Shown here one piece after another: positions 1-64,000 of a DNA stretch of 64,000 nt (the stretch's first letter is position 1; the number at the start of each line of letters is the position of its first letter). A model generated the notes under the pieces. The model had not been told where the DNA came from and searched no databases. It saw only the letters and a list, made by a program, of their open reading frames with translations. The stretch is from contig CP126122.1 of assembly GCA_030123565.1 (NCBI GenBank), positions 755,001 through 819,000 on the forward strand, read 5' to 3'. Made by a program: the position numbers and the translations under genes. This stretch comes from Nitrospira sp. GTDB taxonomy: Bacteria > Nitrospirota > Nitrospiria > Nitrospirales > Nitrospiraceae.

Positions 1-984
1 ACCGGCGGCTATCTGCAAGTCCAACGGCACATTCAGCCGCTGCGCGACCGCCGGCATTGGTCCACGGTCGCGACGGTCCGCTTCGAGACGGCACCCGGGC
101 AGCTGGGCCAGATGGATTTTGGGCAAACCCGGGTCTGGATTGGCGAGCGTGCCGAAGTGGTCCATCTGTTCGTCTTCACGCTCGGCTACTCCCGGCGTCT
201 CTGGACCAGGGCCTATCCGCATGAGCGCCTTCACGTCGTGCTCGACGGGCATGAGCGGGCATTCCGTCACTTCGGCGGCGTGCCGCTCGAGTGTCTGTAC
301 GATAATCCGCGCACGCTGGTGCTCGGGCGTCGCGAGGGGCAGGTGCTCTGGCATCCGGTCTTCGAGGACTTTGCCCGGAGCTATGGCTTTACGCCGCGGG
401 CGTGTCGCCCGTATCGCGCTCAAACCAAGGGGAAGGTAGAGAGTGGCGTCAAATATGTGAAGCGCAATGCGCTGGCGGGTCGGCGCTTTGGGTCCTGGGA
501 GGCCCTCAATGCCTGGCTGGACGAATGGACCCTGACGATTGCGGATGTGCGCGTGCACGGCACCACCCATGAACGCCCGCGGGACCGATTCGCCCAGGAG
601 GCGCTCACGCCGCTCGGGAGCCGGCCGCCCTATCGGTACGAACGGGTGCAGCTCCGCCGCGTGCCGTCGGATGCCTTGGTCTCGATCGCGGCCGCGCGCT
701 ATTGCGTGCCCGTGCAGTATGTCGGCACCACGGTCAGCGTCCAGGAGACCATTACCCACTACGAGATCTTCCACGAGGGCACCTGCATTGCCCGGCATGC
801 CAAAGCTTCGCGCGCGGTGGTGGTGATGGAGTCGGCCCACTATCACGGCTTACTGCGGCCGCGGGCCACGCCGGCCGGCGGTGTGCCGCCCCAGTGGGAT
901 CCCGGCTATCGCCATCTCGACGACGTGGCGGTGCGGGATCTCGCGATCTATGCGGCGGTGGCGGACGCGGGAGGTGCCCGATGA
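1..984 (+). CDS. istA: IS21-family transposase IstA (5' truncated by window edge)
   Basis: The reading frame is open from base 1 with no start in the first 111 bases, so the gene begins upstream of the window. The visible 327 residues contain the DDE integrase core: QMDFGQ (first Asp, about residue 39 of the visible part), LYDNPRTLVL (second Asp) and KGKVESGVKYVK (Glu). A C-terminal beta-rich region follows, as in IS21 transposases. IstA catalyses strand transfer with help from IstB. The stop overlaps the istB start (ATGA at 981-984), the usual translational coupling. Nothing in the visible part looks broken. Confidence 0.9.
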   Translation, partial: TGGYLQVQRHIQPLRDRRHWSTVATVRFETAPGQLGQMDFGQTRVWIGERAEVVHLFVFTLGYSRRLWTRAYPHERLHVVLDGHERAFRHFGGVPLECLYDNPRTLVLGRREGQVLWHPVFEDFARSYGFTPRACRPYRAQTKGKVESGVKYVKRNALAGRRFGSWEALNAWLDEWTLTIADVRVHGTTHERPRDRFAQEALTPLGSRPPYRYERVQLRRVPSDALVSIAAARYCVPVQYVGTTVSVQETITHYEIFHEGTCIARHAKASRAVVVMESAHYHGLLRPRATPAGGVPPQWDPGYRHLDDVAVRDLAIYAAVADAGGAR

Positions 985-1764
985 CGGCCTCCACCCCCCA
1001 GCTCGATCGGCTGCAAACCCAGTGTCATCGACTTCGGCTCTATCAAGTGGAAGCGGAACTGGCCACCTTGCTGGAGCAGGCGGCCAAGCAGGAGACCTCC
1101 TATGCCGAGTTTTTAGAGCAGGTGCTGAGCCGCGAAGTGCGGGCCAAGACGGAGAAGCATTTGGCGATGCGCCTCGCCATGGCTCGATTCCCGTTCCAGA
1201 AGACGCTGGAGAGCTTCGACTTGAAATTCCAGCCCTCCATCGACGTCAAGGTGCTCCGCGACCTAGCGACGGGGCGGGTACCTCGAACACGGCGAGAACG
1301 TCTTACTCTTGGGCCCGCCCGGCCTCGGCATCAAAGCCTGTGAGCAGGGCCACCGCGTGCTGTTCACCTCCGCCATGGGCCTGATTACCACCTTGGGTAA
1401 GGCGTTGGCGGACAATCGGCTGGAGGAGAAGCTCAAGCTCTTGACCCAGCCGCAGCTGATCATTCTCGATGAGATCGGCTACATTCCGATTGATCGGCAA
1501 GGCGCCAACTTGTTCTTCCAACTCGTGTCGCGGCGGTACGAGAAGGGCTCCATTATTCTAACCAGTAACCAGAGTGTCGGGGCGTGGGGCGACGTGTTTG
1601 GTGATCCAGTCATCGCGACGGCCATTCTCGATCGCCTGCTGCATCATTCGATCACCATCAACATTAAGGGTGAGAGCTATCGGCTCCGGGAGAAGCTCAA
1701 AGCGGGGCTGTTCAAGCCCACCGCCCCCGCTGAGACACGAACCGCTTCCAAAACGACCGCCTAG
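981..1764 (+). pseudogene. istB: IS21 helper ATPase IstB, broken by frameshift and Walker A deletion
   Basis: The N-terminal part reads in one frame to about 1272 (ending DLATG) and the rest in the next frame (GGYLEHGENVLLLGPPG onward). One extra G in the GGGG run near 1271-1274 explains the shift; removing it restores the family sequence. In addition, GPPGLG is followed directly by IKACEQGH, where IstB proteins normally have GKTHLAVALG in between, so about nine codons containing the Walker A Lys-Thr are missing. The Walker B region (IILDEIGYIPI) and C-terminal IstB blocks remain. IstB assembles on DNA to deliver IstA to targets; this copy should be inactive. The G-run shift could be a sequencing artefact, but the deletion is unlikely to be. 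Confidence 0.85.
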
Positions 1765-1825
1765 GTGCCTTGTAGAACGACGATCGTCATCTGGCCTGAG
1801 GCACAGGTCGGGCTTCATAACCTGA

Positions 1826-1883
1826 GGAGGGGTGAATTTCGGACGATACTTGGAGGGGTGAATTCCACACGATGATTGACACA
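1826..1883 (+). repeat. IS21 right-end repeats and terminus
   Basis: GGAGGGGTGAATT occurs at 1826-1838 and again at 1852-1864. The element ends with GATTGACA at 1874-1881. Multiple short direct repeats inside the terminus are the usual transposase-binding pattern of IS21 ends. The exact last base is uncertain by about two positions. Confidence 0.7.
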
Positions 1884-2066
1884 CGGTAGTCCCACCAAGT
1901 ATAGCGCCCTGGTTCCGGGTGATGCAATCGGTACGCATCGACAAATCCCGCGCGCGAAAGCCTGCCGCTCGCGCTCCGACACGTGCGTGCCTCCATGACA
2001 AGCAGCGGGGTCCCACACATCGATATCCTCAGGTGCGACATTGAAATCGCCGCCGATGACGGTCGG
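1884..2066 (-). pseudogene. Exonuclease III (xthA) fragment abutting the IS21 end
   Basis: This stretch aligns base by base with 4079-4263 inside the intact xthA gene and lies in the same orientation. In reverse it encodes VIGGDFNVAPEDIDVWDP and then, in another frame, VDAYRLHHPEPGRYTWWDY. The two parts are separated by a small deletion (about 11 bases relative to the intact copy) that shifts the frame. It includes the catalytic GDFN region but only about a fifth of the gene. Base differences are scattered, so it is not a very recent copy. One end coincides exactly with the IS21 terminus, suggesting that insertion or later deletion removed the rest. Confidence 0.8.
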
Positions 2067-2140
2067 GGTACAGGGAGCAGAAAGCCGGGACAACCTGCTT
2101 TTCCGAGCGCCGCGTTTTGCTCAATCGCAACCACTCTTCT

Positions 2141-2169
2141 TTGACTCAACTCGTCCTATCGTGTAGTGT
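2141..2169 (+). promoter_or_regulatory. Candidate sigma-70 promoter for mazEF
   Basis: TTGACT at 2141-2146 and TAGTGT at 2164-2169 are separated by 17 bases and lie about 40 bases before the antitoxin start. Such operons are usually autorepressed here by the antitoxin. Confidence 0.4.
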
Positions 2170-2206
2170 CTATAGCGTATCTACAGGAAAGATTGAGGTC
2201 GAACAG

Positions 2207-2449
2207 ATGAAAACGACCGCACAGAAGTGGGGAAACAGCCTGGCGATTCGGGTGCCCAAGCGAGTCGCCGAGGAGGCGGGACTTCGAGAAAAGGATGCGG
2301 TTGAGATCGAGGTGCGAAAGGGCACGCTTGTCGTGCGGCCGCATCTCAGGCGAGTCTATAGACTAGGGGATCTTTTGAAACGTATTACGCGTCGCAATGT
2401 GCATGACGAGTGCGATTTCGGTGGGCCGGTCGGCCGCGAGGCCCTGTAG
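2207..2449 (+). CDS. mazE: MazE-like antitoxin (AbrB/SpoVT fold)
   Basis: This is an 80-residue protein beginning MKTTAQKWGNSLAIRVPK, the classic MazE/AbrB swapped-hairpin DNA-binding start, followed by the EEAGLREKDAVEIEV block and a charged C-terminal tail that would bind the toxin. In intact systems MazE neutralises MazF and represses its own promoter. I chose the start at 2207, where homology begins; no near-consensus ribosome site is visible. The stop overlaps the GTG start of the following mazF frame. The antitoxin looks complete although its toxin is not, so it may persist only as a repressor or as protection against related toxins. Confidence 0.85.
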   Translation: MKTTAQKWGNSLAIRVPKRVAEEAGLREKDAVEIEVRKGTLVVRPHLRRVYRLGDLLKRITRRNVHDECDFGGPVGREAL

Positions 2450-2634
2450 TGAGTCGGCGGGGGTATGTGCCGGACTGCGGCGATATCGTTTGGCTGCAGT
2501 TCAACCCGCAAGTGGGCCACGAGCAGGCCGGACACCGACCAGCGTTGGTTCTTTCCCCGGCTAGCTACAATCGTTTGAGCGGGTTGATGCTCTGCTGCCC
2601 GATGACCAGCCATGCGCATTTTATGGGATTCTGA
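2449..2634 (+). pseudogene. mazF: MazF-like toxin, C-terminally truncated
   Basis: A GTG start overlaps the mazE stop by one base and opens a 61-residue frame with MazF hallmarks: RRGYVPDCGDIVWLQFNPQ, the GHEQAGHRPALVLSP strand-loop block, and GLMLCCPMT. MazF endoribonucleases normally run to about 110 residues; here the frame leaves the family after CCPMTS and ends HAHFMGF. The C-terminal half, with the rest of the dimer and RNA-binding surface, is absent. The toxin is therefore probably inactive. I see no continuation in the other plus-strand frames up to the VOC gene at 2718. Confidence 0.75.
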
Positions 2635-2717
2635 TCAAAATGTTTTAGGAGCTGTAGAACGGACGAAAATGCGAAAAAGTTCGTCTATAAACGAACACGC
2701 TAAAACGAGAGGTTCTA

Positions 2718-3092
2718 ATGGGCATAACGAAAGTCGGTGCGGTCATCTGGACGTCCTCCAGAGTCCAAGAAGTTATTGCCTTCTATCGAGCGGTCGGCAT
2801 TCCGCTGGAACCAGATACGCACGATGAGCATGATAAGGTCCCCCACTACGAAACCGATATCGGCGGAGCTCATTTCGCCGTGTTCCAGGCAAGAGAGAAT
2901 GCGAGCGGCTCAGGAACGCAGATTGCCTTTGCTGTTGCCGATCTGTCTGAGGTTCTTTCCGCAATAGAAAAGCTCAAGGCCCCGATTAGCACGCCTCTGG
3001 AAGATACTCCCTGGGGCAAGAGAGTGGTCGTTCTCGATCCCGATGGGCGCGCGGTGGAGATATATCAGACTGAGACGCCAAGTAGTGAGTGA
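2718..3092 (+). CDS. VOC (glyoxalase/dioxygenase fold) family protein
   Basis: This 124-residue protein has the single-domain VOC pattern: an N-terminal VGAVIWTSSRVQEVIAFYR repeat, a central HYETDIGGAHFAVF metal-side strand, and the C-terminal DPDGRAVEIYQ motif with its conserved Glu. Such proteins bind a divalent metal and act as lyases, dioxygenases or antibiotic-binding proteins; the substrate cannot be read from sequence. AGAGG lies 7 bases before the ATG. It sits alone between the MazEF remnant and a DUF6933-like gene within the stretch bracketed by two xthA copies, so acquisition with that segment is possible. Confidence 0.8.
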   Translation: MGITKVGAVIWTSSRVQEVIAFYRAVGIPLEPDTHDEHDKVPHYETDIGGAHFAVFQARENASGSGTQIAFAVADLSEVLSAIEKLKAPISTPLEDTPWGKRVVVLDPDGRAVEIYQTETPSSE

Positions 3093-3261
3093 ACGGTGCG
3101 GTAGGAGCCTGGACTTCGGAGGATGCGACGGGGGCCAGTTTTTGACTTTGCACCTTGCCCTCACCGTTGCCCTTGTGAGGCAGTCCCGAATGAGCTAGCC
3201 TCTGACTCAAGCCGATGGCGGTCAGATCCAAGTGGTGCCAGCGGCATCATGTCAGATCCCT

Positions 3262-3801
3262 ATGATTCTGCACTGCACGAAGAGATTGGCGGTCAAGCTC
3301 CCGCCGAAGCTGTTCAGCGATGCGGCCCCTCCTGCTTCCGATGCGGAGCATGTTCCACTGGGCGGATGGCATGGCCATCTGCTGATTCTCGATCGACGGC
3401 AGTGCGTCATGTTTTGCCATGACCTCACGCGTTATGTTCTCTTCCTCCCAGGGCTCTGCGCGCCGCAGTTCTCAGATCTCGGTCGATGGCATCGAGAGCT
3501 GTTTCTCGCGACACTGGCTACGCAAGGCGTACCGTCTCGCTCACTAACGTATCTCGATTCCTCGCTGGGTCCGTGTCATGCCGATGCACGGACTGATCGG
3601 TCGGTGTTGGGATCGCTACGAGTGGCTGCCGATGATCTCCAGTACGGCTCCTTGCCGCGCGTGCCGAATGTTCTCGATTTGGATCCTGTCGCGATTTCTC
3701 ATCAGCTGAATCAGCGCCCATGTCAGGTGCGAACGACGTGGATTCGGCCAGACGAAGCCATGCGGAACTTAATCGAAGAAGTCACAAGTCCATCAGCGTG
3801 A
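3262..3801 (+). CDS. DUF6933-like protein of unknown function
   Basis: This 179-residue protein starts MILHCTKRLAVKLP, the typical beginning of DUF6933-type proteins. It carries the family's central block GGWHGHLLILDRRQCVMFCHD and a later DRSVLGSLRVAADDLQ segment, and ends LNQRPCQVR followed by a short tail. These proteins have no known function and are found mostly in accessory regions. I began at 3262, where family similarity starts, rather than at the possible ATG 30 bases upstream; no convincing ribosome site is visible for either. It converges on xthA with only 42 bases between the stops. Confidence 0.7.
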   Translation: MILHCTKRLAVKLPPKLFSDAAPPASDAEHVPLGGWHGHLLILDRRQCVMFCHDLTRYVLFLPGLCAPQFSDLGRWHRELFLATLATQGVPSRSLTYLDSSLGPCHADARTDRSVLGSLRVAADDLQYGSLPRVPNVLDLDPVAISHQLNQRPCQVRTTWIRPDEAMRNLIEEVTSPSA

Positions 3802-3843
3802 GAGGACACAGGACGCACGTCAGAGTCCTTTCGACGCTGTCGC

Positions 3844-4725
3844 TCATGGCTGCTTCCGCAGGCGCGCTGCAATGCGCGAATCGGCCGAAGCCCAGCCGGC
3901 ATCGAACGGATGGCCGGGGCTATCGATGTCGATGACCAGCGGGGCGTGATCGGAGGGTAACGGTTTTCCCTTCCGCGCCTCGCGATCGATTTCGGCCCAG
4001 ACCACGCGCGGTTGTAACGGCCTTGTCACGAGCAGGTGATCGATGCGCATGCCGATGTTCTTGTGAAAGTTCCCGGCCCGGTAGTCCCACCAGGTGTAGC
4101 GCCCTGGTTCCGGGTGATGCAATCGGTATGCATCGACGAATCTCGCCCTTGACAGTTGCGCCAACGCCTGCCGCTCGCGCTCCGAGACGTGCGTGCCCCC
4201 ATGACAAGCAGCAGGGTCCCACACATCGATATCGGCGGGCGCGACGTTGAAATCACCGCCGATCACGGCTGATGCCTTCGGCGGAATGTTCTGATCGATC
4301 CAACGAGCCAGCCTGTCGAACCACGCGAGCTTTGCGTGGTAAAAGGGCGAGTCAATCTGCCGGCCGTTAGGCGCGTATATGCAGATGACGCGTAGGCCGT
4401 CGCATTCGGCACTGATCATCCTCGTCTCGGCCTGGGGTTCATCGTCACCGGTGTCAGAGGTCCTCGCCGGCCGTAACGGCTCTCCGAAATTCGTGACCAC
4501 GCCACTGATGCCGCATCGGCTCGCAATCGCGACGCCGTTCCATCGACCCTCACCATGGTGCACCAGCTCGTATCCGGCCTGCTCGAATGTTGTGACAGGC
4601 GCGTCCGTGTCTGCCAGCTTTGTTTCCTGCATCAACAGCACGTCCGGCTTCGCCCGATCCAGCCACCACATGACCTTTTCTAGGCGAGCCTTCAGCGAGT
4701 TGACATTCCAGGTCGCAATCCGCAT
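3844..4725 (-). CDS. xthA: Exodeoxyribonuclease III
   Basis: This 293-residue protein has all main exonuclease III/AP endonuclease motifs: RIATWNVNSLKARL (Asn), LLMQETKL (metal-binding Glu), ICIYAPNGRQ (Tyr/Asn), GGDFNVAP (Asp/Asn) and LPSDHAPLVID (catalytic Asp-His). Family members are usually 255-290 residues. The enzyme cuts DNA 5' to abasic sites and degrades 3' ends in base excision repair. The gene is transcribed towards the DUF6933-like gene. A degenerate copy of its middle part lies at 1884-2066, so this is the functional copy of a partly duplicated locus. Confidence 0.92.
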   Translation of the reverse strand: MRIATWNVNSLKARLEKVMWWLDRAKPDVLLMQETKLADTDAPVTTFEQAGYELVHHGEGRWNGVAIASRCGISGVVTNFGEPLRPARTSDTGDDEPQAETRMISAECDGLRVICIYAPNGRQIDSPFYHAKLAWFDRLARWIDQNIPPKASAVIGGDFNVAPADIDVWDPAACHGGTHVSERERQALAQLSRARFVDAYRLHHPEPGRYTWWDYRAGNFHKNIGMRIDHLLVTRPLQPRVVWAEIDREARKGKPLPSDHAPLVIDIDSPGHPFDAGWASADSRIAARLRKQP

Positions 4726-4821
4726 GTCTCAAGATTATCCCATCTGGGCTTAGCCTTGGGGAGAAAACGCAGGCATTTTTGCCATTCGGCTCAGTTCTCG
4801 CGGGAAGGACGACTCATAGTC

Positions 4822-5020
4822 TCACCACCACCAAGTCAGCAAGAACCCACCAATGATCCAGTCGTACAAGGCGCAGAAGAGGATGTACCGATGCGGCGTC
4901 TGGACGTATGGGCCATGACGATGATGAATCAGATCCCAGAACCCATGAGCCAGGTAGCCTCAGGCGATCAAGAGCAGTTGAACTGAAAACGGTGTCAGGA
5001 ACAGTTTCGAGAAGTTAGGT
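4822..5020 (-). pseudogene. Remnant of a small membrane protein with an in-frame stop
   Basis: On the minus strand one frame reads LFLTPFSVQLLLIA, then TGA, then GYLAHGFWDLIHHRHGP and a hydrophobic segment ending in WWW-stop at 4822. The hydrophobic stretches and the His-rich AHGFWDLIHHR motif look like a decayed multi-spanning membrane protein. I cannot name the family with confidence. The single TGA near 4973 and the lack of a recognisable start suggest a pseudogene. Confidence 0.4.
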
Positions 5021-5137
5021 TCACTCTTCGGCGAGGAATCAGGCGTCGGTGCGGGTGTAGGCGAGGGCAGAGCAGCGGATGCTGCCGACTCCGCCAGCGA
5101 TCTTGCAGGCAGCCCACCTTTCGTATATACACAATAG

Positions 5138-5521
5138 GTGTTCGAATGGGATGAGAAGAGGGCGGCGACCAATGAGACCACACACGGTGTTTCTTTCGAG
5201 GAAGCCGCCAGTGCGTTTTTTGATTCTTCGGGGATTGATGGCGAGGATCTTGAGCATTCGATCGATGAGGAACGGCGATATCGGCTTGCGCGTTCTGCAG
5301 CAGGAAATCTCCTCGTGATCGTGTATACAGTAAGGAGCCATGGTCATGAAAAAAATGTCAGAATCATCAGCGCACGGCAAGCCAGCCGCAAGGAATGTGT
5401 GGCATGGAGGCCACAGCCAGAGTCTTTTCGATCTTTCGATAGGCCACCAGGCAATCACGATCCTGAATGCTTCCCACAACCGTCACATCGTCCCATGCCT
5501 CCGCATGGCCCACATAGCTGA
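5138..5521 (+). CDS. BrnT-like toxin with a replaced C-terminus
   Basis: From a GTG start, the first about 90 residues match the BrnT ribonuclease-toxin family: FEWDEKRAATNETTHGVSFEEA, SIDEERRYRLARSAAGNLLVI and NVRIISARQASRKE. BrnT proteins normally end soon after the last motif, at about 95 residues. Here the frame runs on for some 35 proline- and arginine-rich residues that look like translation of unrelated DNA; the opposite strand of that part is itself an open remnant. No BrnA antitoxin follows, only a MITE-like element. It may be an orphan or inactive toxin. An earlier start is not evident. Confidence 0.6.
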   Translation: MFEWDEKRAATNETTHGVSFEEAASAFFDSSGIDGEDLEHSIDEERRYRLARSAAGNLLVIVYTVRSHGHEKNVRIISARQASRKECVAWRPQPESFRSFDRPPGNHDPECFPQPSHRPMPPHGPHS

Positions 5522-5543
5522 TCGTGACGTCGTAATGCGCGCT
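5367..5543 (-). pseudogene. Unidentified gene fragment antisense to the BrnT tail
   Basis: This open frame on the minus strand encodes a protein-like sequence including VTISYVGHAEAWDDVTVVG and RDCLVAYRKIEKTLAVA. It has no start codon and is cut off just at the edge of the inverted-repeat element at 5548. The composition looks like real protein rather than random translation, but I do not recognise a family. Confidence 0.3.
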
Positions 5544-5547
5544 CTAG

Positions 5548-5672
5548 CAGGATGCGGAAAAAGTCCGCCAGCGGCGTTCTCGCATCACTCAGACGCTCAA
5601 CGTACGGCAGAGAGTACGATTCGCCTCTTCGCTCTCGCTGCGGCCTTGCTGGACGGCCTTTTGCGCATCCTG
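5548..5672. repeat. MITE-like inverted-repeat element, copy 1
   Basis: The 25-base ends at 5548-5572 (starting CAGGATGCGGAAAAAGTCC) and 5648-5672 (ending TTTTGCGCATCCTG) are inverted repeats with about four mismatches. The 125-base element encodes nothing recognisable. Related ends occur at 20398 and 40482. A further partial end, TTTTTGCGCATCCTGC, lies at about 5736-5750. Confidence 0.65.
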
Positions 5673-5780
5673 CGGGCGATTCTGACACCGAGACGGCAGG
5701 TGAGCTGATCGCGGCGTATTACGCAACAATCGAGTTTTTGCGCATCCTGCTAGAGAAAAAGGAACGGCGACGAATGGTAC

Positions 5781-7433
5781 TCACTCCAACCTCACCACAA
5801 TGCCTTCGTCCGGGCCAAGCGAGAATCGGTCGGCGCTCCAGCAGCCTTCGCTTCTTTGCGGATCGGTAGAGAATACGAGCGTTCCGGTGCGCCCGTATAT
5901 CGGAACCGTCGTCGGGAGCGTGAGGCTCTGCACCCGCGCGCTGAAGTTGATTGCGATCAGCATGGCTTCCGTTTGACCTTCGGCCTGGAACAGCCGCTGA
6001 TAGAGCAGATAGTCATTCGGGCCAGCGTGAACCGGTTCGTATGTCCCTTCGGTGAGTGCCCGAGATCCTTTTTTCAACCGGATCAGCCGCTTGTAGAGCG
6101 ACAGCATCGAACGGGCATCCTGTTGTTCGCACGCGACGTTCGTCTGCTGCCAACCCGGCGACAGGGGCAGCCAGGGCCTGCCGGTCGTAAATTCAGCCTG
6201 AGCGCGGTCATCCCAGGGCATCGGAGTCCTCGCCGGATCGCGGCCTGTCTTCCACGGCCAATAGCGAATCGTGTAGGGATCGCGCAGGTCCGATCGCCGG
6301 AGCTGTCCATCCCGCAGGCCCAATTCCTCCCCATAATAGAGAAAGGGTGTACCGCGAAGGGTGAAGAGCAGCAGGGCAACGGCCCTGGCGCGCCGGATGG
6401 GATCGCCCCCCTTGCCGTAGCGGTCGATATGCCGGGACTGATCATGGTTGCTGAAGACGATCGGAGGCCAACCGCCGCGAGGCACGGCCCGGTCGCTCTC
6501 CAGGATCAGTCGACCAAACACATCCGCTTGCCATGGCGACCGGAGCAAGCGGAAGTCGAACACTTCGTGCAGCTCGTCCGAGCCGGTTCCATAGAATGTC
6601 GCTGGCCCGCCGGGTGTGTCCGATGAGGCCTCGCCGACCAATACTATTTCGGATCGATCTTTGAGTGCTGCACGGAAGGACCGCAGAGCCTCATGGGCTT
6701 GGGGCTGGTCGCGGTCGTAGCGGTGCACCTGGCGATAATAGCTGCGCCAGGCCAGTCGGGGAGGATTGTTCGGCCAGTTGGTGTCTTTTCCGAGCCAGTT
6801 GATCGCGTCAAGCCGGAAGCCGTCCACGCCGCGCTCGAGCCAGAACCGAACCACATCGAAGAGCGCCTTCCGCACGGCGGGATTGGTCCAATTCAGGTCC
6901 GGCTGCTCCGGCAGAAACGAATGGAGGTAGTACTGACCTGTGTGCTGGTCGCGGGTCCAGGCTGATCCTCCAAAACGAGCGGCCCAATTGTTGGGGGGGC
7001 GATGCCCTGCCTTGCCGTCGGCCCAGTAGTACCAGTTGCGTTTCGAAGACGTGCGGGACGACCGCGATTCGATGAACCAGGGATGCTGGTCGGAGGTGTG
7101 ATTCAGGACGAGGTCCATGACGACGCGAATGCCGCGGCGGTGGGCTTCGGCCGTGAGACGGTCAAAGTCCGCCAGCGTCCCGAAACGCGGATCGATGTTG
7201 CAGTAGTCCATGACGTCGTAGCCGAAGTCATGCATGGGCGAGGGGTAGACGGGGGACAGCCAGATCGCGTCAATGTCGAGTGAGTCGGGTGCCCCCTTGA
7301 GATAATCGAGGCGGCTGATGATGCCAGGGAGGTCGCCGATCCCGTCCCCGTTGGTATCTTGAAACGACCAGGGGTAGATCTGATAGACGACGGCCGATTG
7401 CCACCAAAATAGGTCTGGATGAATCAGGGGCAT
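5781..7433 (-). CDS. GH13 alpha-glucosidase / oligo-1,6-glucosidase-like enzyme
   Basis: This 550-residue glycoside hydrolase family 13 enzyme has WWQSAVVYQIYPWSF at the start, [14 protein letters not shown] at about 107-120, and the three catalytic acids: D209 in DGFRLDAI, E268 in VLVGEAS and D331 in FSNHDQSR. The length and the TPMPWDDRAQAEFTTG region resemble alpha-glucosidases and oligo-1,6-glucosidases rather than trehalose synthases. It probably hydrolyses short alpha-glucosides from glucan turnover in the cytoplasm; no signal peptide is seen. It stands alone, about 20 kb from the glucan operon. The 231 bases upstream, to the next gene at 7665, hold no gene I can support. Confidence 0.8.
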   Translation of the reverse strand: MPLIHPDLFWWQSAVVYQIYPWSFQDTNGDGIGDLPGIISRLDYLKGAPDSLDIDAIWLSPVYPSPMHDFGYDVMDYCNIDPRFGTLADFDRLTAEAHRRGIRVVMDLVLNHTSDQHPWFIESRSSRTSSKRNWYYWADGKAGHRPPNNWAARFGGSAWTRDQHTGQYYLHSFLPEQPDLNWTNPAVRKALFDVVRFWLERGVDGFRLDAINWLGKDTNWPNNPPRLAWRSYYRQVHRYDRDQPQAHEALRSFRAALKDRSEIVLVGEASSDTPGGPATFYGTGSDELHEVFDFRLLRSPWQADVFGRLILESDRAVPRGGWPPIVFSNHDQSRHIDRYGKGGDPIRRARAVALLLFTLRGTPFLYYGEELGLRDGQLRRSDLRDPYTIRYWPWKTGRDPARTPMPWDDRAQAEFTTGRPWLPLSPGWQQTNVACEQQDARSMLSLYKRLIRLKKGSRALTEGTYEPVHAGPNDYLLYQRLFQAEGQTEAMLIAINFSARVQSLTLPTTVPIYGRTGTLVFSTDPQRSEGCWSADRFSLGPDEGIVVRLE

Positions 7434-7664
7434 GGCTTACTCGACCCTACCTGAGGTCTACCCTTTCCGACAAGCGCCGGCTGAAATCTCTGCAAGAGGG
7501 GAGACAGGCGGTTAGCCTGCTTCTTGGAGAAATCCCGTGCCGTGAGCGCGGTAAGCTTTGCTTCACGGCCTAGGCCGTTGCAGCGATATGTGTTTGGGCG
7601 TAGGTGCCGGAATATTCTTTTGTGAAGAAAATAGCGGGTAATCTGATTGGGAAGGAGGGCAGAC

Positions 7665-8498
7665 TCAACTCTGAGCGGTCATCCAGAACCAGCGCATGCC
7701 TCCCGGGCGATACTCAGAGAGAGCGGTTCGTCGATAGGCAACCGGCAGCCTCAAGGAGGCCGGCCAATCGCTCAATTGGCGTGGCCGGGCTGCAATGTCA
7801 GCGATCCTATGTGTGGCCGCGAAGCGTTGTCGGATGATTTCTGAAATGCCGGGGATGAGGAAGTCGTGCAGTTCGACCAGAATGTCGGCCTTGGCCAGCG
7901 CGGGGATGGAGAGGGGGTCGAGCAGCTCCTGCTCGCACCCTTCGACATCGCATACTACCAAAGTTTTTTCCGGGCTCCGCAGTTCTTCTTGCAACAGGGT
8001 TGGCGTGCAGAATTCTCGGATCGTGATGTGCGATGTCACTTCATTGAGCTGGGCCATGCGAGTCAAGATTGTCCGACTCGCAGGATCGGCCTCGAACGCC
8101 GTCAGTCGACTCTGCGGCAGATGGAGCGCCAGCCCGACTGCATAGTAACCTTCACCTGCGCCGATATTGACGATGTGCTGGTATGGGGCCTGCATTCGTA
8201 GCGCGTCTACCAGGGGATGGAGTTCCAGCTCATAGGTACCGAGCAGTTTCGGGCAGTAGGCGCTGCTCTGCACATGGACGGCGTGCGGGATGTATCGCAT
8301 GCCCTTGAACGGTCCGCTGTGCACGCGTGAGTGTGTTTTCCACGTTAGTATGGAGCCGACCAATCGATACAAGGTCGAGTTCGTTTCGAGAAGACCTCCG
8401 CTCCTGTGCGCGTTCTCCAGCATCAGAAGCCAGCGCCTGGCGAAGTCCGGCAGAATGGCCTTGAGAAGTTTGCGTGGCAGGGCCACCATCCTCGACAT
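7665..8498 (-). CDS. FkbM-like SAM-dependent methyltransferase
   Basis: A start at 8498 is chosen because GGAGG lies 8 bases upstream; the frame stays open further upstream, but that part is arginine-rich and unlike protein. The 277-residue product has a Rossmann motif I, HIVNIGAGEGYYAVGLAL (around residue 90), followed by an acidic strand end (LTAFEADPAS) and VVCDVEGCEQELLDP, the FkbM-type D-E-G block. FkbM-type enzymes methylate hydroxyl groups on sugars or small molecules, and the substrate cannot be predicted here. No glycan gene cluster adjoins it. It is divergent from the uracil-DNA glycosylase gene. Confidence 0.6.
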   Translation of the reverse strand: MSRMVALPRKLLKAILPDFARRWLLMLENAHRSGGLLETNSTLYRLVGSILTWKTHSRVHSGPFKGMRYIPHAVHVQSSAYCPKLLGTYELELHPLVDALRMQAPYQHIVNIGAGEGYYAVGLALHLPQSRLTAFEADPASRTILTRMAQLNEVTSHITIREFCTPTLLQEELRSPEKTLVVCDVEGCEQELLDPLSIPALAKADILVELHDFLIPGISEIIRQRFAATHRIADIAARPRQLSDWPASLRLPVAYRRTALSEYRPGGMRWFWMTAQS

Positions 8499-8810
8499 GA
8501 ACTGCCTCCGGTTCTTTTTGCGAGCTACATGAATCCGTGAACGTCGCGCCTGCCGTTGCTGTCCGCGCTTTGCTGCCACCTGCCTGCGCAGGTGTCGTTG
8601 AGACTCGGACACTCTAGGCGTTTTGGCGCTCGTGGTCAATTGGGCGACACGTGCCGACCGTCCCTCTTTTCTTCTACATTTCGGGGTGATCGCTCCAGTA
8701 TGATTCCCGTTGGCGCACGCCTCTGCCGGCTCCACGTTGTTTCTCTTCCGGACTTAAAGGGAACTGGTTGTCAGTGGATATGGAATGGTGCCGGACATCT
8801 TGGCATTCTC

Positions 8811-9527
8811 ATGCGACATCCTTTGGTGCGCGATAAAACCCGTTCCATGTTGCCTCCCATTCCGGCCGGCTGGAAACCGTTGCTCAAGGATGAGACGACC
8901 AGCAATTGCTATCGCATACTCGAAGCATTTCTTGAACAGGAAGCGGCAGATGGGCGGACGATCCTGCCGCCGCGGCAGGATATCTTCAGATCGTTGCGAA
9001 TGACACCCTACGAGGCTGTCCGGGTCCTGCTGTTGGGCCAAGATCCCTATCACACGCCTGGCATGGCCCATGGTCTGTGTTTTTCCGTGCGGCCTCACAT
9101 CCGATCGTTGCCCCCGTCCCTGAAAAACATATACAAGGAACTCCGTGACGATGTGGGATGCCGCATCCCGAACAACGGTTGTCTGGAACCCTGGGCCAGG
9201 CAGGGGGTGCTCATGCTCAACACAGTCTTGACGGTCCGCGCGCATGCGGCCAATTCACATCGGGGGCGCGGGTGGGAAACAATGACCGATCGTATCATCG
9301 AGCTGGTCGATGCCAAGCCGACTCGCGTGGTGTTTGTCCTGTGGGGCGGTGAAGCAAAGAAGAAACGGAGGCTGGTCACCAAGGCGCATCATGTGGTGAT
9401 CACCTGTGCGCATCCGTCGCCATTGTCGGCAAGGAAGTTTTTTGGCTGCCGCTGCTTCTCACGCACCAATCGAGCCCTTACCGAGGCTGCCGTCGCTCCG
9501 ATCGATTGGCAGATCCCGGATCTGTGA
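8811..9527 (+). CDS. ung: Uracil-DNA glycosylase, family 1
   Basis: The product has the family 1 signature GQDPYHTPGMAHGLCFSV with the catalytic Asp, the GCLEPWARQGVLMLNTVLTV block and the HPSPLSARKFFGCRCFSR His-loop that reads uracil. It removes uracil from DNA in base excision repair. I give the ATG at 8811 (238 residues); an ATG at 8847, starting MLPPIPAGWKPLL, fits the usual family length of about 225 residues equally well. Neither has a strong ribosome site. The frame extends further upstream, but that sequence overlaps the divergent promoter region. Confidence 0.9.
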   Translation: MRHPLVRDKTRSMLPPIPAGWKPLLKDETTSNCYRILEAFLEQEAADGRTILPPRQDIFRSLRMTPYEAVRVLLLGQDPYHTPGMAHGLCFSVRPHIRSLPPSLKNIYKELRDDVGCRIPNNGCLEPWARQGVLMLNTVLTVRAHAANSHRGRGWETMTDRIIELVDAKPTRVVFVLWGGEAKKKRRLVTKAHHVVITCAHPSPLSARKFFGCRCFSRTNRALTEAAVAPIDWQIPDL

Positions 9528-10023
9528 ACTGAGGTATTGCGGGTCAGGGTAGGAGGGTGGGATTCTCGGGCTGGGAGGTTGATCCCTGATAATAATTATT
9601 GCCGCATGGAATCATACTCTTACGGATGAGATGGATCTCCGGCACATTGACAGCATGCTCTGCGCTCTGTAGGGTAGAGACATGACGTACTAAGCCACGC
9701 CGGCTTTCCCCTTTCGCGCGCATTGTCCATCCTCTCCTGCGCGTGCGAGTCCCAAGTCTTCGCCGCTTCGACGCCACAAAACGACCGATCAGCGACGGCA
9801 GTCCTACAGTGACCGGTCAATCGATTTCCTCCAGACAGAGCCTTGTGCTCATGTAAGGTTCACAGGCCGCACGGCAAGGAGGCACAACAGGGATCAGCAG
9901 TTTTCGTTCCTCTGTTCGTCCCTCTGGTTGATGGCCTTTGCGTGGGGGCTATCATCTGGGTATCCGAAATCACACAATCACCTCAAGGGTCGGTCGGGCA
10001 AATGGGCTGATGAGAGAGAGGAT
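9528..10023. other. Intergenic stretch without a supportable gene
   Basis: No frame here shows a recognisable domain. A minus-strand frame from the ATG at about 9723 (59 residues, preceded by AGGAGAGG) is the best small candidate, but its product matches nothing I know. The last 100 bases lead into the small membrane protein gene. Confidence 0.4.
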
Positions 10024-10164
10024 ATGATGACGACGCAATCGGTTCTGTTCTGGGCCTCACACAATCTCTTCACCGCCGCCGCGATCTGCTTCGGTGGAGC
10101 GACGCTTGTGATCATGCTGTATACCTATATCCATGACCATGTGTTGCCGGCGAAGAGCCGTTAG
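10024..10164 (+). CDS. Small single-pass membrane protein
   Basis: This 46-residue protein begins MMTTQSVLFWASHNLFTAAA and has one strongly hydrophobic helix (about residues 14-37) followed by YIHDHVLPAKSR. The start at 10024 follows GAGAGAGAGG closely. A longer frame from 9928 exists but its extra part is not protein-like. The function is unknown. It opens a plus-strand run of small exported or membrane proteins leading to the HhH and MlaC genes. Confidence 0.5.
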   Translation: MMTTQSVLFWASHNLFTAAAICFGGATLVIMLYTYIHDHVLPAKSR

Positions 10165-10210
10165 CCTGCTGCATCTTGTGCCATGGTCGCTCATGATGGA
10201 GGTACGGTTC

Positions 10211-10498
10211 ATGCGCACTTATCGAATGATCGGCATAACTGGTTTCAGTCTCTTGCTTGCGGTGGGGGGATGGACCCTGCCGCCTCTGGCCGTCCATGCA
10301 GCGGACCAGAAACCTGCAGCGGTCGCGGTGCCGGCTCCGTCCGCTGCCGTCGCATCCGGCGCGGTTGAGGATACCCTGTCGATCTGTCTGGCGAGAATTC
10401 CACAGGGTGCGACTCCCGGACAACGGTTGATTGCCGAACAGAGCTGTCGGCGTGACGAGTCCGGCCGGGCCTCCATGCGGGCCGTTCCCGGACGATAG
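10211..10498 (+). CDS. Small exported protein of unknown function
   Basis: GGAGG lies 8 bases before the ATG at 10211. The 95-residue product has a signal peptide (MRTYRMIGITGFSLLLAVGG, cleavage probably after VHAA), then an alanine/proline-rich linker and a C-terminal part with two cysteines (SICLARIP and AEQSCRRD) that could form a disulfide in the periplasm. No family is recognised. Confidence 0.6.
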   Translation: MRTYRMIGITGFSLLLAVGGWTLPPLAVHAADQKPAAVAVPAPSAAVASGAVEDTLSICLARIPQGATPGQRLIAEQSCRRDESGRASMRAVPGR

Positions 10499-10598
10499 CC
10501 GGTCGGCAGTCGAATGAAGGTGGCGCGCGGTCTCCTTTCCTGAATCAAGCCGTTGAATCTATGAGCCAAGGTGCGGGGCAAGGCGGGAGGACCTCACA

Positions 10599-10895
10599 AT
10601 GCGAATGGAACATCGTGTTCGATCACGACAGATAAGCAGGTTCGGCGCGGCCGAGGAAGGGATGGTCAAAAGCGCCGGTGAGGCCCCATCGCGAGCCGGC
10701 CACGAACAGTTCACGGACATCAATACCGCCCCGGTCCCCCGGCTGAAATCACTGAGCGGCATCGGCGAGCACTATGCGAACAAGATCGTGGAGGGACGGC
10801 CCTATCGAAACAGGGAAGAATTGCTGACGAGACAGATTCTGCCGCAGTACATCTACGGCAGGATCATGGATCGGCTTGTGGCTGGTCAGTCATGA
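10599..10895 (+). CDS. Helix-hairpin-helix (ComEA-like) protein
   Basis: GGGAGG lies 8 bases before the start. The C-terminal 60 residues are a helix-hairpin-helix pair: DINTAPVPRLKSLSGIGEHY followed by ANKIVEGRPYRNREELLTR and a last helix, QYIYGRIMDRLV. This is the ComEA-type non-specific DNA-binding domain. Unlike ComEA there is no signal peptide or membrane anchor in the about 38-residue N-terminal part, so a cytoplasmic DNA-binding role is as likely as competence. The stop overlaps the start of the MlaC homologue by four bases (ATGA), implying co-translation. Confidence 0.75.
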   Translation: MRMEHRVRSRQISRFGAAEEGMVKSAGEAPSRAGHEQFTDINTAPVPRLKSLSGIGEHYANKIVEGRPYRNREELLTRQILPQYIYGRIMDRLVAGQS

Positions 10896-11518
10896 GGAAG
10901 GCGGGGCGGCGGGCGGCCTTGGTTGCGGCCATCTTTCTCATCAGCCTCCTGCCGGCCGCTGCAGCCTGGCCTGAGCAGGGACCGACCGGGGCCGTGAAGG
11001 CGACGGTCGGCGAATTACTTTCCATTCTCAAGGCATTCAAAGATCCCAGTCGTGCCGAGACGCGGCGTTGGGAGATCGAGCAGGTCATCCGACATCGTGT
11101 GCATTATGAAGAGATGGCCAAGCGGTCGCTCGGTGTTTCCTGGGCTCAATTGAACGACTCAGCGCGTCAGGAGTATGTCGGGCTTTTCGTGCAACTGCTT
11201 CGCGATGCCCTGGCCAACCGGATGGTCGAGTATTCCGGAGAACATATCATCTTCCTCTCGGAGCAACGTGAGGGAGGTTTCGCAGAGGTCAAGACGAGGT
11301 TGGTCGGAGACAAGGTCGATACCTTGATCGATTTCCGGCTGGTGAGTCAGGACGGAAGTTGGCTGGTGTACGACGCGGTGATGGATGGGGCCGGTCTTGT
11401 CGGAAACTACCATGCCCAGTTCACGAGGATCATCCGCGAAGCCTCCTGCGCGCGATTGATGGAGAGGATCAAAGAAAAGACGCTGATCGTGAAGTTATTT
11501 GAGAAGAGTGGTTCCTGA
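10892..11518 (+). CDS. MlaC-like phospholipid-binding periplasmic protein (copy 1)
   Basis: This 208-residue protein has a signal peptide (LVAAIFLISLLPAAAAW) and the MlaC/Ttg2D fold pattern: RRWEIEQVIRHRVHYEEMAK, QEYVGLFVQLLRDALANRM and a C-terminal LVGNYHAQFTRIIRE helix block. MlaC shuttles phospholipid between outer-membrane MlaA and the inner-membrane MlaFEDB complex. Here it is coupled to a HhH protein and not to other Mla genes; mlaEFD lies 45 kb downstream and a second MlaC is at 42210. The two copies share the same length and motif order but clearly differ in sequence. Confidence 0.8.
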   Translation: MRKAGRRAALVAAIFLISLLPAAAAWPEQGPTGAVKATVGELLSILKAFKDPSRAETRRWEIEQVIRHRVHYEEMAKRSLGVSWAQLNDSARQEYVGLFVQLLRDALANRMVEYSGEHIIFLSEQREGGFAEVKTRLVGDKVDTLIDFRLVSQDGSWLVYDAVMDGAGLVGNYHAQFTRIIREASCARLMERIKEKTLIVKLFEKSGS

Positions 11519-11619
11519 GATGAAGGGTGCGACGGCAAGACCGCGAATGGACGTGATGCGCGGGGCTCCTGGGAGGCACGTCCAGGTCACGGTTGGTTAT
11601 GGCTTATGGAGACAGATCA

Positions 11620-11808
11620 ATGAGATGTCCGCGCTGTTACGGTCCGATGACGATGATCAAGATGAAGGACATCGTGAGCGGAACGATCGCATATGGGTGG
11701 GGCTGTCGGCAATGTGGCGCGGTCATCGATTCTCTGATCGATGTTCATCGTCAATGGCATTTGGAGCCGCGGGCGACTTGGGCCCATTTGGCCGTCGCAG
11801 CCTGCTAG
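11620..11808 (+). CDS. Small zinc-ribbon protein
   Basis: This 62-residue protein starts MRCPRCYGPM, with a GGAG 9 bases upstream. Two CxxC knuckles, CPRC near the start and CRQC about 30 residues later (GWGCRQCGAVIDSLID), form a single zinc ribbon. The C-terminus is a short hydrophobic tail. Such proteins may bind nucleic acid or partner proteins; no specific role can be read. Confidence 0.6.
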   Translation: MRCPRCYGPMTMIKMKDIVSGTIAYGWGCRQCGAVIDSLIDVHRQWHLEPRATWAHLAVAAC

Positions 11809-11962
11809 GTGGGGTGCGGCCGCCTGTCTTTCGACTCTGGGAGAATCGGCCGGGAGGTGCTGGAGGGGGAGCTCAATGCGATCCGGCCGAACGAGGGGTG
11901 CAGGCCGGTGGAACGGCGGATCGAGTCGGTGGTCATCACGCCGGCCATGTTACGAGGCGGTC

Positions 11963-12400
11963 ATGAACGACCTATGCAACACAGCTCTGAGGCGAATTCC
12001 GACGGTCCTGCTGCTTGGGCTTGTGATCGGACTGGGTAGTCCAGCGTCCGGATGGGCTCAGCTTGTGGGGAAGGGGCAGTACGTCGAGGTGGCCAAGGGC
12101 ACCAAGCTCTGTTCGAACACCACGCTGGAACAGTCCAAAGGGGCTCTCGATCCCGGCAAGGTCTTTTGGAGAGTCAGCAGCCACGTGCGGGCGAACGGCA
12201 CCCAGACCGTTGCGGCATTCGTCCTTGAAACCATCTACGACCGCAAGAGCGGCGATACCAAGATTCGGGAGACCAGATACGACGAGGAGTACGCCACGTT
12301 TTTCAAGCGAGACCCCGAACGCAAGGGAATGTGGCTCATGATCAGCCCGGAGGACGGAAAAGTGGAAGCGATCGTGGAGATTTGTCCGAAGAAAAAATAG
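11963..12400 (+). CDS. Exported protein of unknown function
   Basis: This 145-residue product has a signal peptide (PTVLLLGLVIGLGSPASGWA) and a mature part rich in beta-strand pattern: GQYVEVAKGTKLCSN, FWRVSSHVRANGTQTVAAFV, ETIYDRKSGDTKIRETRYDE and VEAIVEICPKKK. Two cysteines (LCSN, EICP) may pair. GAGGCGG lies close before the ATG. No family is recognised. The repeated strand-turn layout suggests a small periplasmic beta domain. Confidence 0.6.
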   Translation: MNDLCNTALRRIPTVLLLGLVIGLGSPASGWAQLVGKGQYVEVAKGTKLCSNTTLEQSKGALDPGKVFWRVSSHVRANGTQTVAAFVLETIYDRKSGDTKIRETRYDEEYATFFKRDPERKGMWLMISPEDGKVEAIVEICPKKK

Positions 12401-12498
12401 AACCGTGCGGGTGTGCCATTGCCGGCAGCCGCCGGCCGTCGGCGGATCTCGACGAGGGGAATTCATTGTCAGACACAAAGAAAGCGAAGGGGTCCGCC

Positions 12499-12666
12499 AT
12501 GCTGAACGCTGCCCTGACAAGTCTTGCGCTTGGTCTGGTGGTCTGGGGCCTCAATTGGACCGAGCTGATCGAGATGCCGATGCAGTTTTATTGGCTCTTT
12601 ACGGGCGGCGGGATGTTGTTGATGCTGATTCATGTGACGACCAGGCGGCCGACCCGCGTATGGTGA
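12499..12666 (+). CDS. Small two-helix membrane protein
   Basis: This 55-residue protein contains two hydrophobic segments, ALTSLALGLVVWGLNW and FYWLFTGGGMLLMLIHV, separated by an acidic turn (TELIEMPMQ). AAGGGG lies 6 bases before the ATG. A TTG start at 12466 is also possible. The function is unknown. Confidence 0.5.
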   Translation: MLNAALTSLALGLVVWGLNWTELIEMPMQFYWLFTGGGMLLMLIHVTTRRPTRVW

Positions 12667-12751
12667 GCCTGTCGGTCTGGTGCCGTGGCGGGTGGATAGG
12701 GAGCCGTGCTTCGAGAGGTGGCTCATGGGGAATGGGAGACCAAGAGATAGG

Positions 12752-12964
12752 ATGATGTCTATGCCGGAACCACGCAAAGGTAACACATCTGGTCATGTGC
12801 GCAAGGCTACCGGCTTGCGGGGGACGAATACCGTCGACGGCCTGACCTGCAGTGAGGGGCAGGTGGAAGATCTTCTCTCGGAAGGGGAGTCCACCGAAGC
12901 GGAGCGGACGGTGTCGGTAAGGTCCTCCAAGCAGGCGGCGCGGAAGGTCCCTGCCCGTTCATAA
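12752..12964 (+). CDS. Small protein with an LTCxEGxVEDLLSEGES motif (paralogue A)
   Basis: This is a 70-residue hydrophilic protein. Its centre, DGLTCSEGQVEDLLSEGEST, is nearly repeated in the protein at 16345-16527 (DLTCHEGEVEDLLSEGEST); outside this motif the two differ. The N-terminus is basic and the C-terminus is rich in Lys and Arg. ATGs at 12752, 12755 and 12761 are all possible; AGAGATAGG precedes the first. Conservation of one short acidic motif between otherwise divergent small proteins argues that both are real genes. No known family is recognised. Confidence 0.55.
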   Translation: MMSMPEPRKGNTSGHVRKATGLRGTNTVDGLTCSEGQVEDLLSEGESTEAERTVSVRSSKQAARKVPARS

Positions 12965-13014
12965 CTTCATGTATCGTCGGTCAGATCATTGAACGAGCTG
13001 GGTCTCAATAGCGC

Positions 13015-13033
13015 TTGACTATGGGACCCATAG
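13015..13033 (+). promoter_or_regulatory. Candidate promoter with a perfect 15-base palindrome
   Basis: TTGACT at 13015-13020 is a good -35 box. Overlapping and following it is CTATGGG-A-CCCATAG (13019-13033), a perfect inverted repeat lying in the -35/-10 spacer, an ideal repressor site. A weak -10 (TAGCGT) follows about 17 bases after the -35. It lies 250 bases upstream of erpA and the ferredoxin oxidoreductase genes. Confidence 0.45.
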
Positions 13034-13282
13034 AGCTTAGCGTGGACAGAGGGCGTTTCTTGCTCCGCTGACGGTCCTGTCCCCTCGCGCTTCCTGATTC
13101 CTTCCCGCGCGACTGATTGTCCGGCTTCTGTTGCGTCCTACGCCGGATTGCCCTGTGCAGACCGATGACGGCCTCTCTGTGAACGGAGCGATTGTGGCTT
13201 ACGGAAGGGGAAAGCCGTCCCTAACAGCAATGTCATTGAAACAGTGGATTCGTTCTATACAACAGGAGAAGGGAGCAGCCTC

Positions 13283-13603
13283 ATGATTACCATCACCGCG
13301 ACGGCTGAAGAGAAGATTCGGGAGTTGATGCGGGAAGAAAAGGATACGCTCGGCTTGCGCGTGTATGTGAAGGGCGGCGGCTGCCATGGTTATCAGTACG
13401 GCATGGCCTTCGAGTCCAAGATGAGCGACGACGATACGGTGATTGAACAGGGTGAAGTGAAGGTGATCATGGATTCGCAAAGCGCCCCGCTGCTGAACGG
13501 CTGCGAAGTCGATTACGTGGACAGCGTGCAGGGATCCGGCTTCGCGATCAAGAACCCGCAAGCGAAGACGACCTGTGGGTGCGGCAGTTCATTCAGCGCC
13601 TAA
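13283..13603 (+). CDS. erpA: ErpA/IscA-type iron-sulfur carrier
   Basis: This 106-residue A-type carrier has the three cluster cysteines in standard places: C34 in KGGGCHGYQYG, then C98 and C100 in TTCGCGSS. AGGAG/GGGAG sequences precede the ATG at 13283. A-type carriers pass Fe-S clusters to apo-enzymes. Its position directly before two [4Fe-4S]-containing oxidoreductase subunits suggests it matures them. Co-transcription is plausible, with an 81-base gap to the next gene. It could equally be called IscA, since no discriminating residue was examined. Confidence 0.88.
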   Translation: MITITATAEEKIRELMREEKDTLGLRVYVKGGGCHGYQYGMAFESKMSDDDTVIEQGEVKVIMDSQSAPLLNGCEVDYVDSVQGSGFAIKNPQAKTTCGCGSSFSA

Positions 13604-13684
13604 CGCCATCGCGTGGTGGCCTCGGTTCCTCTTCGCATGCCGACCGGCAAGAGGAGGTCCGAGCCGCCGAGAGGAGAGATCGAC

Positions 13685-14581
13685 ATGAGTAAAGAGCGCA
13701 TCACCATTTCGCCCGATTTGTATGACATCATGCCGTCGGACTACCAGGATCTCGTCCGCAACGCCACCTACGGCAAAGAAGACCGAGGTTGGAAAGATAT
13801 CGGGACCTCGAAGGAACTCATCGAACAGCACTCGCTCTGTGCCGGGTGCCCAGAGTCCATGGCGTTTCGCTATATTTTGGCCTCGCTTCCCAATCCGGAA
13901 GACACGGTCATGGTCGGCTCGACCGGATGTACGAGTCTCGTGTTCCCGATGGTGGCCGTGCACAACATTCACTCGCTGTTCGGTAATCAAAACGCGATTG
14001 CTTCCGGATTGAAGCGAGCCCTCACTGTGCGATTCCCTGACCGAGTCAAGGACGTGGTGGTCTTAGCGGGCGACGGCGCGACGGTTGATATCGGCTTGGA
14101 TATGACGCTCCAGGCGTGGTTCCGGCAGGAAAAATTCACCACCATCTGCTTCGACAACGAACTCTATGCCAACACCGGCGGACAGGAGAGCGGCCTCATG
14201 CAGAAGGGTTTCGTGGCCAAAATGGCCCCAGTCGGTAAGCTCTTCGAGAAGGTGCGTCTCCCGGAGATCGCACGGGAGTCCGGCTGCCATTACGTTGTGA
14301 ACTGCACGGTCAGCAAGCCGTCGCTGGTCGAGAAGGTCGTCCGCAACGCGGTCCTGATCGCGCGGGAAATCGGACCGACCTATCTCCAGCTCTATACGCC
14401 CTGCATCCTGGAGATCGGCAAGAACAGCATGGAAGGTTTGCAGGAAATGCGGGATTCCGAGAAACCGTCCGAGCGGTTCGCCTACAAGGAATACATCAGC
14501 GAGCCGGCCAAGCAGCTTCTGGCCGAAGTCGCCGCCAAGGCCAGGGAAAAGAAAGCCGCCGCAAAGCAATTGGTTTCGTGA
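13685..14581 (+). CDS. 2-oxoacid:ferredoxin oxidoreductase, beta subunit (1)
   Basis: This 298-residue thiamine-diphosphate-binding beta subunit has four cluster cysteines: C52 and C55 (LCAGC), C82 (STGCTSL) and C240 (LYTPCILE). The TPP motif is AGDGATVDIG followed by NELYANTGGQ. Such subunits catalyse oxidative decarboxylation, or reductive carboxylation, of pyruvate or 2-oxoglutarate with ferredoxin and belong to the reverse TCA cycle when several subunits combine. The alpha, gamma and delta subunits are not in the window. GAGAGGAGAGATCGAC precedes the ATG. The C-terminus is an extra Lys/Ala-rich helix. The substrate cannot be assigned from sequence alone. Confidence 0.9.
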   Translation: MSKERITISPDLYDIMPSDYQDLVRNATYGKEDRGWKDIGTSKELIEQHSLCAGCPESMAFRYILASLPNPEDTVMVGSTGCTSLVFPMVAVHNIHSLFGNQNAIASGLKRALTVRFPDRVKDVVVLAGDGATVDIGLDMTLQAWFRQEKFTTICFDNELYANTGGQESGLMQKGFVAKMAPVGKLFEKVRLPEIARESGCHYVVNCTVSKPSLVEKVVRNAVLIAREIGPTYLQLYTPCILEIGKNSMEGLQEMRDSEKPSERFAYKEYISEPAKQLLAEVAAKAREKKAAAKQLVS

Positions 14582-14635
14582 GGGGCATCACTATCACCAC
14601 CGCACCTGCGGCTACGACAGAGAGCGAGGTTCCAG

Positions 14636-15526
14636 ATGAGTCTTGATTATGTGAAATTCACACCGGGATTTGAACAGTTCATGCCGAAAGAATATCGGGA
14701 TATGGTCGAGCACGGCCCGTTCGGGAAGAAAACGACGGTCTCGCAGATGGGCAGCTTCAAGGAAATCCTTGAGGAGCACCCCATGTGCGCCGGCTGCGCC
14801 ATGACTCTGTTCATCCGATTGGCGATCATCGCGTTCCCGAATCCCGAGGACACCATCACGGTCGGGACAGCGGGCTGCGGCAGGTTGGCGATTTCGCAAG
14901 CGGCGATTCCGTTCGTGTATGGGAATTATGGCGATCAGAACGGCGTTGCCAGCGGCTTATCGCGGGGTTTGCGGCTCCGGTTCGGCGACAAGCCCAAAGA
15001 TGTGGTGGTGATTGCAGGTGATGGCGGCACGGCCGACATCGGATTCCAGCAGGTCCTCCATTCCTGGTTCCGGAAGGAGCGGTTCACGACCATCATGTTG
15101 GACAACGAGGTCTACGGCAACACCGGCGGACAGGAAAGCGGGATGACGACGCGAGGTGCGGTGTTGAAGATGGCTCCGCTGGGAAAGAAATTCGAGAAGA
15201 TGGATATGGTTACGATGGCCAAGGTTGCCGGCTGTTCCTATATCGCCACGGTCGTGCCGAACAACCCGCGACGGGTGGAAAGCGTCATCAAGAAGGCGGT
15301 GCTGATCGCCCGAGACATAGGCCCTACCTATGTTCAAGCCTATACCTCGTGCAACATCGAATATGCGATCCCGACCGACAAGGTGATGGAAGACGCCAAG
15401 ACCGTGGAGGACGATCGTTATAAATTCACCGAGTATGTCAGCGACGAGGCGAAAGAGTACCTCGCAGAGCGGTACGGTTACAGGGAGTTCATGCCGAAGG
15501 CGCCGGCCGCAATCACGAAGGCATGA
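14636..15526 (+). CDS. 2-oxoacid:ferredoxin oxidoreductase, beta subunit (2)
   Basis: This 296-residue paralogue of the preceding gene is separated from it by 54 bases. Cluster cysteines are C51 and C54 (MCAGC), C81 (TAGCGRL) and C239 (AYTSCNIE); TPP binding is by AGDGGTADIG and NEVYGNTGGQ. Large parts align without gaps with subunit 1, so the pair arose by duplication, but they are clearly diverged. The two may serve different oxidoreductases (pyruvate and 2-oxoglutarate) or sit together in one complex. GAGCGAGG lies before the ATG. No alpha subunit follows. Confidence 0.9.
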   Translation: MSLDYVKFTPGFEQFMPKEYRDMVEHGPFGKKTTVSQMGSFKEILEEHPMCAGCAMTLFIRLAIIAFPNPEDTITVGTAGCGRLAISQAAIPFVYGNYGDQNGVASGLSRGLRLRFGDKPKDVVVIAGDGGTADIGFQQVLHSWFRKERFTTIMLDNEVYGNTGGQESGMTTRGAVLKMAPLGKKFEKMDMVTMAKVAGCSYIATVVPNNPRRVESVIKKAVLIARDIGPTYVQAYTSCNIEYAIPTDKVMEDAKTVEDDRYKFTEYVSDEAKEYLAERYGYREFMPKAPAAITKA

Positions 15527-15666
15527 ACGCAGAAGAGGATTGAACGGCGCGCCGAAAGAGAAATCGACGTGCGGCTCCTGCAGAATCTTGCCGGAGCAAA
15601 ATAAATAAGTCCGAGAGTCTTCACAATCTTGCGCCGGTTTTATCGGCATCTACAAAGGAGTCCAGG

Positions 15667-15909
15667 ATGACACAAGAACAGTTCCAACAGTTTTGGGCGC
15701 AGCTTCAGGCTCCCCTGAAGGCAAAATGGGAGAAAATCACCGATGCCGATGTGGGAGAGATCCAAGGCAATCTGACGACCTTCACCGACATTCTCCAGAA
15801 ACGTTATGGGGAATTGCACAAGGATGAAGTCAGTGTCTGGGCCGACCGCCGGCATGCCCATTGGAGCGGAAACTATATCGGGTACAAAGACCCTCAGCCG
15901 GCGTCCTGA
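15667..15909 (+). CDS. CsbD-like small stress protein
   Basis: This 80-residue protein has the CsbD/YjbJ pattern: APLKAKWEKITDADVGEIQG, followed by a helix ending LQKRYG and a Trp near the C-terminus. AAAGGAG lies 6 bases before the start. CsbD proteins are small helical stress-induced proteins of unknown mechanism. It lies behind the oxidoreductase beta subunits; the 140-base gap makes shared transcription possible but unproven. The C-terminal DRRHAHWSGNYIGYKDP extension is not typical of the family. Confidence 0.65.
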   Translation: MTQEQFQQFWAQLQAPLKAKWEKITDADVGEIQGNLTTFTDILQKRYGELHKDEVSVWADRRHAHWSGNYIGYKDPQPAS

Positions 15910-15912
15910 CCA

Positions 15913-15951
15913 GGCTCCGTCCCGAACGTTGATCCTCACAACCACGGAGCC
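15913..15951 (+). terminator. Weak hairpin after the CsbD-like gene
   Basis: GGCTCCGT (15913-15920) pairs with ACGGAGCC (15944-15951) across a 23-base loop. There is no T-run, so it may be only a processing or pause site. Confidence 0.3.
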
Positions 15952-15995
15952 GATCGCCCACGCCTTCTGAGAGCGACAGAAAGAGAGCACGTATC

Positions 15996-16340
15996 ATGCG
16001 AAAGATCGTCATCAACACAAGTTATGATCGGTTCTGCCTGAGCCACAAGGCCTTCCTGCGTCTACGAGAGTTGGGACAACCGGAAGCGCTCCAGGAGACA
16101 GACATGGGGGCCTACTGGCCCTCCGCGTCGGGCGCCAGGGAACCGAGACTCAATCAATGCGGGGCGCTGATTCCCCGTGACGACAAAAGGCTGGTGCAGG
16201 TAGTGGAAGAGTTGCGTGCGGAGGCCAATGGGCATTGTGCAGAACTCAAGGTGGTCGCGATTCCGGATGACGTGCCATGGGTCATCGCCAAAACGGATGG
16301 CAGCGAACATGTGAGCGAACAACACCGCACCTGGAGCTGA
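15996..16340 (+). CDS. Conserved protein of unknown function with C-terminal HRTW motif
   Basis: This 114-residue protein has the plan RKIVINTSYDRFCLSHKAF at the start, then IPRDDKRLVQVVEELR, ANGHCAELKVVAIPDDVPW and a final EHVSEQHRTWS. I recall the same plan (an N-terminal VVNT block, a central PRDDPxLVQVVEELG block and the IPDDVxW...DGxEHVxExHRTW end) in uncharacterised proteins of many bacteria and some phages, but no function is known to me. It is followed after four bases by the small motif protein, so the two are likely co-transcribed. Confidence 0.6.
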   Translation: MRKIVINTSYDRFCLSHKAFLRLRELGQPEALQETDMGAYWPSASGAREPRLNQCGALIPRDDKRLVQVVEELRAEANGHCAELKVVAIPDDVPWVIAKTDGSEHVSEQHRTWS

Positions 16341-16344
16341 CTCG

Positions 16345-16527
16345 ATGCGACGGAATGAGACGGTCCCTACGATGACAGGTTTGGACGGAAGCCACGCACC
16401 GGAGACGGTTGACCGGCGCAGAATTTCTTCCCGCCGGCGACTCTCGAAGCCCAAGTTGAGCGATCTGACGTGTCATGAAGGGGAGGTTGAAGACCTCCTC
16501 TCGGAAGGAGAATCCACCTCGACGTAA
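16345..16527 (+). CDS. Small protein with an LTCxEGxVEDLLSEGES motif (paralogue B)
   Basis: This is a 60-residue protein whose C-terminal third, DLTCHEGEVEDLLSEGEST, repeats the motif of the protein at 12752-12964. Here the motif is at the very C-terminus with only three residues after it. The N-terminal 38 residues are basic and serine-rich. GGAG lies 9 bases before the ATG. Together the two paralogues bracket the ErpA/oxidoreductase/CsbD block. The function is unknown. Confidence 0.55.
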   Translation: MRRNETVPTMTGLDGSHAPETVDRRRISSRRRLSKPKLSDLTCHEGEVEDLLSEGESTST

Positions 16528-16548
16528 CCTGCCTGTCTGCCGACCAAC

Positions 16549-16586
16549 GAGCAGGGTCTCTCTTCCTCACGATGGCGACCCTGCTC
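16549..16586. terminator. Inverted repeat between convergent genes
   Basis: GAGCAGGGTC (16549-16558) and GACCCTGCTC (16577-16586) are perfect inverted arms around an 18-base loop, located between the convergent ends at 16527 and 16693. A bidirectional terminator is likely, although it lacks a T-run. Confidence 0.5.
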
Positions 16587-16692
16587 GACTTGTCTATTCT
16601 CCCCTCTGGTTCTCGACACCACCTTCCATGCGGTACCGGCCGGACCTGTTCCACCTGGTGGAGCCCGTCGTTCGTTGGGGCTCACGATCGAG

Positions 16693-18357
16693 TCAGTAGG
16701 TCCAGGTCAGGAGGGTCGTGAACACGTTTTTGCTGTAAGCATAGACGGGGATATTGGAACTGTTCAGGACTGCTTGATATTGCAGCGCCAGGGTCAGATT
16801 GCGGGGCAAGGCCTTCGCGACTTGAAGGAAGATATCTTGCTCGGTATCCCGGCGTGGAGACAATTGTCCGGCGTCGTCCGTGAAAATGACCTGATCATTG
16901 TTATAGGCCCGCCAATGGACTTCGTAGTCAAGCCGCATGCTGAGGCCATACCAGGGGAGTGTGGCCTGTCCACCGAGCTGGAGTCGATTGCCTGAGTAGG
17001 CGAAGCTGGATCCGCCGGCCGCCTCCGTATCGTGTTGGTAGCCGATCCGGACGATATATTTGTCTTGCCGGAACCGGAAGGCATGGAGCAATCCGAGCAT
17101 GTTGTTGAAGGCATCCCGCGACTCAGGCGCGAACCGGACGTCGTTGTTGCCCGGTTCCGAGAAAAACTCCTTGCGTTGATAACGATAGAGCAGGGTCGTC
17201 AGGTTGTCCATGCGGCCGAGGATCGGAAGCGTGACGGCGGGTGGAACGAACGTGGCGGGGAGGGTGACGGTGTGGCGTGAGAAAAATCCGTCCAAGTTGA
17301 GAAACATATAATCGTAGCTATACTGGCCCCCGATCTCGTAGGGCACCGTTCCGATGGTCCCTCGATAGACTCCCGACAAGGCGCCCAAATGGTCTTGAAT
17401 GTTAAAGTTGCCCACGCCGCTGTTGGTATTCACGGTCTGGTAGTAGGAATAGGTGACGGTCGATTCGATCGGACCGTTGCGATACCAGGCGTAGTCCCCC
17501 CGGGCCGACGTCACGAATCCAGGAGATTGAGTGTTGCGTGAGCGGAGCGCTTCCGCCACCGGGTCGTTGCTCTTCCGCGGGTTGACGGCGACGTTGTCGT
17601 CGTAATAGCCCCCGACGGCCAGTTGCAGGCGGAGCCGTTGAGTGTCCGTGACCCGCCTCGTCGCCGTGAGGGCTTCCTGAATGCGGACGGATGCGCCTGT
17701 GATGGGCGAATTGGGCTGCACTCGTTGCGCCGAGGCCAATTCGGCCTGCGCCTGGTCCGAGAGGCCGAGGACACCCAATGCGAGCCCTCGATAAAAGAGG
17801 GCGAGTTGCCGGAGATCCGGATCGGATGAGCGGTTGACGCTTAATGCAGCAGCCGCGCCGTCATAGTCCTTCTGCCGGTAACGAAGGAACCCTACGTAGA
17901 AGCCAAGGTTCTCACGGTCCGGTTCTCGGCGAAACACCTCTTCCAGAAGGGGCGCGGCCTTGTCATAGTTCCTCACGGCAAAGTGGGCGGTGCCCAATTG
18001 ATAGGCGGCTTCCAGATCGGCCGGGCGAAGGGTGCGGAGGGCGGTGAGCGGGGTGATCGCCTGCTCCACCTGTCCTCGTGCCAAGTGACAGAGGGCCAGA
18101 TAGTAGAAGGCCCGCGCGTTGCGCGGATCGAGCGCGACGGCCTTTGAGAAGAGTGAGACGGCTTCGTCATACCGTTTGGCATCGTAGGCCAAGATCCCTT
18201 CGGCGACCAGCACTTCCGCGTCGGCCTCTTGAGCCTGGGCGGAGCAAGGCAGCAGAGCCATTGCGACAACAGTGAGGATGGTCACGGTGAGGACAAGGCA
18301 GGACGAATGCCGTAGACAGTTCGATCTCCTGTCCTGATGCCGTGTGTTTCGCTTCAT
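16693..18357 (-). CDS. TPR protein with a C-terminal outer-membrane beta-barrel
   Basis: The start at 18357 gives 554 residues with a signal peptide (CLVLTVTILTVVAMALLPCS, cleavage after AQA). Residues about 45-230 are TPR repeats (YDEAVSLFSKAVALDPRNAR, QAITPLTALRTLRPADLEAA). From about residue 250 the sequence alternates polar and aromatic residues, as in a barrel, and ends with LLTWTY, an aromatic C-terminus typical of outer-membrane proteins. The layout resembles surface-lipoprotein assembly modifier (Slam-like) or polysaccharide-export proteins. It is transcribed away from the FecR-domain protein at 18564, and the two may act together at the cell surface. Confidence 0.75.
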   Translation of the reverse strand: MKRNTRHQDRRSNCLRHSSCLVLTVTILTVVAMALLPCSAQAQEADAEVLVAEGILAYDAKRYDEAVSLFSKAVALDPRNARAFYYLALCHLARGQVEQAITPLTALRTLRPADLEAAYQLGTAHFAVRNYDKAAPLLEEVFRREPDRENLGFYVGFLRYRQKDYDGAAAALSVNRSSDPDLRQLALFYRGLALGVLGLSDQAQAELASAQRVQPNSPITGASVRIQEALTATRRVTDTQRLRLQLAVGGYYDDNVAVNPRKSNDPVAEALRSRNTQSPGFVTSARGDYAWYRNGPIESTVTYSYYQTVNTNSGVGNFNIQDHLGALSGVYRGTIGTVPYEIGGQYSYDYMFLNLDGFFSRHTVTLPATFVPPAVTLPILGRMDNLTTLLYRYQRKEFFSEPGNNDVRFAPESRDAFNNMLGLLHAFRFRQDKYIVRIGYQHDTEAAGGSSFAYSGNRLQLGGQATLPWYGLSMRLDYEVHWRAYNNDQVIFTDDAGQLSPRRDTEQDIFLQVAKALPRNLTLALQYQAVLNSSNIPVYAYSKNVFTTLLTWTY

Positions 18358-18436
18358 CGAGTCGGGGCTCCATTCCGGTTGTCGTTCAAAATCCGTCCTG
18401 CCTGCTTGACCTGCGTGCATTCGGCCACCTACTATA

Positions 18437-18451
18437 CGACAACTTTTGTCG
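18437..18451. promoter_or_regulatory. Palindrome in the divergent promoter region
   Basis: CGACAA-CTT-TTGTCG is a perfect inverted repeat next to a TACTATA -10-like box. It lies between the divergent TPR-barrel and FecR genes and could be an operator for both. Confidence 0.35.
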
Positions 18452-18563
18452 GTTTTCCGAGTCCAAATGGCTGCAAAACGGCTCCTGGCAATACTTTGCA
18501 CGCTACATGATCAAGTTGGAAGTGCCCGTTTTTGAACAGTCCCATGACAAGGGGTGATGGCCT

Positions 18564-19634
18564 ATGAGAACCCTCGACCTCCGTTCACAGGTGCTCACGT
18601 ACGGCTGTGCGCTTCTGGTTGGTGCGGCAACAGTGGCATGGGCGGAAGAAGTGCCGCGACCTCTGTCCGGCGACGGACAGGCAGTCGGGGTGGTGACCGG
18701 GATCGTTGGAACCCCCGTGAAGATGGTGACCGCTGCTCCCGTTGTTTCTCGAACCTTGAAGGTCGGTGATGTCGTGGCCTCAGGGGATGAACTGCGGGTC
18801 GGGACAGGCGAGAAGTTGGACCTGTTGTGGGACCATCGCGCGGTGCTGACTCTGCACGAAGACGCACGATTGGACATTCATGAACTCCACCATGGCCAAA
18901 CTGAAGTTCGGCTTCATCATGGAATGGTGCGGATCGCCTTGTCCTACAACGCCGGGCGCATGACCGATACCCTGACGCTCCGGACGCCGCTTGCGCGAGT
19001 GGTGAGCCGGGGCGGTATCCTGGAGGCCACGGTGCTTGGAGGGGAGCGGCGGTCGCTCTTTGCGCGACTGATCAATGCGCCGCCGGTGGAAACGCTGCGG
19101 ATGTTCGAGGGGCAAGCGCGGGTCGAGCCATTGACCGGGGAGGGCCAGCCGTTTTCACTCAAGACAGGATCGGAGGTTTCCTTAAAAACCGGCACGACCC
19201 ATGCTGTCTCTGAGATACAGCCGGACCAGCGGGCCTCGCAGCCCCTTGCCGTCAGGGAGGAACATCGCGGCTTTCCGAGTCCGGTCATACGGCAGATCGT
19301 CAACGCCCAGGTGGGTGCTGCGCTTGAGGCTGAGAAGGGTCTGCAAGAAGCTCCTTCCGCGGGAGGCGAGAAGGAACTTCCCGGTGCGACCGTCAAGGGC
19401 GCCATCCTGCCGACCAGCACCGGCCTTCCGTTGATCCCAGGCCTCCAAGCGTCAGGAACAGGAAGTTCGACAAGTGCGCTGTCAGGCTTGTCTCCTCAGG
19501 TGGTCCCTCCCATTCAAGGAGCAGGTGCCGGGAGTTTAGGGCCGGCTCAGTCCGGAGGTTTGAACAGCAGCGGGCTCCTCCAGCAAATTCTCAACGACGT
19601 CGGAAAGATCGGCAAGGGTCATGGGAAAAAGTGA
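18564..19634 (+). CDS. FecR-domain exported protein
   Basis: This 356-residue protein has a signal peptide (LTYGCALLVGAATVAWAEE). Next comes a FecR/SH3-like region at about 35-215: VTGIVGTPVKMV, LKVGDVVASGDELRVGTGEK, VRLHHGMVRIALS, and LRTPLARVVSRGGILEATV, the usual pattern of FecR domains. The last 110 residues are Gly/Ser/Pro-rich, ending GLLQQILNDVGKIGKGHGKK, and probably disordered. AAGGGGTG precedes the ATG. Unlike classical FecR anti-sigma factors it has no N-terminal cytoplasmic or membrane part, so it is probably a periplasmic or surface structural protein, perhaps partnered with the divergent TPR-barrel protein. Confidence 0.7.
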   Translation: MRTLDLRSQVLTYGCALLVGAATVAWAEEVPRPLSGDGQAVGVVTGIVGTPVKMVTAAPVVSRTLKVGDVVASGDELRVGTGEKLDLLWDHRAVLTLHEDARLDIHELHHGQTEVRLHHGMVRIALSYNAGRMTDTLTLRTPLARVVSRGGILEATVLGGERRSLFARLINAPPVETLRMFEGQARVEPLTGEGQPFSLKTGSEVSLKTGTTHAVSEIQPDQRASQPLAVREEHRGFPSPVIRQIVNAQVGAALEAEKGLQEAPSAGGEKELPGATVKGAILPTSTGLPLIPGLQASGTGSSTSALSGLSPQVVPPIQGAGAGSLGPAQSGGLNSSGLLQQILNDVGKIGKGHGKK

Positions 19635-19662
19635 ACGGGATAGGAACAATGTGAGGTGTGAT

Positions 19663-19684
19663 CTGCCGTCAAAACGAACGGCAG
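19663..19684. terminator. Small hairpin at the end of convergent genes
   Basis: CTGCCGT (19663-19669) pairs with ACGGCAG (19678-19684) around an 8-base A-rich loop. It overlaps the last codons of the minus-strand DUF3574 gene and follows the FecR gene by 28 bases. It may serve both. Confidence 0.4.
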
Positions 19685-20082
19685 GCCTGTGAGCGGATTC
19701 TCATGACGGCTTCCTGCTGAAAATCGTGCTTGTACTTGGCCATGATGCGTTGGACGGCGGTTTCCTTTGCCCTGCTTCCCTCGTGAGTCAGTTGCAGAAT
19801 GTGCGAAGTCTCCTGTTCGATCGTCCCGCCGGCCATCCGCCATTGGCCGGAGGCCGACCAGGAGGTGAAGCCTTCAGGAAAGGCCGGTGTGACGGTGTCA
19901 TTGACGAAGGCAGCCCATTCCTCCTGACTGACGACGCCGCCCGGCTTGGCCGTGCCGAAATAGAGCGATTCCGTCACGATGGGCTGCTCGTTCGGCAAGC
20001 AGGCGAGCGGTTGAAGGGAGGTGCAGCCTGCGGTGACCATCAGCATGAACAAGGTGGGGAGGATCGATTTCAGCGACGGCAT
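19669..20082 (-). CDS. DUF3574 lipoprotein
   Basis: This 137-residue protein has a lipoprotein signal ending in LMVTAGC (acylated Cys at about 19). The mature part follows DUF3574: ESLYFGTAKPGGVVSQEEWA, VTPAFPEGFTSWSASGQWRM, the ETSHILQLTHEG strand, YKHDFQQEAVMRI and a final ACRSF. The family is of unknown function and found in diderm bacteria. It lies 10 bases after the exported protein gene at 20093, so the two form an operon. A second Cys pair in the mature part (ACLP, QACRSF) may be disulfide-bonded. Confidence 0.75.
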   Translation of the reverse strand: MPSLKSILPTLFMLMVTAGCTSLQPLACLPNEQPIVTESLYFGTAKPGGVVSQEEWAAFVNDTVTPAFPEGFTSWSASGQWRMAGGTIEQETSHILQLTHEGSRAKETAVQRIMAKYKHDFQQEAVMRIRSQACRSF

Positions 20083-20092
20083 CCTGCTATTT

Positions 20093-20377
20093 CTAGTCCT
20101 TGGTCGAGGTCTGAGGAGGCTCTTTCGGCTGGGTTTTTTCTTTGTCGCTGCCCGTCACCTTTTTGAACGTGTCGCCGATCGCCGGGCCGATCTTCGGGAT
20201 TTCGTCGCCGATGTTTTTCGCGGCGCTTTTGAGGCCTCGCCCGATATCCTCGAAGGTCAGGCCCTGGTTTGATCCGACCTTGCCGCTGCTATCTGTGGAT
20301 TCCGATGCCGCCTCCGATGTCGAGGCGAGTGCTGCCAGGACAAGGAAGAGTGATGGGAGAACTACTCGTGGTCGCAT
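20093..20377 (-). CDS. Small exported protein
   Basis: The start at 20377 has GAGG 7 bases upstream. The 94-residue product has a signal peptide (MRPRVVLPSLFLVLAALAST) and a mature part with an amphipathic central segment, FEDIGRGLKSAAKNIGDEIP, and a charged Lys/Pro-rich tail. No family is recognised. It is probably periplasmic and co-expressed with the DUF3574 lipoprotein downstream. Confidence 0.55.
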   Translation of the reverse strand: MRPRVVLPSLFLVLAALASTSEAASESTDSSGKVGSNQGLTFEDIGRGLKSAAKNIGDEIPKIGPAIGDTFKKVTGSDKEKTQPKEPPQTSTKD

Positions 20378-20397
20378 CGAGGACCTCACTTTCTATC

Positions 20398-20447
20398 GGG
20401 ATGCTGAAAAAGTCCGCCAGCGGCGTTCATGCAGAGTTTTTCCGCAG
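20398..20447. repeat. MITE-like inverted-repeat element, short copy 2
   Basis: GGGATGCTGAAAAAGTCCGC begins a 50-base copy sharing GATGC-GAAAAAGTCCGCCAGCGGCGTTC with copy 1 at 5548. The end GAGTTTTTCCGCAGC is complementary to the start, so the middle of the element has been lost and the copy forms a simple hairpin. Confidence 0.5.
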
Positions 20448-20758
20448 CCATGGTCATAGTATAGGAGATTTTTCACATTCGGCAAACAGCGTCATGCGCA
20501 CCGCAACGATCAAGGATTGTGTCGACCGGCGAGTAGCTCCTCTCTGGAATCGGCAGACCTGTTGACCCGCAGGGACTCCATGCGGTACAGTGATTCATAT
20601 TGCAGCATTGTATCGGTCCACCGATGCTGTCTCTCTTCAACGTGGACCGCGCGATCGCATCGCGACCAGGTCCAGTTTGGAGCTGACTCCTTCCGGATTC
20701 ACCCTCCCCTCGGTTCTCTGATCCCGTCTTAATGCGATCACAACGAAAGGACAGCTCC
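20448..20758. other. Intergenic leader of the helicase gene
   Basis: No gene is supportable here. The stretch must hold the promoters of the divergent exported-protein operon and the helicase gene. I saw no clear -35/-10 pair. The long untranslated region before an RNA helicase gene could be regulatory. Confidence 0.3.
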
Positions 20759-22054
20759 GTGCAGACGACTCCGTTGACGAGTTTTGACACTCTTGGTGTA
20801 TCTCCCACCCTCTTGCGAAATCTGGCCAAGGCTGGTTTTGCGGAACCGACGGCCATTCAAGCGCAAGCCATTCCCCATGCGCTCGCAGGCCGAGATGTAT
20901 TGGGCTGCGCCCAGACTGGAACCGGGAAGACCGCGGCTTTTGTGATTCCCATGTTGGAACGGCTGAGTGGGGCACCGAAAGGCCAGCCGCGCGCACTCAT
21001 CCTGGCGCCGACCCGCGAGCTAGCCATTCAAATTCAAGCCACGATCGACACCTTAGGCCGCGATCTGCAATTGTTTGCGACCACGGTCGTGGGTGGAGCC
21101 GACATGCAGGCTCAGGTCAGGGGCTTGCGGCAGCGTCCTGACATCATCGTCGCAACGCCGGGACGGTTGCTCGATCATATGTGGAACGGGACGATCAGCC
21201 TGCTGGCGATGTCCATCCTGGTCCTCGACGAGGCCGACCGGATGTTGGATATGGGGTTTGCCCCGCAAATCAACCAGATTCTCGATGCCATGCCGGAAGA
21301 GCGCCAGACCCTGTTGTTTTCCGCCACGATGCCCACCGATCTTGCCCGTTTGGCGCAGGCCAGTGTAAAAGATCCGGTGCGGGTCATGGTTACCAAATCG
21401 GCGACGACCGCCGATGGTGTGTCGCAAGCCGTACACCACACGACGCATGACCATAAGAACTCGCTGTTGATGTCGCTCCTTCAGTCCGAGTCCGATACCG
21501 TGCTGGTCTTTGCCAGGACGAAACATCGAGCGGATCGATTGGGCCGTATGATCGATACGGCCGGCCATCGGGTGGCGGTGCTGCACGGAGGACGGACGTT
21601 GCCGCAACGTCGCGCGGCCTTGGAAGGATTTCGACGGGGGACCTTTCGGGTGTTGGTTGCGACCGATATCGCGGCACGGGGGATCGATGTGGCGAACATC
21701 GCCCACGTGATCAATTACGACGTGCCGAATTGTCCGGAGGATTATGTCCATCGGATCGGCCGGACGGCCCGCATGCGAGCGACCGGCCGCGCCACGACGT
21801 TTGTGACCGCCGAAGATCACGACCAATTGCGGGCAATCGAACGATTGCTGGGGCAGGCGGTGCCGCGCGCGGAGAGCGGCTCGGCTTCGATGGGTGTCAC
21901 GCCCAGATCCGAGGGCCATACACCGCGTCAGGAACCGGTGCGGCGACGCCGGCGAGGTGGAGCGTCGCAGGGGTGGAGCCAGAGCGGCGATGGGGGCTCT
22001 CGGGAATCGAACGGAGGAATCAAGAACGGCAGTGATCCAGGGCCGGTGTCGTAA
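20759..22054 (+). CDS. rhlE: DEAD-box RNA helicase, RhlE type
   Basis: The GTG at 20759 (AAAGGA 7 bases upstream) gives 431 residues. All helicase motifs are visible: AQTGTGKT (I), PTRELA (Ia), ATPGRLLD (Ib), VLDEADRMLD (II), FSATMP (III), VFARTKHRAD (IV), ATDIAARGID (V) and HRIGRTAR (VI), with the Q-motif FAEPTAIQAQAIP. It unwinds structured RNA in ribosome assembly and mRNA turnover, often at low temperature. The C-terminal tail after about residue 375 is basic and Gly-rich (RRRRRGGASQGW), an RNA-binding extension. Two small genes for basic or unknown proteins lie nearby. Confidence 0.92.
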   Translation: MQTTPLTSFDTLGVSPTLLRNLAKAGFAEPTAIQAQAIPHALAGRDVLGCAQTGTGKTAAFVIPMLERLSGAPKGQPRALILAPTRELAIQIQATIDTLGRDLQLFATTVVGGADMQAQVRGLRQRPDIIVATPGRLLDHMWNGTISLLAMSILVLDEADRMLDMGFAPQINQILDAMPEERQTLLFSATMPTDLARLAQASVKDPVRVMVTKSATTADGVSQAVHHTTHDHKNSLLMSLLQSESDTVLVFARTKHRADRLGRMIDTAGHRVAVLHGGRTLPQRRAALEGFRRGTFRVLVATDIAARGIDVANIAHVINYDVPNCPEDYVHRIGRTARMRATGRATTFVTAEDHDQLRAIERLLGQAVPRAESGSASMGVTPRSEGHTPRQEPVRRRRRGGASQGWSQSGDGGSRESNGGIKNGSDPGPVS

Positions 22055-22083
22055 GTGAACCGGTCATATGTGGCAAGGGAGGA

Positions 22084-22428
22084 ATGATGGTGAGTGATCA
22101 GAAGCAGGACGCGCCTCGGGCAGCGAGTCAATGGGTGAGAATTCCGGATGGGACGATGGTGCAACACCGTCTGGACGGGCAAAAGGGGCATATCGACGGA
22201 TTGACTGAAATCGTCACCGGTCCGACCAGGAACCCCGACGGACGGACACAATATCGGATCAACGTCGGCAAGGGAGACCGGGTACTCATTGCGGAAGAAG
22301 ATCTCTTGATTTTGACGGATGCCGAGGGGCTGGTGAGGATGGCGAAGGAAAAGGGAGAATACCGATCACTGGTCAGCAAGCAATTGCGCGGGGTCTTTGC
22401 GGAAGACCGCTTCGTCAAGCCCTCCTGA
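22084..22428 (+). CDS. Conserved small protein of unknown function
   Basis: This protein of up to 114 residues follows rhlE after 29 bases. GGGAGGA lies directly before ATGATGGTG; the spacing best suits the GTG at 22090, giving an MSDQKQD start, but the ATGs at 22084 and 22087 cannot be excluded. The centre, VQHRLDGQKGHIDGLTEIVT, GPTRNPDGRTQYRINVGKGD and LIAEEDLLILTDAEGLV, looks like a small SH3-like beta domain with two repeats. I do not know a named family. It is probably co-transcribed with the helicase. Confidence 0.6.
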   Translation: MMVSDQKQDAPRAASQWVRIPDGTMVQHRLDGQKGHIDGLTEIVTGPTRNPDGRTQYRINVGKGDRVLIAEEDLLILTDAEGLVRMAKEKGEYRSLVSKQLRGVFAEDRFVKPS

Positions 22429-22452
22429 GTCGGTTCAGCCATGCGAGGAGTG

Positions 22453-22487
22453 CCCAGGAACCTCCGTTCAATACAGGGGTTCCTGGG
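22453..22487. terminator. Hairpin between convergent small genes
   Basis: CCCAGGAACC (22453-22462) and GGTTCCTGGG (22478-22487) form a perfect 10-bp stem with a 15-base loop. It lies between the ends of convergent genes and overlaps the last codons of the minus-strand basic protein. Confidence 0.55.
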
Positions 22488-22656
22488 GCCCCCATCGCAA
22501 TCCTTCAAGGTCGGGATCTTCTCCCTCCGCTGTCGTGGGCCTGGTGGTCTTCTCGGCCTTGCGCTGTACGCGGCGGGCTTCCTTCTCCCGTTGCTTTACC
22601 TGTTTGGCTTTTTCTCGATCGCGTTTGGCGATAGTGGTCTTGCCTGCTCGTGCGAT
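22468..22656 (-). CDS. Small basic coiled-coil protein with apparent ATC start
   Basis: The minus-strand frame has no ATG, GTG or TTG at its beginning, yet AAGGAGG lies 5 bases before an ATC at 22656, and a TAG five codons upstream of the ATC closes the frame. Translation gives 62 residues: ARAGKTTIAKRDREKAKQVK, a Lys/Arg/Glu-rich helical region, then GEDPDLEGLRWGPQEPLY. I recall small basic proteins of this build, starting MARxGK and ending GEDPDLxG, beside cold-shock and DEAD-box genes in other bacteria. The ATC is either a rare start codon (as ATT is for infC) or a sequence error. Confidence 0.55.
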   Translation of the reverse strand: MARAGKTTIAKRDREKAKQVKQREKEARRVQRKAEKTTRPTTAEGEDPDLEGLRWGPQEPLY

Positions 22657-22709
22657 GGTTTCCTCCTTCTATTCGCTCCCTCTGGAGACTGTCGAATAGA
22701 TCAACCCTG

Positions 22710-22982
22710 TTATGTTCCGGACGGTCGACGGGCCGTACGCGTCGCCTTGGTTCGCCCATGGGGGCGAGCCTGAGTCTGCTCTGAGCGGGCGCGGGTTTCC
22801 GCCCCAAATCCAAAACTGGCCAAGGCAGTCACTTCCCGCCGGATCTGGTCCATCGAGGTCTCCTGCGATTCCACAGAAGGGTCGACGAGTCCGAGTTGCG
22901 TCCAGCGGATCCTCAGTTTCGGGACGGTCCGCTTTTTTTTGTGTGCAGCCTTGTTTCCCCGCCAGACGGACGTGATCTTCAT
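22710..22982 (-). CDS. Small basic protein of unknown function
   Basis: The start at 22982 follows AAAGGAGAGTACG, a strong ribosome site. The 90-residue product begins MKITSVWRGNKAAHKKKRTV and is very rich in Lys, Arg and Thr, with a middle amphipathic helix (MDQIRREVTALASFGFG) and an Arg-rich tail. It may bind nucleic acid. It lies 53 bases upstream of the ATC-start basic gene on the same strand, near the RNA helicase. Confidence 0.5.
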   Translation of the reverse strand: MKITSVWRGNKAAHKKKRTVPKLRIRWTQLGLVDPSVESQETSMDQIRREVTALASFGFGAETRARSEQTQARPHGRTKATRTARRPSGT

Positions 22983-23340
22983 CGTACTCTCCTTTTCGCC
23001 GAACGACAGGATGGCGATGTCCAGGCCATCAAACTGGGTGCGGAGGGGGCATGGAGAACATCCCGCCTCCTGCGTTGCCCATTCCCTTGTCAGGAGAAAG
23101 GGCAAAATGGGCCGTAGGAGCAGCGTGAACCGGGAAAGCGATCGCGCAGCATGGTCGCGGAAACGCGAAGCGTGGGATCTCACTGGGGCTCGTACGGTAT
23201 GGCAACTTATCACGATTTCAGTCTCACGGTCAAATGAACCGGCCGTGCCAGGACCGGAGTCTGCGCCAGAGTGCCTGCCCTTGCCCGTGGCTGGAGGAAG
23301 GATTGCAACAGGCGGTGCTCGATCCTGTCATTCCACAGGG
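22983..23340. other. Intergenic stretch without a supportable gene
   Basis: Several open frames exist on both strands, but none shows a ribosome site plus protein-like composition. The part next to 22983 holds the ribosome site and presumably the promoter of the basic protein gene. Confidence 0.35.
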
Positions 23341-24894
<1,554 letters not shown>

Positions 24895-24900
24895 GGCTGC

Positions 24901-26604
24901 TCAGAAATTCATCCAGAGTTGTACGACACCCCAGTCCTGATCGGCCGACGTGCCGAGCTGCTGCTTGATATAGGGACCGGAGAAGAAGTGGCCGTAGATG
25001 ACCGCCAGCGAGACTTTACCGTCCGCGAACATGTGGCTCCATGCGATGTCGAGTTCGTCGCCGACGTAGGTCGTCTGGTTGTCGGAACGAGAAAAGATCA
25101 GCGGCCCCTGCGAGCCACGGTACCAGTTGTCACGGGCACTTGCCAAGTACTTGCGCAGGGCCGAGATCTCGATGTGATCCCGGGCGGTCGGGCGAGCCTG
25201 CAGATTGATCTGCAGCTGCACGCTGTTGCGCCAGGCTCCGTTGAGCATGTAGCCGACATGGAGAAAATTGGTCGGGAAAAAATTTTCGAAGGTATTGGCA
25301 TTGCCGCCGCAACTACGGGCCGGGGTTCCGCCCGGCGTGATGCAATTGCTGTCGCCGTCCCCCGAGGCGTAATCGAATCCGACGGCCAGTCTGGGTTTCC
25401 AGCGATGGTCGTACCAGGTATGGCCGAGCCAGGTGCCGGAGGCCCAGGCGTTGATGGTAAGGTTGTGCTGGTTGTCGAATCCGAGGCCGTCTGCGCTGCG
25501 CCCGAATTGATAGGCCGTTTCCTGTACGAAGTCCCAATTGTTCTTTCTGAGCTCCACACGGAGCCCGACCATATGCCGTAACTGAGAGGCGGATTTGGGC
25601 TTGTAGAGTCCGGGGTTGGCCCCCTCCGGCAGGCGGTTGGAATACAAGACGTAATAGGGTTCGGCGATCATCCAGGGCAGGTTTCGGATCTGGTTGTACA
25701 GGATGACCATATCCACGTCGCCGCCGGCGTCGGCTGCATGCTGCGCAAGGGCCGGATTGCAGGTCGAGGAAGAATTTCCCTCCGGCCTGCAGGTCAACAG
25801 ATTCGACGTCAGGCTGCCTCCGGGGTGCCCTTGCCCCAGGTCCGTTTCAGAATTCCGAAACCAGCCGAGTTTTGTGTCGAAGTCGGTCGCAGCATAACTC
25901 AGCATGATGCCGTCGTGCGAGTAGCCGGTGTTGGCCCAGTCAAAGTGTCCGAACAGCCGTTGGTTGCCGAACACGACATATTGCCGGCCGACTTTGACGC
26001 TGAGGCCGTCGATTCCGGCCAGGTTCCGAATCAGCATGTACCCCGCTCGGATTCCCAACCGGCATTGCCCCGGCCGTTGTGCCGCACAGTTGTGGTTGAG
26101 CGCATCACCATCCTTCGTGCCTCCCGTGGGATCGCCGTTTCCCCCCCAGGTCGCCGAGTCCTGTAGCTCCAGGTAGAAGTTGAGGTTGGGGGTAGGATCG
26201 TATCCCAGGCCCAATCTGGCCCACTGTTGGATAAAGAAATCATCGGCGCCGGGACCACTATTGGCCGATGTTCCGGATCCGGAGGCGTTGAGGCTGTTGC
26301 AGGCGCCGTTGATCGGGGGGCCGCCGCCGAAACAGACACCGTTGCGCCATTCCGGCCGCACACGGAGGTCCGCACGCATCCAGAAACTTCTGAAGTCGAA
26401 GGCCGACCAGAAAGGCACAGAGGCCACGTCGTCGTCCTCGATCCGGCCGGGGGCAGGTTGTGAGAACGATGTCGGGGCGACGGGGCCGTACGTGGCGCGT
26501 TCCGCTTCGGCCAGCCCCTGTATCGGAGCAAGCATGGCCAAGGCCGTCCAGATCAAGACGGCAAGTACGGGTGGAAGCCTCCACGTGGACGGCGGTCGAA
26601 GCAT
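24901..26604 (-). CDS. Alginate-export-like outer-membrane porin
   Basis: This 567-residue protein has a signal peptide (VLAVLIWTALAMLAPIQGLA) and an alginate-export domain pattern: FFIQQWARLGLGYDPTPNLN, FYLELQDSATWG, IDGLSVKVGRQYVVFGNQRL, and repeated strand pairs up to the C-terminal VVQLWMNF with terminal Phe. It should form an 18-stranded barrel. In Pseudomonas this fold exports alginate, but in Nitrospira-like bacteria such porins are common without alginate genes, and the substrate is unknown. It ends 6 bases before the sigma-54 activator. A large hairpin lies 45 bases upstream of its start. Confidence 0.75.
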   Translation of the reverse strand: MLRPPSTWRLPPVLAVLIWTALAMLAPIQGLAEAERATYGPVAPTSFSQPAPGRIEDDDVASVPFWSAFDFRSFWMRADLRVRPEWRNGVCFGGGPPINGACNSLNASGSGTSANSGPGADDFFIQQWARLGLGYDPTPNLNFYLELQDSATWGGNGDPTGGTKDGDALNHNCAAQRPGQCRLGIRAGYMLIRNLAGIDGLSVKVGRQYVVFGNQRLFGHFDWANTGYSHDGIMLSYAATDFDTKLGWFRNSETDLGQGHPGGSLTSNLLTCRPEGNSSSTCNPALAQHAADAGGDVDMVILYNQIRNLPWMIAEPYYVLYSNRLPEGANPGLYKPKSASQLRHMVGLRVELRKNNWDFVQETAYQFGRSADGLGFDNQHNLTINAWASGTWLGHTWYDHRWKPRLAVGFDYASGDGDSNCITPGGTPARSCGGNANTFENFFPTNFLHVGYMLNGAWRNSVQLQINLQARPTARDHIEISALRKYLASARDNWYRGSQGPLIFSRSDNQTTYVGDELDIAWSHMFADGKVSLAVIYGHFFSGPYIKQQLGTSADQDWGVVQLWMNF

Positions 26605-26648
26605 CGGCGATCATGGAACATGGGAATCCTCCTTTCCTGAGCGGAGGC

Positions 26649-26691
26649 GGCAGGGCCGACGGCCCTGTTATGGGGAGCCGTCGGCCCTGCC
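26649..26691 (-). terminator. Strong 15-bp hairpin between two minus-strand genes
   Basis: GGCAGGGCCGACGGC (26649-26663) and GCCGTCGGCCCTGCC (26677-26691) pair perfectly around a 13-base loop. It lies after the stop of the gene ending at 26724 and before the porin start. No U-run follows on the minus strand, so partial read-through or mRNA protection is possible. Confidence 0.6.
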
Positions 26692-26723
26692 GGCAGATTC
26701 ACTGTTCGCTGACACGAACGGGG

Positions 26724-27215
26724 TTAGAAGGCTAAGGAGGCCCGCTCTTCCATATCCCGCATGAACGATTCATGCTTCTTCACCTCGTCGGCGCCCTTTG
26801 CCCGGATGTGGCGGTCGCGCGCATGGTACTCGTCCGGAGTGACACGATAGCAGAAGTCCCACAAGGCATCGGCACTGTGGGCATCGATGCCGCCGACCCT
26901 GGCCTCCAACATGACCATGAGCTGATTGACGCCTTCATAGGTGGCATGGCGATTTCCGGCTCGGTACAGCTCCCGAACTTTGCTCGTTTGATCGACATAG
27001 GGTTGAAAGTTTCCTGGAATCAGATTTTTTTCGGCCAGGGTTTGATAGGTCACGACCTGACCGAGCAATTCTTCCGCCCAAGCCGATGATTTTTGGTTGC
27101 TGTTCCAGACCACCGGTTCAATGTCGTTGGAGAATCCCTGCGCTGGTGCCAGCCCCAAGAGATTCCAGCCGCCGAGAATGGCAATGGTCGAGTAGATCGC
27201 GAGGGTTCGGTTCAT
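26724..27215 (-). CDS. Exported protein of unknown function
   Basis: GAGGAGGACAAC precedes the ATG at 27215. The 163-residue product has a signal peptide (LAIYSTIAILGGWNLLGLAP, cleavage about AQG) and a helical mature part with EELLGQVVTYQTLAEKNLIP, a region with several His and Arg residues (GNRHATYEGVNQLMVMLEAR), and YHARDRHIRAKGADEVKKHE. The single Cys in WDFCYRV and spaced His residues do not form a CxxCH haem motif. I do not recognise a family. It precedes the porin and sigma-54 activator on the same strand. Confidence 0.55.
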   Translation of the reverse strand: MNRTLAIYSTIAILGGWNLLGLAPAQGFSNDIEPVVWNSNQKSSAWAEELLGQVVTYQTLAEKNLIPGNFQPYVDQTSKVRELYRAGNRHATYEGVNQLMVMLEARVGGIDAHSADALWDFCYRVTPDEYHARDRHIRAKGADEVKKHESFMRDMEERASLAF

Positions 27216-27421
27216 GTTGTCCTCCTCTGAATATGTCCGGCACTGGATGGCCGGGTGAACGATGGTCCCTGATTGTGTGACTGGGCACGAGCTTCTGGTT
27301 GCATGGTAAAGCAATGCTCATGCCATTCGATTAAGTCGAACGAATACCTGTAAGTATTTGATTGTGCTAGGAGTCGATCGATGGTCCGTTTTCGAAACGA
27401 CTGAAGGCGTGATATGAAACG

Positions 27422-27449
27422 GTGATGCCGTGAAATTGCACGGCATCAC
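27422..27449 (-). terminator. Terminator of the glucan/trehalose operon
   Basis: GTGATGCCGTG (27422-27432) and CACGGCATCAC (27439-27449) form a perfect 11-bp stem with a 6-base loop, 55 bases after the glgB stop on the minus strand. It marks the end of the operon that starts at 38906. Confidence 0.7.
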
Positions 27450-27504
27450 AGCTGAATCAAACGGGCGGTATCAAATGAGAGGGGAAAGGGTGTGAGGCCG
27501 GGAG

Positions 27505-29451
27505 TTAACTGTTGGCCTGACCATCCGAGTGTTTTAAGAAGATGGCTGCAAGGGCCGGTACCGTCAAGGTGATCGAGTGCAAGCGTCCATGGAGTGGTAT
27601 AGGCGTTGTCTGGACTCCTCCGGCATTGCCCCAGCCGGACCCTCCATACAGTGACGCATCGCTGTTCAGGATTTCTCGCCAATACCCCCCCCGAGGAACT
27701 CCGGCACGATAGTTCTGCCGCGCGACCGGTGTGAAGTTACAGATGACGATAATCATGTCGCCCGTCGTGCGGCCCTTCCGGACCAGACTGATGACACTGG
27801 AATCGATATCGTCACAATCGATCCATTCCATGCCCGAAGGATCCGTATCCCCTTCATGGAGGGCCGGCTCCTCCCGGTACAGGCGGTTCAGATCCGCCAC
27901 CCATTGCTGGACCCCGCGATGGAGCGGAAGGTCCAAGAGAGTCCATTCCAACTGGCGGTCGTGGGCCCATTCGGTGCGTTGGCCGAATTCTCCTCCCATG
28001 AACAGCAATTTCTTCGCGGCCTGCGCATACATGTGCCCGAACAACACGCGAAGGTTGGCGAACTTTTGCCGGTCGTCACCAGGCATCTTCTCCAGTAACG
28101 AGCCTTTGCCGTAGACCACTTCATCGTGCGAGAGGGGCAGCACAAAATTTTCATGAAAGGCGTAGAGCATGCGAAAAGTCAGATTGTGATGGTGGTATTT
28201 CCTGTTGATCGGGTCCTGTCGCATGTAGGCGAGCGTGTCGTGCATCCAGCCCATATCCCACTTGAGACCGAATCCGAGCCCTCCCAGATAGGTCGGACGC
28301 GAGACGCTCGGCCAGGCCGTGGATTCCTCGGCAATGGTCTGGACATCCGGATAGTGACGGTAGACCTCCTCATTCAATCGCTTTAAAAACGAGATGGCCT
28401 CGAGGTTTTCCCGTCCACCGTACCGGTTGGGAATCCATTCTCCTTCCTTCCGTGAATAATCCAAATACAGCATGGAGGCGACGGCATCTACGCGCAGGCC
28501 GTCGATATGATACTTGTCCAGCCAGAACAGGGCGCTGCTGATGAGAAAACTGCGCACCTCGTTCCGTCCATAGTTGAAGACAAAGGTATTCCAGTCGGGG
28601 TGGAATCCCTGCTGGGGATTCGCATGCTCATAGAGGTGGGTGCCGTCGAAGAAACCCAGCCCCTGCTCATCGGTCGGAAAATGGGAGGGGACCCAGTCCA
28701 GGAACACGCCGATGCCCTGTTGGTGCAGGGTGTCGATAAGGTACATGAGGTCCTGCGGAGTGCCGTAGTTGCCGGAAGGAGAAAAGTACCCGGTCGTTTG
28801 ATAGCCCCAGGATCCAAAAAACGGGTGGTCCGTCAACGGCAGGAACTCGACATGCGTGAACCCCATCCGTTGCAGATAGTCGGCCAGCGGCAGCGCGAGT
28901 TCACGATAACTGAGGGACCGGTTGTGTTCCATCGCCATCCGTTTCCAGGAGCCGACATGCATTTCGTAGACGGCGATGGGCGCATCCAATCCATTGTGTC
29001 GGCGACGGGTGCGCAGCCATTCCGCATCCTGCCAATCATAGTCGAGTTCCCACACGATCGAGGCCGACTTGGGTGGAATTTCGTTGAAGAAGGAGAGGGG
29101 GTCGCTCTTGTCCACCCGGTATCCATGGTGGCGGGACCGGATATGATACTTGTACAGATGCCCTTGTCCCGTTCCCGGGATGAAACCTTCCCAAATCCCT
29201 GAATAGCCTCTCGGCCTAAGTCGGTGCATGTCGCTGTTCCAACCATTGAAGGTGCCGATGACCGCTACCTGTTCGGCCTCCGGGGCCCACAGGGCGAAGT
29301 GAGTGCCGTCCTGTCCCTCTACATGGCCTGGATGCGCGCCCAATTTGTCGTAGAGTCGAAAGTGAGTTCCTTCATTGATCAGGTACACATCGTCGTCGGT
29401 CAGACGGCTGGCCGAATAAATGGGAGTCATTGTCGTGTCGGGCTGAGCCAT
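27505..29451 (-). CDS. glgB: 1,4-alpha-glucan branching enzyme GlgB
   Basis: This 648-residue GH13 enzyme has an N-terminal CBM48-like region ([20 protein letters not shown] at 51-70) and the catalytic core. Nucleophile D322 is in [10 protein letters not shown], acid/base E375 in TIAEEST, and the third acid is in [25 protein letters not shown] precedes the ATG. It cuts alpha-1,4 chains and re-attaches them by alpha-1,6 bonds. It is the last gene of the operon, 20 bases after the maltokinase, and would branch the linear glucan made by GlgE. There is no glgA or glgC in the window, consistent with GlgE-driven synthesis. Confidence 0.95.
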
Positions 29452-29471
29452 TGGTTCACCTCTTGTCTCGG

Positions 29472-31169
29472 TTACCTCATGGAGCAGGGATCGTAGTCGT
29501 CATTCTCCGAAACCGCCTCTTTAGGATCGGGGGAGCCGGCGGATGCATCGAGCGTATGCAGAATGCCGCTCAACGGAACCGCGACCCAATCCGGTCGATT
29601 GTTCAATTCGTACGTGAGTTCATAGAGCGCCTTTTCGAGTACATGCACGTTCAGGAGAAGGGCAAACGAGTCTGGTGATTGCGGACAGAAGGCAGCCTCG
29701 CCCGCGACCGCTCGATAGCCGGCGAGGAAGGCCATACGAACGGATCGATACCATTGATAGGCCCATGTCTCCAACCCGCGCACCTTGGGCTCAATGGAGT
29801 GGGTTTCGCGGTATTGCCGCAAGGCGACATGGCTTGCATAATGAAACGAGCGGATCATGCCTGCAAGGTCGACGATGGGAAGGTGTTTGGCACGGCGTTC
29901 TGCCAGGGGCTTCGCCGGTTCTCCCTCAAAATCGATGATGACGTAATCCGTACCGGTATCAAGCACCTGGCCGAGATGATAGTCCCCATGGCAGCGAATC
30001 AGCATGGCCGAGAGCGGAATCGTGGTCAGAAGGCCCAATCGTGACAGGATATCGTGCTCGAACGACAAGACCAGCTCGGCCTGTCGTCGATCGGGTTCGG
30101 ACAGGGTCTGGAACCGGTTTCGCAAGAGGTCCAGCGCGCGACGTGCAGACCGGCCCATCGCGGTCGAACGGGAATGCAGATAGGACGCGGTGCCGGCTTC
30201 GGGAGCAAAGGCAGGATCAGAACAGGGCTGTGCTAAGGTCCTGTGCAATTCACCGGTTCGTCGACCCAACAGGTCGGCTCGGTGGAGAAAGTCGGACAGC
30301 TGCTCCCACAGGGCCATGTCGGGAGGTGGACTCACGGATGGGTTCGAAGACGACATCCCGGCAGCGGGACCCGTCGAGAGTCCTGAGACGCACTCGAAAT
30401 AGCGGGACAGGCGGCGGAGTGTGTGGTTCCAGGCATCGCCCTCATTTGCGATATAGGTCTGCGCAAGCGCGAGGGTGATCGGCGCGTCGTTTTCGCGTGA
30501 ATATTCCAAGGCGCCTATCAGGCCGGGGGAATGTCTGAATGTTCTGGCTGTGAGCACGCGTCCGATCTCCAATTCCGGATTCACGCCCGGCTCGACCCGA
30601 CGGTAGAGCTTCATGATGGCTCGCTCGCCGAACTTGACCGACGTATTGCTCTGTTCCGCCTTCATGACCGAAGCGGGAGCCGTGGAAGGATCGACCGCCA
30701 GGCGATCGAAATGGACGGTGGCCGATGAAACTAATGCTCCAGTACCACCAGTCGCTTCTACGTGCCGGCCCATGCAGTTCAGGAGAGCATAGACACAGTC
30801 GGCGCTCCACATCGCGTCGTACAGCAATCCCTTGTGGAGGCCTTGCTCATCGATGAAGCTCAAGGGAGTGATGATGCTGTTTCCATATTGTTCACGGATG
30901 CGCTCCGCCTGCGGTCCGAAGGCTGCGGTCATGGGAACGGCATAGGTTTCCGTTCCGCCTTCGGCATAGGCCACGCGAATGAAACCAAGGACCATCGTCG
31001 CATCGCCCAGGCGGAGGCGGAGAGAATCAGAAATGCGGGCCGAGTGAATCGATTTGGCTTTCCCGCCGAACCATCGGGACGACCGCAGGAAGACCGGAAA
31101 GGCCTCCTCGAGGTCCGCTTGCGCCGAACCGTCGAATACCCGCTCCCATGTGTCATGGACCGTGACCAT
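29472..31169 (-). CDS. mak: Maltokinase
   Basis: This 565-residue protein has the maltokinase/aminoglycoside-phosphotransferase-like fold. The N-terminal cap has [15 protein letters not shown] and the C-lobe has the catalytic loop [14 protein letters not shown] and metal site [15 protein letters not shown]. It phosphorylates maltose to maltose-1-phosphate using ATP, the step between TreS and GlgE. In some bacteria the domain is fused to TreS; here it is a separate gene lying between glgE and glgB. A Gly/Ser/Pro-rich insert of about 20 residues ([19 protein letters not shown]) sits in the middle. The intergenic gaps are 29 and 20 bases. Confidence 0.85.
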
Positions 31170-31198
31170 AGAGTCGTCTCATGCTGAGAAAATGAGCG

Positions 31199-33271
31199 CT
31201 AGAAAAAGTAATCGAAGTCCTGCTCTCTTCTCATCTTCCGGCGCACCGAAAAAATCTGTACAGGTACCGAATGGGGATCCAGGTGGACGTAATTCCTTGG
31301 GCCTTGCCAAAGATAATAGGCGTTGGTCAGCAGGTCGTGCACCTGGAACGGGCGGTCGGCCTCCACCCCCAGGGCCTGGAGATCCAGTTGGATCCAGCCT
31401 GAATGAACATGGTGAGGGCTCAGATTGACGACGACGAGAATGACATTGTCGCCGTCCGGCGATCGTTTGCTGTAGCCGAGGAGTTGGTCGTTGTCGATGG
31501 GGTGAAATCGCAGGCCCTCGTTCCGGTGCAACGCGGGATTGTCGCGACGGATGCGATTCACCAGCCCGATGAATTCTTTCAGGCTATCCGGCCTGCTGAT
31601 GTCCCAATGCCGTACTTCGTACTTTTCGGAATTCAGATACTCTTCGCTGCCGGGTTTTTGCGGCCTGGCTTCATAGAGTTCGAACGCCGGTCCGTAAATG
31701 CCGTAACTCGCACCGAGTGTGGCGGCCAGCGCGAGGCGTGCCATGAATGCCGGACGGCCTCCGTGTTGGAGATGCTCGGTGAGGATATCGGGGGTGTTGG
31801 TCCACAGGTTGGGTCGGAAATATTCCCGCACGTCCGTCCCGGTGAGCTCCGTAAAATACTCGATCAATTCGCTCTTGCTGTTTCGCCAGGCGAAGTAGGT
31901 GTAGGACTGGCTGAAGCCCACCTTGGCGAGGTGGTACATCACCTTCGGTCTGGTGAAGGCTTCGGACAGAAAGATCGTTTCCGGGTACCGGCTCGTCACG
32001 TCGGTAATCAACCAATTCCAGAACAGGAAGGGTTTGGTGTGGGGATTGTCGACTCGAAAGATGCGGATGCCCTGGTCGATCCAATACTGCACGACCGATC
32101 GGAGCTCCCTCCATAGGGCCTCATATTCAGCGCCCTCGAAGTTCAGAGGGAAAATGTCCTGATATTGCTTCGGGGGATTTTCCGCAAACTGAATCGTGCC
32201 GTCCGGCCTGGTCGTGAACCATTCCGGGTGTTCCTTCACATAGGGGTGATCGGGCGAACATTGGAACGCCAGGTCCATCGCCAGCTCGATCCCGTAACTT
32301 CCGGCCGCCGCGACCAATTGCCTGAAATCTTTCAGGGTGCCGAGATGCGGATGGATGGCGGTGTGGCCCCCGGCCTGCGCGCCGATCGCCCAGGGGCTGC
32401 CGACCGAATCGGGGTCGCCTTGCGGATTGTTATTCCGGCCTTTGCGCTGTGTCTCGCCGATGGGATGGATCGGGGGGAGGTACAGCACGTCGAATCCCAT
32501 TTCTGCGATGTAGGGCAGGCGGTTTTCGCAATCCTTGAAGGTGCCGTGCAGCGTGGGTTCTCCGGCGGAGGAGCGGGGGAACATTTCATACCAGGCGCTG
32601 AACCGAGCCTTCGGCCGATCCACGACCACCACGAGTTCCTTGTCGTAGATCGTGGCCAACCGTCGATCTGCACAGTCAGCCATCACCTCGGCCAGGTCCC
32701 GGCTGAGGAGCAGCTCCAAGAGACGCTGCCGCGGCGCGCTGCGGCCCATGTCGAGCAGGTCGTTCAGCTTCGTTGCGGACTCATTCGAGACACGCTTCGC
32801 CGCTTCCTTCACCAGACCTGTTCCGATGAGGATATCCACGGTGACATCCTGTTGCGCCGCCAACCGCTTGCCCATGTCGCGCTGCCAGGTCGCGAAATGG
32901 TCGACCCAGCCCGTGACGGTGAAACGGTATCGCCCGATTTCCGTCGCTTCAAAAGAGGCCCGCCACCGATCGTTGCTCACTGACTGGAGCGGCACTTCAC
33001 GCCAGTCCTGATCCCGATCATGCCGGACGCGCAACATGCCGCGAACGACGTCGTGACCGTCGGCAAAAAGATCCGCCTCGACGGTGATCCAGTCTCCGAG
33101 AATCCGTTTGACGGGGTAGCGCCCCCCGTCGATCTCCGGTTCGACATGTTCGACGGCGACTCTCCTGCGCCCCTCCGTGATCAGAGACGTCGGGCGTTCA
33201 GGAGCGATTCCCGTTTTTTTCGTCTCGAACCGAGCGCCCCCTTTCAAGGCTTTTGTGCGTGTCTGTTTCAT
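31199..33271 (-). CDS. glgE: Maltose-1-phosphate maltosyltransferase GlgE
   Basis: The start at 33271 overlaps the previous stop by four bases (ATGA). The 690-residue GH13_3 enzyme has an N-terminal domain of about 200 residues and the catalytic core: PPIHPIGETQRKGRNN (267-282), nucleophile D408 in FRVDNPHTKP, and E437 in FLSEAFTRP. It transfers maltosyl units from maltose-1-phosphate to alpha-1,4-glucan ends. Frame extension upstream to 33481 is open but non-homologous, so the coupled start is preferred. It acts between the maltokinase and GlgB, both encoded next to it. Confidence 0.93.
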   Translation of the reverse strand: MKQTRTKALKGGARFETKKTGIAPERPTSLITEGRRRVAVEHVEPEIDGGRYPVKRILGDWITVEADLFADGHDVVRGMLRVRHDRDQDWREVPLQSVSNDRWRASFEATEIGRYRFTVTGWVDHFATWQRDMGKRLAAQQDVTVDILIGTGLVKEAAKRVSNESATKLNDLLDMGRSAPRQRLLELLLSRDLAEVMADCADRRLATIYDKELVVVVDRPKARFSAWYEMFPRSSAGEPTLHGTFKDCENRLPYIAEMGFDVLYLPPIHPIGETQRKGRNNNPQGDPDSVGSPWAIGAQAGGHTAIHPHLGTLKDFRQLVAAAGSYGIELAMDLAFQCSPDHPYVKEHPEWFTTRPDGTIQFAENPPKQYQDIFPLNFEGAEYEALWRELRSVVQYWIDQGIRIFRVDNPHTKPFLFWNWLITDVTSRYPETIFLSEAFTRPKVMYHLAKVGFSQSYTYFAWRNSKSELIEYFTELTGTDVREYFRPNLWTNTPDILTEHLQHGGRPAFMARLALAATLGASYGIYGPAFELYEARPQKPGSEEYLNSEKYEVRHWDISRPDSLKEFIGLVNRIRRDNPALHRNEGLRFHPIDNDQLLGYSKRSPDGDNVILVVVNLSPHHVHSGWIQLDLQALGVEADRPFQVHDLLTNAYYLWQGPRNYVHLDPHSVPVQIFSVRRKMRREQDFDYFF

Positions 33272-33969
33272 AGATGCGACAATTCTTCCGGTTTCCGCTC
33301 CTGCCGGCCGAACCGTCGTTCGAGCGCCGCTCGCATGAGGTGGCGCGCGCCCAATCCGACCGCCAGAGCCAGGGCCAACACCACGCCGCCGAAGGAGATG
33401 GAGAAGGCGGCGATGACGATTTCTTTCGCGATACCCAACTGTGTCAGCACCATGGCGAACGTGAACAACAGCAACCCCCATCTCACCAGACCGGCGACGA
33501 GGCGGGCTTCACCGACTTGCGCATTGACTGCGGCGATCAGCGCCGCTTCAGCAAAAAAATTGGCGCAGAGCACGCCGACCAGGAGCACCAGCGAGGCGGC
33601 GAGCACATTGGGCAGGAAGCCCACGATTTTGCTGATCAGATTGGCGGTCGCGGGAAGGTTGAGTGCGTCGACGCCCATGAACGTGAACAGCAGGAACACG
33701 ATCCAAAACAGGATGCGACCGACCACCGCCGAGATCGGTTGTCTGATGCCGGCTTGGGACAGCGGCTGTGCGATGCCCAATCGCTCGCAAAACAGATCGA
33801 ACCGGAACGTCCGCAGGACCCGCGACGCCAGCGTCTTGACCACCCATGCCGCCGTGATTCCCAGTGCGAGGAACGTCAGCAGGGCAAGAATCCGCGGCAG
33901 CACGAGGACGATCTGCATGATGGTGTCGCGAAATCCGGCGACCATGGTGTCACGCCAGAGGTCACTCAT
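33268..33969 (-). CDS. TM-helix (CmpX/MscS-related) membrane protein
   Basis: This 233-residue protein has about five hydrophobic segments: IMQIVLVLPRILALLTFLAL, ILFWIVFLLFTFMGVD, FLPNVLAASLVLLVGVLCAN, a fourth helix at LVRWGLLLFTFAMVL and a fifth with ISFGGVVLALALAVGLGARH. This is the conserved TM-helix repeat found in CmpX-type proteins and before MscS channels. The MscS beta domain is absent. It overlaps both neighbours (8 and 4 bases), so it belongs to the glucan/trehalose operon. A role in osmotic sensing or solute flux would fit the trehalose context, but this is inference. Confidence 0.7.
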   Translation of the reverse strand: MSDLWRDTMVAGFRDTIMQIVLVLPRILALLTFLALGITAAWVVKTLASRVLRTFRFDLFCERLGIAQPLSQAGIRQPISAVVGRILFWIVFLLFTFMGVDALNLPATANLISKIVGFLPNVLAASLVLLVGVLCANFFAEAALIAAVNAQVGEARLVAGLVRWGLLLFTFAMVLTQLGIAKEIVIAAFSISFGGVVLALALAVGLGARHLMRAALERRFGRQERKPEELSHL

Positions 33970-35236
33970 TGCGCCACCTCCATCGTTCGGTCAGATAGGG
34001 TTTCGACTGCTCGAACTGTCGGCAGAGCTTGTCCACGGTGTGCTCGACCTGCGCCGCATCACCATCCCTGGTTTCCAGCACGAAAGAGGCCGTGCGCCCG
34101 AGATAGAGGGGGGTCAGAGATTTCAACATGTGTTGTCGATGCAACGTGTGGTCGTGATAGGCGAGGGCGAAATCATACACTGTTTGCACCCACAGCTCGG
34201 GGGCGAAGCGAAAGTCTTCTCCTTCCAGCATGCCCAGCGGCAGGATCTGTTCCAATGTCTCTCGGGAGAGAATCAATTCCCAGAGCGGCAGCAGGTCCCG
34301 CAGCCCCTGTTTGAATCCGCTGACCATGCGATCGATTGGAAGGGTGCCGGGTGGAGGAACCGGCTCCGCCGATCCATAGAGCGGGACATCCTTCGATCCC
34401 CTGATCGATTCCCAGACGGTTTCATACTCCTCCATCGAATGAAAAATGCCTCCGACGGTTTGAGCCAACAGGACCGAGAGATCGACGGTTCCAAGTTTGC
34501 TGTCCTGATCCTTGGCACCGAGGTAAGCATGGCACACGCGATACTCACCGGCGAGCGCGGCGGTGGTGATCCATCCGTCCAGGCTCAGCTTGCCTGCGGC
34601 ACCGGTCCAAGCCGGTCGCTTGAGGAGATCGCGGGCCAACTTGCCTGAAAGGCCATAGGCGCCTCCGCTCGGATATCGGAGCCGTGTGCCATAGAGGGCC
34701 CTGATCAGCGGATAGAGCAGGTTGCTGACCAAGGTCCCTTCATACCGGTGGCGTCGATAGAGCGGGACGACATAGTCCTCGCCGCCTTCGTAGACGGGAC
34801 GGCCCAGGTGCTCGATCCATTCCGGAGTGAGTGAACGAAGATTGCCTTCGATGAGCAGGCAGGTTTTGGCCTCGAGTCGCTCGGTTGCGAGGCAGAGATT
34901 GCGCACGCTCTCGTCTCGCCCCGGGAAGCCGGTCTCTGCGGTCGGATTGGCATAGGTGCTCATGGCGTTGGAAATCATCCACAGGGGAACCATGCCGGAC
35001 GCCACGCGATCGACGATGCCCGGCGTCCCGTCCTGCGATCCCGCATCGCAATGCACCAGCAGGGCGGGAACATTCGGAAACGACAGGCGCAATCCTTCCA
35101 CCACGGCCTTCACCAACGATTCGATCGTGCCGGCATTGTTCAGCGTCAGCACGCCGACGACGATGTCCGTCCTGTCCACCGGCGGGCTGCCGTCAGGCGC
35201 GGCAGGAATCGGAACTGGTTGCTCACTGGTCACCAT
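33962..35236 (-). CDS. GT-A-fold glycosyltransferase, glucosylglycerate-synthase-like
   Basis: This 424-residue protein has an N-terminal GT-A nucleotide-sugar domain: DIVVGVLTLNNAGTIESLVK, ALLVHCDAGSQDGTPGIVD, LIEGNLRSLTPEWIEHLGRP, and the acceptor-side YVVPLYRRHRYEGT. The C-terminal part has a helical domain with FHSMEEYETVW. The pattern resembles mannosyl- and glucosylglycerate synthases (GT78/GT81-like) rather than a polymerase. It could make a compatible solute next to trehalose enzymes, but the acceptor cannot be told from sequence. It lies 67 bases after treT and overlaps the TM-helix gene by 8 bases. Confidence 0.6.
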   Translation of the reverse strand: MVTSEQPVPIPAAPDGSPPVDRTDIVVGVLTLNNAGTIESLVKAVVEGLRLSFPNVPALLVHCDAGSQDGTPGIVDRVASGMVPLWMISNAMSTYANPTAETGFPGRDESVRNLCLATERLEAKTCLLIEGNLRSLTPEWIEHLGRPVYEGGEDYVVPLYRRHRYEGTLVSNLLYPLIRALYGTRLRYPSGGAYGLSGKLARDLLKRPAWTGAAGKLSLDGWITTAALAGEYRVCHAYLGAKDQDSKLGTVDLSVLLAQTVGGIFHSMEEYETVWESIRGSKDVPLYGSAEPVPPPGTLPIDRMVSGFKQGLRDLLPLWELILSRETLEQILPLGMLEGEDFRFAPELWVQTVYDFALAYHDHTLHRQHMLKSLTPLYLGRTASFVLETRDGDAAQVEHTVDKLCRQFEQSKPYLTERWRWRNE

Positions 35237-35303
35237 ATCCGTCGGATTTCGTTCCGAGCCCGTTCTACACGGTCATCGAACGTGCAGGAGTCGGTTGCGG
35301 CCC

Positions 35304-36503
35304 TCATGATTTCGTCAGGACCTTCAACAGCGTGAGATAGTCGCTGAGTTGTCTGGTGATCAAGAAATTACGGCGGACATGTTCGCGGGCCATGGCTCCC
35401 ATCCGGTTCATCAGGCCCGGATTGTTCAAGAGATGACGGATTCGAAAGCCCGCTCCTTCCACGGAATGCACCACGTACCCCGTGACACCGTCGATGATCT
35501 GCGCGGCGATCCCGCCGGCCGTGCTGCCGACCACCGGCTTGCCCTTCCACATGGCTTCCGAAACCGTCAGGCCGAATCCTTCCTTGATGGACTTTTGCAA
35601 CACCACCGTGGCGCTCCGCTGCAACGCGTTGATTTCAAGATCCGCCTCCGGAGGCAGTTGGATGAGATGAATATCGGGATCGCTGCCTGCCGCCTCGCGC
35701 AGATCGCTGAGAACCGATTCACCTTCCGGATCGTGGAGTATGCCCGAGCCGGCCAAGACCAGCTGGCAGTCGTGGTGTTTCTTCACCAATCGATAGGACC
35801 GGATTGCACCGAGGGGGTCTTTGAACCGGTCGAAACGGGCCACCTGCAACAAGATGGGTTTGGTACGAGGGATGCCGAGCCGATCCATGATCTGCGTGAT
35901 TTCCGATCGCGCCATGTCTCGATTCTTCGGACTCATGGGATCGATCGACGGATAAATCAGGAACTTCGGAATGGGGAGTCGCTGGGCGAAACCGGAGAGC
36001 GAAAAGATGGCCGCATCGTATTTCAGGATGGAGCGGCGCAAGAAGGTCCAGGCGCGCCGTTGAGGTTGCGCCAGATCCAGATGGCAGCGCCAAAGCCAGC
36101 AGCCGTCGGTGCGATAGTCCACCATGCCGGCCGGCTGATGATCGTGGACCATCACCATGTCGGCGTCCAGCTTCAGCGCCCGGGCATTGCGTTCGATGAT
36201 GGTCGAATAGGTCTGGTACATGTCGTCCGTGATCTTTTCATCCCGTCCTTGCAAGGCGTTGAGCATGTGATTGACGACGACGAAATACTCCTGTGTGCCG
36301 GCCAGCACTTCCCAGCGGGCCTCGACGCCCAGGTTCACCATCATGGGAACCAGGCGGCGCAACACTTCCGACATGCCGCCTCCGTATCGAACCGCGTTGA
36401 GATGGAGGAAACTTTTTCCCTTCACCAAATCACTCAGCCGGTAGAGAAAGTCGACCGTGCCTTTCGGCGACACATCGCGATATTCATCCAATGCCGCATT
36501 CAT
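35304..36503 (-). CDS. treT: Trehalose glycosyltransferring synthase TreT-like (GT4)
   Basis: This 399-residue GT-B enzyme has an N-terminal half with FLHLNAVRYGGGMSEVLRRL and VMVHDHQPAGMVDYR, and CHLDLAQPQR. The C-terminal half has the nucleotide-sugar site: ILLQVARFDRFKDPLGAIRS and SIKEGFGLTVSEAMWKGKPV, with its E-x7-E-type motif. TreT joins an activated glucose (ADP- or UDP-glucose) to glucose to form trehalose reversibly. Placed beside treS, it gives a second, direct entry to trehalose. GGAG lies before the ATG. Some GT4 homologues act as trehalose phosphorylases, so the exact donor remains open. Confidence 0.82.
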   Translation of the reverse strand: MNAALDEYRDVSPKGTVDFLYRLSDLVKGKSFLHLNAVRYGGGMSEVLRRLVPMMVNLGVEARWEVLAGTQEYFVVVNHMLNALQGRDEKITDDMYQTYSTIIERNARALKLDADMVMVHDHQPAGMVDYRTDGCWLWRCHLDLAQPQRRAWTFLRRSILKYDAAIFSLSGFAQRLPIPKFLIYPSIDPMSPKNRDMARSEITQIMDRLGIPRTKPILLQVARFDRFKDPLGAIRSYRLVKKHHDCQLVLAGSGILHDPEGESVLSDLREAAGSDPDIHLIQLPPEADLEINALQRSATVVLQKSIKEGFGLTVSEAMWKGKPVVGSTAGGIAAQIIDGVTGYVVHSVEGAGFRIRHLLNNPGLMNRMGAMAREHVRRNFLITRQLSDYLTLLKVLTKS

Positions 36504-36543
36504 CGGCGGCTCCGTTTCTTCGCCTCAGCTGTGCGTGGACGTT

Positions 36544-38223
36544 TCAAATGGCGCTCCATTCCATGCTGTAGGTGTTGTCGCGCTGCCGGAGCGGGGGAAG
36601 GTGCAACCAATAGGAACCGTAGGGGGCCAACGTCAGGACGTAGAGTTGCTCCCCGATGACGGGAAATCGAGTCGTTCCGAAGAGTTCTTCGGGCAACGTG
36701 CCGCGGAACCGCCGGAGATCGAGCTCGACCGCCTGCGGCGATTCGGCGAGATTGTGCACCATCAGCACCGTCTGCTGTTCGTAGGTGCGGAGATACGCCA
36801 GAATTTTTTCGTTCGCGGGATTCAGGAACTCCAGCGTCCCGCGCCCGAACACCCGATGTTTCTTGCGGACGGCGATCATCCGACGCATCCAGTTCAGGAG
36901 CGAATGCGTCACTTGTTTCTGCGCATCGATATTGACGGACTGATAGCCGTAGACGGCGTCGGCCACAACGGGGAGAAACAATTGCGCGGGATCGGCCTTG
37001 GAGAAGCCGGCGTTGCGGTCGGCCGTCCAATGCATCGGGGTGCGCACGCCGTTGCGGTCTCCCAGATGAATATTGTCTCCCATGCCGATCTCGTCGCCGT
37101 AATAGATGATCGGGCTCCCCGGCAAGGTGAACACGATGCTGTTGAGCAATTCGATTTTCCGCCGATCATTGTCCAGAAGCGGAGCGAGCCGTCTCGCGAT
37201 GCCGATGTTCCGGCGCATCTGCGGATCACGGGCATAGGCGTAATACATGTAGTCGCGCTCCTCCCCGGTGCACATCTCCAACGTCAATTCATCGTGATTG
37301 CGGAGGAACAGGCACCATTGGCAGGTGGGCGGAATGTCCGGTGTGTGTTTGAACATGTCGATGATCGGCTGGCGGTCTTCGCTCCGGACTCCCATGAACA
37401 GGCGGGGCATCAGCGGAAAATGGAACGCCATGTGAAACTCGTCCCCGTCTCCGAAGTAGGGGCGCACGTCGCTCGGCCATTGGTTGGCTTCAGCCAGCAA
37501 GACCCGGCCTTTGTAGCGTTGATCGATGCTGCTCCGGATTTCCTTGAGATAGCGATGAGTTTCAGGAAGATTTTCGCAGATCGTGTTTTCCCGCTCGAAC
37601 AGGTAGGGGACGGCGTCACATCGAAATCCGTCGAGCCCTTGGTCCAACCAGAATTCCATGACCGACGCCATGGCGTTTCGCACGTCGGGATTGTCGTAAT
37701 TGAGGTCCGGCTGGTGGCTGAAGAAGCGGTGCCAGAAATAGGCTTGGGCTTCGGAATCCCACGTCCAATTGGACTTTTCCGTGTCCACGAAGATGATTCG
37801 GGCGCGAGGATATTTCTGATCCGTTTCGCTCCATACGTAGTAGTGCCTTGTCGGCGCCTGCGGTGACGACCGGGCCGCTTGGAACCAGGCGTGCTGATCC
37901 GAAGTATGGTTGAGGATGAGATCGACGATCACCCGCATGCCGCGTCGGTGAGCTTCGTCGAGCAACCTCCGAAAATCCTCCGTGGTCCCGTAGGAAGGCG
38001 CAATGTTGCGGAAGTCCGCCACGTCATAGCCGTCGTCCCGCAGAGGCGAGGGATAAAACGGCAGCAACCACAGGCAATCGACTCCCAGCCACTCCAGGTA
38101 ATCCAATTTCTGGATCAGCCCGTTGAAATCTCCGATCCCGTCGTCGTTGCCGTCATAAAAGGCTCGGACGTGCAATTCGTAGAACACGGCGTCCTTGTAC
38201 CAGAGCGAATCGTGCTGCAACAT
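36544..38223 (-). CDS. treS: Trehalose synthase TreS (maltose alpha-D-glucosyltransferase)
   Basis: The start at 38223 has AGAGGG about 8 bases upstream, giving 559 residues. This GH13_16 isomerase has [15 protein letters not shown] at the start, nucleophile D203 in [12 protein letters not shown]245 in [10 protein letters not shown], and D311 in [12 protein letters not shown], all TreS-type variants. It converts trehalose and maltose into each other; in the pathway direction it supplies maltose to the kinase. The C-terminal maltokinase domain seen in some TreS proteins is absent, matching the separate mak gene. It follows the DUF5752 gene by 11 bases. Confidence 0.93.
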
Positions 38224-38234
38224 TGAGAAGCCCT

Positions 38235-38906
38235 CTAGTCCGCCGAACCGGCGGCAATACACTCATCGCAGGCGGTAATGAGTTTGGATCGCAACCGCTC
38301 CAAGTTGCCTTGGTATGGATTGATCCCGCGGATACGATCGGCCAGCGGCAACAGGCCGAGGCTCGAGCGAATCCACGCGGAGAAATCGTTTTCTGCGCGA
38401 CGAAGACGGAAATGCGCCTCGAACATGTGGAAATAAATCGTGCTGACATCGACATCGGCCACCCTATCCCGAAATTCTTTGAGCGTGCAGGCCTCCAGAC
38501 CGATCGGTACTTCGAGGATCCTGGAGCGTTTGAAATGAAAAGGTTGGCCGAACACGACCCGTGGAGTGATCGGCGAGCGGGACAGGTGATCGTCGATGAC
38601 GGAGATGATTTCCTCACGGAGGTCCTCGAGGTCCGGATAGTCGAACGGATCGATCACCGCCAGACGTTCGCCCAACACGTGGTCGCCTATCTGCATCACC
38701 ACCCATTGCGCAAAATCATTCGGATAGGCCCCTTCAATCAACCCGTGACGGAGAAAATAACTGTGGGTATGGAAATGGATGGAATCTAAGGGAACTTCTT
38801 CGATCAGTTCCGCCAATTCCTTTTCGTCATCCGCCTGACGGGCGATGCTTTCCTGAAGTTCGCTGCACCCTATGAAGGCAAATGGAGATTTAGTTGTAGG
38901 CGGCAC
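38235..38906 (-). CDS. DUF5752 protein, first gene of the glucan/trehalose operon
   Basis: A GTG start gives 223 residues. The pattern is that of DUF5752, seen near trehalose/GlgE genes elsewhere: [52 protein letters not shown], the second half [20 protein letters not shown], and [18 protein letters not shown]. The two halves resemble each other (FHTHSYFL / [15 protein letters not shown] / NDFSAWI), suggesting an internal duplication. The His-rich motifs may bind metal or ligand; the function is unknown, perhaps regulation of glucan synthesis. The 214 bases upstream should hold the operon promoter, but I saw no strong -35/-10 pair. Confidence 0.7.
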
Positions 38907-39120
38907 AGTCCGTCACCATTGTCGGTTTTCCATGAGTCTGGTGCGATTTCCGCTTGCCCGTCGGGGACGGCACAACACTCCTCCCCCCTCGCGCGATCGC
39001 AGTGCACGAGAATTTTTCCGACATATCTTGATTCCACTATAGCTCGATCAAGAGCATAAACGGACTAGTGAAAGTCCTAGCTGCCCTTGCGGAGGGTCGA
39101 GCCGATAGATAGGAGAGGCA

Positions 39121-39486
39121 ATGAGAGCCCGAGTATTTCGAAATCCTTATGTGACTGGTGGGGGAGAAGCTGTGAGTGAGTTGCGACTCCAATGTCCGTA
39201 TCCGATGCAAGGGCTACGTAACGTGCTGTGCGGCAAGGCGGCGCAGGGCCGCCGGACCGCGAAGACCACAAGCGATGGTCAGCCTCTGTTCCATTGCGAA
39301 TGCGACGCCGGGCATCGCTTTCACACGGATGACACGGGTCGATATTATTTCGAGTGCGATTGTCGAAGCCGATATGCATATTCGGTACGTCCCACCTCAG
39401 AGGGAGGGGCGCTTACGTCAGCCGGCGATTCCGTGGCGTCTGAGACTGATGTGAACCACCCCTCCGTTTCTGCAGGCTCGTCCTGA
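39121..39486 (+). CDS. Cys-rich (zinc-ribbon-like) small protein
   Basis: AGGAGAGGCA precedes the ATG at 39121; a GTG at 39172 with its own GGGGGAG is an alternative. The 121-residue product has cysteines in LQCPYPMQGLRNVLCGK and in FHCECDAGHRFHTDDTG followed by YYFECDC, a plausible two-site zinc ribbon. The C-terminus is a disordered Ser/Thr-rich tail. No family is recognised. It is divergent from the glucan operon. Confidence 0.5.
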   Translation: MRARVFRNPYVTGGGEAVSELRLQCPYPMQGLRNVLCGKAAQGRRTAKTTSDGQPLFHCECDAGHRFHTDDTGRYYFECDCRSRYAYSVRPTSEGGALTSAGDSVASETDVNHPSVSAGSS

Positions 39487-39755
39487 TCCATCCTCCATGT
39501 GCTCCATTTTTGAAGCCCTTCGACCATGACCAGTACCGGCAATTGTTCCAGGGCCGGAACTTCATGCATGTTGTTGGGGCACGTTGAGGGATGATCGGTG
39601 GACTCGTTCTTCAACCGTAATTCTGTTCACAAACGAGACAACCTCGTGTACCGTGAGAGCGATATGACCTGTCTCATGAGGAAACATCCATCATCCGGGT
39701 CTGCCGTAAAGGATCGCGTGCGCTTCGATGGGCCCTGAACGGCGAGTGGCGGCGA

Positions 39756-40481
39756 ATGGATAAAGGGCTCTATCCCTACCTTCTGTTCTGGGGCATCGGT
39801 CTGTTGTTTTTTGCGGTCGAGTGGCGTTGTCCGGCCCGTCCGATCGCCTATCGGTCCGTGTTTTGGCGGGATCTGCTCGCGTTGGGGCTCTACAACCTGT
39901 CGTTCCTGACGGTCGTGCAGGTGACCGACCGCATTCCGATCCTCGACTATCTTCCCGCAAGCCTGTATAACCTGCCGACGGTCTGCAAGCTCCTGTTGTT
40001 CTATCTCGTCGAGGACTTCGGTCTGTATTGGGTGCACCGGCTTATGCATACCAAACCGGTCTGGCGCATTCACCGCTGGCACCATGCTCCGACCTACCTC
40101 TACTGGCTGGCCGGGATTCGCGCCACGATTCCCCATATTATCCTGTTCAACCTGACCTACGTCCTGGCTCTCCCCTTGCTCCACGAGGCTTCGTCCTGGG
40201 CGTTTCAGGTGATCATGGTAGAGCACATCGTCCGCAACAATTGGATGCATATGAACGTGACGTGGAAATCGAGCTGGTTGGAATGGGTATTCGTGACCCC
40301 GCGGTACCACCATATTCATCACAGCACGGATCCGGCCCACCAAACGGCCAACCTGGGTGCTCTGTTGACGATTTGGGATCGCCTGTTCGGGACCTATTAT
40401 GACCCCGACGAGGTGAAAGGCGAGTTGTCGTTCGGTCTCTCTGAGCGGGTCTCGCCTGCGAGATTGGTGATCGGTCTGTAG
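39756..40481 (+). CDS. Sterol desaturase/fatty-acid hydroxylase superfamily membrane protein
   Basis: This 241-residue integral membrane protein has the three His boxes of the family: HRLMH (in YWVHRLMHTKPVWR), HRWHH (in RIHRWHHAPT) and HHIHH (in PRYHHIHHSTDP), with a fourth single His (WMHMN). Hydrophobic segments are LLFWGIGLLFFAVEW, LALGLYNLSFLTVVQV and IPHIILFNLTYVLAL. The di-iron centre inserts oxygen into a C-H bond of a lipid such as a fatty acid, sterol or carotenoid. There is no linked lipid operon, so the substrate is open. An MITE-like repeat begins directly after the stop. Confidence 0.85.
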   Translation: MDKGLYPYLLFWGIGLLFFAVEWRCPARPIAYRSVFWRDLLALGLYNLSFLTVVQVTDRIPILDYLPASLYNLPTVCKLLLFYLVEDFGLYWVHRLMHTKPVWRIHRWHHAPTYLYWLAGIRATIPHIILFNLTYVLALPLLHEASSWAFQVIMVEHIVRNNWMHMNVTWKSSWLEWVFVTPRYHHIHHSTDPAHQTANLGALLTIWDRLFGTYYDPDEVKGELSFGLSERVSPARLVIGL

Positions 40482-40628
40482 CAGGCTGTTGAAAAAGGCC
40501 GCCAGCTTTGTTCTCGCAAGACACTGCCGGCTCACCGTCTCGCCGGCGTCCGCACACGTGACGCTCATTATGCTTCGCGTCGCGGACCTCGCTGCGGCCG
40601 CGCTGGACGACATTTTTGACCATCCTGT
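40482..40628. repeat. MITE-like inverted-repeat element, copy 3
   Basis: It starts CAGGCTGTTGAAAAAGGCCG (40482) and ends GCTGGACGACATTTTTGACC with CATCCTG (to about 40628). The ends are imperfect inverted repeats and match copy 1 at 5548 in CAG-C-GTTCTCGCA and in CGCTGCGGCC-GCTGGACG. The internal sequence has diverged and is longer (147 against 125 bases). Confidence 0.55.
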
Positions 40629-40676
40629 GGGTGCTTCTGATCCTTCACGGATACATAACGGTTTGGTATTTCGAGG

Positions 40677-40699
40677 CTGTTGAAATGATTGTTCAACAG
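40677..40699 (-). terminator. Hairpin after mltC
   Basis: CTGTTGAA (40677-40684) and TTCAACAG (40692-40699) pair perfectly around a 7-base loop, 47 bases beyond the mltC stop on the minus strand. CTGTTGAA also occurs at the start of the nearby inverted-repeat element, so this may be a remnant of such an end. Confidence 0.4.
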
Positions 40700-40745
40700 T
40701 CTGATAGGACCGGTTGAGCCGGTTGGAAGGGAAAGGTCGGCTGGG

Positions 40746-41996
40746 CTACTTGGCGCCGTTGTCGCCGAGGCTCACGAACTGTTTGCGGAACCCGACGACC
40801 TTTGCCAGATAGTCGCGGGTCTCCTGGTAGGGGAGGGCGGTGCGGAGGCGATCGTAGAGTGCAGCCGGTTGCATGCCGTTGATCTGCTGCAGGGCGTTGC
40901 GCTGATCTTTGGAAAAGGTCTTGAACACGTTCCCGGCGCCGGTGTTGTAGGCCGAGATGACGCAGTATTCCCGAGAGACGAGGTCGGTGACATCGTCCAA
41001 CTGGGAATATGTCAACACATTGAGGTAGGCCGTGCCCAGCTCGATGTTGTTTTCCGGATCGAAGAGGTAGTCGCGCGTGGGTGCCTTGTCCTCGCCTTTC
41101 GCCTTGCGATAGGCGTCGCGCCCGCCGCTGGTGGGGACCAACTGCATCAACCCATAGGCCGGCGCAGAGCTGACGGCAAAGGGATTGAAATTGCTCTCCG
41201 TGCGGATGATGGCGAACACGAGACTCGGGCTGATCTGATAGCGTTGCGCAAACTGGCCGACGACCCCGCGGTATTTCTCTGCCTGCTTGTGCGAGAAGTT
41301 GGTCACCATCGGGATGTTGACCAGGTGCGCGGTTTTCTGACCGTCGTCCCGCTCGACTTGACGCGTCGTCGGCCCTTTGGCGAGCAGTGATTCGGCAAAC
41401 TGTTCCGCCTCCGTCGGCGTGCGCACCGGCTTGCCGGCTCGATCCACGACCAGGCCCAACAGATAGGGTTCCTTGTCTCCGGTCAAGGTGATTTCTTTGT
41501 CCGAAAAGAGATCGACGCTGCGGGGATCGTTGGGCGTCAGGAGCGTGGTGACGACGGCGTTTTTCAGGCTCGCGCGCGGGTCTTTCTCGTCGAGCGTTTC
41601 GATCAGGATGTTCCCGGCATCGAAGTCCACGATGGCCCGGCTGCGATAGTTTTGAGTGTACTTGACGTACTTCTTCTGCTCCGGCACCTTGACCTCTTTC
41701 GTCCCCCACTTTTTCCCGACCTCTCCGGTCAAGGCCGCCATGAGCGCCTGGAAGTCGCGTTGAATCGCCCGGAGGTCCCGCAGCAGGGCCTGAGGATCTC
41801 GGCCATAGTTCTCGACTCGTTGGCGTGCGATTTCGGCCGGGTCCTTGCCGCCGACGATGTCGAGGACCGTTCTTCCGGTGCTGCTGCCGACGGCCCGTTC
41901 GGCGGCGCCGAGCATCTTATCGGTGGTTTCGCAACCGGAGAGGAGCGCGGGAATGGTCAGGCCGAGCAGCAGGGAAGGCCAACGTCTGGAATGCAT
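40746..41996 (-). CDS. mltC: Membrane-bound lytic murein transglycosylase, MltC type
   Basis: This 416-residue lipoprotein has a signal with lipobox LLSGC. A DUF3393-like N-terminal region covers about 35-240 and a lytic transglycosylase (SLT) domain about 255-400, with catalytic Glu in IIRTESNFNPFAVSSAPAYG followed by LMQLVP. Further SLT features are DPENNIELGTAYLNVL and VISAYNTGAGN. It cuts peptidoglycan between MurNAc and GlcNAc from the outer-membrane face. It is monocistronic and divergent from the MlaC homologue at 42210. Confidence 0.88.
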   Translation of the reverse strand: MHSRRWPSLLLGLTIPALLSGCETTDKMLGAAERAVGSSTGRTVLDIVGGKDPAEIARQRVENYGRDPQALLRDLRAIQRDFQALMAALTGEVGKKWGTKEVKVPEQKKYVKYTQNYRSRAIVDFDAGNILIETLDEKDPRASLKNAVVTTLLTPNDPRSVDLFSDKEITLTGDKEPYLLGLVVDRAGKPVRTPTEAEQFAESLLAKGPTTRQVERDDGQKTAHLVNIPMVTNFSHKQAEKYRGVVGQFAQRYQISPSLVFAIIRTESNFNPFAVSSAPAYGLMQLVPTSGGRDAYRKAKGEDKAPTRDYLFDPENNIELGTAYLNVLTYSQLDDVTDLVSREYCVISAYNTGAGNVFKTFSKDQRNALQQINGMQPAALYDRLRTALPYQETRDYLAKVVGFRKQFVSLGDNGAK

Positions 41997-42209
41997 GGCG
42001 CGAGTATACCGAAGGATGGTGAGAGAGGAAAATAAAATCTCTCGATTCGCGCCCTGGTCGGTTGCTCAGGATCGATATCGAACGTGAGGCAGTGGGAGGG
42101 CCGCGGAGCCGCAGAAACCGGCCTCTTCCGGCCCTTGACGCCTCGCTTTTGAGGTCGGTAGCATAACAGGCTGGATCGGGTGCGTCCGGCAGGCTGAAAG
42201 GCGGAAAAC

Positions 42210-42878
42210 ATGGCGGGCAGTTGCAACGGCGTGAGGTGTAGTCACGGTTCAACCGGCTGGCGAATCCCTCGTACCATGGTATTCCTGCTCCTGCTCGCAC
42301 TGATACCGATGGATGCGTACTCCGCCTCGCCGGAGCAGACGCCCACGGAAGCCGTGCGACGCACCATGAATGAGGTGCTGTACATCCTGACGGAACTGAA
42401 GGATGCCAGCCGCTCCGCGCAACGTCAGTGGGAAATCGAACAGGTCGTCCGGCGCACGTTCAACTATCAAGAAATGGCCGAGCGCTCCCTCGGCGAGACC
42501 TGGAGTGGCTTGCAAGCCGCCGATCGACGCCAGTACGTCCGGCTCTTCGTACAACTGTTGCGCGATGAGGTGGCCGACAGGCTTCGGGAGTACTCCGCCG
42601 CCCAGGTCACCTATCTTTCCGAACAGGGGGATGAAGGAACGATGCTGGTCACGACCGCGCCGGCCGGGCCGGAGGTCGATACGAGGATTGAGTTTCAGGT
42701 GGTGCAGCGGTCCGGCCTGTGGCTCATGAACGACCTGGTCATCGACGGGGCCAGTATCGTGGCGAACTACCAGACACAGTTCTCGCGCATTCTCCGCGAG
42801 GGGTCCTTTTCTGAACTGATGGAACGCATGAGGCAAAAGGCGCCCATCGCGGCGCTGTTTCACGACGCTGTCTCCTGA
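42210..42878 (+). CDS. MlaC-like phospholipid-binding periplasmic protein (copy 2)
   Basis: This 222-residue protein has AGGCGGAAAAC before the ATG and a signal segment (TMVFLLLLALIPMDAYSA) after a basic N-terminus. The MlaC pattern is QRQWEIEQVVRRTFNYQEMA, RRQYVRLFVQLLRDEVADRL, VDTRIEFQVVQRSGLWLMND, and NYQTQFSRILREGSFSELME. It aligns with copy 1 (10892) over nearly its whole length (RRWEIEQVIRHR, RIIREASCARLME). It is unlinked to mlaEFD at 56605, so the genome keeps at least two carrier proteins, perhaps for different lipids or complexes. Confidence 0.82.
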   Translation: MAGSCNGVRCSHGSTGWRIPRTMVFLLLLALIPMDAYSASPEQTPTEAVRRTMNEVLYILTELKDASRSAQRQWEIEQVVRRTFNYQEMAERSLGETWSGLQAADRRQYVRLFVQLLRDEVADRLREYSAAQVTYLSEQGDEGTMLVTTAPAGPEVDTRIEFQVVQRSGLWLMNDLVIDGASIVANYQTQFSRILREGSFSELMERMRQKAPIAALFHDAVS

Positions 42879-43027
42879 TCGGGGCGCAGCCGTCTTCTCT
42901 TGATTCCAACCCCGTTCCTTCTCCTCCCGTACGATCAAGCCGGTTCGTTGCGCCGCACCAGGCAGTTTCAACGAAGCAGCCGAACTGTCTGCTGCAAGCG
43001 GAGTCGTCGGCTGGGTCGGAGTCGGAT

Positions 43028-43726
43028 TTATGCTGAGGCGCGGAATTCCACGAGGCCATACTGGTGGGCCCGAATCAGGAGCTTCTGGCGGTTGGTGACG
43101 CCGAGTTTGTCGAAGATGTTGGTGAGGTGATGGCGCACGGTCACGTTGGAAATGCTCAAACGATCGGCAATGGTTTTATTCGACAGTCCCTGTCCGACCA
43201 AGACGATGATCTCGCGTTCACGTTCGGTCACGGTGTCGAGGCCTGTCGGTATCGTTGGTCGCGGACTGTCGCCGCCGGTCGGTCCGCTTACCTCCAGGTG
43301 GTTTGTTTCGTTGCGTTCATACGACAGCGTCTCGATCGGGAGCCGACTGACGTGGTCGATGGTAGCGAGCAGGACCGCCGCCGGTTGAACATTCAGCACG
43401 ATGCCGTCTATCCCGGATGACAAGGCTTGCAAGGTGCGCTGTTTGTCTTCAATGCCGCTCAACACAATGACCCTCGTCGTCGGGACGGACGTCTTGATCC
43501 TTCGAACCAGGTTCATGAGATCGATCTCGGGCTCCATTTCGATGACGAGCACGTGAGGTTTCTCTCGTACGACGAGGTCCTCCGCCTCCAACGTGCTGGT
43601 CGCTTCTCCAATGAGCAGGATGTGCTGTTGCGCTTTGATGACACCCTGAAGACCGAGGCGCACCAAGTGATTCTTGCTGACGATCGCCATCGTAATCGGG
43701 GCAGCGCTTCGATCCGGTCGGTTCAT
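43028..43726 (-). CDS. LuxR/NarL-type regulator with a degenerate receiver
   Basis: This 232-residue protein has a receiver-like domain at about 12-130 and a LuxR HTH at about 165-225 (TEREREIIVLVGQGLSNKTI, VRHHLTNIFDKLGV). At the phosphoacceptor position E63 (VLVIEMEPE) replaces Asp, and the acidic pocket is S17-K18 instead of two Asp/Glu. It therefore cannot be phosphorylated in the usual way; the Glu may mimic the phosphorylated state. GGGA lies 8 bases before the ATG. It is the last gene of the minus-strand signalling run beginning at 51249. Confidence 0.8.
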   Translation of the reverse strand: MNRPDRSAAPITMAIVSKNHLVRLGLQGVIKAQQHILLIGEATSTLEAEDLVVREKPHVLVIEMEPEIDLMNLVRRIKTSVPTTRVIVLSGIEDKQRTLQALSSGIDGIVLNVQPAAVLLATIDHVSRLPIETLSYERNETNHLEVSGPTGGDSPRPTIPTGLDTVTEREREIIVLVGQGLSNKTIADRLSISNVTVRHHLTNIFDKLGVTNRQKLLIRAHQYGLVEFRASA

Positions 43727-43755
43727 AGATCAGTCCCTTCTGGACCATAAGAGGC

Positions 43756-44163
43756 CTAGAACGATGAGACCCCGGAGCCGTTCAGCGCCTGTCGCCGGCA
43801 ATACTCATAACAACTTGAAAACACGAGGTCGCCTGAGGGCCGTACCGTGCCGCAGACCTGTCCCATGAGGAGCGCCCATTCGGCGACATGGGCCGCCAGT
43901 TGAGCCGGTGTGAGGCCTTGCCCCCTGAACAGATTCAGCGCGACTGTCGACAACACGATTTTGAGATAGGAGAGGGACGGACCATAGCTGAATACATATT
44001 CATGTTGTCCGCTGAACAGCAGGTGCACCCCCTCTCGCGCCTTCATCCCGCGATGCCCGCAATGTCCACAATGGAGACATTCAAGGCCGGTGCATGCGTC
44101 ATAGCCGGCTGGGTAATCAGGCTTCATCAGCCTGCCGCAGTGGGTGATCGGACACAGCATCAT
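43756..44163 (-). CDS. Cys-rich protein of unknown function in signalling operon
   Basis: This is a 135-residue protein. The N-terminal 40 residues hold a Cys-rich zinc-ribbon-like part (MLCPITHCGRLMKPDY and ECLHCGHCGHRG), the rest is helical (YLKIVLSTVALNLFRGQGLT, AAHVAEWALLMGQVCG) and the C-terminus has another Cys pair (SSCYEYCRRQ). GGAG lies 8 bases upstream. A possible role is metal sensing or protein binding next to the two-component genes. No family is recognised. Confidence 0.5.
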   Translation of the reverse strand: MMLCPITHCGRLMKPDYPAGYDACTGLECLHCGHCGHRGMKAREGVHLLFSGQHEYVFSYGPSLSYLKIVLSTVALNLFRGQGLTPAQLAAHVAEWALLMGQVCGTVRPSGDLVFSSCYEYCRRQALNGSGVSSF

Positions 44164-44214
44164 GATGCGCTCCCTGCAGGGTCTTTTGTTTGCCGTCTCG
44201 CATCTGCCCGTTCG

Positions 44215-44529
44215 TTAGGCCGGGGACGAGGTCGGATGGTGGCCGGCACCCTCCTGGCCGACTCCGGTCGGTTGGGCGAGAACCAGCAGCCGTTCGGCCT
44301 CCAGCCAATCCTCCCGATCATGGCCGTCCATGCAGCCGCGACGCTGATACAACTCATAAGCCAGCTTCTCGATGCGTGTCCGGCTGTCATCGGTCGCAGT
44401 GCCGTTGCCCTGTTCGTGCGACAAGGTCTGACGATCCTTGCCTTGTTGCATCGGTGCCTTCGTGGGGGCGAGGGATCGCCCCTGTCGTCCATCGGTCTCC
44501 GCGGTCGTTTTAGCTCTGGGTCGTGCCAT
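44215..44529 (-). CDS. DUF2934 small protein
   Basis: The start at 44529 follows GGAGG 8 bases upstream; an ATG 30 bases further upstream is less well placed. The 104-residue protein has the DUF2934 segment at about 51-82: RIEKLAYELYQRRGCMDGHD followed by REDWLEAERLL. The N-terminus is basic and Gln/Thr-rich. DUF2934 proteins are small and uncharacterised, and I recall them near signalling or stress genes. It belongs to the signalling run. Confidence 0.75.
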   Translation of the reverse strand: MARPRAKTTAETDGRQGRSLAPTKAPMQQGKDRQTLSHEQGNGTATDDSRTRIEKLAYELYQRRGCMDGHDREDWLEAERLLVLAQPTGVGQEGAGHHPTSSPA

Positions 44530-44587
44530 GTGTGGCGCCTCCATGCGTGATATCGACAATCGTGTCGTGCGAGACGAGTGCGCCGCC

Positions 44588-45001
44588 TTAGAGCAGGCGA
44601 GCGCAGGGGATACCGAGCTTCGTTCGAAGCAGTTCTTCCACGCGATTCGATGGGATGGCGGACGGGCGCTTTGTGAGCGCGCCTTGTCCGGACTGTGTTT
44701 CTCTCAAGGTGTCTTGCGCTGGTTTGGTCAAGGTCAGCACCGGTGCCTGGGGGCACAGGGCCCTGACGGCCTGTAATGTTTCGGCTCCATGGCCGGCCAG
44801 TTGTCGGTCGTACGAATCGGCGTGGAGCAGGATCGCACCGGGCTGCATCTCACCGAGATCGTCGATCATGGACTCAAGACTTCGAACGAGGATGGCCTGG
44901 TATCCGCTGGTTGCCAGGCAGTCGGCAAGTTCGAGCCCAAATTGCCATTCCGGATCGACGATCATGACTCTGGTTCTGGCCGTCCGATGAGAACTGTTCA
45001 T
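44588..45001 (-). CDS. Degenerate stand-alone receiver domain
   Basis: This 137-residue protein has a receiver-like start, RVMIVDPEWQFGLELADCLA, with one pocket acid (D16). The phosphoacceptor position is H60 (AILLHADSYD) where canonical receivers have Asp. The Thr/Lys end of the fold is replaced by VLTLTKPAQDTLRE. It is likely a non-phosphorylated pseudo-receiver that binds partner proteins. It is transcribed with the canonical response regulator at 45252 upstream of it, after a 250-base gap. Confidence 0.6.
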   Translation of the reverse strand: MNSSHRTARTRVMIVDPEWQFGLELADCLATSGYQAILVRSLESMIDDLGEMQPGAILLHADSYDRQLAGHGAETLQAVRALCPQAPVLTLTKPAQDTLRETQSGQGALTKRPSAIPSNRVEELLRTKLGIPCARLL

Positions 45002-45251
45002 GCTCCGCCTCCTTGTATGTCGTCGTATGTCGTTCTGGATCAGCCCAGGCGGTCCTTCGTGCGACGCTTGGCCGCGACGAAACCTCTTATCACCCGACCG
45101 CCTCGACGTGGTTATCTGTACCGGGATAGGATCGGCCGAACCATCACTCTTTGCACCATTTGTGCGTCGCCGTTTTGCCGAGCGGACGTGTCGACGTTTA
45201 TGCTACGAACAAGCCGGGGATGTGGGACGAAAGGAAATGTGCAAGAAGGAG

Positions 45252-45896
45252 TCAGGAGATGAGGCGGTTCACGAGACGATTCTGGATGGCGTAATGCGTC
45301 AATTCGGTGTTGTTCTTCAATTGCATTTTTTCGAGAATCCGTGCCCGATAGGTATTGACGGTGCTGATGCTCACGCACAAATCATCCGCGATATCTTTCA
45401 AGCTCTTTCCCACCGCCATCAAACACATGACTTGGTACTCGCGATCGGATAACTGTTCGTGCAGCGGTTTCTCCAAATCATTCTCCAGATTCAACGCCAG
45501 CAACTCCGCCACCGATGCGCTGACGAATCGTCCGCCGCCGAGGATCTTCCTGAGCGCCTGCACCAACTCGTTCGGGGCGCTGTCCTTCGAGAGGTAACCG
45601 GCTGCGCCCGCCTTCAGCATGCGGAGCGCCAATTGATCTTCGGGATAGGCGCTCAGCACCAGGACCGGGAGTTTCGGACGGACCTGCTTGAGTTCCTTGA
45701 GCGCCTCGAGTCCGCTCTTTCCCGGCATGCCCACATCCAGAATCACGACATCCCAGTTGTGCTTCTGAACCCGCTCGATCATCTCCTCCGCGTTCTGCGC
45801 GTCGCCGATGACGGACCCCGGGAACTGTTCGCTGAGAATCTGCTTGACGCCATGCCGAACGACCGCGTGATCATCCACGACGAGAATTTTTGTCAT
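45252..45896 (-). CDS. NarL/LuxR-type response regulator
   Basis: This is a 214-residue canonical regulator. The receiver has KILVVDDHAVVRHGV (two acids), phosphoacceptor D54 in DVVILDVGMPG, the conserved Ser in VLVLSAYPED and the Lys in AGYLSKDSAP. The LuxR HTH is at about 148-205 (LSDREYQVMCLMAVGKSLKD, ISTVNTYRARILEKMQLKN). AGGAGCCGGTC precedes the ATG. It directly follows the PAS-rich kinase with 54 bases between, and is its likely phosphate acceptor. Confidence 0.93.
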   Translation of the reverse strand: MTKILVVDDHAVVRHGVKQILSEQFPGSVIGDAQNAEEMIERVQKHNWDVVILDVGMPGKSGLEALKELKQVRPKLPVLVLSAYPEDQLALRMLKAGAAGYLSKDSAPNELVQALRKILGGGRFVSASVAELLALNLENDLEKPLHEQLSDREYQVMCLMAVGKSLKDIADDLCVSISTVNTYRARILEKMQLKNNTELTHYAIQNRLVNRLIS

Positions 45897-45950
45897 GACC
45901 GGCTCCTGTGCTTCGTTTCTGTCCCTGTGCCAGGCAACATCCTACGGGGA

Positions 45951-48900
45951 TCATACCGACTGCGATGTGTCGAGGGGAATCCTGACCTTCACCGTCGTGC
46001 CTGTTCCAGGACTTCCCGTGAAGGTGGTCTCCCCTCCCAGGAGCAGGGCCCGTTCACGCATTCCCACCAGTCCCAGGGATTTTGGGTCGGACAATTCGGC
46101 CTCGGTCACGCCCCGCCCGTTGTCGCGCACTTCAAGAATGAGGCCGCCGGCCTGCTCGCGGAGCGTGATGTTGACGGCCGAGGCCTGGGCATGGCGGGCC
46201 ACGTTGGTCAGGATTTCCTGGAAGATCCTGAACATGGCCGTCGATCCGAACTGAGACAGCGTGACGGAGCGCAGATAAATGTCGAGCGTGCATTGAATGC
46301 CGGTGCGGGACTGGAATTCCTGGGCCTGCCATTCGATGGCGGGGATGAGGCCGAGTTGATCCAGCACCACAGGGCGCAGCTCCGTGGCGATTCTCCGGAC
46401 CGATTGGCTCGTCGAATCCACGAGGGTGGAGATGGATTCCAGCCTGTTCAGCAAGGCCGGACGAGCTTCGGACAGCTGGTCGCGCAACAGGGAGAGTTCG
46501 AGTTTCACGCCGGTCAATGCCTGTCCCAATTCGTCATGGATCTCACGGGCGATGAGGATCCGCTCTTCTTCCCGCACGGATTCCAGGCGGGCGGTCAGGT
46601 TTCTGAGCTGGTCATGTGAGGAGGTCAGTTGCTGTTCCGCCCGCTTGCGCTGGGTAATGTCGAGAAAGATCACGACGGCCCCTGTGATCCGTTCTTGCTC
46701 CAGGACGGGAAAGGATGAATACGCGACCGGAAATGCCGTCCCGTCCTTGCGCCAGAACACTTCGTCATCGATCTGACATCCTTTCCCGGCAGTGAAGGCT
46801 TCAGAGATGTGGCAACGCTCGCGCGGATAGGCGGCACCGTCCGGGAACGAATGGTGAATGAGATCGTGCATGTCCTTGCCCAGCATCTCGTCCAGCCGGT
46901 ACCCGAGCATGCGTGCCGCGGCCTGGTTGATGAACGTGCAGCGGCCTTGTCGGTCTATGCCGTAAATCCCTTCTCCCGTAGATTCGAGCAGCAGAAGACG
47001 ATCCTTGGCGAGCCGTTGTCGTTCTTCTTCCGCCCGCTTCCGGTCGGTGATGTCGGTGGCGATGCCGCACAAGGCATAACAGCGACCCTGTGCGTTGAGG
47101 AGGGGGAACTTCACGACGAGGCTCGTATGGGGCCCGTCATCGTGGAGGGCCACCTCCTCGAACTCCATCGGCGCTCCGGCCTCCAAGACCTTCAGATCGT
47201 TGGCGCGAAAGGCTGCGGCCTGCTCGGCCGGAAAGATGTCGTGGTCGGTTTTGCCGGCGAGATCGCCGTGGGGCAGATGGAAGACCGTCTCGAACCGTCG
47301 ATTGGCCTGGAGATACCGTCCTTCGATGTCCTTGATGAAAATGAGGGCGGGGCTATTGTCCATGATCGCTCGGAACCGTTCCTCGCTTTCGCGCAGCGCC
47401 GACTCCGCCTGCACCCGCTCGCTGATATCGCGAACGATGCCGGTCACGAACAGGTTTGACTTGGCCGTCCACGCAGCCAGGCTGAATTCCAACGGAAACT
47501 CCGTGCCGTCTTTTCTCAGGCCGACCAATTCGAACATGTTGGCTTGCACGGTCAACCGTCCTGCAGCAGCGACTCGTTGGACTCCTCGTTGGTGGGCTTC
47601 GCGGAAACGTTCCGGAATAATGCGCGCCACCGGCCGGCCGACCATCTCCTCGGCGGTATAGCCGAACGTCTTCTCTGCTCCGTTGTTCCAGAAGGCTACC
47701 CGTCCCTGGGTATCCATCAGAATGATCGCATCGTCGGTGGATTGCACGATCGACCGTAACCGCTCCTCGCTCTCCAGCAGGGCCTCCTCCGCCCACTTGC
47801 GCTCGGTGATATCGCGCGCCACCGCTTGAAACCCGACGACCTCGCCGTCCTCCAGGAGTACTTGCACGTTCTGGCCGATCCAGACGTCGCTGCCGTCCTT
47901 GGCGACGGCGAGGAATTCGTAATAGGTGCTCGGCTGTTGCCGGACGAACTGCCGCCCGTAGAACCGTTCGGCGGCCGCTCGATGATCGGGATGGATCAAC
48001 TCGACGAACCGGCGGCCCAGCAGTTCCTGTTCCGTATACTTCATGATGCGCATGGCCACCGGATTCACGAAGGTAAACCGTCCGGCCGCATCGGTCCTGT
48101 AGATGATGTCGTTGGCCCTCGTCACCAATAACTTGAACCGTTCCTGACTGACCCGCAACGCCTCTTCCGTCCGTTTGCGCTCCGTGATGTCGCGAAAGAC
48201 GGCGACTCCGCCCTTGATCTGTCCCGATTCATCCAGCAACGGACGGGCGTTGACGCTCAACCAGACTCCCTGCGGCCGGTAGGGGTTTCTGAGGAACACG
48301 AGGACATCGTTGACTGCCTCGCCCTGGATCGCCCTGGGGAGGGGAAGCTGTTCCACGGGATGGGGGGTGATGCCGTCCGGCAAGAAGAGTCCGTATTGTG
48401 CGGACCACTGGTCGGTTCCCCCATCCATTGGTCCGGTTCCGACGATGTGCCGGGCGGCGGGATTCCACACTTGAAATTCTCCGGTTTTCCCGGCCATGAC
48501 GACCCCGTCGGCCATACTGTCCAGGACAGACCGCAGGAAGACGGTCTTGTCTCGGAGATCCCTGGCCATTCGCGCACGTTCAAGCGCGTAGCGAAGCGAA
48601 CGTTGCAGGAGGGGGCCGGTCACTTGGCCCTTCACCAGGTAGTCCTGCGCGCCCTCCTGGATCAGTTGTAACCCCAGGGCCTCGTCTTCCAGGCTGGTCA
48701 TCACGACGATGGGGATGCCCATCGCGACCTTGTGCATGGCGATCAGCGTGGCGAATCCCTGACTGTCGGGCAACGACAAATCGAGCAGGACGATCTCGAT
48801 CCCTCCTGCTTGCACGGAGCTGATTCCCTTGGCCAGTCGGTCGACATGGGTGAGGGCAAACCGGTCGGCGCCCGCTTCCGCCAAGAGTTCACGCAGCAGA

Positions 48901-48956
48901 CGCGCATCCCCGGCATTGTCTTCGACCAACAGGATCTCTGTGGGCTTGCCGCTCAC
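45951..48956 (-). CDS. Hybrid sensor kinase: receiver, five PAS domains, HisKA_3 kinase
   Basis: A GTG start gives 1001 residues. Residues about 5-125 are a receiver ([34 protein letters not shown]). Five PAS domains follow, each ending in a TERKRAEEAL-like linker, at about 140-265, 275-395, 400-525, 525-650 and 660-785. The kinase end has H807 in IAREIHDELGQAL, the N-box EILTNVARHA and the ATP site RDNGRGVTEAEL with LGLVGMRERALLLGG, as in NarX-like HisKA_3 kinases. It is soluble, with no membrane segment, and so reads cytoplasmic cues. It starts one base after the stop of the preceding single-domain receiver. Its own receiver may get phosphate from the upstream kinase. Confidence 0.9.
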   Translation of the reverse strand: MSGKPTEILLVEDNAGDARLLRELLAEAGADRFALTHVDRLAKGISSVQAGGIEIVLLDLSLPDSQGFATLIAMHKVAMGIPIVVMTSLEDEALGLQLIQEGAQDYLVKGQVTGPLLQRSLRYALERARMARDLRDKTVFLRSVLDSMADGVVMAGKTGEFQVWNPAARHIVGTGPMDGGTDQWSAQYGLFLPDGITPHPVEQLPLPRAIQGEAVNDVLVFLRNPYRPQGVWLSVNARPLLDESGQIKGGVAVFRDITERKRTEEALRVSQERFKLLVTRANDIIYRTDAAGRFTFVNPVAMRIMKYTEQELLGRRFVELIHPDHRAAAERFYGRQFVRQQPSTYYEFLAVAKDGSDVWIGQNVQVLLEDGEVVGFQAVARDITERKWAEEALLESEERLRSIVQSTDDAIILMDTQGRVAFWNNGAEKTFGYTAEEMVGRPVARIIPERFREAHQRGVQRVAAAGRLTVQANMFELVGLRKDGTEFPLEFSLAAWTAKSNLFVTGIVRDISERVQAESALRESEERFRAIMDNSPALIFIKDIEGRYLQANRRFETVFHLPHGDLAGKTDHDIFPAEQAAAFRANDLKVLEAGAPMEFEEVALHDDGPHTSLVVKFPLLNAQGRCYALCGIATDITDRKRAEEERQRLAKDRLLLLESTGEGIYGIDRQGRCTFINQAAARMLGYRLDEMLGKDMHDLIHHSFPDGAAYPRERCHISEAFTAGKGCQIDDEVFWRKDGTAFPVAYSSFPVLEQERITGAVVIFLDITQRKRAEQQLTSSHDQLRNLTARLESVREEERILIAREIHDELGQALTGVKLELSLLRDQLSEARPALLNRLESISTLVDSTSQSVRRIATELRPVVLDQLGLIPAIEWQAQEFQSRTGIQCTLDIYLRSVTLSQFGSTAMFRIFQEILTNVARHAQASAVNITLREQAGGLILEVRDNGRGVTEAELSDPKSLGLVGMRERALLLGGETTFTGSPGTGTTVKVRIPLDTSQSV

Positions 48957-48957
48957 T

Positions 48958-49413
48958 TCATGCCGTTCTGTTGGTGGCGGGTAACACGACGATGCCGAGC
49001 CAGAAGTCTTCGATGGATCGCACCACCCGGATGAACTGATCGAGATCGACCGGCTTCGTGATGTAGCAATTGGCGTGAAGGTTGTAGGACTTCAACACGT
49101 CCTGTTCATCCTGGGATGTCGTCAGGACCACGACAGGAATGCGTTTCAGCGCCTCGTCGGCCTTGATGGTGGCCAACACCTCGCGACCGTCTCGCTTGGG
49201 AAGGTTCAGATCGAGCAGAATCAGATGGGGGCGCGGCGCCGCGGCATAGGGACCCTCCTTCCGGAGATAGGCTAAGGCCTCCATGCCGTCTTTGATCACG
49301 TTCAGATTGTTGATGACCTTGGCTTCCTTCAATGCTTCCCTTGTCAGGCGAACATCACCGGGATTATCCTCGACCAGAAGAATTTCGATCGGCTTCACTA
49401 ACTCAGGTACCAT
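48958..49413 (-). CDS. Single-domain response regulator (Rcp1-like)
   Basis: This 151-residue receiver-only protein has pocket acids in [19 protein letters not shown], phosphoacceptor Asp in [29 protein letters not shown] and the Lys in [12 protein letters not shown]. This is the Rcp1/phytochrome-partner-like subtype. AAAGGAG lies about 10 bases before the ATG. It sits between the membrane kinase at 49438 (24-base gap) and the PAS-rich hybrid kinase (1-base gap), so it probably relays phosphate between them. Confidence 0.9.
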
Positions 49414-49437
49414 GCGACTTTTGCTCCTTTCATTTCG

Positions 49438-51249
49438 TCAGTGATCCAGGTTCTGTGTGGATTGGTCCGGTTCCTCATCGGGAATGGTGAAATAAAACGT
49501 CGCTCCCTTGCCAAGCTCCGATTCCACCCACATGCGCCCGCCATGACGTTCGACGATCTTCTTGCAGATCGCCAGGCCGATGCCGGTCCCAGGGTATTCT
49601 TCTCTCGTGTGGAGCCTCTGGAAAATGACGAAAATCCGATCCGCGTACTGGGGGTCGATCCCGATGCCGTTGTCATGAATGGAAAACACCCACTCGCCGG
49701 CGCTTCGCTTGGCGGAGACATGAATGCGCGGCGGCTGTTCCCCGCTGAATTTGACGGCATTGCTCAATAGGTTTTGGAACAGTTGCACCAACTGTTTTTC
49801 GTCGCCCATCACGGCCGGCAGGGGGTCATGGGTGATCTCAGCTCGGCTTTCCTTGACGGCGTTGACCAAGTTGTCCAGCGCAGAGTTGAGGGCGATTCCT
49901 ACCGAAGTGGGCTCGAACCGTCGGCCTCCCGTGCTGACTCGTGAATAGGCCAGCAGGTCCTGAATCAATTTCTGCATGCGACCGGCGCCGTCGACGGCAA
50001 AGGCGATGAATTCATCCGCATCAGCATCGAGTTTCCCCTTGTAGCGCTTCGCCAAAAGTTGCGTATAACTGCTCACCATGCGGAGGGGCTCCTGCAAGTC
50101 GTGCGAAGCCACATAGGCGAATTGTTGGAGGTCGGCATTGGAACGGCCCAATTCCGCCACGGACCGCTCCAAGTCTTGTCGCGCCTTCACCAGCTCGTTC
50201 CGCTCACGTCCCAATTTCCATGAGACCCATATGCCGTATCCGGTCAACGGGAGGACGACCATGAGTCCGATTCCCCCCACCATCCATACCAACCGATCGA
50301 CCGGGGCGTAGACCTGGTCGTGGTCCAGGCGAAACAAGACCAGCCAGTCGAAGCCGAGAAAACTCCCGTACCCTCTGGTCCATGCATAGCCGGTGACGAC
50401 CGCGTGTCCTCGGCGATGATGGGCTTCTTCCACGAAACCTGGTCGATCCCGCGCAAGGGCGGCTTGCGAAGGCAGGGCCAACTTCACCGGATCGCCGTTC
50501 GTGCCGGTCGGTCGATGCTTTTCGCCGAGAACAATCCCTTCTCGGTCGAGCAGCAGCCAGTCGTAGGCGATGTCACCATATCGCAGCCTGCCCTCTTGCT
50601 CAAAAATCGTCCGCAGGTTCTGAAGCGGCACTCGTGTGGCCACCACGCCACGAAAGGCTCCCCCTGGTCCATAGATCGGCGCCGTGAACCCGACGGCCAT
50701 GGTCCGTTGTGATGCCGATGAGGGATGCGCGTCTTCCAAATGAACGGTTCCCGTCCGCCGCACCGCTTCAAACGAATCGGGGTTCAAGCCTTGTGAGTCT
50801 TGCGCGGGAAACGGATCGGTTGCCGCGAGCAGTCTCCCATGTTCATCGGCGACCCCCAGCCAGGAGTAGTACTGATAGAGCCGCTTGTATTGCAGGAGCC
50901 GGGCGGTCTTCTCATCCCGGGTGCCTTCTCGCAGCACGCCGTCGTTGGCGAACAGCTGGATGTCGCCGTACCGTTCGAACAGGACGCGATCGAGGGTGTC
51001 TGCGACGGCAGCGGCGTTCATGGCCAGTTCTCTTCCCCGTTCCGAGACCAGCACCGTACGCAAAAACGAAAGGGCATACAACCCTAGGGCTGTGGCGATG
51101 ACAAAACAGAGTAAGAGGACCAGCGGAAGGATCCCTTCAGTCCATCTGGTTCTGTTTGCTATGAAACCCGGCTTGGGGGTCACGTTCCGCACCACAGTTT
51201 CCATACGAGCCGTATCGACAGGGTTTTGAAGAGGAAAGCCCAGTATCAT
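49438..51249 (-). CDS. Membrane sensor histidine kinase with periplasmic Cache-like domain
   Basis: The start at 51249 (GAAGGAG just upstream) gives 603 residues. TM1 is ILPLVLLLCFVIATALGLYA (about 39-60); a periplasmic dCache-like region runs to about 305 (YSWLGVADEHGRLLAATDPF, WLLLDREGIVLGEK); TM2 is LVWMVGGIGLMVVLPLTGYG. A coiled linker leads to HisKA with FAYVASHDLQEPLRMVSSYT (His) and HATPase with NLLSNAVKFSG (N-box), HDNGIGIDPQYADRIFVIFQ and GTGIGLAICKKIVERHGG. This is the phytochrome-like HK subfamily often paired with Rcp1 receivers, matching the next gene. The ligand is unknown. Confidence 0.9.
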   Translation of the reverse strand: MILGFPLQNPVDTARMETVVRNVTPKPGFIANRTRWTEGILPLVLLLCFVIATALGLYALSFLRTVLVSERGRELAMNAAAVADTLDRVLFERYGDIQLFANDGVLREGTRDEKTARLLQYKRLYQYYSWLGVADEHGRLLAATDPFPAQDSQGLNPDSFEAVRRTGTVHLEDAHPSSASQRTMAVGFTAPIYGPGGAFRGVVATRVPLQNLRTIFEQEGRLRYGDIAYDWLLLDREGIVLGEKHRPTGTNGDPVKLALPSQAALARDRPGFVEEAHHRRGHAVVTGYAWTRGYGSFLGFDWLVLFRLDHDQVYAPVDRLVWMVGGIGLMVVLPLTGYGIWVSWKLGRERNELVKARQDLERSVAELGRSNADLQQFAYVASHDLQEPLRMVSSYTQLLAKRYKGKLDADADEFIAFAVDGAGRMQKLIQDLLAYSRVSTGGRRFEPTSVGIALNSALDNLVNAVKESRAEITHDPLPAVMGDEKQLVQLFQNLLSNAVKFSGEQPPRIHVSAKRSAGEWVFSIHDNGIGIDPQYADRIFVIFQRLHTREEYPGTGIGLAICKKIVERHGGRMWVESELGKGATFYFTIPDEEPDQSTQNLDH

Positions 51250-51404
51250 AGCTCCTTCGCCTGTGCAGTGCCAAGCAGCCGGCCACAGAGACAGACCCAT
51301 CCAATAATGGTTTTTATTTTTCAGACGATCTGCTGTGAGTTGTTTGGTTGACTCATGGGCTGCCGGCCAAGTAGGTTCGTCTCCATACGTGAAGGATGAC
51401 CTGT

Positions 51405-51821
51405 ATGTTGTTCATTTCATCCCATGTGGCGATTCCGGACGAGGAGATCGAACTGACGGCCGTGCGGGCCCAGGGCGCCGGCGGGCAGCATGTCAACAAG
51501 GTGTCCTCGGCGATCCATCTCCGGTTCGACATCGCCGCCTCATCCCTGCCGCCGTCCTACAAGGAGCGGCTTCTGGCCCTGCAGGACCATCGAGTGTCAC
51601 GTGAGGGGGTGATCGTGATCAAGGCCCAGGATTCGCGGAGCCAAGAAAGGAACCGTGTTCTCGCGCTGGATCGACTGCGTGAATTGATCCAACGAGCGGC
51701 AACGCCGCGCACTCCGCGTCGTCCGACCAAACCGACCAAGGGGTCTGCACAGAGGAGACTGGAGAGCAAAACCAAGCGGTCGCGGTTGAAAGCCTTGCGA
51801 GGGAGACCTGACGAACAGTGA
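51405..51821 (+). CDS. arfB: Alternative ribosome-rescue factor ArfB
   Basis: The ATG at 51405 has AAGGA 9 bases upstream and matches where E. coli ArfB begins. The 138-residue protein has the GGQ domain ([20 protein letters not shown]) and [15 protein letters not shown], then a basic C-terminal tail ([20 protein letters not shown]) that inserts into the empty mRNA channel. It hydrolyses peptidyl-tRNA on ribosomes stalled without a stop codon. It is divergent from the sensor kinase and ends at a strong terminator. Confidence 0.93.
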
Positions 51822-51840
51822 CGGGAGGATGCGGTAAAAA

Positions 51841-51870
51841 GAAGGGGCGCTTCACTGGAAGCGCCCCTTC
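51841..51870. terminator. Bidirectional terminator between arfB and the RRM gene
   Basis: GAAGGGGCGCTTC (51841-51853) and GAAGCGCCCCTTC (51858-51870) form a perfect 13-bp stem with a 4-base loop between convergent stops. AAAAAGAAG precedes it, giving a U-rich tail on the minus strand. Confidence 0.85.
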
Positions 51871-51896
51871 GGCGACGAAACGACTATCGTGACGTC

Positions 51897-52214
51897 TTAG
51901 AAGCGGCTGCGGCCGCCGCGGCTCTCGCCGCCGCCGAATCGCCCGCCGCCCCCACCGGAACGGGGTTCCTGCGGCTTCGCCTCATTCACCGTCAGTTGCC
52001 GGCCGTCCATATCGGAGCCGTTCAAGGCCGTGATGGCTGCCTTGGCTTCTTCCTGGGTGGACATTTCGACGAAGCCGAAGCCGCGCGATTGCCCGGTGAA
52101 CTTGTCCGTGATCACGCGCGCCGACTCAACGGTGCCGTGGGCGGAAAACAAGTTGCTTAGCTGCGACTCAGTTGCTGCATAGGGCAACCCGCCGACATAC
52201 AATTTTGAACCCAT
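51897..52214 (-). CDS. RRM-domain RNA-binding protein
   Basis: This is a 105-residue single-RRM protein with RNP2 KLYVGGLPYAA at the start and RNP1 SRGFGFVEMST in the middle, followed by a Gly/Arg-rich tail (RSGGGGGRFGGGESRGGRSR). GGAGAGACCCTC precedes the start. Such proteins are common in cyanobacteria and Nitrospira-like bacteria, often cold-induced, and act as RNA chaperones. It lies downstream of a fatty-acid desaturase gene; both are typical cold-response genes. Confidence 0.92.
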   Translation of the reverse strand: MGSKLYVGGLPYAATESQLSNLFSAHGTVESARVITDKFTGQSRGFGFVEMSTQEEAKAAITALNGSDMDGRQLTVNEAKPQEPRSGGGGGRFGGGESRGGRSRF

Positions 52215-52526
52215 GAGGGTCTCTCCTTTTGAATAGTGACATTGTCGGCGACGCGAGAAGGAAGAAATGAGGGGAATGAGCGGGCCGAAGACGCGAACAT
52301 TGAAGCGGCTTGGGTCTGACTTCCGATCAGGTTCTCGGTAACAAACAACATCGGTAATGAGCCATGTGATTTTATCTTACTCATGAGGCTCGCCATGAGC
52401 ACATGATCCATCCTAGCAGATACGCAAAAGCAAAAGCTATGTGAATCAGGGTCTCATGAAAATAAATATTCTGTGCTCTTTTGGTGAATCCAGGTACGTG
52501 AGATGGGACGTTCTTGCTTCAGCGAC
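52215..52526 (-). other. Leader region of the RRM gene
   Basis: These 312 bases separate the desaturase stop from the RRM start on the same strand. An AT-rich part (GAATATTTATTTTCATGAG, minus strand) could hold the promoter. The long leader is reminiscent of cold-shock mRNAs, but no defined riboswitch is visible. Confidence 0.3.
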
Positions 52527-53396
52527 TCAGGTTCCGGAGGAGGCGGTTCTGAGTGAGGAGGCGAGTCCCAGCTTCCAGAGGATATAGATGAGCCATTTCG
52601 AGGGATCGAAGTTGTACCAGAGGGGTCCGTTGCGATAGTCGCTCGGGTAGGTATGGTGATAGTTGTGGTAGCCCTCGCCGAAGGTCAGCAATGAGACAAA
52701 CCAGGAGTTGCGGCTTGAATCGGCCGTGCCGTAGGGCTGTGCTCCCCACAAGTGACAGACCGAATTGATGCAGAAGGTCGAGTTCAGCACGGCAAAGGTG
52801 CGTCCGACCCCGGCCAGCATGAAACATCCGATTCCGCCCTTCCAGCCGCCATAGAGGAAGCCCACGACAAAGGGGAGGGCCAGGCCGATCAGGACGATCG
52901 CCACATAATTGCGATGTTGCCACATGGCCACGCGATCCTGCATGACGCGGGAGCCGAATCGTTCATCATGGCAGGGCACGGGATCGAGCAGCCAGCCGCA
53001 GTGGCTGTACCAAAACCCTCGTTTGGCGTTGTAGGGGTCGGCCGGATCGTCGCAATGGGCATGGTGGCGTAAATGGTCCGCCGCCCATTTGGCACCGGAG
53101 TTCTGCAGGGCCCAGCCTCCGGCGATCAAGAGGCAGGCCTTCACCCAGTCCGGACAGTCGAAACTGCGATGGGTCAATAGCCGGTGATAGCCCACGGTAA
53201 TGCCGAGGCCTGTGACGACATAGAGCAGGGCGAACATCGTCCAATCCAGCCACGAATACCCATAGACCAGCCCATACCCCGGCACTGCGACCATCGATCC
53301 CACGACGATCGACCAGAACAGGAGGTGGGTCCAGAATTTGTGGTGGATACGGTTGACGACGTCGACCGGAACCGAGCTTTGAGAGACTTGTTGCAC
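52527..53396 (-). CDS. Fatty-acid desaturase (acyl-CoA/delta-9 type)
   Basis: The GTG at 53396 gives 289 residues, the usual family length; the frame is open further upstream without homology, and no strong ribosome site is seen. Three His boxes are present: HRLLTHRSF, DHLRHHAHCDDP and GYHNYHHTYP. Membrane segments include LLFWSIVVGSMVAVPGYGLV, WTMFALLYVVTGLGITVGYH and YVAIVLIGLALPFVVGFLYG. It introduces a double bond into acyl chains with O2 and an electron donor, adjusting membrane fluidity. No donor gene is adjacent. Confidence 0.88.
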   Translation of the reverse strand: MQQVSQSSVPVDVVNRIHHKFWTHLLFWSIVVGSMVAVPGYGLVYGYSWLDWTMFALLYVVTGLGITVGYHRLLTHRSFDCPDWVKACLLIAGGWALQNSGAKWAADHLRHHAHCDDPADPYNAKRGFWYSHCGWLLDPVPCHDERFGSRVMQDRVAMWQHRNYVAIVLIGLALPFVVGFLYGGWKGGIGCFMLAGVGRTFAVLNSTFCINSVCHLWGAQPYGTADSSRNSWFVSLLTFGEGYHNYHHTYPSDYRNGPLWYNFDPSKWLIYILWKLGLASSLRTASSGT

Positions 53397-53619
53397 TACG
53401 ACACAATAATCAAGCGCGTGGGTTTTCGCAAGTATCTTCTCGAAGCAGGCTCTCTCGGACCCTCGTTTCCAAAGGGCTCGGTCGGGTCGCGGTACGGCAA
53501 ATGTGCGGCCCGTCAACCCATCGCCGGACAATACGTTGAGGTCATTGGGCCGTAAAAAAGACTCTGTTTTCGCCAGGATGGCCGTCGTCAACGTCATGAG
53601 CCGGAAGAAGGAGGAACCC

Positions 53620-53973
53620 ATGTTCATTCAGTCGGTACATTTGCGGAAGATGATTTTTGTTGTACTCCTGAGCGGCATCCTGATCGGGGTCGCGGGGATG
53701 GGTGAACCCACCTTCTCAGCAACGGATCCTATACCTTCAACCGATCAGGAGTCTCCCGCCGTGACGCCCGATTCGCCGGGCGGGCCAGGAAAGGGGCGGC
53801 CGGGAAGGGGGAACCATCCGATGAGGAAGGCCTGTGCTGAGGATGTGAAGAAACTCTGCCCGGACGTGAAGGCGGGGAAGGGGCGGATTGCACAATGTTT
53901 GAAACAGCATGCGCAGGAGCTGTCGCAAGGCTGTGCCGATATGGTGCAGCAGCGCGGCAAGTCCGGCCACTGA
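53620..53973 (+). CDS. Exported protein with Cys-rich repeat
   Basis: AAGGAGG lies 5 bases before the ATG at 53620. The 117-residue product has a signal segment (MIFVVLLSGILIGVAGMGEP), a Gly/Pro-rich linker and a C-terminal Cys-rich repeat, KACAEDVKKLCPDVKAGKGR then IAQCLKQHAQELSQGCADMV. Its four cysteines match the CxxDxxxxCxxVxxGxGRxxxCLxxHxxxLSxxC pattern of GLG1-type repeats. It is probably disulfide-bonded in the periplasm. The function is unknown. Confidence 0.7.
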   Translation: MFIQSVHLRKMIFVVLLSGILIGVAGMGEPTFSATDPIPSTDQESPAVTPDSPGGPGKGRPGRGNHPMRKACAEDVKKLCPDVKAGKGRIAQCLKQHAQELSQGCADMVQQRGKSGH

Positions 53974-54059
53974 CAGCGTGAGAGGTCTTGCCGATCGGTT
54001 TTTTCAATTTATTTCTCGAACGGTCAGGGTTGCGATACAGTGACCGTCATACATACGGG

Positions 54060-54449
54060 ATGGTACGTATGAACGGCACTGCAGGGCAGGAACAGTTCTC
54101 CGTCGATTTACGCCAGCATCCACGCTTACGGATTCCGGCGCCCTTTGTCTGTTCGCTGTCCCGTCTCGGGTTGGCCAAGTGGCTCAGTCGAGGGGGCGAC
54201 GGCATCGGGGTGGTCTTCGATGTGTCGATGAAGGGAGCGAAGGTGATGAGTGAGGCGGGCATTCAGCGCGGCGACAGGCTGTCGATCAGCCTGTCCCTAC
54301 CCAATCAGGCCTCGCCGATGACGGTGGAGGAAGCCGCCGTGCGCTGGGAGAAGGATCAGGTCTATGGATTGGAGTTCGTGGATCTGTCCCCGGTGGCGGA
54401 GATGCGGCTGCGAAAGTTCATCACGATCGCAATGAAACCCGCGTCATAA
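54060..54449 (+). CDS. PilZ-domain protein (1 of 3)
   Basis: This 129-residue protein has the c-di-GMP binding motifs RQHPR (RxxxR, near residue 19) and DVSMKGAKV (D/NxSxxG). The rest is a single PilZ barrel with AAVRWEKDQVYGLEFVDLSP. It has no partner domain and so acts as an adaptor. It precedes the LpxL-like acyltransferase; two more PilZ proteins follow it. The start could also be at 54069. Confidence 0.8.
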   Translation: MVRMNGTAGQEQFSVDLRQHPRLRIPAPFVCSLSRLGLAKWLSRGGDGIGVVFDVSMKGAKVMSEAGIQRGDRLSISLSLPNQASPMTVEEAAVRWEKDQVYGLEFVDLSPVAEMRLRKFITIAMKPAS

Positions 54450-54544
54450 CCTCCGTCGGCTGTTCGCTTCCTTGGGCCCGCCCGTCCGAGGTTGATGATT
54501 GCGCTCGCCGCTCCGTTTCCCTACAATGGCCTCCCCATTCGTCC

Positions 54545-55483
54545 ATGTCCAGCACGAATACAGGAAGTCACCGGCGGCAGCCGAGTAGTCTCTATCATCC
54601 GTTCTATTGGCCTACCTGGATGGGAGTCGGACTGTTTCGCTTCCTTTCTTTCCTTCCCTATCGCTGGCAGCTCGAGCTTGGGCGGCAATGCGGGCGCTTG
54701 CTGCACAGTCTGCTCACCAAGCGGCGGGAGATCGTACGGGTGAATTTGGCGTTGTGCTTTCCTCACCAGGAGCCGGCAGAGCGCGACAAGGTTACGCTGC
54801 ACTGCTTCGAGTCCATGGGGATGGGTGTGATGGAGATCGCGCTCGCCTGGTGGGCGAAGGATCCTCGAACCCATTGCGAGTGCACCATCAAGGGATTGGA
54901 ATACATTCGAGAAGCGCTCCGGGAGGGGCGGGGGGTGTTGCTGTGCGGGGCCCATCTCCATACGGCGGAACTCGCCGGCCGCCTCATGACGTTGGAGCAA
55001 CCGGTGGCCATCGTGTACCGGCCGCAGAACGATGTCGTGGCGGAAACGATCTCGAATCGCTGCCGCAGCCGATATTATGAGGAATTGATCCAGCACCGGG
55101 ACATGCGGGGCATTCTGCGGGCCCTGGCTAAGAACCGGGTGGTATGGTACGCCCCCGATATCGACGCGGGGTCGAAGCGCAGTGTGTTCGCACCGTTTTT
55201 CGGGGTGCCGGCGGCATCCCTCACCGCTACGTCCAGACTGGCGAAGGTCAGCGGCGCGGCGGTGGTGCCTTGCTTCTATTACCGGCGGGCCGATGGAACC
55301 GGCTACGATATCGAAGTGGGGCCGGCGCTCGATCGGTTTCCTTCGGGCGAGGTGCTGCAGGACACGGTGCGCATCAACCACCTGATCGAAGGCGCCGTCA
55401 GCCGCGTGCCGGAGCAGTATTTTTGGCAGCATCGGCGCTTCAAGAGCCGTCCGCCGGGCGAACCGCCGGTCTATCGGCGGTAA
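54545..55483 (+). CDS. LpxL/HtrB-family lipid A acyltransferase
   Basis: This 312-residue membrane-associated acyltransferase has one N-terminal hydrophobic anchor (WMGVGLFRFLSFLPYRW), the H(x)4E catalytic motif in GAHLHTAELAGR, the PQNDVVAE region, the substrate-site ALAKNRVVWYAPDID, and the C-terminal PEQYFWQHRRFKSRPPG. It adds a secondary acyl chain to lipid A or a related lipid, evidence for lipopolysaccharide in this diderm. It is flanked by PilZ proteins on both sides; functional coupling is possible but unproven. Confidence 0.85.
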   Translation: MSSTNTGSHRRQPSSLYHPFYWPTWMGVGLFRFLSFLPYRWQLELGRQCGRLLHSLLTKRREIVRVNLALCFPHQEPAERDKVTLHCFESMGMGVMEIALAWWAKDPRTHCECTIKGLEYIREALREGRGVLLCGAHLHTAELAGRLMTLEQPVAIVYRPQNDVVAETISNRCRSRYYEELIQHRDMRGILRALAKNRVVWYAPDIDAGSKRSVFAPFFGVPAASLTATSRLAKVSGAAVVPCFYYRRADGTGYDIEVGPALDRFPSGEVLQDTVRINHLIEGAVSRVPEQYFWQHRRFKSRPPGEPPVYRR

Positions 55484-55633
55484 CCGTTCCCCCTGTGCGT
55501 CGTTCTCATCGCGATGATGTCGTCGAGCCGGAGTTCCTTCTGTGAAATGACGAGAAGTATTCGGCGGTTCCGGCCTCTTGCGTTATACTGATTCCGGTTG
55601 GGCGCAGGAGAAGGTCGCGCCGCTCGCTCCGTC

Positions 55634-56014
55634 ATGGATCAATCCGATCAGTCACCCGCCAAGCGCATCGAGTTACGGCAGCACCGGCGTTGCGCCGTTC
55701 CCCCGACCTGCCTGCTCTCGTTCGCCCGCTTCGCGCTGTCCATCACCTTCAGCGGCGATGCGGAAGGAGAGGGGGCCGTAATCAATCTCTCCCTCAAGGG
55801 ATGCAAAGTCGACAGCGACGCGGGGGTCAAGGTCGGCGATGCGATGTCCCTGATCATCCTGCTTCCGGGGGAGGAGCCTCCGACCACCGTCGATCTCGCC
55901 CTGGTGCGTTGGGCGCAAGGACCGTGTTTTGGGTTGGAGTTCGTATCCATCGGGCCGGCGGAGGTGAATCGACTGCGCCGGTTTCTCGCGTCCGCCGGCC
56001 TGTCCGAGCCGTAA
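55634..56014 (+). CDS. PilZ-domain protein (2 of 3)
   Basis: The start at 55634 gives 126 residues. PilZ motifs are RQHRR (RxxxR) and NLSLKGCKV (NxSxxG), followed by LALVRWAQGPCFGLEFVSIG. Sequence and length parallel PilZ 1, so the two are likely paralogues. A longer start at 55598 is possible. It follows the acyltransferase after 150 bases. Confidence 0.8.
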   Translation: MDQSDQSPAKRIELRQHRRCAVPPTCLLSFARFALSITFSGDAEGEGAVINLSLKGCKVDSDAGVKVGDAMSLIILLPGEEPPTTVDLALVRWAQGPCFGLEFVSIGPAEVNRLRRFLASAGLSEP

Positions 56015-56066
56015 ACCGGTGCAGCGGTTTATGGACGGCCGTCCGGTCTGGGAGGGAGGAGAAAGC

Positions 56067-56396
56067 GTGGAAAAAGCGAAAGAGCTGCGGAAGTCCCGTC
56101 GAGTGGCGATCGGGTGCCGGTTGGCGTTCTCCGGCGAGGATGAGGTGGAGGGCGAGGCGGAGGTCCTTGATCTCTCCTTCACCGGCTGTATGGCGAAGTC
56201 GGAGATCGCGGTGCAACCGGGACTCCAGATGAAGGTGTCACTGTTCCTGTCGGACGGACATGAATGGCCGGTCCGTGTGGATGAAGCCATTGTCCGCTGG
56301 GCCAGGGGCGGCGAGTTCGGGGTAGAGTTTCTGGCCATGCGGCCTCCGCAACTTCGGCGGATCCAGCAGTTCGTCATCAAGACCAAGCCCTTGTGA
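56067..56396 (+). CDS. PilZ-domain protein (3 of 3)
   Basis: A GTG at 56067 with GGAG 5 bases upstream gives 109 residues. Motifs are RKSRR (RxxxR) and DLSFTGCMA (DxSxxG), then EAIVRWARGGEFGVEFLAM. It is shorter than the others because it lacks their N-terminal extension. It lies 52 bases after PilZ 2 and probably shares its transcript. Confidence 0.8.
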   Translation: MEKAKELRKSRRVAIGCRLAFSGEDEVEGEAEVLDLSFTGCMAKSEIAVQPGLQMKVSLFLSDGHEWPVRVDEAIVRWARGGEFGVEFLAMRPPQLRRIQQFVIKTKPL

Positions 56397-56604
56397 GGAG
56401 AGGGAAGCGATGCGCGGTTCTCGCGCGACATCTCCTCGCCTTCCCATGCGGCCGGCCTGGAGCCGGCTGGTCCGGTGCAGCCTATAGGGATCGCCGTCGT
56501 TGCTTTACTTCTGATACTTCCCCTACAATTTTGCCGGACGTCGGAGCTTCCCGAACGGAGTCCGGCGGCTGACCCTGCCCTGTGACGGAGGCTGTACGCC
56601 GCGC

Positions 56605-57384
56605 ATGATCGAGTGGTTGGGACGCAAAGCCATCGCAGGCTACACCTACCTGACGGCCCTGGCCACACTCTCGTCGCAAGCCTTTCTGGATCTGGCGCTT
56701 CCTGCTAAGCAGGGACGCCGGGAAACCCTGTGGGTCCTGGTCCGGCAAATTCTCTTCACTGGTGTGGATGCCCTGCCGGTGACGACCGTCATCGCCCTCC
56801 TGTTGGGGATCATCATCATCACGCAGGCGGGGACGCAGCTTCCCAGGCTCGGGGCCGGTGAACTGGTGGGCAGCATCATCGTCGTGACCGTCATACGAGA
56901 ACTGGGGCCTCTGTTGACGGCCTTCATCGTGGTGGGCCGCTCCGGCACGGCCATCGCGATCGAATTGGGCAACATGTCGGTCACGCGGGAGGTGGTCGCC
57001 CTCCGGCTCATGGGGATTCCGATCAGCCGGTTCGTCATCATGCCCCGCATGGTCGGTATGGTACTGTCGATGATCTGCCTGACATTGTATTTCGACGTGG
57101 TCGCCGTCCTCGGAGGCTACCTGGTCGCCAACGCCCAACTCACGATTCCCTTCTATGCGTTTGTGGAGGGGGTGATCAAGGCGCTGTCTTCGACCGATGT
57201 CGCGTTGACTGCGTTCAAAGGATTGCTGTTCGGATCGGCCGTCGCGGCAGTCTGTTGTCACCATGGGCTGTCCGTTGAATCGTCGTTCACGGAGGTGCCG
57301 CAACAGACGACGCGGGCCATGATCAATTCGTTCGTCCTGTGCCTGCTGATCGATGTCGTCGTGACGGTGCCTCTGTACCTATGA
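56605..57384 (+). CDS. mlaE: MlaE-type ABC lipid transporter permease
   Basis: This 259-residue integral membrane protein has the MlaE pattern: LFTGVDALPVTTVIALLLGI, VTVIRELGPLLTAFIVVGRS, GTAIAIELGNMSVTREVVAL, and MPRMVGMVLSMICLTLYFD. It forms the membrane core that moves phospholipid between the inner membrane and MlaD. Its stop overlaps the mlaF start (ATGA). The region upstream (56397-56604) holds the likely promoter. Confidence 0.9.
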   Translation: MIEWLGRKAIAGYTYLTALATLSSQAFLDLALPAKQGRRETLWVLVRQILFTGVDALPVTTVIALLLGIIIITQAGTQLPRLGAGELVGSIIVVTVIRELGPLLTAFIVVGRSGTAIAIELGNMSVTREVVALRLMGIPISRFVIMPRMVGMVLSMICLTLYFDVVAVLGGYLVANAQLTIPFYAFVEGVIKALSSTDVALTAFKGLLFGSAVAAVCCHHGLSVESSFTEVPQQTTRAMINSFVLCLLIDVVVTVPLYL

Positions 57385-58112
57385 AGCAAGCGGCCCTCCT
57401 GCTGGAACAGGTCCGGATGCCCATGCCGGGAACTCTCCACCGACTGGAGGTGGATCTGCGGATCGACGCGGGCGAGTTCGTCGCCCTGGTGGGGCCGAGC
57501 CGCTCGGGAAAAAGTTTGATCGTGGAATTGGCGGCGGGATTGGTCGCTCCGGAAACGGGCCGGGTGGTCCTGTTGGGGCACGAGTGGGTGGAGGAGTCGG
57601 CCGATGGGTACAGCCCTGTTCGACTCCGGCTCGGAACCGTCCTGCAGCAACCGGGGCTCCTGAGCAATATGACGCTTTTCAACAACGTGGCCCTGCCGTT
57701 GCGATATCACCGTACCTCCATGACGGAAGGCGATCGCGAGCAGGTCGTGATGATGCAGCTGGAGCGGCTGAGGTTAGCGCCGATGCGGGATCGTTTTCCT
57801 GCCGAACTCAATCAAGGCGAGGTGCGCAGGGGGGCCATCGCCCGCGCCATGGTCCTCGATCCGGAAGTGCTCCTGCTGGATGATCCCACGGCGGGGCTGG
57901 ATGCGCAGATGGTGCCGGTGCTCACCGCCTATGTGAAGGAGCAGAGGACGCTCCGGCCGCTGACGGTCATTGCGGCGTTGCGTTCATTTTCGCCATTCGT
58001 CGAAGGGGCCGGTCGCTTCGTGTTGCTTCGCGACGGCCGCGTGGAGGCCGAAGGGGCCCGTGACGCGCTGGCCGGCAGCGTCCCCCCGGCGTTCAGAATG
58101 TATGTGGAGTAG
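57381..58112 (+). CDS. mlaF: MlaF-like ABC ATPase with altered catalytic motifs
   Basis: This 243-residue ABC subunit is coupled to mlaE. Walker A is intact (GPSRSGKS, 38-45) and the Q-loop is present (VLQQPGLLS). However, the signature is LNQGEVRR (143-150) instead of LSGGxxRR, Walker B reads VLLLDDPT with D168 where the catalytic Glu should be, and the H-loop His is not seen; TVIAALRSF (195-203) stands at its place. ATP binding should persist, but hydrolysis is expected to be weak or absent unless another ATPase subunit contributes. It lies in the operon mlaE-mlaF-mlaD. Confidence 0.85.
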   Translation: MKQAALLLEQVRMPMPGTLHRLEVDLRIDAGEFVALVGPSRSGKSLIVELAAGLVAPETGRVVLLGHEWVEESADGYSPVRLRLGTVLQQPGLLSNMTLFNNVALPLRYHRTSMTEGDREQVVMMQLERLRLAPMRDRFPAELNQGEVRRGAIARAMVLDPEVLLLDDPTAGLDAQMVPVLTAYVKEQRTLRPLTVIAALRSFSPFVEGAGRFVLLRDGRVEAEGARDALAGSVPPAFRMYVE

Positions 58113-58156
58113 GCCGCATCACGGAGACGCGGTCCTGCGAGATTGAGAGGTGAGCG

Positions 58157-59152
58157 ATGGCCATGCATTATTCCCATCGGCTGTCCAGTGGGCGGTTGGC
58201 GCAGATCGTCGGGACGTTCATCCTGATTCCCGTCCTGATCCTGGCTGTGGCCGCTTTCTGGATGGCGAAGACCGAGCATCTCTTCGAGCCCACCTACCAT
58301 GTGAAGGCCAGCCTGAGCAAATCGTACGGCCTGGAGCCCGGCTCGCCGGTCGTCGTGTCGGGGATTCCGATCGGGCGGGTGCAGCAGGTGGATCTCAACG
58401 ATCGCGGGACCGTCGATCTGACCCTGCGGTTGCTGGCTCGGTATCAAACCATGGTGAAGGACAATTCGGAGCTGCGTATCACCAAGAGCGGTGTGGTGGT
58501 TGGCCAAACACAGGTCGATATAGGGATGGGCACCTCCGGCAGTCCGATGTTGACCGATGGAGCGACGATTCGCGCGGTTGAACCGAGAGACATCGGGGAT
58601 CTCGTCAACGAGATCGAACCGGTCCTGGCGGCAGTGAAACAAACGTTGTTGCGCGTCGAGACCATGACGCAGGACCTGCAGGGCGGGCTGAAAGCCGGCA
58701 GCAAGGCGTTGGAGCAGGTGGCACAGGCGACGCAAGACCTACCGGCCGTCGTTGCATCGGTGCAACGGACGGTCGCTTCGGTGGAGCAGACGGCTGCTGC
58801 GTTGCCCGGGATGGCCGGTTCGATGAAGCGGACGTTGGGTCTGGTCGATCGTGTGACGGCGGACGTGCAACAGACTGCGAGTAAATTACCGGCTGTCCTG
58901 GACGGCGCTCAATCGACGCTGGCCAGCGTGAAGCGCCTCTCGGACTCCGTGGGCGAAGTGAGTCAGGAACTGGTTCCCGTCGTCCAGACGGCGCAGGTCA
59001 CGTTGTCGGACCTGTCGGTCCTGGTGCGGGGAGCGAAACAGACGTTTCCGTTCAACCGCTTTGCGCAGAACGCCGGGCCGGCTCCGAAACAGCCATCCGG
59101 CGTTCCTCCTTCCGGCCTCCCGAGCCTGCGGGGGGATCAACTCCGTCGATGA
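58157..59152 (+). CDS. mlaD: MlaD-type MCE-domain protein
   Basis: This 331-residue protein has one N-terminal TM helix (FILIPVLILAVAAFWMA) and an MCE domain at about 45-150 (VKASLSKSYGLEPGSPVVVS, GIPIGRVQQVDL, ITKSGVVVGQTQVDIGMG). From about 150 to 295 it has long helical, coiled-coil repeats (TVASVEQTAAALPGMAGSMK, TLASVKRLSDSVGEVSQELV), and a Pro-rich tail. It bridges the MlaFE complex to periplasmic carriers, and the long helices may form a tunnel or needle as in PqiB/LetB-like proteins. GAGAGGTGAGCG precedes the start. The stop overlaps the TPR lipoprotein start. Confidence 0.88.
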   Translation: MAMHYSHRLSSGRLAQIVGTFILIPVLILAVAAFWMAKTEHLFEPTYHVKASLSKSYGLEPGSPVVVSGIPIGRVQQVDLNDRGTVDLTLRLLARYQTMVKDNSELRITKSGVVVGQTQVDIGMGTSGSPMLTDGATIRAVEPRDIGDLVNEIEPVLAAVKQTLLRVETMTQDLQGGLKAGSKALEQVAQATQDLPAVVASVQRTVASVEQTAAALPGMAGSMKRTLGLVDRVTADVQQTASKLPAVLDGAQSTLASVKRLSDSVGEVSQELVPVVQTAQVTLSDLSVLVRGAKQTFPFNRFAQNAGPAPKQPSGVPPSGLPSLRGDQLRR

Positions 59153-60111
59153 CCATGGGGGTGCATGATTTCGTCAAGGGCTGCTGCGCGGTGGCGGGGA
59201 TGGTTCTCCTCGGTTGCGCACATCCTCCACCGCCGGCGCCGGTTCCTGCTCCGTCGCCTAGGCCCTTGACTGCGCAGGTCGAATCGTTGCGCCGACAGGG
59301 CGACCGTTGGTTGACCAAAGGGGATACGGCCAGAGCGGAAGAGGCCTATGAGGCGGCAAGTCGGATGGCGGAGAGCCTCGACGATGTGAAGGGGCTCATC
59401 GAAGCGCTCAATGATCTCGGCAACGTGGCCATGAGTCGAGGGGCAACCGCTCGGGCCGTCACGCTCCACGGACGGGCGGTCGCCTTGGCCCAACGAGCAG
59501 GGGATCCCCGCCTCCTGATCGAGAGTCTCACTGCGGCGGGGGCAGCCGAACATCGCGAAGGACGCTTGCAGGAAGCAGAACGGCTCGATCAACAGGCTCT
59601 GGACCTGGCCCTCCAAACGGCAGATCGTCAGGCAGAGGCGGTCCTGCGCAACAATCTAGGGTTGTTGCTGCAAGCGAAGGGTGATGTTGAACAGGCCGAG
59701 CAATTCTTCCGACAGGCGATGGTCTTGAACCAAGCGTCGGGGGACGCGGCGGCGGAGGCCAGCAACCATGTGAACCTTGGAATCTTGGCGGAGGGCCGCC
59801 GGGACCATGAGGCGGCGGAACGGGAATTCGAGCGGGCGTTGGAACTGGACAAGGCGGCGGAGCGCCGGTCCGAGATTGCCGCCGATCTGTTGCGACTGGG
59901 CCGGCTTGCCGATCGCGGAGGATTGTCCGATCGTGCGCTGGCCTATGCCGAGCGGGCCTATCGCAGTTATCTGGCGCAGGGGAACGTGACCGAGGCGATG
60001 TCGGCCTTGACCCAGGCAGTGGCCTGGGCTGGAAAGGCCGGACGTACAGGGGACGTTGCACGGTTGGAGAGAGAATTGAGCGGGTTACGGTCGCACGCGC
60101 CGGGACGGTAG
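59149..60111 (+). CDS. TPR-repeat lipoprotein in the mla operon
   Basis: This 320-residue protein has a lipoprotein signal (VAGMVLLGC) followed by a Pro-rich linker and six to seven TPR-like repeats (GDTARAEEAYEAASRMAESL, LLIESLTAAGAAEHREGRLQ, GDVEQAEQFFRQAMVLNQAS, NHVNLGILAEGRRDHEAAER). The ATGA overlap with mlaD shows translational coupling. TPRs bind partner proteins; it may take the role of outer-membrane-side components in Mla, which has no MlaA or MlaB here. This is inference from position. Confidence 0.75.
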   Translation: MTMGVHDFVKGCCAVAGMVLLGCAHPPPPAPVPAPSPRPLTAQVESLRRQGDRWLTKGDTARAEEAYEAASRMAESLDDVKGLIEALNDLGNVAMSRGATARAVTLHGRAVALAQRAGDPRLLIESLTAAGAAEHREGRLQEAERLDQQALDLALQTADRQAEAVLRNNLGLLLQAKGDVEQAEQFFRQAMVLNQASGDAAAEASNHVNLGILAEGRRDHEAAEREFERALELDKAAERRSEIAADLLRLGRLADRGGLSDRALAYAERAYRSYLAQGNVTEAMSALTQAVAWAGKAGRTGDVARLERELSGLRSHAPGR

Positions 60112-60138
60112 CCTGCCGGGTCGATCGCGCAGGCGCCG

Positions 60139-62451
60139 TTACTTGATGGCGACGGCTTTGACTTCCTTGTAGGTGGTGTGACCCTGCAGCACCTTCTCGA
60201 TGCCGTCCTGAACCAGCGTCGTCATCCCTTCGGACATGCCGAGCTTGAGCATCTCTTCGGTCTTGGCCTTGTTTTGAATCAACCGCTTCATCTCGTCCGT
60301 CCCCAGCAGGAGTTCATGCAGCGCCACGCGGCCTTTCAGACCTGAACGGTTGCACGTGTCGCAGCCCTTGCCTCGGTACAGGCGAAAACTGCTGTCGTAG
60401 ACGATGCCGAGTTTGTTCCAATATTCCGGCCCATAGCCCTGCCTCAGTTCTTCGAATTCTTCTTTCGACGGCTGGTAGGCTTCCCTGCAATCCTTGCAAA
60501 TCCGCCGCGCCAACCGTTGAGCCAGGACTCCCAACATGGCATCGGCGAAACTGAACGAGTCGCAGCCCATGTCCAAGAGCCTGGTGATGGTTTCCACCGC
60601 GCTGTTGGTGTGCAGGGTGCTGAGGACCAGGTGGCCGGTGAGCGACGCCTCGATGCCGGTGTCCGCGGTTTCCTTATCCCGCATTTCTCCGACCATGATG
60701 ACGTCCGGATCGGCCCGGAGAAACGCACGCATCGCGGCGGCGAAGGTGAAGCCGATCTTGGCATGGACCTGCACCTGGCGGAGCCCGTACTGGGTGATTT
60801 CGACGGGATCTTCCGCCGTCCAGATCTTGATGTCGGGGGTGTTGATGTGGCCCAGCACGGAGTGCAGCGTGGTGGTTTTGCCGGACCCCGTCGGGCCCAC
60901 GCAGAGAATGATGCCGTAGGGCTTCTGCGCGATATTCTTGATCTCGCGCTGATTCCGCTCGGAGAAGCCCATTTTGTCGAGGGGCAGCGGTTCGCTGGCC
61001 GCCAGGATACGCATCACCACGTCTTCGTTGTAGCCGGCGGTCGGGATCGTGGCGACGCGCAGTTCGATTTCCTTGTTCTCGCCGATCTTGAACTTGATCT
61101 TGCCGTCCTGAGGCTTTCGCCGTTCCGCGATGTCGAGGCTGGCCATGATTTTCAAGCGGGACACGATGGCACGCCGATAACTCGGCGGAATTTTCATGTA
61201 TTCGAAACAGTCGCCGTCGACCCGGAACCGTACCAGGGTATCGCGTTTTTCCCCATAGGGTTCGATGTGGATGTCGGAGGTGCCCTGCCGGAAAGCATCG
61301 GCGATGATTTGGTTCGCCAGTCGCACGATGGCATTGTCGTTTTCGTCAAGGCCGGCGGAGGACGCCTCTTCCGCCGCTTCGAGCTGCGCTTCGCTCACCA
61401 ATTCGCCGAGAATGTCCGAGACATTCTCGTTCAGCTTCGTACTTGCCTCAGGGGTGCCGTTCGCCGTCGACAGGAATTGAGAAATGTCGCGACGCAGGCT
61501 GACGGCGAACCGGATATTCAACCCGGGGAAGGTGCGCTTGATGTCTTGAACACGATCCAGATCGCCCGGATCGTCCGTTAAAATTTCGATCGCGGCACGG
61601 TCCCGCTTGAGCGGCATCCAGTGATTTTTCTTCAGGTAATCGACGTTCAGGTTCTTGAGGAGTTCGATGTCGGCAATCGTACGCTCGTTGTATTCGATGT
61701 AGGGGCACTTGTGAAAGTGGGCGAGCGATTTGCCGAGGTCGGATTTGGGAACCTTATATTTGTCGATGAGCAGAGACTCGATATCGACCACGCCTTTTTT
61801 GGACTCGGCGAGGGCGTTGTCCAGGTCGTTCTGGGCGATCTTGCCGTTGGTCAGCAGGTAATCGAATTTGGAGGGAGCTTTCTTCGAGGTTTTCCGAAGG
61901 CTGTAGAACGCGGTTCCCAGCGACTTGGCGATCTCCGCGACACATTCCTCATCTTTGCGCGTGAAGCGTCCGCCGCTCTTCTTGTTGAGGAGCTGGATCA
62001 CACCCATGAGGTACTTGTTTTCGGCGACCACCGGATAGGTGAGGACCTGTTTGGTCTTGAACCCGGTGTTCTTGTCGTAGGTGACATCATGGGTGAGGGA
62101 CGGATGGATGGCGCCGAGTTCGGCCTGGCTGTAGGCGTCGCCGACATTGACCGGGCGAAGGTATTTGGCGCAGAACCCCGGGAGGCTCTGTTCCGTGATC
62201 GGGGTGCGGACTTCCTGAACGGTATCGAGGTGCGGGATCTTGGAGAAAATTTCTTTCTTTTCAGAGTCCACGACGAAGAGCGTGAGGTCTTCGGCGTCGA
62301 AGCAACCCAGGATGTCATGGCGCAGGTCCAGCAGGATCTGGTCGATGTCGCCTGCCGCGAGAATTTGGGCGCTGATCCGCTTGACGCTTTCGGCGAATCC
62401 GGATTTGAGGGTGGGGTCGCCGACACCGGGCAGCGGGGCTTTGGGCTGCAT
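60139..62451 (-). CDS. PilB/GspE-type ATPase with N-terminal GAF domain
   Basis: The start at 62451 (GGAGACCGTTTG upstream) gives 770 residues. Residues about 15-170 form a GAF domain (LLDLRHDILGCFDAEDLTLF, PVVAENKYLMGVIQLLNKKS). A GspE N-terminal-like domain runs over about 195-330. The secretion ATPase core has Walker A CVGPTGSGKTTTL, the Asp boxes, Walker B FLRADPDVIMVGEMRD, the His-box GHLVLSTLHTN, and the zinc site CKDC...CDTC. It should power type IV pilus assembly or type II secretion. The GAF fusion suggests direct control of the motor by a small ligand. No other pilus gene is adjacent. Confidence 0.88.
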   Translation of the reverse strand: MQPKAPLPGVGDPTLKSGFAESVKRISAQILAAGDIDQILLDLRHDILGCFDAEDLTLFVVDSEKKEIFSKIPHLDTVQEVRTPITEQSLPGFCAKYLRPVNVGDAYSQAELGAIHPSLTHDVTYDKNTGFKTKQVLTYPVVAENKYLMGVIQLLNKKSGGRFTRKDEECVAEIAKSLGTAFYSLRKTSKKAPSKFDYLLTNGKIAQNDLDNALAESKKGVVDIESLLIDKYKVPKSDLGKSLAHFHKCPYIEYNERTIADIELLKNLNVDYLKKNHWMPLKRDRAAIEILTDDPGDLDRVQDIKRTFPGLNIRFAVSLRRDISQFLSTANGTPEASTKLNENVSDILGELVSEAQLEAAEEASSAGLDENDNAIVRLANQIIADAFRQGTSDIHIEPYGEKRDTLVRFRVDGDCFEYMKIPPSYRRAIVSRLKIMASLDIAERRKPQDGKIKFKIGENKEIELRVATIPTAGYNEDVVMRILAASEPLPLDKMGFSERNQREIKNIAQKPYGIILCVGPTGSGKTTTLHSVLGHINTPDIKIWTAEDPVEITQYGLRQVQVHAKIGFTFAAAMRAFLRADPDVIMVGEMRDKETADTGIEASLTGHLVLSTLHTNSAVETITRLLDMGCDSFSFADAMLGVLAQRLARRICKDCREAYQPSKEEFEELRQGYGPEYWNKLGIVYDSSFRLYRGKGCDTCNRSGLKGRVALHELLLGTDEMKRLIQNKAKTEEMLKLGMSEGMTTLVQDGIEKVLQGHTTYKEVKAVAIK

Positions 62452-62700
62452 CAAACGGTCTCCAGGAACAGGCTGCACGAGAGGCGAAACGCGGTCGATC
62501 AGAAAGTCGATGCCGGGCATAAAAACCGTTGCAGGCAACGGGTTCCAGCCTGGTGCTTGCTGTGTGAGTCAGTGTAGCGCAACGTCCGGTCAAGGCAAGC
62601 AAAAGACAATTTCCAGAAACCTCCTGGCGGTCGGTTTCGTGTGAAGCCGCGCCCTGAGGATCTACGGGATGTACGTGGACGACCGGCGAAGGGCCCGCGA

Positions 62701-64000
62701 CTAGGTGGTGTTGGTCAACAGCGAAGACAGGGTTGAGAGAACTTGGTCGGGAGTGATTTTTTTCGTCTCGCCGCTGTGGCGGGATTTCAACTCGACCTGA
62801 CCTTGAGCCAGGCCCTTGTCGCCGATGACCAGGTGATAGGGCGCGCCGATCAGATCGGCGTCGTTGAATTTGACCCCGGCTCGGTCGTCACGATCGTCCC
62901 AGAGGACCTCGAACCCCGCGTCTTGCAGGGTGTGATAGAGGGTGCCGGCCAGTTGCGTAACCGGTTGGGATTGGCTCAACGGCAAGAGCGTGACGTGGAA
63001 GGGTGCGATGGGAACCGGCCATTTGATGCCCTTGGCGTCGTGATTTTGTTCGATCGAGGCGGCGGCGGTGCGGCTCACGCCGATGCCGTAACAGCCCATG
63101 ACCGCCAGTTGTTCTTGCCCCTGCGCATCCAGAAACGTGGCCTTCATGGCCTGGCTGTATTTCGTGCCCAACATGAAGACGTGGCCGACTTCGATGCCCT
63201 TGGCGGTCTTCAATGTGCCGTCCTTGCGCGGAGAGGGATCGCCCGCCTGCGCATTGCGGAGGTCGGCGAACCGGTCCACGGTGAAATCACGCTCCCAGTT
63301 GGCATCCACGAAATGGGTGTCGGCCCGATTGGCTCCGACGACGAAGTTGGCCATGGCCTTCACGGCCCAATCGGCCAGGATGCGGACCTGCTTCAAACCG
63401 ACGGGACCGACGTAGCCGGCCGGTGTCCCGGCCAGGCTCGGAATCAGTTCAGGTTTGACGAGTTCGAGATCGGCGGCGCCGAGCAGACGTTTCACCTTGA
63501 TCTCATTGACCTCATGGTCCCCTCGAACGAGCACGGCGACGGTCTCTTTGCCCGTGTTGTAGAGCAACGTTTTGACGAGTCGGGCCGGCGTGATGTTCAG
63601 AAAAGTCGTGACCTCCTCGACCGTCCGTCGTCCGGGTGTCGGTACGGCGGTCAGGGGACGGCGGGCCGCGTCGTCGCAGGTCTCCGGAGGAAGGACTTCG
63701 GCCCGTTCGACGTTGGCCGCGTAGGTCCCTTCCTCGCTGTAGACGATGGTTTCCTCGCCGGTGTCCGCCAGCACCATGAATTCATGCGAGGAGGTTCCAC
63801 CGATCAATCCGGTGTCGGCTTCCACGGGGCGGAAGGTGAGACCGCAGCGCGTGAAGATGCGGTTGTAGGCGTCGTACATTTTTTGATAATTCACCCTGGC
63901 CCCGGCTTCGTCCTTGTCGAAGCTGTAGGCATCCTTCATGATGAATTCGCGCCCGCGCATCAAGCCGAAGCGCGGCCGGATCTCGTCGCGGAATTTCGTT
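62701..64000 (-). CDS. proS: Prolyl-tRNA synthetase (5' part beyond window)
   Basis: The frame remains open to base 64000, reading FRDEIRPRFGLMRGREFIMK at the visible start, motif 2 of class II synthetases, so the first about 130-150 residues lie outside. Visible parts are the RFGL-MRGREFIMKDAYSF motif 2, the YbaK-like editing insert (RRTVEEVTTFLNITPARLVK, VLVRGDHEVNEIKVKRLLGA), motif 3 GCYGIGVSRTAAASIEQNHD and the anticodon-binding domain with YHLVIGDKGLAQGQVELKSR. It charges tRNA-Pro and edits Ala-tRNA-Pro. The stop is at 62701. Confidence 0.95.
   Translation of the reverse strand, partial: TKFRDEIRPRFGLMRGREFIMKDAYSFDKDEAGARVNYQKMYDAYNRIFTRCGLTFRPVEADTGLIGGTSSHEFMVLADTGEETIVYSEEGTYAANVERAEVLPPETCDDAARRPLTAVPTPGRRTVEEVTTFLNITPARLVKTLLYNTGKETVAVLVRGDHEVNEIKVKRLLGAADLELVKPELIPSLAGTPAGYVGPVGLKQVRILADWAVKAMANFVVGANRADTHFVDANWERDFTVDRFADLRNAQAGDPSPRKDGTLKTAKGIEVGHVFMLGTKYSQAMKATFLDAQGQEQLAVMGCYGIGVSRTAAASIEQNHDAKGIKWPVPIAPFHVTLLPLSQSQPVTQLAGTLYHTLQDAGFEVLWDDRDDRAGVKFNDADLIGAPYHLVIGDKGLAQGQVELKSRHSGETKKITPDQVLSTLSSLLTNTT

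Follow-up and report, generated by a model that had tools for sequence, protein, structure and literature searches.

CP12, FlgM and NepR are disordered peptides with a regulatory role and a single conserved helix, and they offer, as a concept and with no claim of sequence similarity, one parallel for the protein family described here: a short conserved binding stretch within a variable, disordered chain. A second parallel is provided by the CsbD/YjbJ-type and hydrophilin stress proteins of the sigma-S regulon (YciG, YmdF and YjbJ), which are also small, hydrophilic and encoded together with stress genes; the CsbD-like YjbJ is under sigma-S control in Salmonella (PMC5437024). Here we report on two small proteins, orf70 and orf60, encoded within a 64,000-nucleotide window of a Nitrospira sp. 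genome (contig CP126122.1, positions 755,001 to 819,000), which carry a common motif and belong to a family whose genes usually share an operon with a CsbD-like gene. Unlike CsbD or KGG proteins, to which they have no sequence relation, the members of this family possess one strictly conserved, Cys-bearing core. The hydrophilin criteria are a glycine content above 6% and a hydrophilicity index above 1; the values are 6.7% and 1.03 for orf60 and 10.4% and 0.91 for orf70, with 24 of 62 family members exceeding both thresholds. The family itself is undescribed, although small proteins of this kind, hydrophilic members of a stress regulon that conserve one short segment, are already known.

The gene for orf70 (12761..12964, forward strand) is the last of the upstream operon and carries its 18-residue core, LTCSEGQVEDLLSEGEST (12842..12895, forward strand), internally. 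Of its two ATG codons, at 12752 (70 aa) and 12761 (67 aa), the latter is the more likely start, because the distance from ATG to core is ~25 codons in most genera and because a Shine-Dalgarno-like AGGA precedes the ATG at 12761. The 60-aa orf60 (16345..16527, forward strand) has its core, LTCHEGEVEDLLSEGEST (16465..16518, forward strand), near the C-terminus; it begins 4 nt past the stop codon of the gene for p114, with GGAG upstream, and has orthologues in two further genomes (G017 and G015). The two cores, LTC[S/H]EG[Q/E]VEDLLSEGEST, agree at 16 of their 18 residues while the tails are dissimilar, and they are the only copies of the motif in the 4.62-Mb genome of the window (G000). A preliminary description of this DNA had correctly located both small ORFs and their common motif. 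Its account of the block that they flank named the ErpA, OFOR and CsbD-like genes but omitted p114 (15996..16340, forward strand), a 114-aa protein of unknown function in the PHROG 16527 family, whose gene comes after the CsbD-like gene and directly before orf60. Past orf60, the inverted repeat GAGCAGGGTC...GACCCTGCTC (16549..16586, forward strand), recognised by eye and uncalled by a consensus scan, is a possible terminator.

Of 175 Nitrospiraceae genomes, 58 gave strong matches to a 21-column profile of the core, and within a 395-genome sample of the phylum convincing matches were confined to this family. A scan with the core pattern, which is narrow, across 84,980 GTDB genomes returned Nitrospira records only, and profile searches of phages, plasmids and IMG/VR gave no strong match; an origin from a mobile element, phage or plasmid was rejected. 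Low-scoring 'SISDLLSEGEST' matches in L138-L144 were rejected as homologues, being a different stretch that is conserved at the DNA level. Chance similarity between orf70 and orf60 is ruled out by conservation across the whole family, and on this sequence evidence the two are paralogues within a Nitrospiraceae-restricted family with no convincing member elsewhere. Its members are hydrophilic proteins of 52-89 residues with variable tails, a single Cys (56/62 members) and, in 50 of the 62, no aromatic residue. Their core follows the logo [DEG]-L-T-C-x-E-[SGA]-[QE]-[IVLM]-E-[DE]-[LIV]-[LF]-[SA]-[EKQ]-G-E-[ST]-[TS], in which T, C, E, G and E are invariant, and is set in one of two architectures: at the C-terminus, as in orf60, or ~25 residues from the start and followed by a charged tail, as in orf70. 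The earlier statement that no described family contains the motif held up, with no match above cut-off in Pfam, NCBIfam, PHROGs or the PDB (best chance matches E 0.01-0.3). Literature searches on Nitrospira CsbD, small proteins, start sites and regulons returned nothing on these genes, and the papers found by targeted searches mention neither the motif protein family nor its upstream element.

That conservation is limited to this stretch, as had been proposed, is borne out by dN/dS values of about 0.04-0.1 in the core and about 0.4-0.8 in the flanks, a comparison that leaves out the pooled pN/pS of genus g17, whose rows are out of alignment register. Between orthologues the core has a dN of 0 to 0.06 and a dS of 0.4 to 0.6, with 4-5.5 synonymous versus 0-2.5 non-synonymous changes per pair; ~8 synonymous and 3 non-synonymous changes separate the core of orf70 from that of orf60. 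The 67-aa orthologue of orf70 in G017 has an overall dS of 0.46 and dN of 0.19, with a core dN of 0. Core dN far below dS, combined with higher dN/dS in the flanks, points to selection on the peptide; as judged from these codon comparisons, the core is under selection at the protein level. The limitation of conservation to this one stretch is consistent with a binding segment. In homologues from other genera, third-position variation runs along the entire motif, and a motif acting in DNA or RNA rather than in protein is ruled out by the codon pattern.

The AlphaFold2 model of orf60 has no secondary structure and is mostly unstructured (mean pLDDT 58.6, with a peak of 71 around the core); confidence was too poor for a fold search with either this model or that of p114 (pLDDT 40.6). 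The core shares the spacing LTxxExxVxxLLxxGxS with the first helix of the LuxR/GerE helix-turn-helix (for example LTEREITVLRLVADGKTNKEIA in G000). This positional likeness, together with the constant company of the upstream element discussed below, raises the idea that the core mimics helix 1 of a LuxR/GerE or sigma region 4 domain, tuning the factor that reads the element in an autoregulatory loop. Unlike LuxR/GerE proteins, however, the motif protein has no helix-turn-helix continuation: the following helix is missing, two core positions are acidic, and 24 members searched at E values up to 10 gave no match to PF00196 (GerE) or any other Pfam helix-turn-helix. Furthermore, an N-capped helix by itself might yield the same pattern. 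We consider such mimicry improbable and treat the likeness to GerE helix 1 as a lead only.

Seven genes on the forward strand (10024..12666) separate the first copy of the upstream element, copy A, from orf70, encoding in order a 46-aa membrane protein (10024-10164), a 95-aa protein (10211-10498), an HHH_3 protein (10599-10895), an MlaC-like protein (10892-11518), a Cys-rich zinc-ribbon-like protein (11620-11808), a 145-aa secreted protein (11963-12400) and a 55-aa membrane protein (12499-12666). Between orf70 and p114, on the same strand, are genes for an ErpA-like iron-sulphur insertion protein (13283..13603; NF010147, 131.9 bits against a cut-off of 117), OFOR beta subunit 1 (13685..14581), OFOR beta subunit 2 (14636..15526) and an 80-aa CsbD/YjbJ-like protein of the stress family (15667..15909; weak match to NCBIfam NF007748).

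The preliminary description suggested a link to the oxidoreductase, with the motif as a short peptide that possibly binds OFOR or its ferredoxin and is encoded beside its target. OFOR beta genes are indeed neighbours of the motif gene in G000, G015, G017, G077, G051 and G049, and element-led ErpA operons of relatives also hold OFOR alpha, which would place OFOR and the motif protein in one regulon. Across genera, however, this neighbourhood is limited to the window's genus (g1), G077, G049 and G051; in most genera the motif gene lies far from OFOR, so that a general linkage is rejected, and the survey of neighbours did not find the consistent placement inside OFOR operons that would mark an accessory subunit. 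The OFOR genes of the window are themselves two beta subunits without an alpha, extra copies of betas that are sited beside alpha genes elsewhere; beta 1 is 95% identical to G000:C1:98117-99007, and that copy adjoins an alpha gene at 99500. G000 has only two OFOR alpha loci, neither of them beside a motif gene because both motif copies sit in the window. In addition, G012 and G023 retain intact OFOR betas although the frame of their motif gene is lost, and the recurrent neighbours in other genomes are CsbD, p114 and a methyltransferase, with the upstream element as the most general association of all. The proposed link was thus not sustained: OFOR, a carbon-fixation enzyme, is unlikely to be the general partner of the motif protein, and we give a binding peptide for OFOR or ferredoxin only a slim chance.

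Most loci of g1 and of two other genera, g14 and g15, share an order on one strand of CsbD (-0.7 kb), p114 (-0.3 kb) and the motif gene. CsbD is the first gene of a CsbD-p114-motif cassette in relatives, and p114 is directly upstream of most orf60 orthologues in three genera. With its presence in 58 genomes of the Nitrospiraceae and this recurrent placement, the motif is neither absent from relatives nor scattered at random, which favours a real family. The motif protein might have no function other than that of a subunit or modulator of p114, as would suit its position directly 3' of p114 in most of these loci, the 4 nt spacing in the window and the fact that 51 of the 58 genomes with the motif also have p114 (101 of 175 overall, a co-occurrence whose P value is inflated because the genomes are related). 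Yet 50 genomes keep p114 without the motif, and in g17 the motif gene lies apart from CsbD-p114, although it and p114 each stand behind an element. So exclusive a role is unlikely in our view, and since the genes are separate in g17 and p114 often occurs without the motif, p114 alone would be insufficient as a partner.

In several relatives the motif gene has decayed. A frameshifted or stop-containing remnant follows p114 in G001, G011, G012 and G023, G025 and G008 have comparable remnants, and the gene is wholly missing from other members of the genus, while p114 and CsbD are retained. Decay of this one gene beside intact neighbours implies that the motif protein is not essential there, and it is evidently dispensable in these relatives.

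A SAM methyltransferase gene is situated ~0.7 kb downstream of the motif gene in g15 and g17. With the small size and single Cys of the motif protein, this would suit a RiPP-like precursor of a modified peptide, the neighbouring methyltransferase being the modifier. However, the conserved part sits in the middle, between variable tails, which is not the layout of a leader and core peptide. Most g1 loci have no methyltransferase, and neither a YcaO nor a radical SAM or lanthionine enzyme was noticed next to the motif gene; we regard a RiPP-like precursor as extremely unlikely.

The upstream element is a conserved promoter-like sequence of ~45 nt, with the consensus GCGCGTCTGATTCYCCRGTCTCCGCCGCTTCTACGCCAG, obtained by aligning the DNA upstream of CsbD. 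Copy A (9730..9777, forward strand) leads the small-protein/MlaC operon ending in orf70, and copy B (13097..13153, forward strand), upstream of ErpA, leads the run ErpA-OFORb1-OFORb2-CsbD-p114-orf60. A sequence-only model (R1) identified five strong copies in the 4.6 Mb of G000, the next match having an E value of 0.39, and two of these five head the operons that end in orf70 and orf60. Elsewhere the element, in the orientation of the gene, precedes CsbD by 80-96 nt in 36 of 39 cases and ErpA by 122-130 nt, the position that a promoter or 5' leader would be expected to have. For 52 of 63 motif genes an element occurs within 1.6 kb upstream on the same strand, compared with 15% of random positions in the same loci, a figure with some circularity, as the loci that went into the model had been retrieved for the motif; for seven of the 63 no element was found upstream on the same strand. 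Whole-genome scans, which are free of this circularity, detected 0-6 copies in each of ten genomes and placed the motif gene behind a copy in G015, G048, G070, G121, G139 and G158. The element is present in 58 of 58 motif genomes versus 70 of 114 others, with P values that are overstated because the genomes are related.

Although a hairpin can be drawn for the element (96% of cells paired), it shows no double-sided changes and does not exceed shuffled sequences. A structured RNA was rejected, there being no compensatory changes and no match found in Rfam, and a DNA site offers the simpler explanation. The CsbD gene of the window lacks an element of its own and starts 140 nt after OFOR beta 2; the run from ErpA to orf60 may therefore be a single transcript starting at 13097.

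The company kept by the element resembles a stress regulon. In G000 one copy precedes genes for a BON-domain (OsmY-like) protein, a DUF2934 protein and an Hsp20-like protein, two lead gene runs for small proteins of membrane and Cys-rich type, and the remaining two lead the MlaC/HHH_3 run that closes with orf70 and the ErpA-OFOR-CsbD-p114-orf60 run. In other genomes the genes behind the element include CsbD-DUF2934-Hsp20, CsbD-BON-DUF2934, ErpA with OFOR alpha, and a fatty-acid desaturase. From this gene content we infer that the genes behind the element are those of a general stress response.

The explanation that we favour, with a little better than even confidence in the whole, is that the motif proteins form a Nitrospiraceae-restricted small-protein family of a stress-type regulon and that their core is a capped helix. 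The element would be a promoter or operator of the general stress response, so that the motif protein would be made together with CsbD under stress. The protein itself would be largely disordered, its core folding as one short helix on docking to a putative partner, capped by T at the N-terminal end and by Gly at the C-terminal end, with E three residues after the T and an I/V..LL face; the near-invariant Cys at the start of the helix could serve as a contact or as a thiol switch. Likelier candidate partners than the neighbouring OFOR are other products of this regulon, with p114 foremost, or a component of the general stress response. A more ambitious proposal unites small protein and element in one Nitrospiraceae-specific stress circuit, in which a sigma factor or activator would read the element and the last-encoded, Cys-bearing helix peptide would feed back as a redox-sensitive switch; this we think very improbable.

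Nitrospira are major nitrite oxidisers, including the comammox bacteria, for which few genetic tools exist, and we found no described general stress regulon for Nitrospira in the literature searched. Genes of the family described here typically close stress-type operons, and the element offers a tangible way into the regulon, to the genes that respond together and probably to their regulator. The small protein would belong to those products of the stress response that other bacteria give no way of guessing.

Two OFOR beta subunits (13685-14581 and 14636-15526) lie in the window as extra copies in tandem (13685-15526), together with an ErpA-like gene (13283-13603) and without an alpha subunit. 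The first of them shares 95% identity with the copy that adjoins an OFOR alpha gene elsewhere in the genome (C1:98-100 kb). OFOR alpha seems to have been lost from the window locus, since the Nitrospiraceae genome G015 carries ErpA followed by OFOR alpha at the equivalent place. We also observed that, in genome G001, an IS21-like IstA/IstB pair interrupts OFOR beta 1 (locus L147, 1720-4862).

Decayed remnants of the orf60 gene, which encodes the smaller of the two motif proteins (16345-16527), were found 3′ of the gene for the 114-residue protein p114 (15996-16340 in the window) in several genus-mates (L147, L148, L149, L145, L184 and L189). Genus g17 has a second, divergent subfamily of motif proteins (L130, L131 and L134, from G141, G149 and G139, respectively) with a C-terminal YLTCNEGELEVLMSKGEST, in which neither CsbD nor p114 adjoins the motif gene. 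Separately, loci L138-L144 contain a ∼45-nt stretch, GATCCGGTGGACCGAGGTCTTCCATCAGCGACCTCCTCTCTGAGGGTGAGAGCAC, that is near-identical across several genomes (for example, L140 at about 4790-4830) and has no entry in Rfam; considered as a relative of the motif, it proved unrelated, resembling it in one frame.

Rfam likewise holds no entry for the conserved, ∼45-nt promoter-like element found at 9730-9777 and 13097-13153 in the window and at positions 3177370, 483943 and 458158 of contig C1; in this genome its copies stand at the head of five operons that encode stress-type proteins and small proteins. Several small Cys-rich, zinc-ribbon-like proteins recur behind copies of the element (window 11620-11808; L203 and L204, downstream of it), with starts such as MRCPRCYG..., MHCSRCDGL... 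and MHCRRCDGL.... Genomes that carry the element, 128 of the 172 from Nitrospiraceae, have between one and eight copies each.

Follow-up and report, generated by a model that had tools for sequence, protein, structure and literature searches.

A degenerate MlaF in a conserved MlaE/MCE operon of Nitrospira, a candidate pseudo-ATPase scaffold of a passive lipid conduit

The DNA analysed here (the window, 64,000 nucleotides) belongs to a Nitrospira genome of 4.6 Mb in one contig. Between positions 56605 and 60111 (+) it carries four genes in one run, the first three of which are named here mlaE*, mlaF* and mlaD*. The permease subunit MlaE* (56605..57384, +; 259 aa) matches Pfam PF02405 (MlaE) with 208 bits. 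The mlaF* gene (57381..58112, +) encodes an ABC-type nucleotide-binding domain (NBD) subunit of 243 aa with degenerate catalytic motifs, matching PF00005 (ABC_tran) with 83 bits, and mlaD* (58157..59152, +) an MCE-domain protein of 331 aa with a long C-terminal stretch (PF02470, 58.6 bits). The fourth gene (59149..60111, +) encodes a TPR-repeat protein of 320 aa (TPR_12, 102.8 bits), the N-terminus of which bears a lipobox-like LLGC, as read by eye without a predictor; a lipobox pattern was found in 25 of 37 TPR proteins, a figure too crude to be relied on, as upstream reading frames are counted in. Genes for an MlaE (PF02405) and an MCE (PF02470) protein adjoin mlaF*, as is characteristic of an MlaE/MCE ABC transporter operon, and the gene, its coordinates and its mlaE-mlaF-mlaD arrangement agree with the original prediction made from the sequence of this locus. 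MlaF* is encoded by the sole NBD gene of the operon, and no MlaB or MlaC gene was found among the four operon genes. The order mlaE-mlaF-mlaD-TPR recurs in most of the relatives' loci long enough to show it.

The ATG of mlaF* lies inside the stop codon of mlaE*, resulting in a 4-nt overlap. A GTG start at 57339 was considered and disfavoured, since the ATG at 57381 and the 4-nt overlap are conserved. Just upstream of mlaE* (53988-56396), three PilZ-domain genes are interleaved with an LpxL-type acyltransferase gene (54545-55483), an arrangement kept in those genus loci that have long flanks, as well as in G039.

The best solved relatives of MlaF* are MlaF proteins. An AlphaFold2 model of MlaF* computed with 13 close orthologs was poor (pLDDT 48.5) and was set aside; when seven distant canonical ABC proteins were added, the pLDDT was 91.2, and the top Foldseek match of the model was E. 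coli MlaF (6xgz, E 8.6e-22, TMq 0.89). This modelling supports an MlaF-like ABC fold for MlaF*; since the second model leans on canonical relatives, it supports the fold and not the details of the site. Against the NCBIfam MlaF equivalog NF008809 the protein scored 99 bits for a cut-off of 441, a failure which alone says little because that model is narrow. By relationship, the system is a variant of the MCE/ABC lipid transporters, the MlaF* of which fails the catalytic features that define MlaF.

The motif positions were read in register from a HMMER alignment with solved MlaF and from a MAFFT alignment with canonical paralogs. MlaF* lacks three features of a canonical MlaF, namely the LSGG signature, the catalytic Glu and the H-loop His. 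LNQGE (57807..57821, +) replaces LSGG(M/Q), Asp168 occupies the catalytic Glu position in the Walker B and D-loop stretch LLLDDPTAGLD (57870..57902, +), and Arg201 (57981..57983, +) stands at the H-loop His position (TVIAALRS versus TVVMVTHD). The original prediction had named the Asp and the altered signature correctly, as well as the missing His, but had put Ala in the H-loop. It had also called Walker A intact, which is wrong at one position: GPSRSGKS (57492..57515, +) has Arg41 as its fourth residue, where the canonical residue is Gly. Lys44 and Ser45 of Walker A, the Walker B Asp167, the D-loop Asp174 and the Q-loop Gln89 (57645..57647, +) are retained, the last being Glu, Ala, His or other residues in some orthologs. 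The alignment with MlaF that had been proposed as a check recovered neither the catalytic Glu nor the His in register, and a misalignment hiding either of them is excluded by the HMMER alignment with solved MlaF and the MAFFT alignment with the paralogs. Since in an NBD dimer Walker A lies opposite the signature of the partner subunit, we also considered a salt bridge between Arg41 and Glu147 that would replace ATP across a nucleotide-free dimer. It found no support in covariation, since orthologs without Arg41 (L065, L086-L089) still have a Glu at the signature position.

In a survey confined to the Nitrospirota, mlaF* orthologs were found in 27 of 29 genomes of the genus, 41 of 175 of the family and 46 of 235 of the order. 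Of 172 family genomes, 41 have an ortholog of mlaE* (E <= 1e-78), and these are exactly the genomes that carry mlaF*; at the thresholds used, the remaining two genus genomes yielded neither gene. Phylum searches with two mlaE* queries returned 41 and 47 of 395 genomes, or 75 genomes combined by our own count, assuming the same 395-genome set for both. The mlaF* gene was read beside mlaE* in 82 distinct loci (56 + 26) from 13 Nitrospirota families, as numbered in the genome set. The first 56 orthologs comprise 27 of the genus, 14 of other members of the family and 15 outer ones; for the second set 30 loci were read, giving 26 new ones, three repeats and one at a contig end without a match (L166). 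Among the weak f27/f28 matches of the phylum search, L180 (G304) alone was read; its mlaE* match has four in-frame stops and is possibly a decayed copy, of family f28.

By aligned position, an SGG signature is present in none of the 56 orthologs. The catalytic Glu was found in seven (0/27 genus, 3/14 other family, 4/15 outer) and the H-loop His in three, all of them from other genera of the family. Asp, Glu and His occur together in a single ortholog (L077), and in this one the signature and the Ser/Thr of Walker A are missing. Gly as the fourth residue of Walker A is present in 9/56; Arg takes its place in all 27 genus orthologs and in 13 of the 14 other family members. The equivalents of Asp168 and Arg201 are likewise Asp and Arg in 27/27 genus orthologs, including one that ends at a contig edge with all motif positions still visible (L060), and the genus also keeps the Walker A Lys and Ser, the Walker B Asp and the D-loop Asp without exception. 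Beyond the genus the retained residues vary as well. The Walker B Asp is found in 51/56 orthologs, Glu or His standing there in five of the 14 non-genus family members, and the Q-loop Gln in 43/56 (25/27 genus, 12/14 other family, 6/15 outer). In two loci, L068 and L071 (G033, G032), Arg replaces the Lys of Walker A, and there a gap of 560 or 235 nt separates mlaE* from mlaF*.

As a control we used canonical MlaF proteins of two further Mla systems, called here A and B. The 50 proteins of system B come from Nitrospirota genomes in which mlaE* is present too (49 were read with mlaF* as well, and G195 with mlaE* alone). All 13 motif residues are present in 49 of these 50 system B proteins, the remaining one being truncated, and all motif residues in 7/7 system A MlaF. 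With Arg41, Asp168 and Arg201 in every genus ortholog and complete motifs in the canonical controls, neither chance nor sequencing error can account for the changes. In G195 the mlaE* relative (L090, 4908-5687) is a lone gene, without mlaF* or mlaD* adjoining.

The loss goes deeper in the 26 further orthologs. The Walker A pattern GxxxxGK(S/T), found in 42/56 of the first set, occurs in none of them, nor does DE at Walker B (0/26). The plain signature pattern matches three of these 26 Walker-less proteins and one of the 56 and, as far as it can be placed, lies elsewhere in the protein. All ten Walker-less proteins tested nevertheless match ABC_tran, nine above the curated cut-off and one just below it (L170). 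Judged from these motifs, the Nitrospirota proteins are a series leading from a retained P-loop with lost hydrolysis motifs in Nitrospira to no nucleotide site, and in several other families MlaF* can hardly bind nucleotide.

Selection was measured by the method of Nei and Gojobori as the median dN/dS of 69 close pairs (of 300) from 25 genomes, which was 0.188 for mlaF*, 0.047 for mlaE*, 0.068 for mlaD* and 0.042 for system B mlaF. The medians of 20 pairs from the Walker-less set were 0.158 for mlaF* and 0.083 for mlaE*, and no stop codon was found in the 28 mlaF* frames of this set. The mlaF* gene is under clear purifying selection, about four times weaker than that on a working MlaF; with a dN/dS far below 1 and no stops, it is maintained and not rotting. 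A decaying relic, for which the relaxation relative to canonical MlaF would speak, can scarcely be credited in view of this ratio, the uninterrupted frames, the invariant blocks and the retention across the phylum. The same values bear on another reading, according to which MlaE*, MlaF*, MlaD* and the TPR protein would form not a transporter but a complex between the membranes that senses lipid or serves as a tether. The TPR protein as fourth gene would suit such a complex, as would the genus-conserved PilZ-domain and LpxL-type genes upstream. However, the family domains of MlaE* and MlaD* score well above cut-off and mlaE* is the slowest-evolving gene of the operon, which fits a conserved transmembrane path, and we hold this reading to be very improbable.

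Among the best conserved parts of MlaF* are the 20 residues after the Q-loop, PGLLSNMTLFNNVALPLRYH (57651..57710, +). In 40 orthologs their mean entropy is 0.24 bits, compared with 1.26 for the whole of MlaF*, 0.46 for Walker A, 0.40 for Walker B, 1.02 for the H-loop and 0.89 for the post-signature stretch; canonical MlaF is conserved almost throughout (0.41 bits overall). A form of this stretch persists even in the Walker-less relatives. From general knowledge of ABC proteins we take it to be the expected docking site of the MlaE coupling helix.

MlaF* and MlaE* also appear linked at the level of gene arrangement and descent. The 4-nt overlap is found in 26/26 genus loci and an overlap of 1-4 nt in 26/28 Walker-less loci; it is rarer in two intermediate sets (8/14 and 2/9). 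In a midpoint-rooted tree of 67 MlaE proteins, sampled from the partners of degenerate MlaF and from systems A and B, all partners of degenerate MlaF fall on one side of a 100/97 branch and systems A and B on the other; several long branches of this tree were flagged, and L180 was entered with X for its stops. Near the C-terminus the MlaE* group has TEVPQ or TEIPQ, where canonical MlaE has GLG-ATT.

The genome of the window has two further mlaE genes, both accompanied by an mlaF and an MCE gene of their own, and the two MlaF (E <= 1e-50) show the usual LSGGM, DEP and THD/SHE motifs. A canonical MlaF of system A or B could power MlaE* in trans, with MlaF* as a regulator or heterodimer partner, much as the original prediction had supposed that another ATPase might take its place. 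In most of the Walker-less genomes checked there is also a canonical-type MlaE accompanied by an MlaF-like match, and a single MceG serves several mycobacterial Mce transporters, as described in PMC9947336. The search for a second MlaF, which that prediction had called for, did find two, but neither is spare, as each adjoins its own mlaE. Two of the next-best relatives were read and rejected as spare MlaF, one adjoining an FtsX-like gene (L012) and the other looking LolD/MacB-like (L013), both names being given by reading. In G178, G262, G354, G368 and G396 the single MlaF-like match (E <= 1e-30) lies beside the one other mlaE of the genome. Moreover, mlaF* is translationally coupled to mlaE*, and both defects reside in one protein, unlike known degenerate heterodimers, in which the defects of one site are spread over opposite subunits. 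Sharing of a canonical MlaF with MlaE* is possible but not suggested by the gene content, and we regard a borrowed ATPase as distinctly unlikely. Two other MlaE or MCE proteins deserve mention. A canonical MlaE of system A (L010, 4115-5236, -; 373 aa) has a long N-terminal extension, STAS-like by eye, and outside the window, at G000:C1:3676213-3677265, a single open frame encodes a protein with three MCE domains, which may be of the PqiB/LetB type.

In a hydrolysis-competent ABC site, one subunit contributes the P-loop, the Asp and Glu of Walker B and the His, and the other subunit the signature. An MlaF* homodimer, if formed, would lack the base, the His and the signature in both of its sites. 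In many families the nucleotide site is gone and the operon is kept, which argues that the system needs no ATP hydrolysis, and the phylum-wide loss of catalytic motifs under purifying selection lends strong support to the original proposal of a transporter that works without normal ATP turnover. The explanation we favour, with a probability of roughly 0.56, is that MlaF* is a pseudo-ATPase scaffold and that MlaE*, MlaD* and the TPR protein form a passive lipid conduit. MlaF* would be produced in step with MlaE*, dock on its cytoplasmic side and clamp the MlaE* dimer together without driving it by ATP hydrolysis. MlaE*, MlaD* and the putative TPR lipoprotein would then constitute a conduit between the inner and outer membranes, through which lipid would pass down its gradient, the complex being a facilitator and not a pump. 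Such a conduit would coexist with two Mla systems whose MlaF has all catalytic motifs. The passive lipid conduit, one of the examples given in the original interpretation, is thus the reading we favour by inference.

For Nitrospira itself, nucleotide may still bind to MlaF*, as Lys44, Ser45, Asp167 and Gln89 remain, and ATP binding might act as a gate. The P-loop, Walker B and D-loop residues kept in the genus are odd for a pure scaffold and suggest that nucleotide may matter there. A stronger form of this view, which we rate as unlikely, holds that Nitrospira MlaF* is a slow ATPase or an ATP-gated switch and that only the other families are fully nucleotide-free. Asp168 would be a poor base, Arg41 and Arg201 would contact phosphate in place of Gly and His, and slow turnover or binding would gate the permease. 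The Walker A Lys and Ser, the Walker B Asp and the D-loop Asp invariant in 27/27 genus orthologs and the Gln in 25/27 are consistent with it, as is the invariance of Arg41, Asp168 and Arg201 themselves, and degenerate ABC sites with a Glu-to-Asp change can hydrolyse slowly according to PMC7756269, which also weighs against a pure scaffold. On the other hand, signature, base and His are lost in one polypeptide, so that in a homodimer both sites would be hit, each of them on both faces; the dN/dS of mlaF* exceeds that of canonical mlaF about fourfold, and sister genera with the same operon have also lost the Walker A Lys/Ser or the Walker B Asp.

Published work bears on the scaffold and passive conduit from both sides. 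A hydrolysis-dead TAP mutant is described as a passive bidirectional facilitator (PMC4242082), which offers a precedent, and spontaneous transfer from MlaD to MlaC without ATP is reported in the review PMC10212509. In the same review, hydrolysis of ATP is linked both with retrograde transport and with a block of the spontaneous MlaD-to-MlaC flow. The retrograde transport suggested in the original interpretation therefore finds no support, and loss of hydrolysis would favour downhill flow in either direction. A dead NBD is not harmless in known systems: Walker B mutants of mycobacterial MceG fail to stabilise Mce1 and Mce4, as stated in PMC9947336, and E. coli MlaF E170Q has about 80% less ATPase activity and a growth defect, as stated in PMC7784689.

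The operon resembles MlaFEDB of E. coli, A. baumannii and P. aeruginosa (PDB 6xbd, 7d06, 7ch8) in encoding MlaE-, MlaF- and MCE-type subunits together. It differs in that the catalytic Glu, the signature, the His and the Walker A Gly of MlaF* are replaced, in that the operon has a TPR protein as fourth gene and no MlaB or MlaC gene, and in the length of MlaF* (243 versus 269 aa), so that it seems to lack the C-terminal extension which in MlaF wraps the neighbour. PqiABC and LetAB transport lipid by means of MCE proteins and have no ABC ATPase subunit, and their membrane subunits are not of MlaE type; the present system, by comparison, retains both MlaE and the NBD fold. Heterodimeric ABC exporters such as TAP, TM287/288 and MRP1 likewise show a Glu-to-Asp change with altered His and signature, as described in PMC7756269. 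These exporters pair two NBDs and keep one canonical site, whereas here one NBD gene has all the defects and a homodimer would be left without any canonical site. Mycobacterial Mce systems also combine an MCE transporter, MlaE-like permeases and an ABC subunit, but MceG, unlike MlaF*, has canonical motifs, is shared, and needs its Walker B residues (PMC9947336).

The minimal MlaEFD of Veillonella parvula is similar in layout, its operon encoding MlaE and MlaF together with a long MlaD; its MlaF is described as closely resembling the model MlaF, and the passages of PMC10665443 consulted mention no degenerate motif. That survey of Mla in 1083 genomes identified MlaF by synteny and omitted it from the phylogeny because its annotation was uncertain, and its main text contains no Nitrospir- term. 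A degenerate MlaF family, in Nitrospirota or elsewhere, was not found reported in the literature searched, the coverage of which was incomplete. Surveys that count MlaF by synteny alone may score dead ATPases as live.

It is still debated whether MCE/Mla systems need ATP, and in which direction they move lipid in its absence. A natural lineage with an apparently inactivated ATPase that then lost its nucleotide site, the permease and MCE partners being under strong selection, makes the question of ATP testable, as it would offer the same fold and the same partners without a motor, beside Mla systems with complete ATPases in the same cells. Extended to the phylum, the proposal that these are lipid transporters working without ATP, with the NBD fold kept as a nucleotide-free clamp for a permease of MlaE type and with downhill flow through the MCE conduit, has in our estimate about an even chance of being right. 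If true, this would be a clear natural case of the NBD of an ABC transporter turned scaffold, and the steps from motor to scaffold could be read across the Nitrospirota series.
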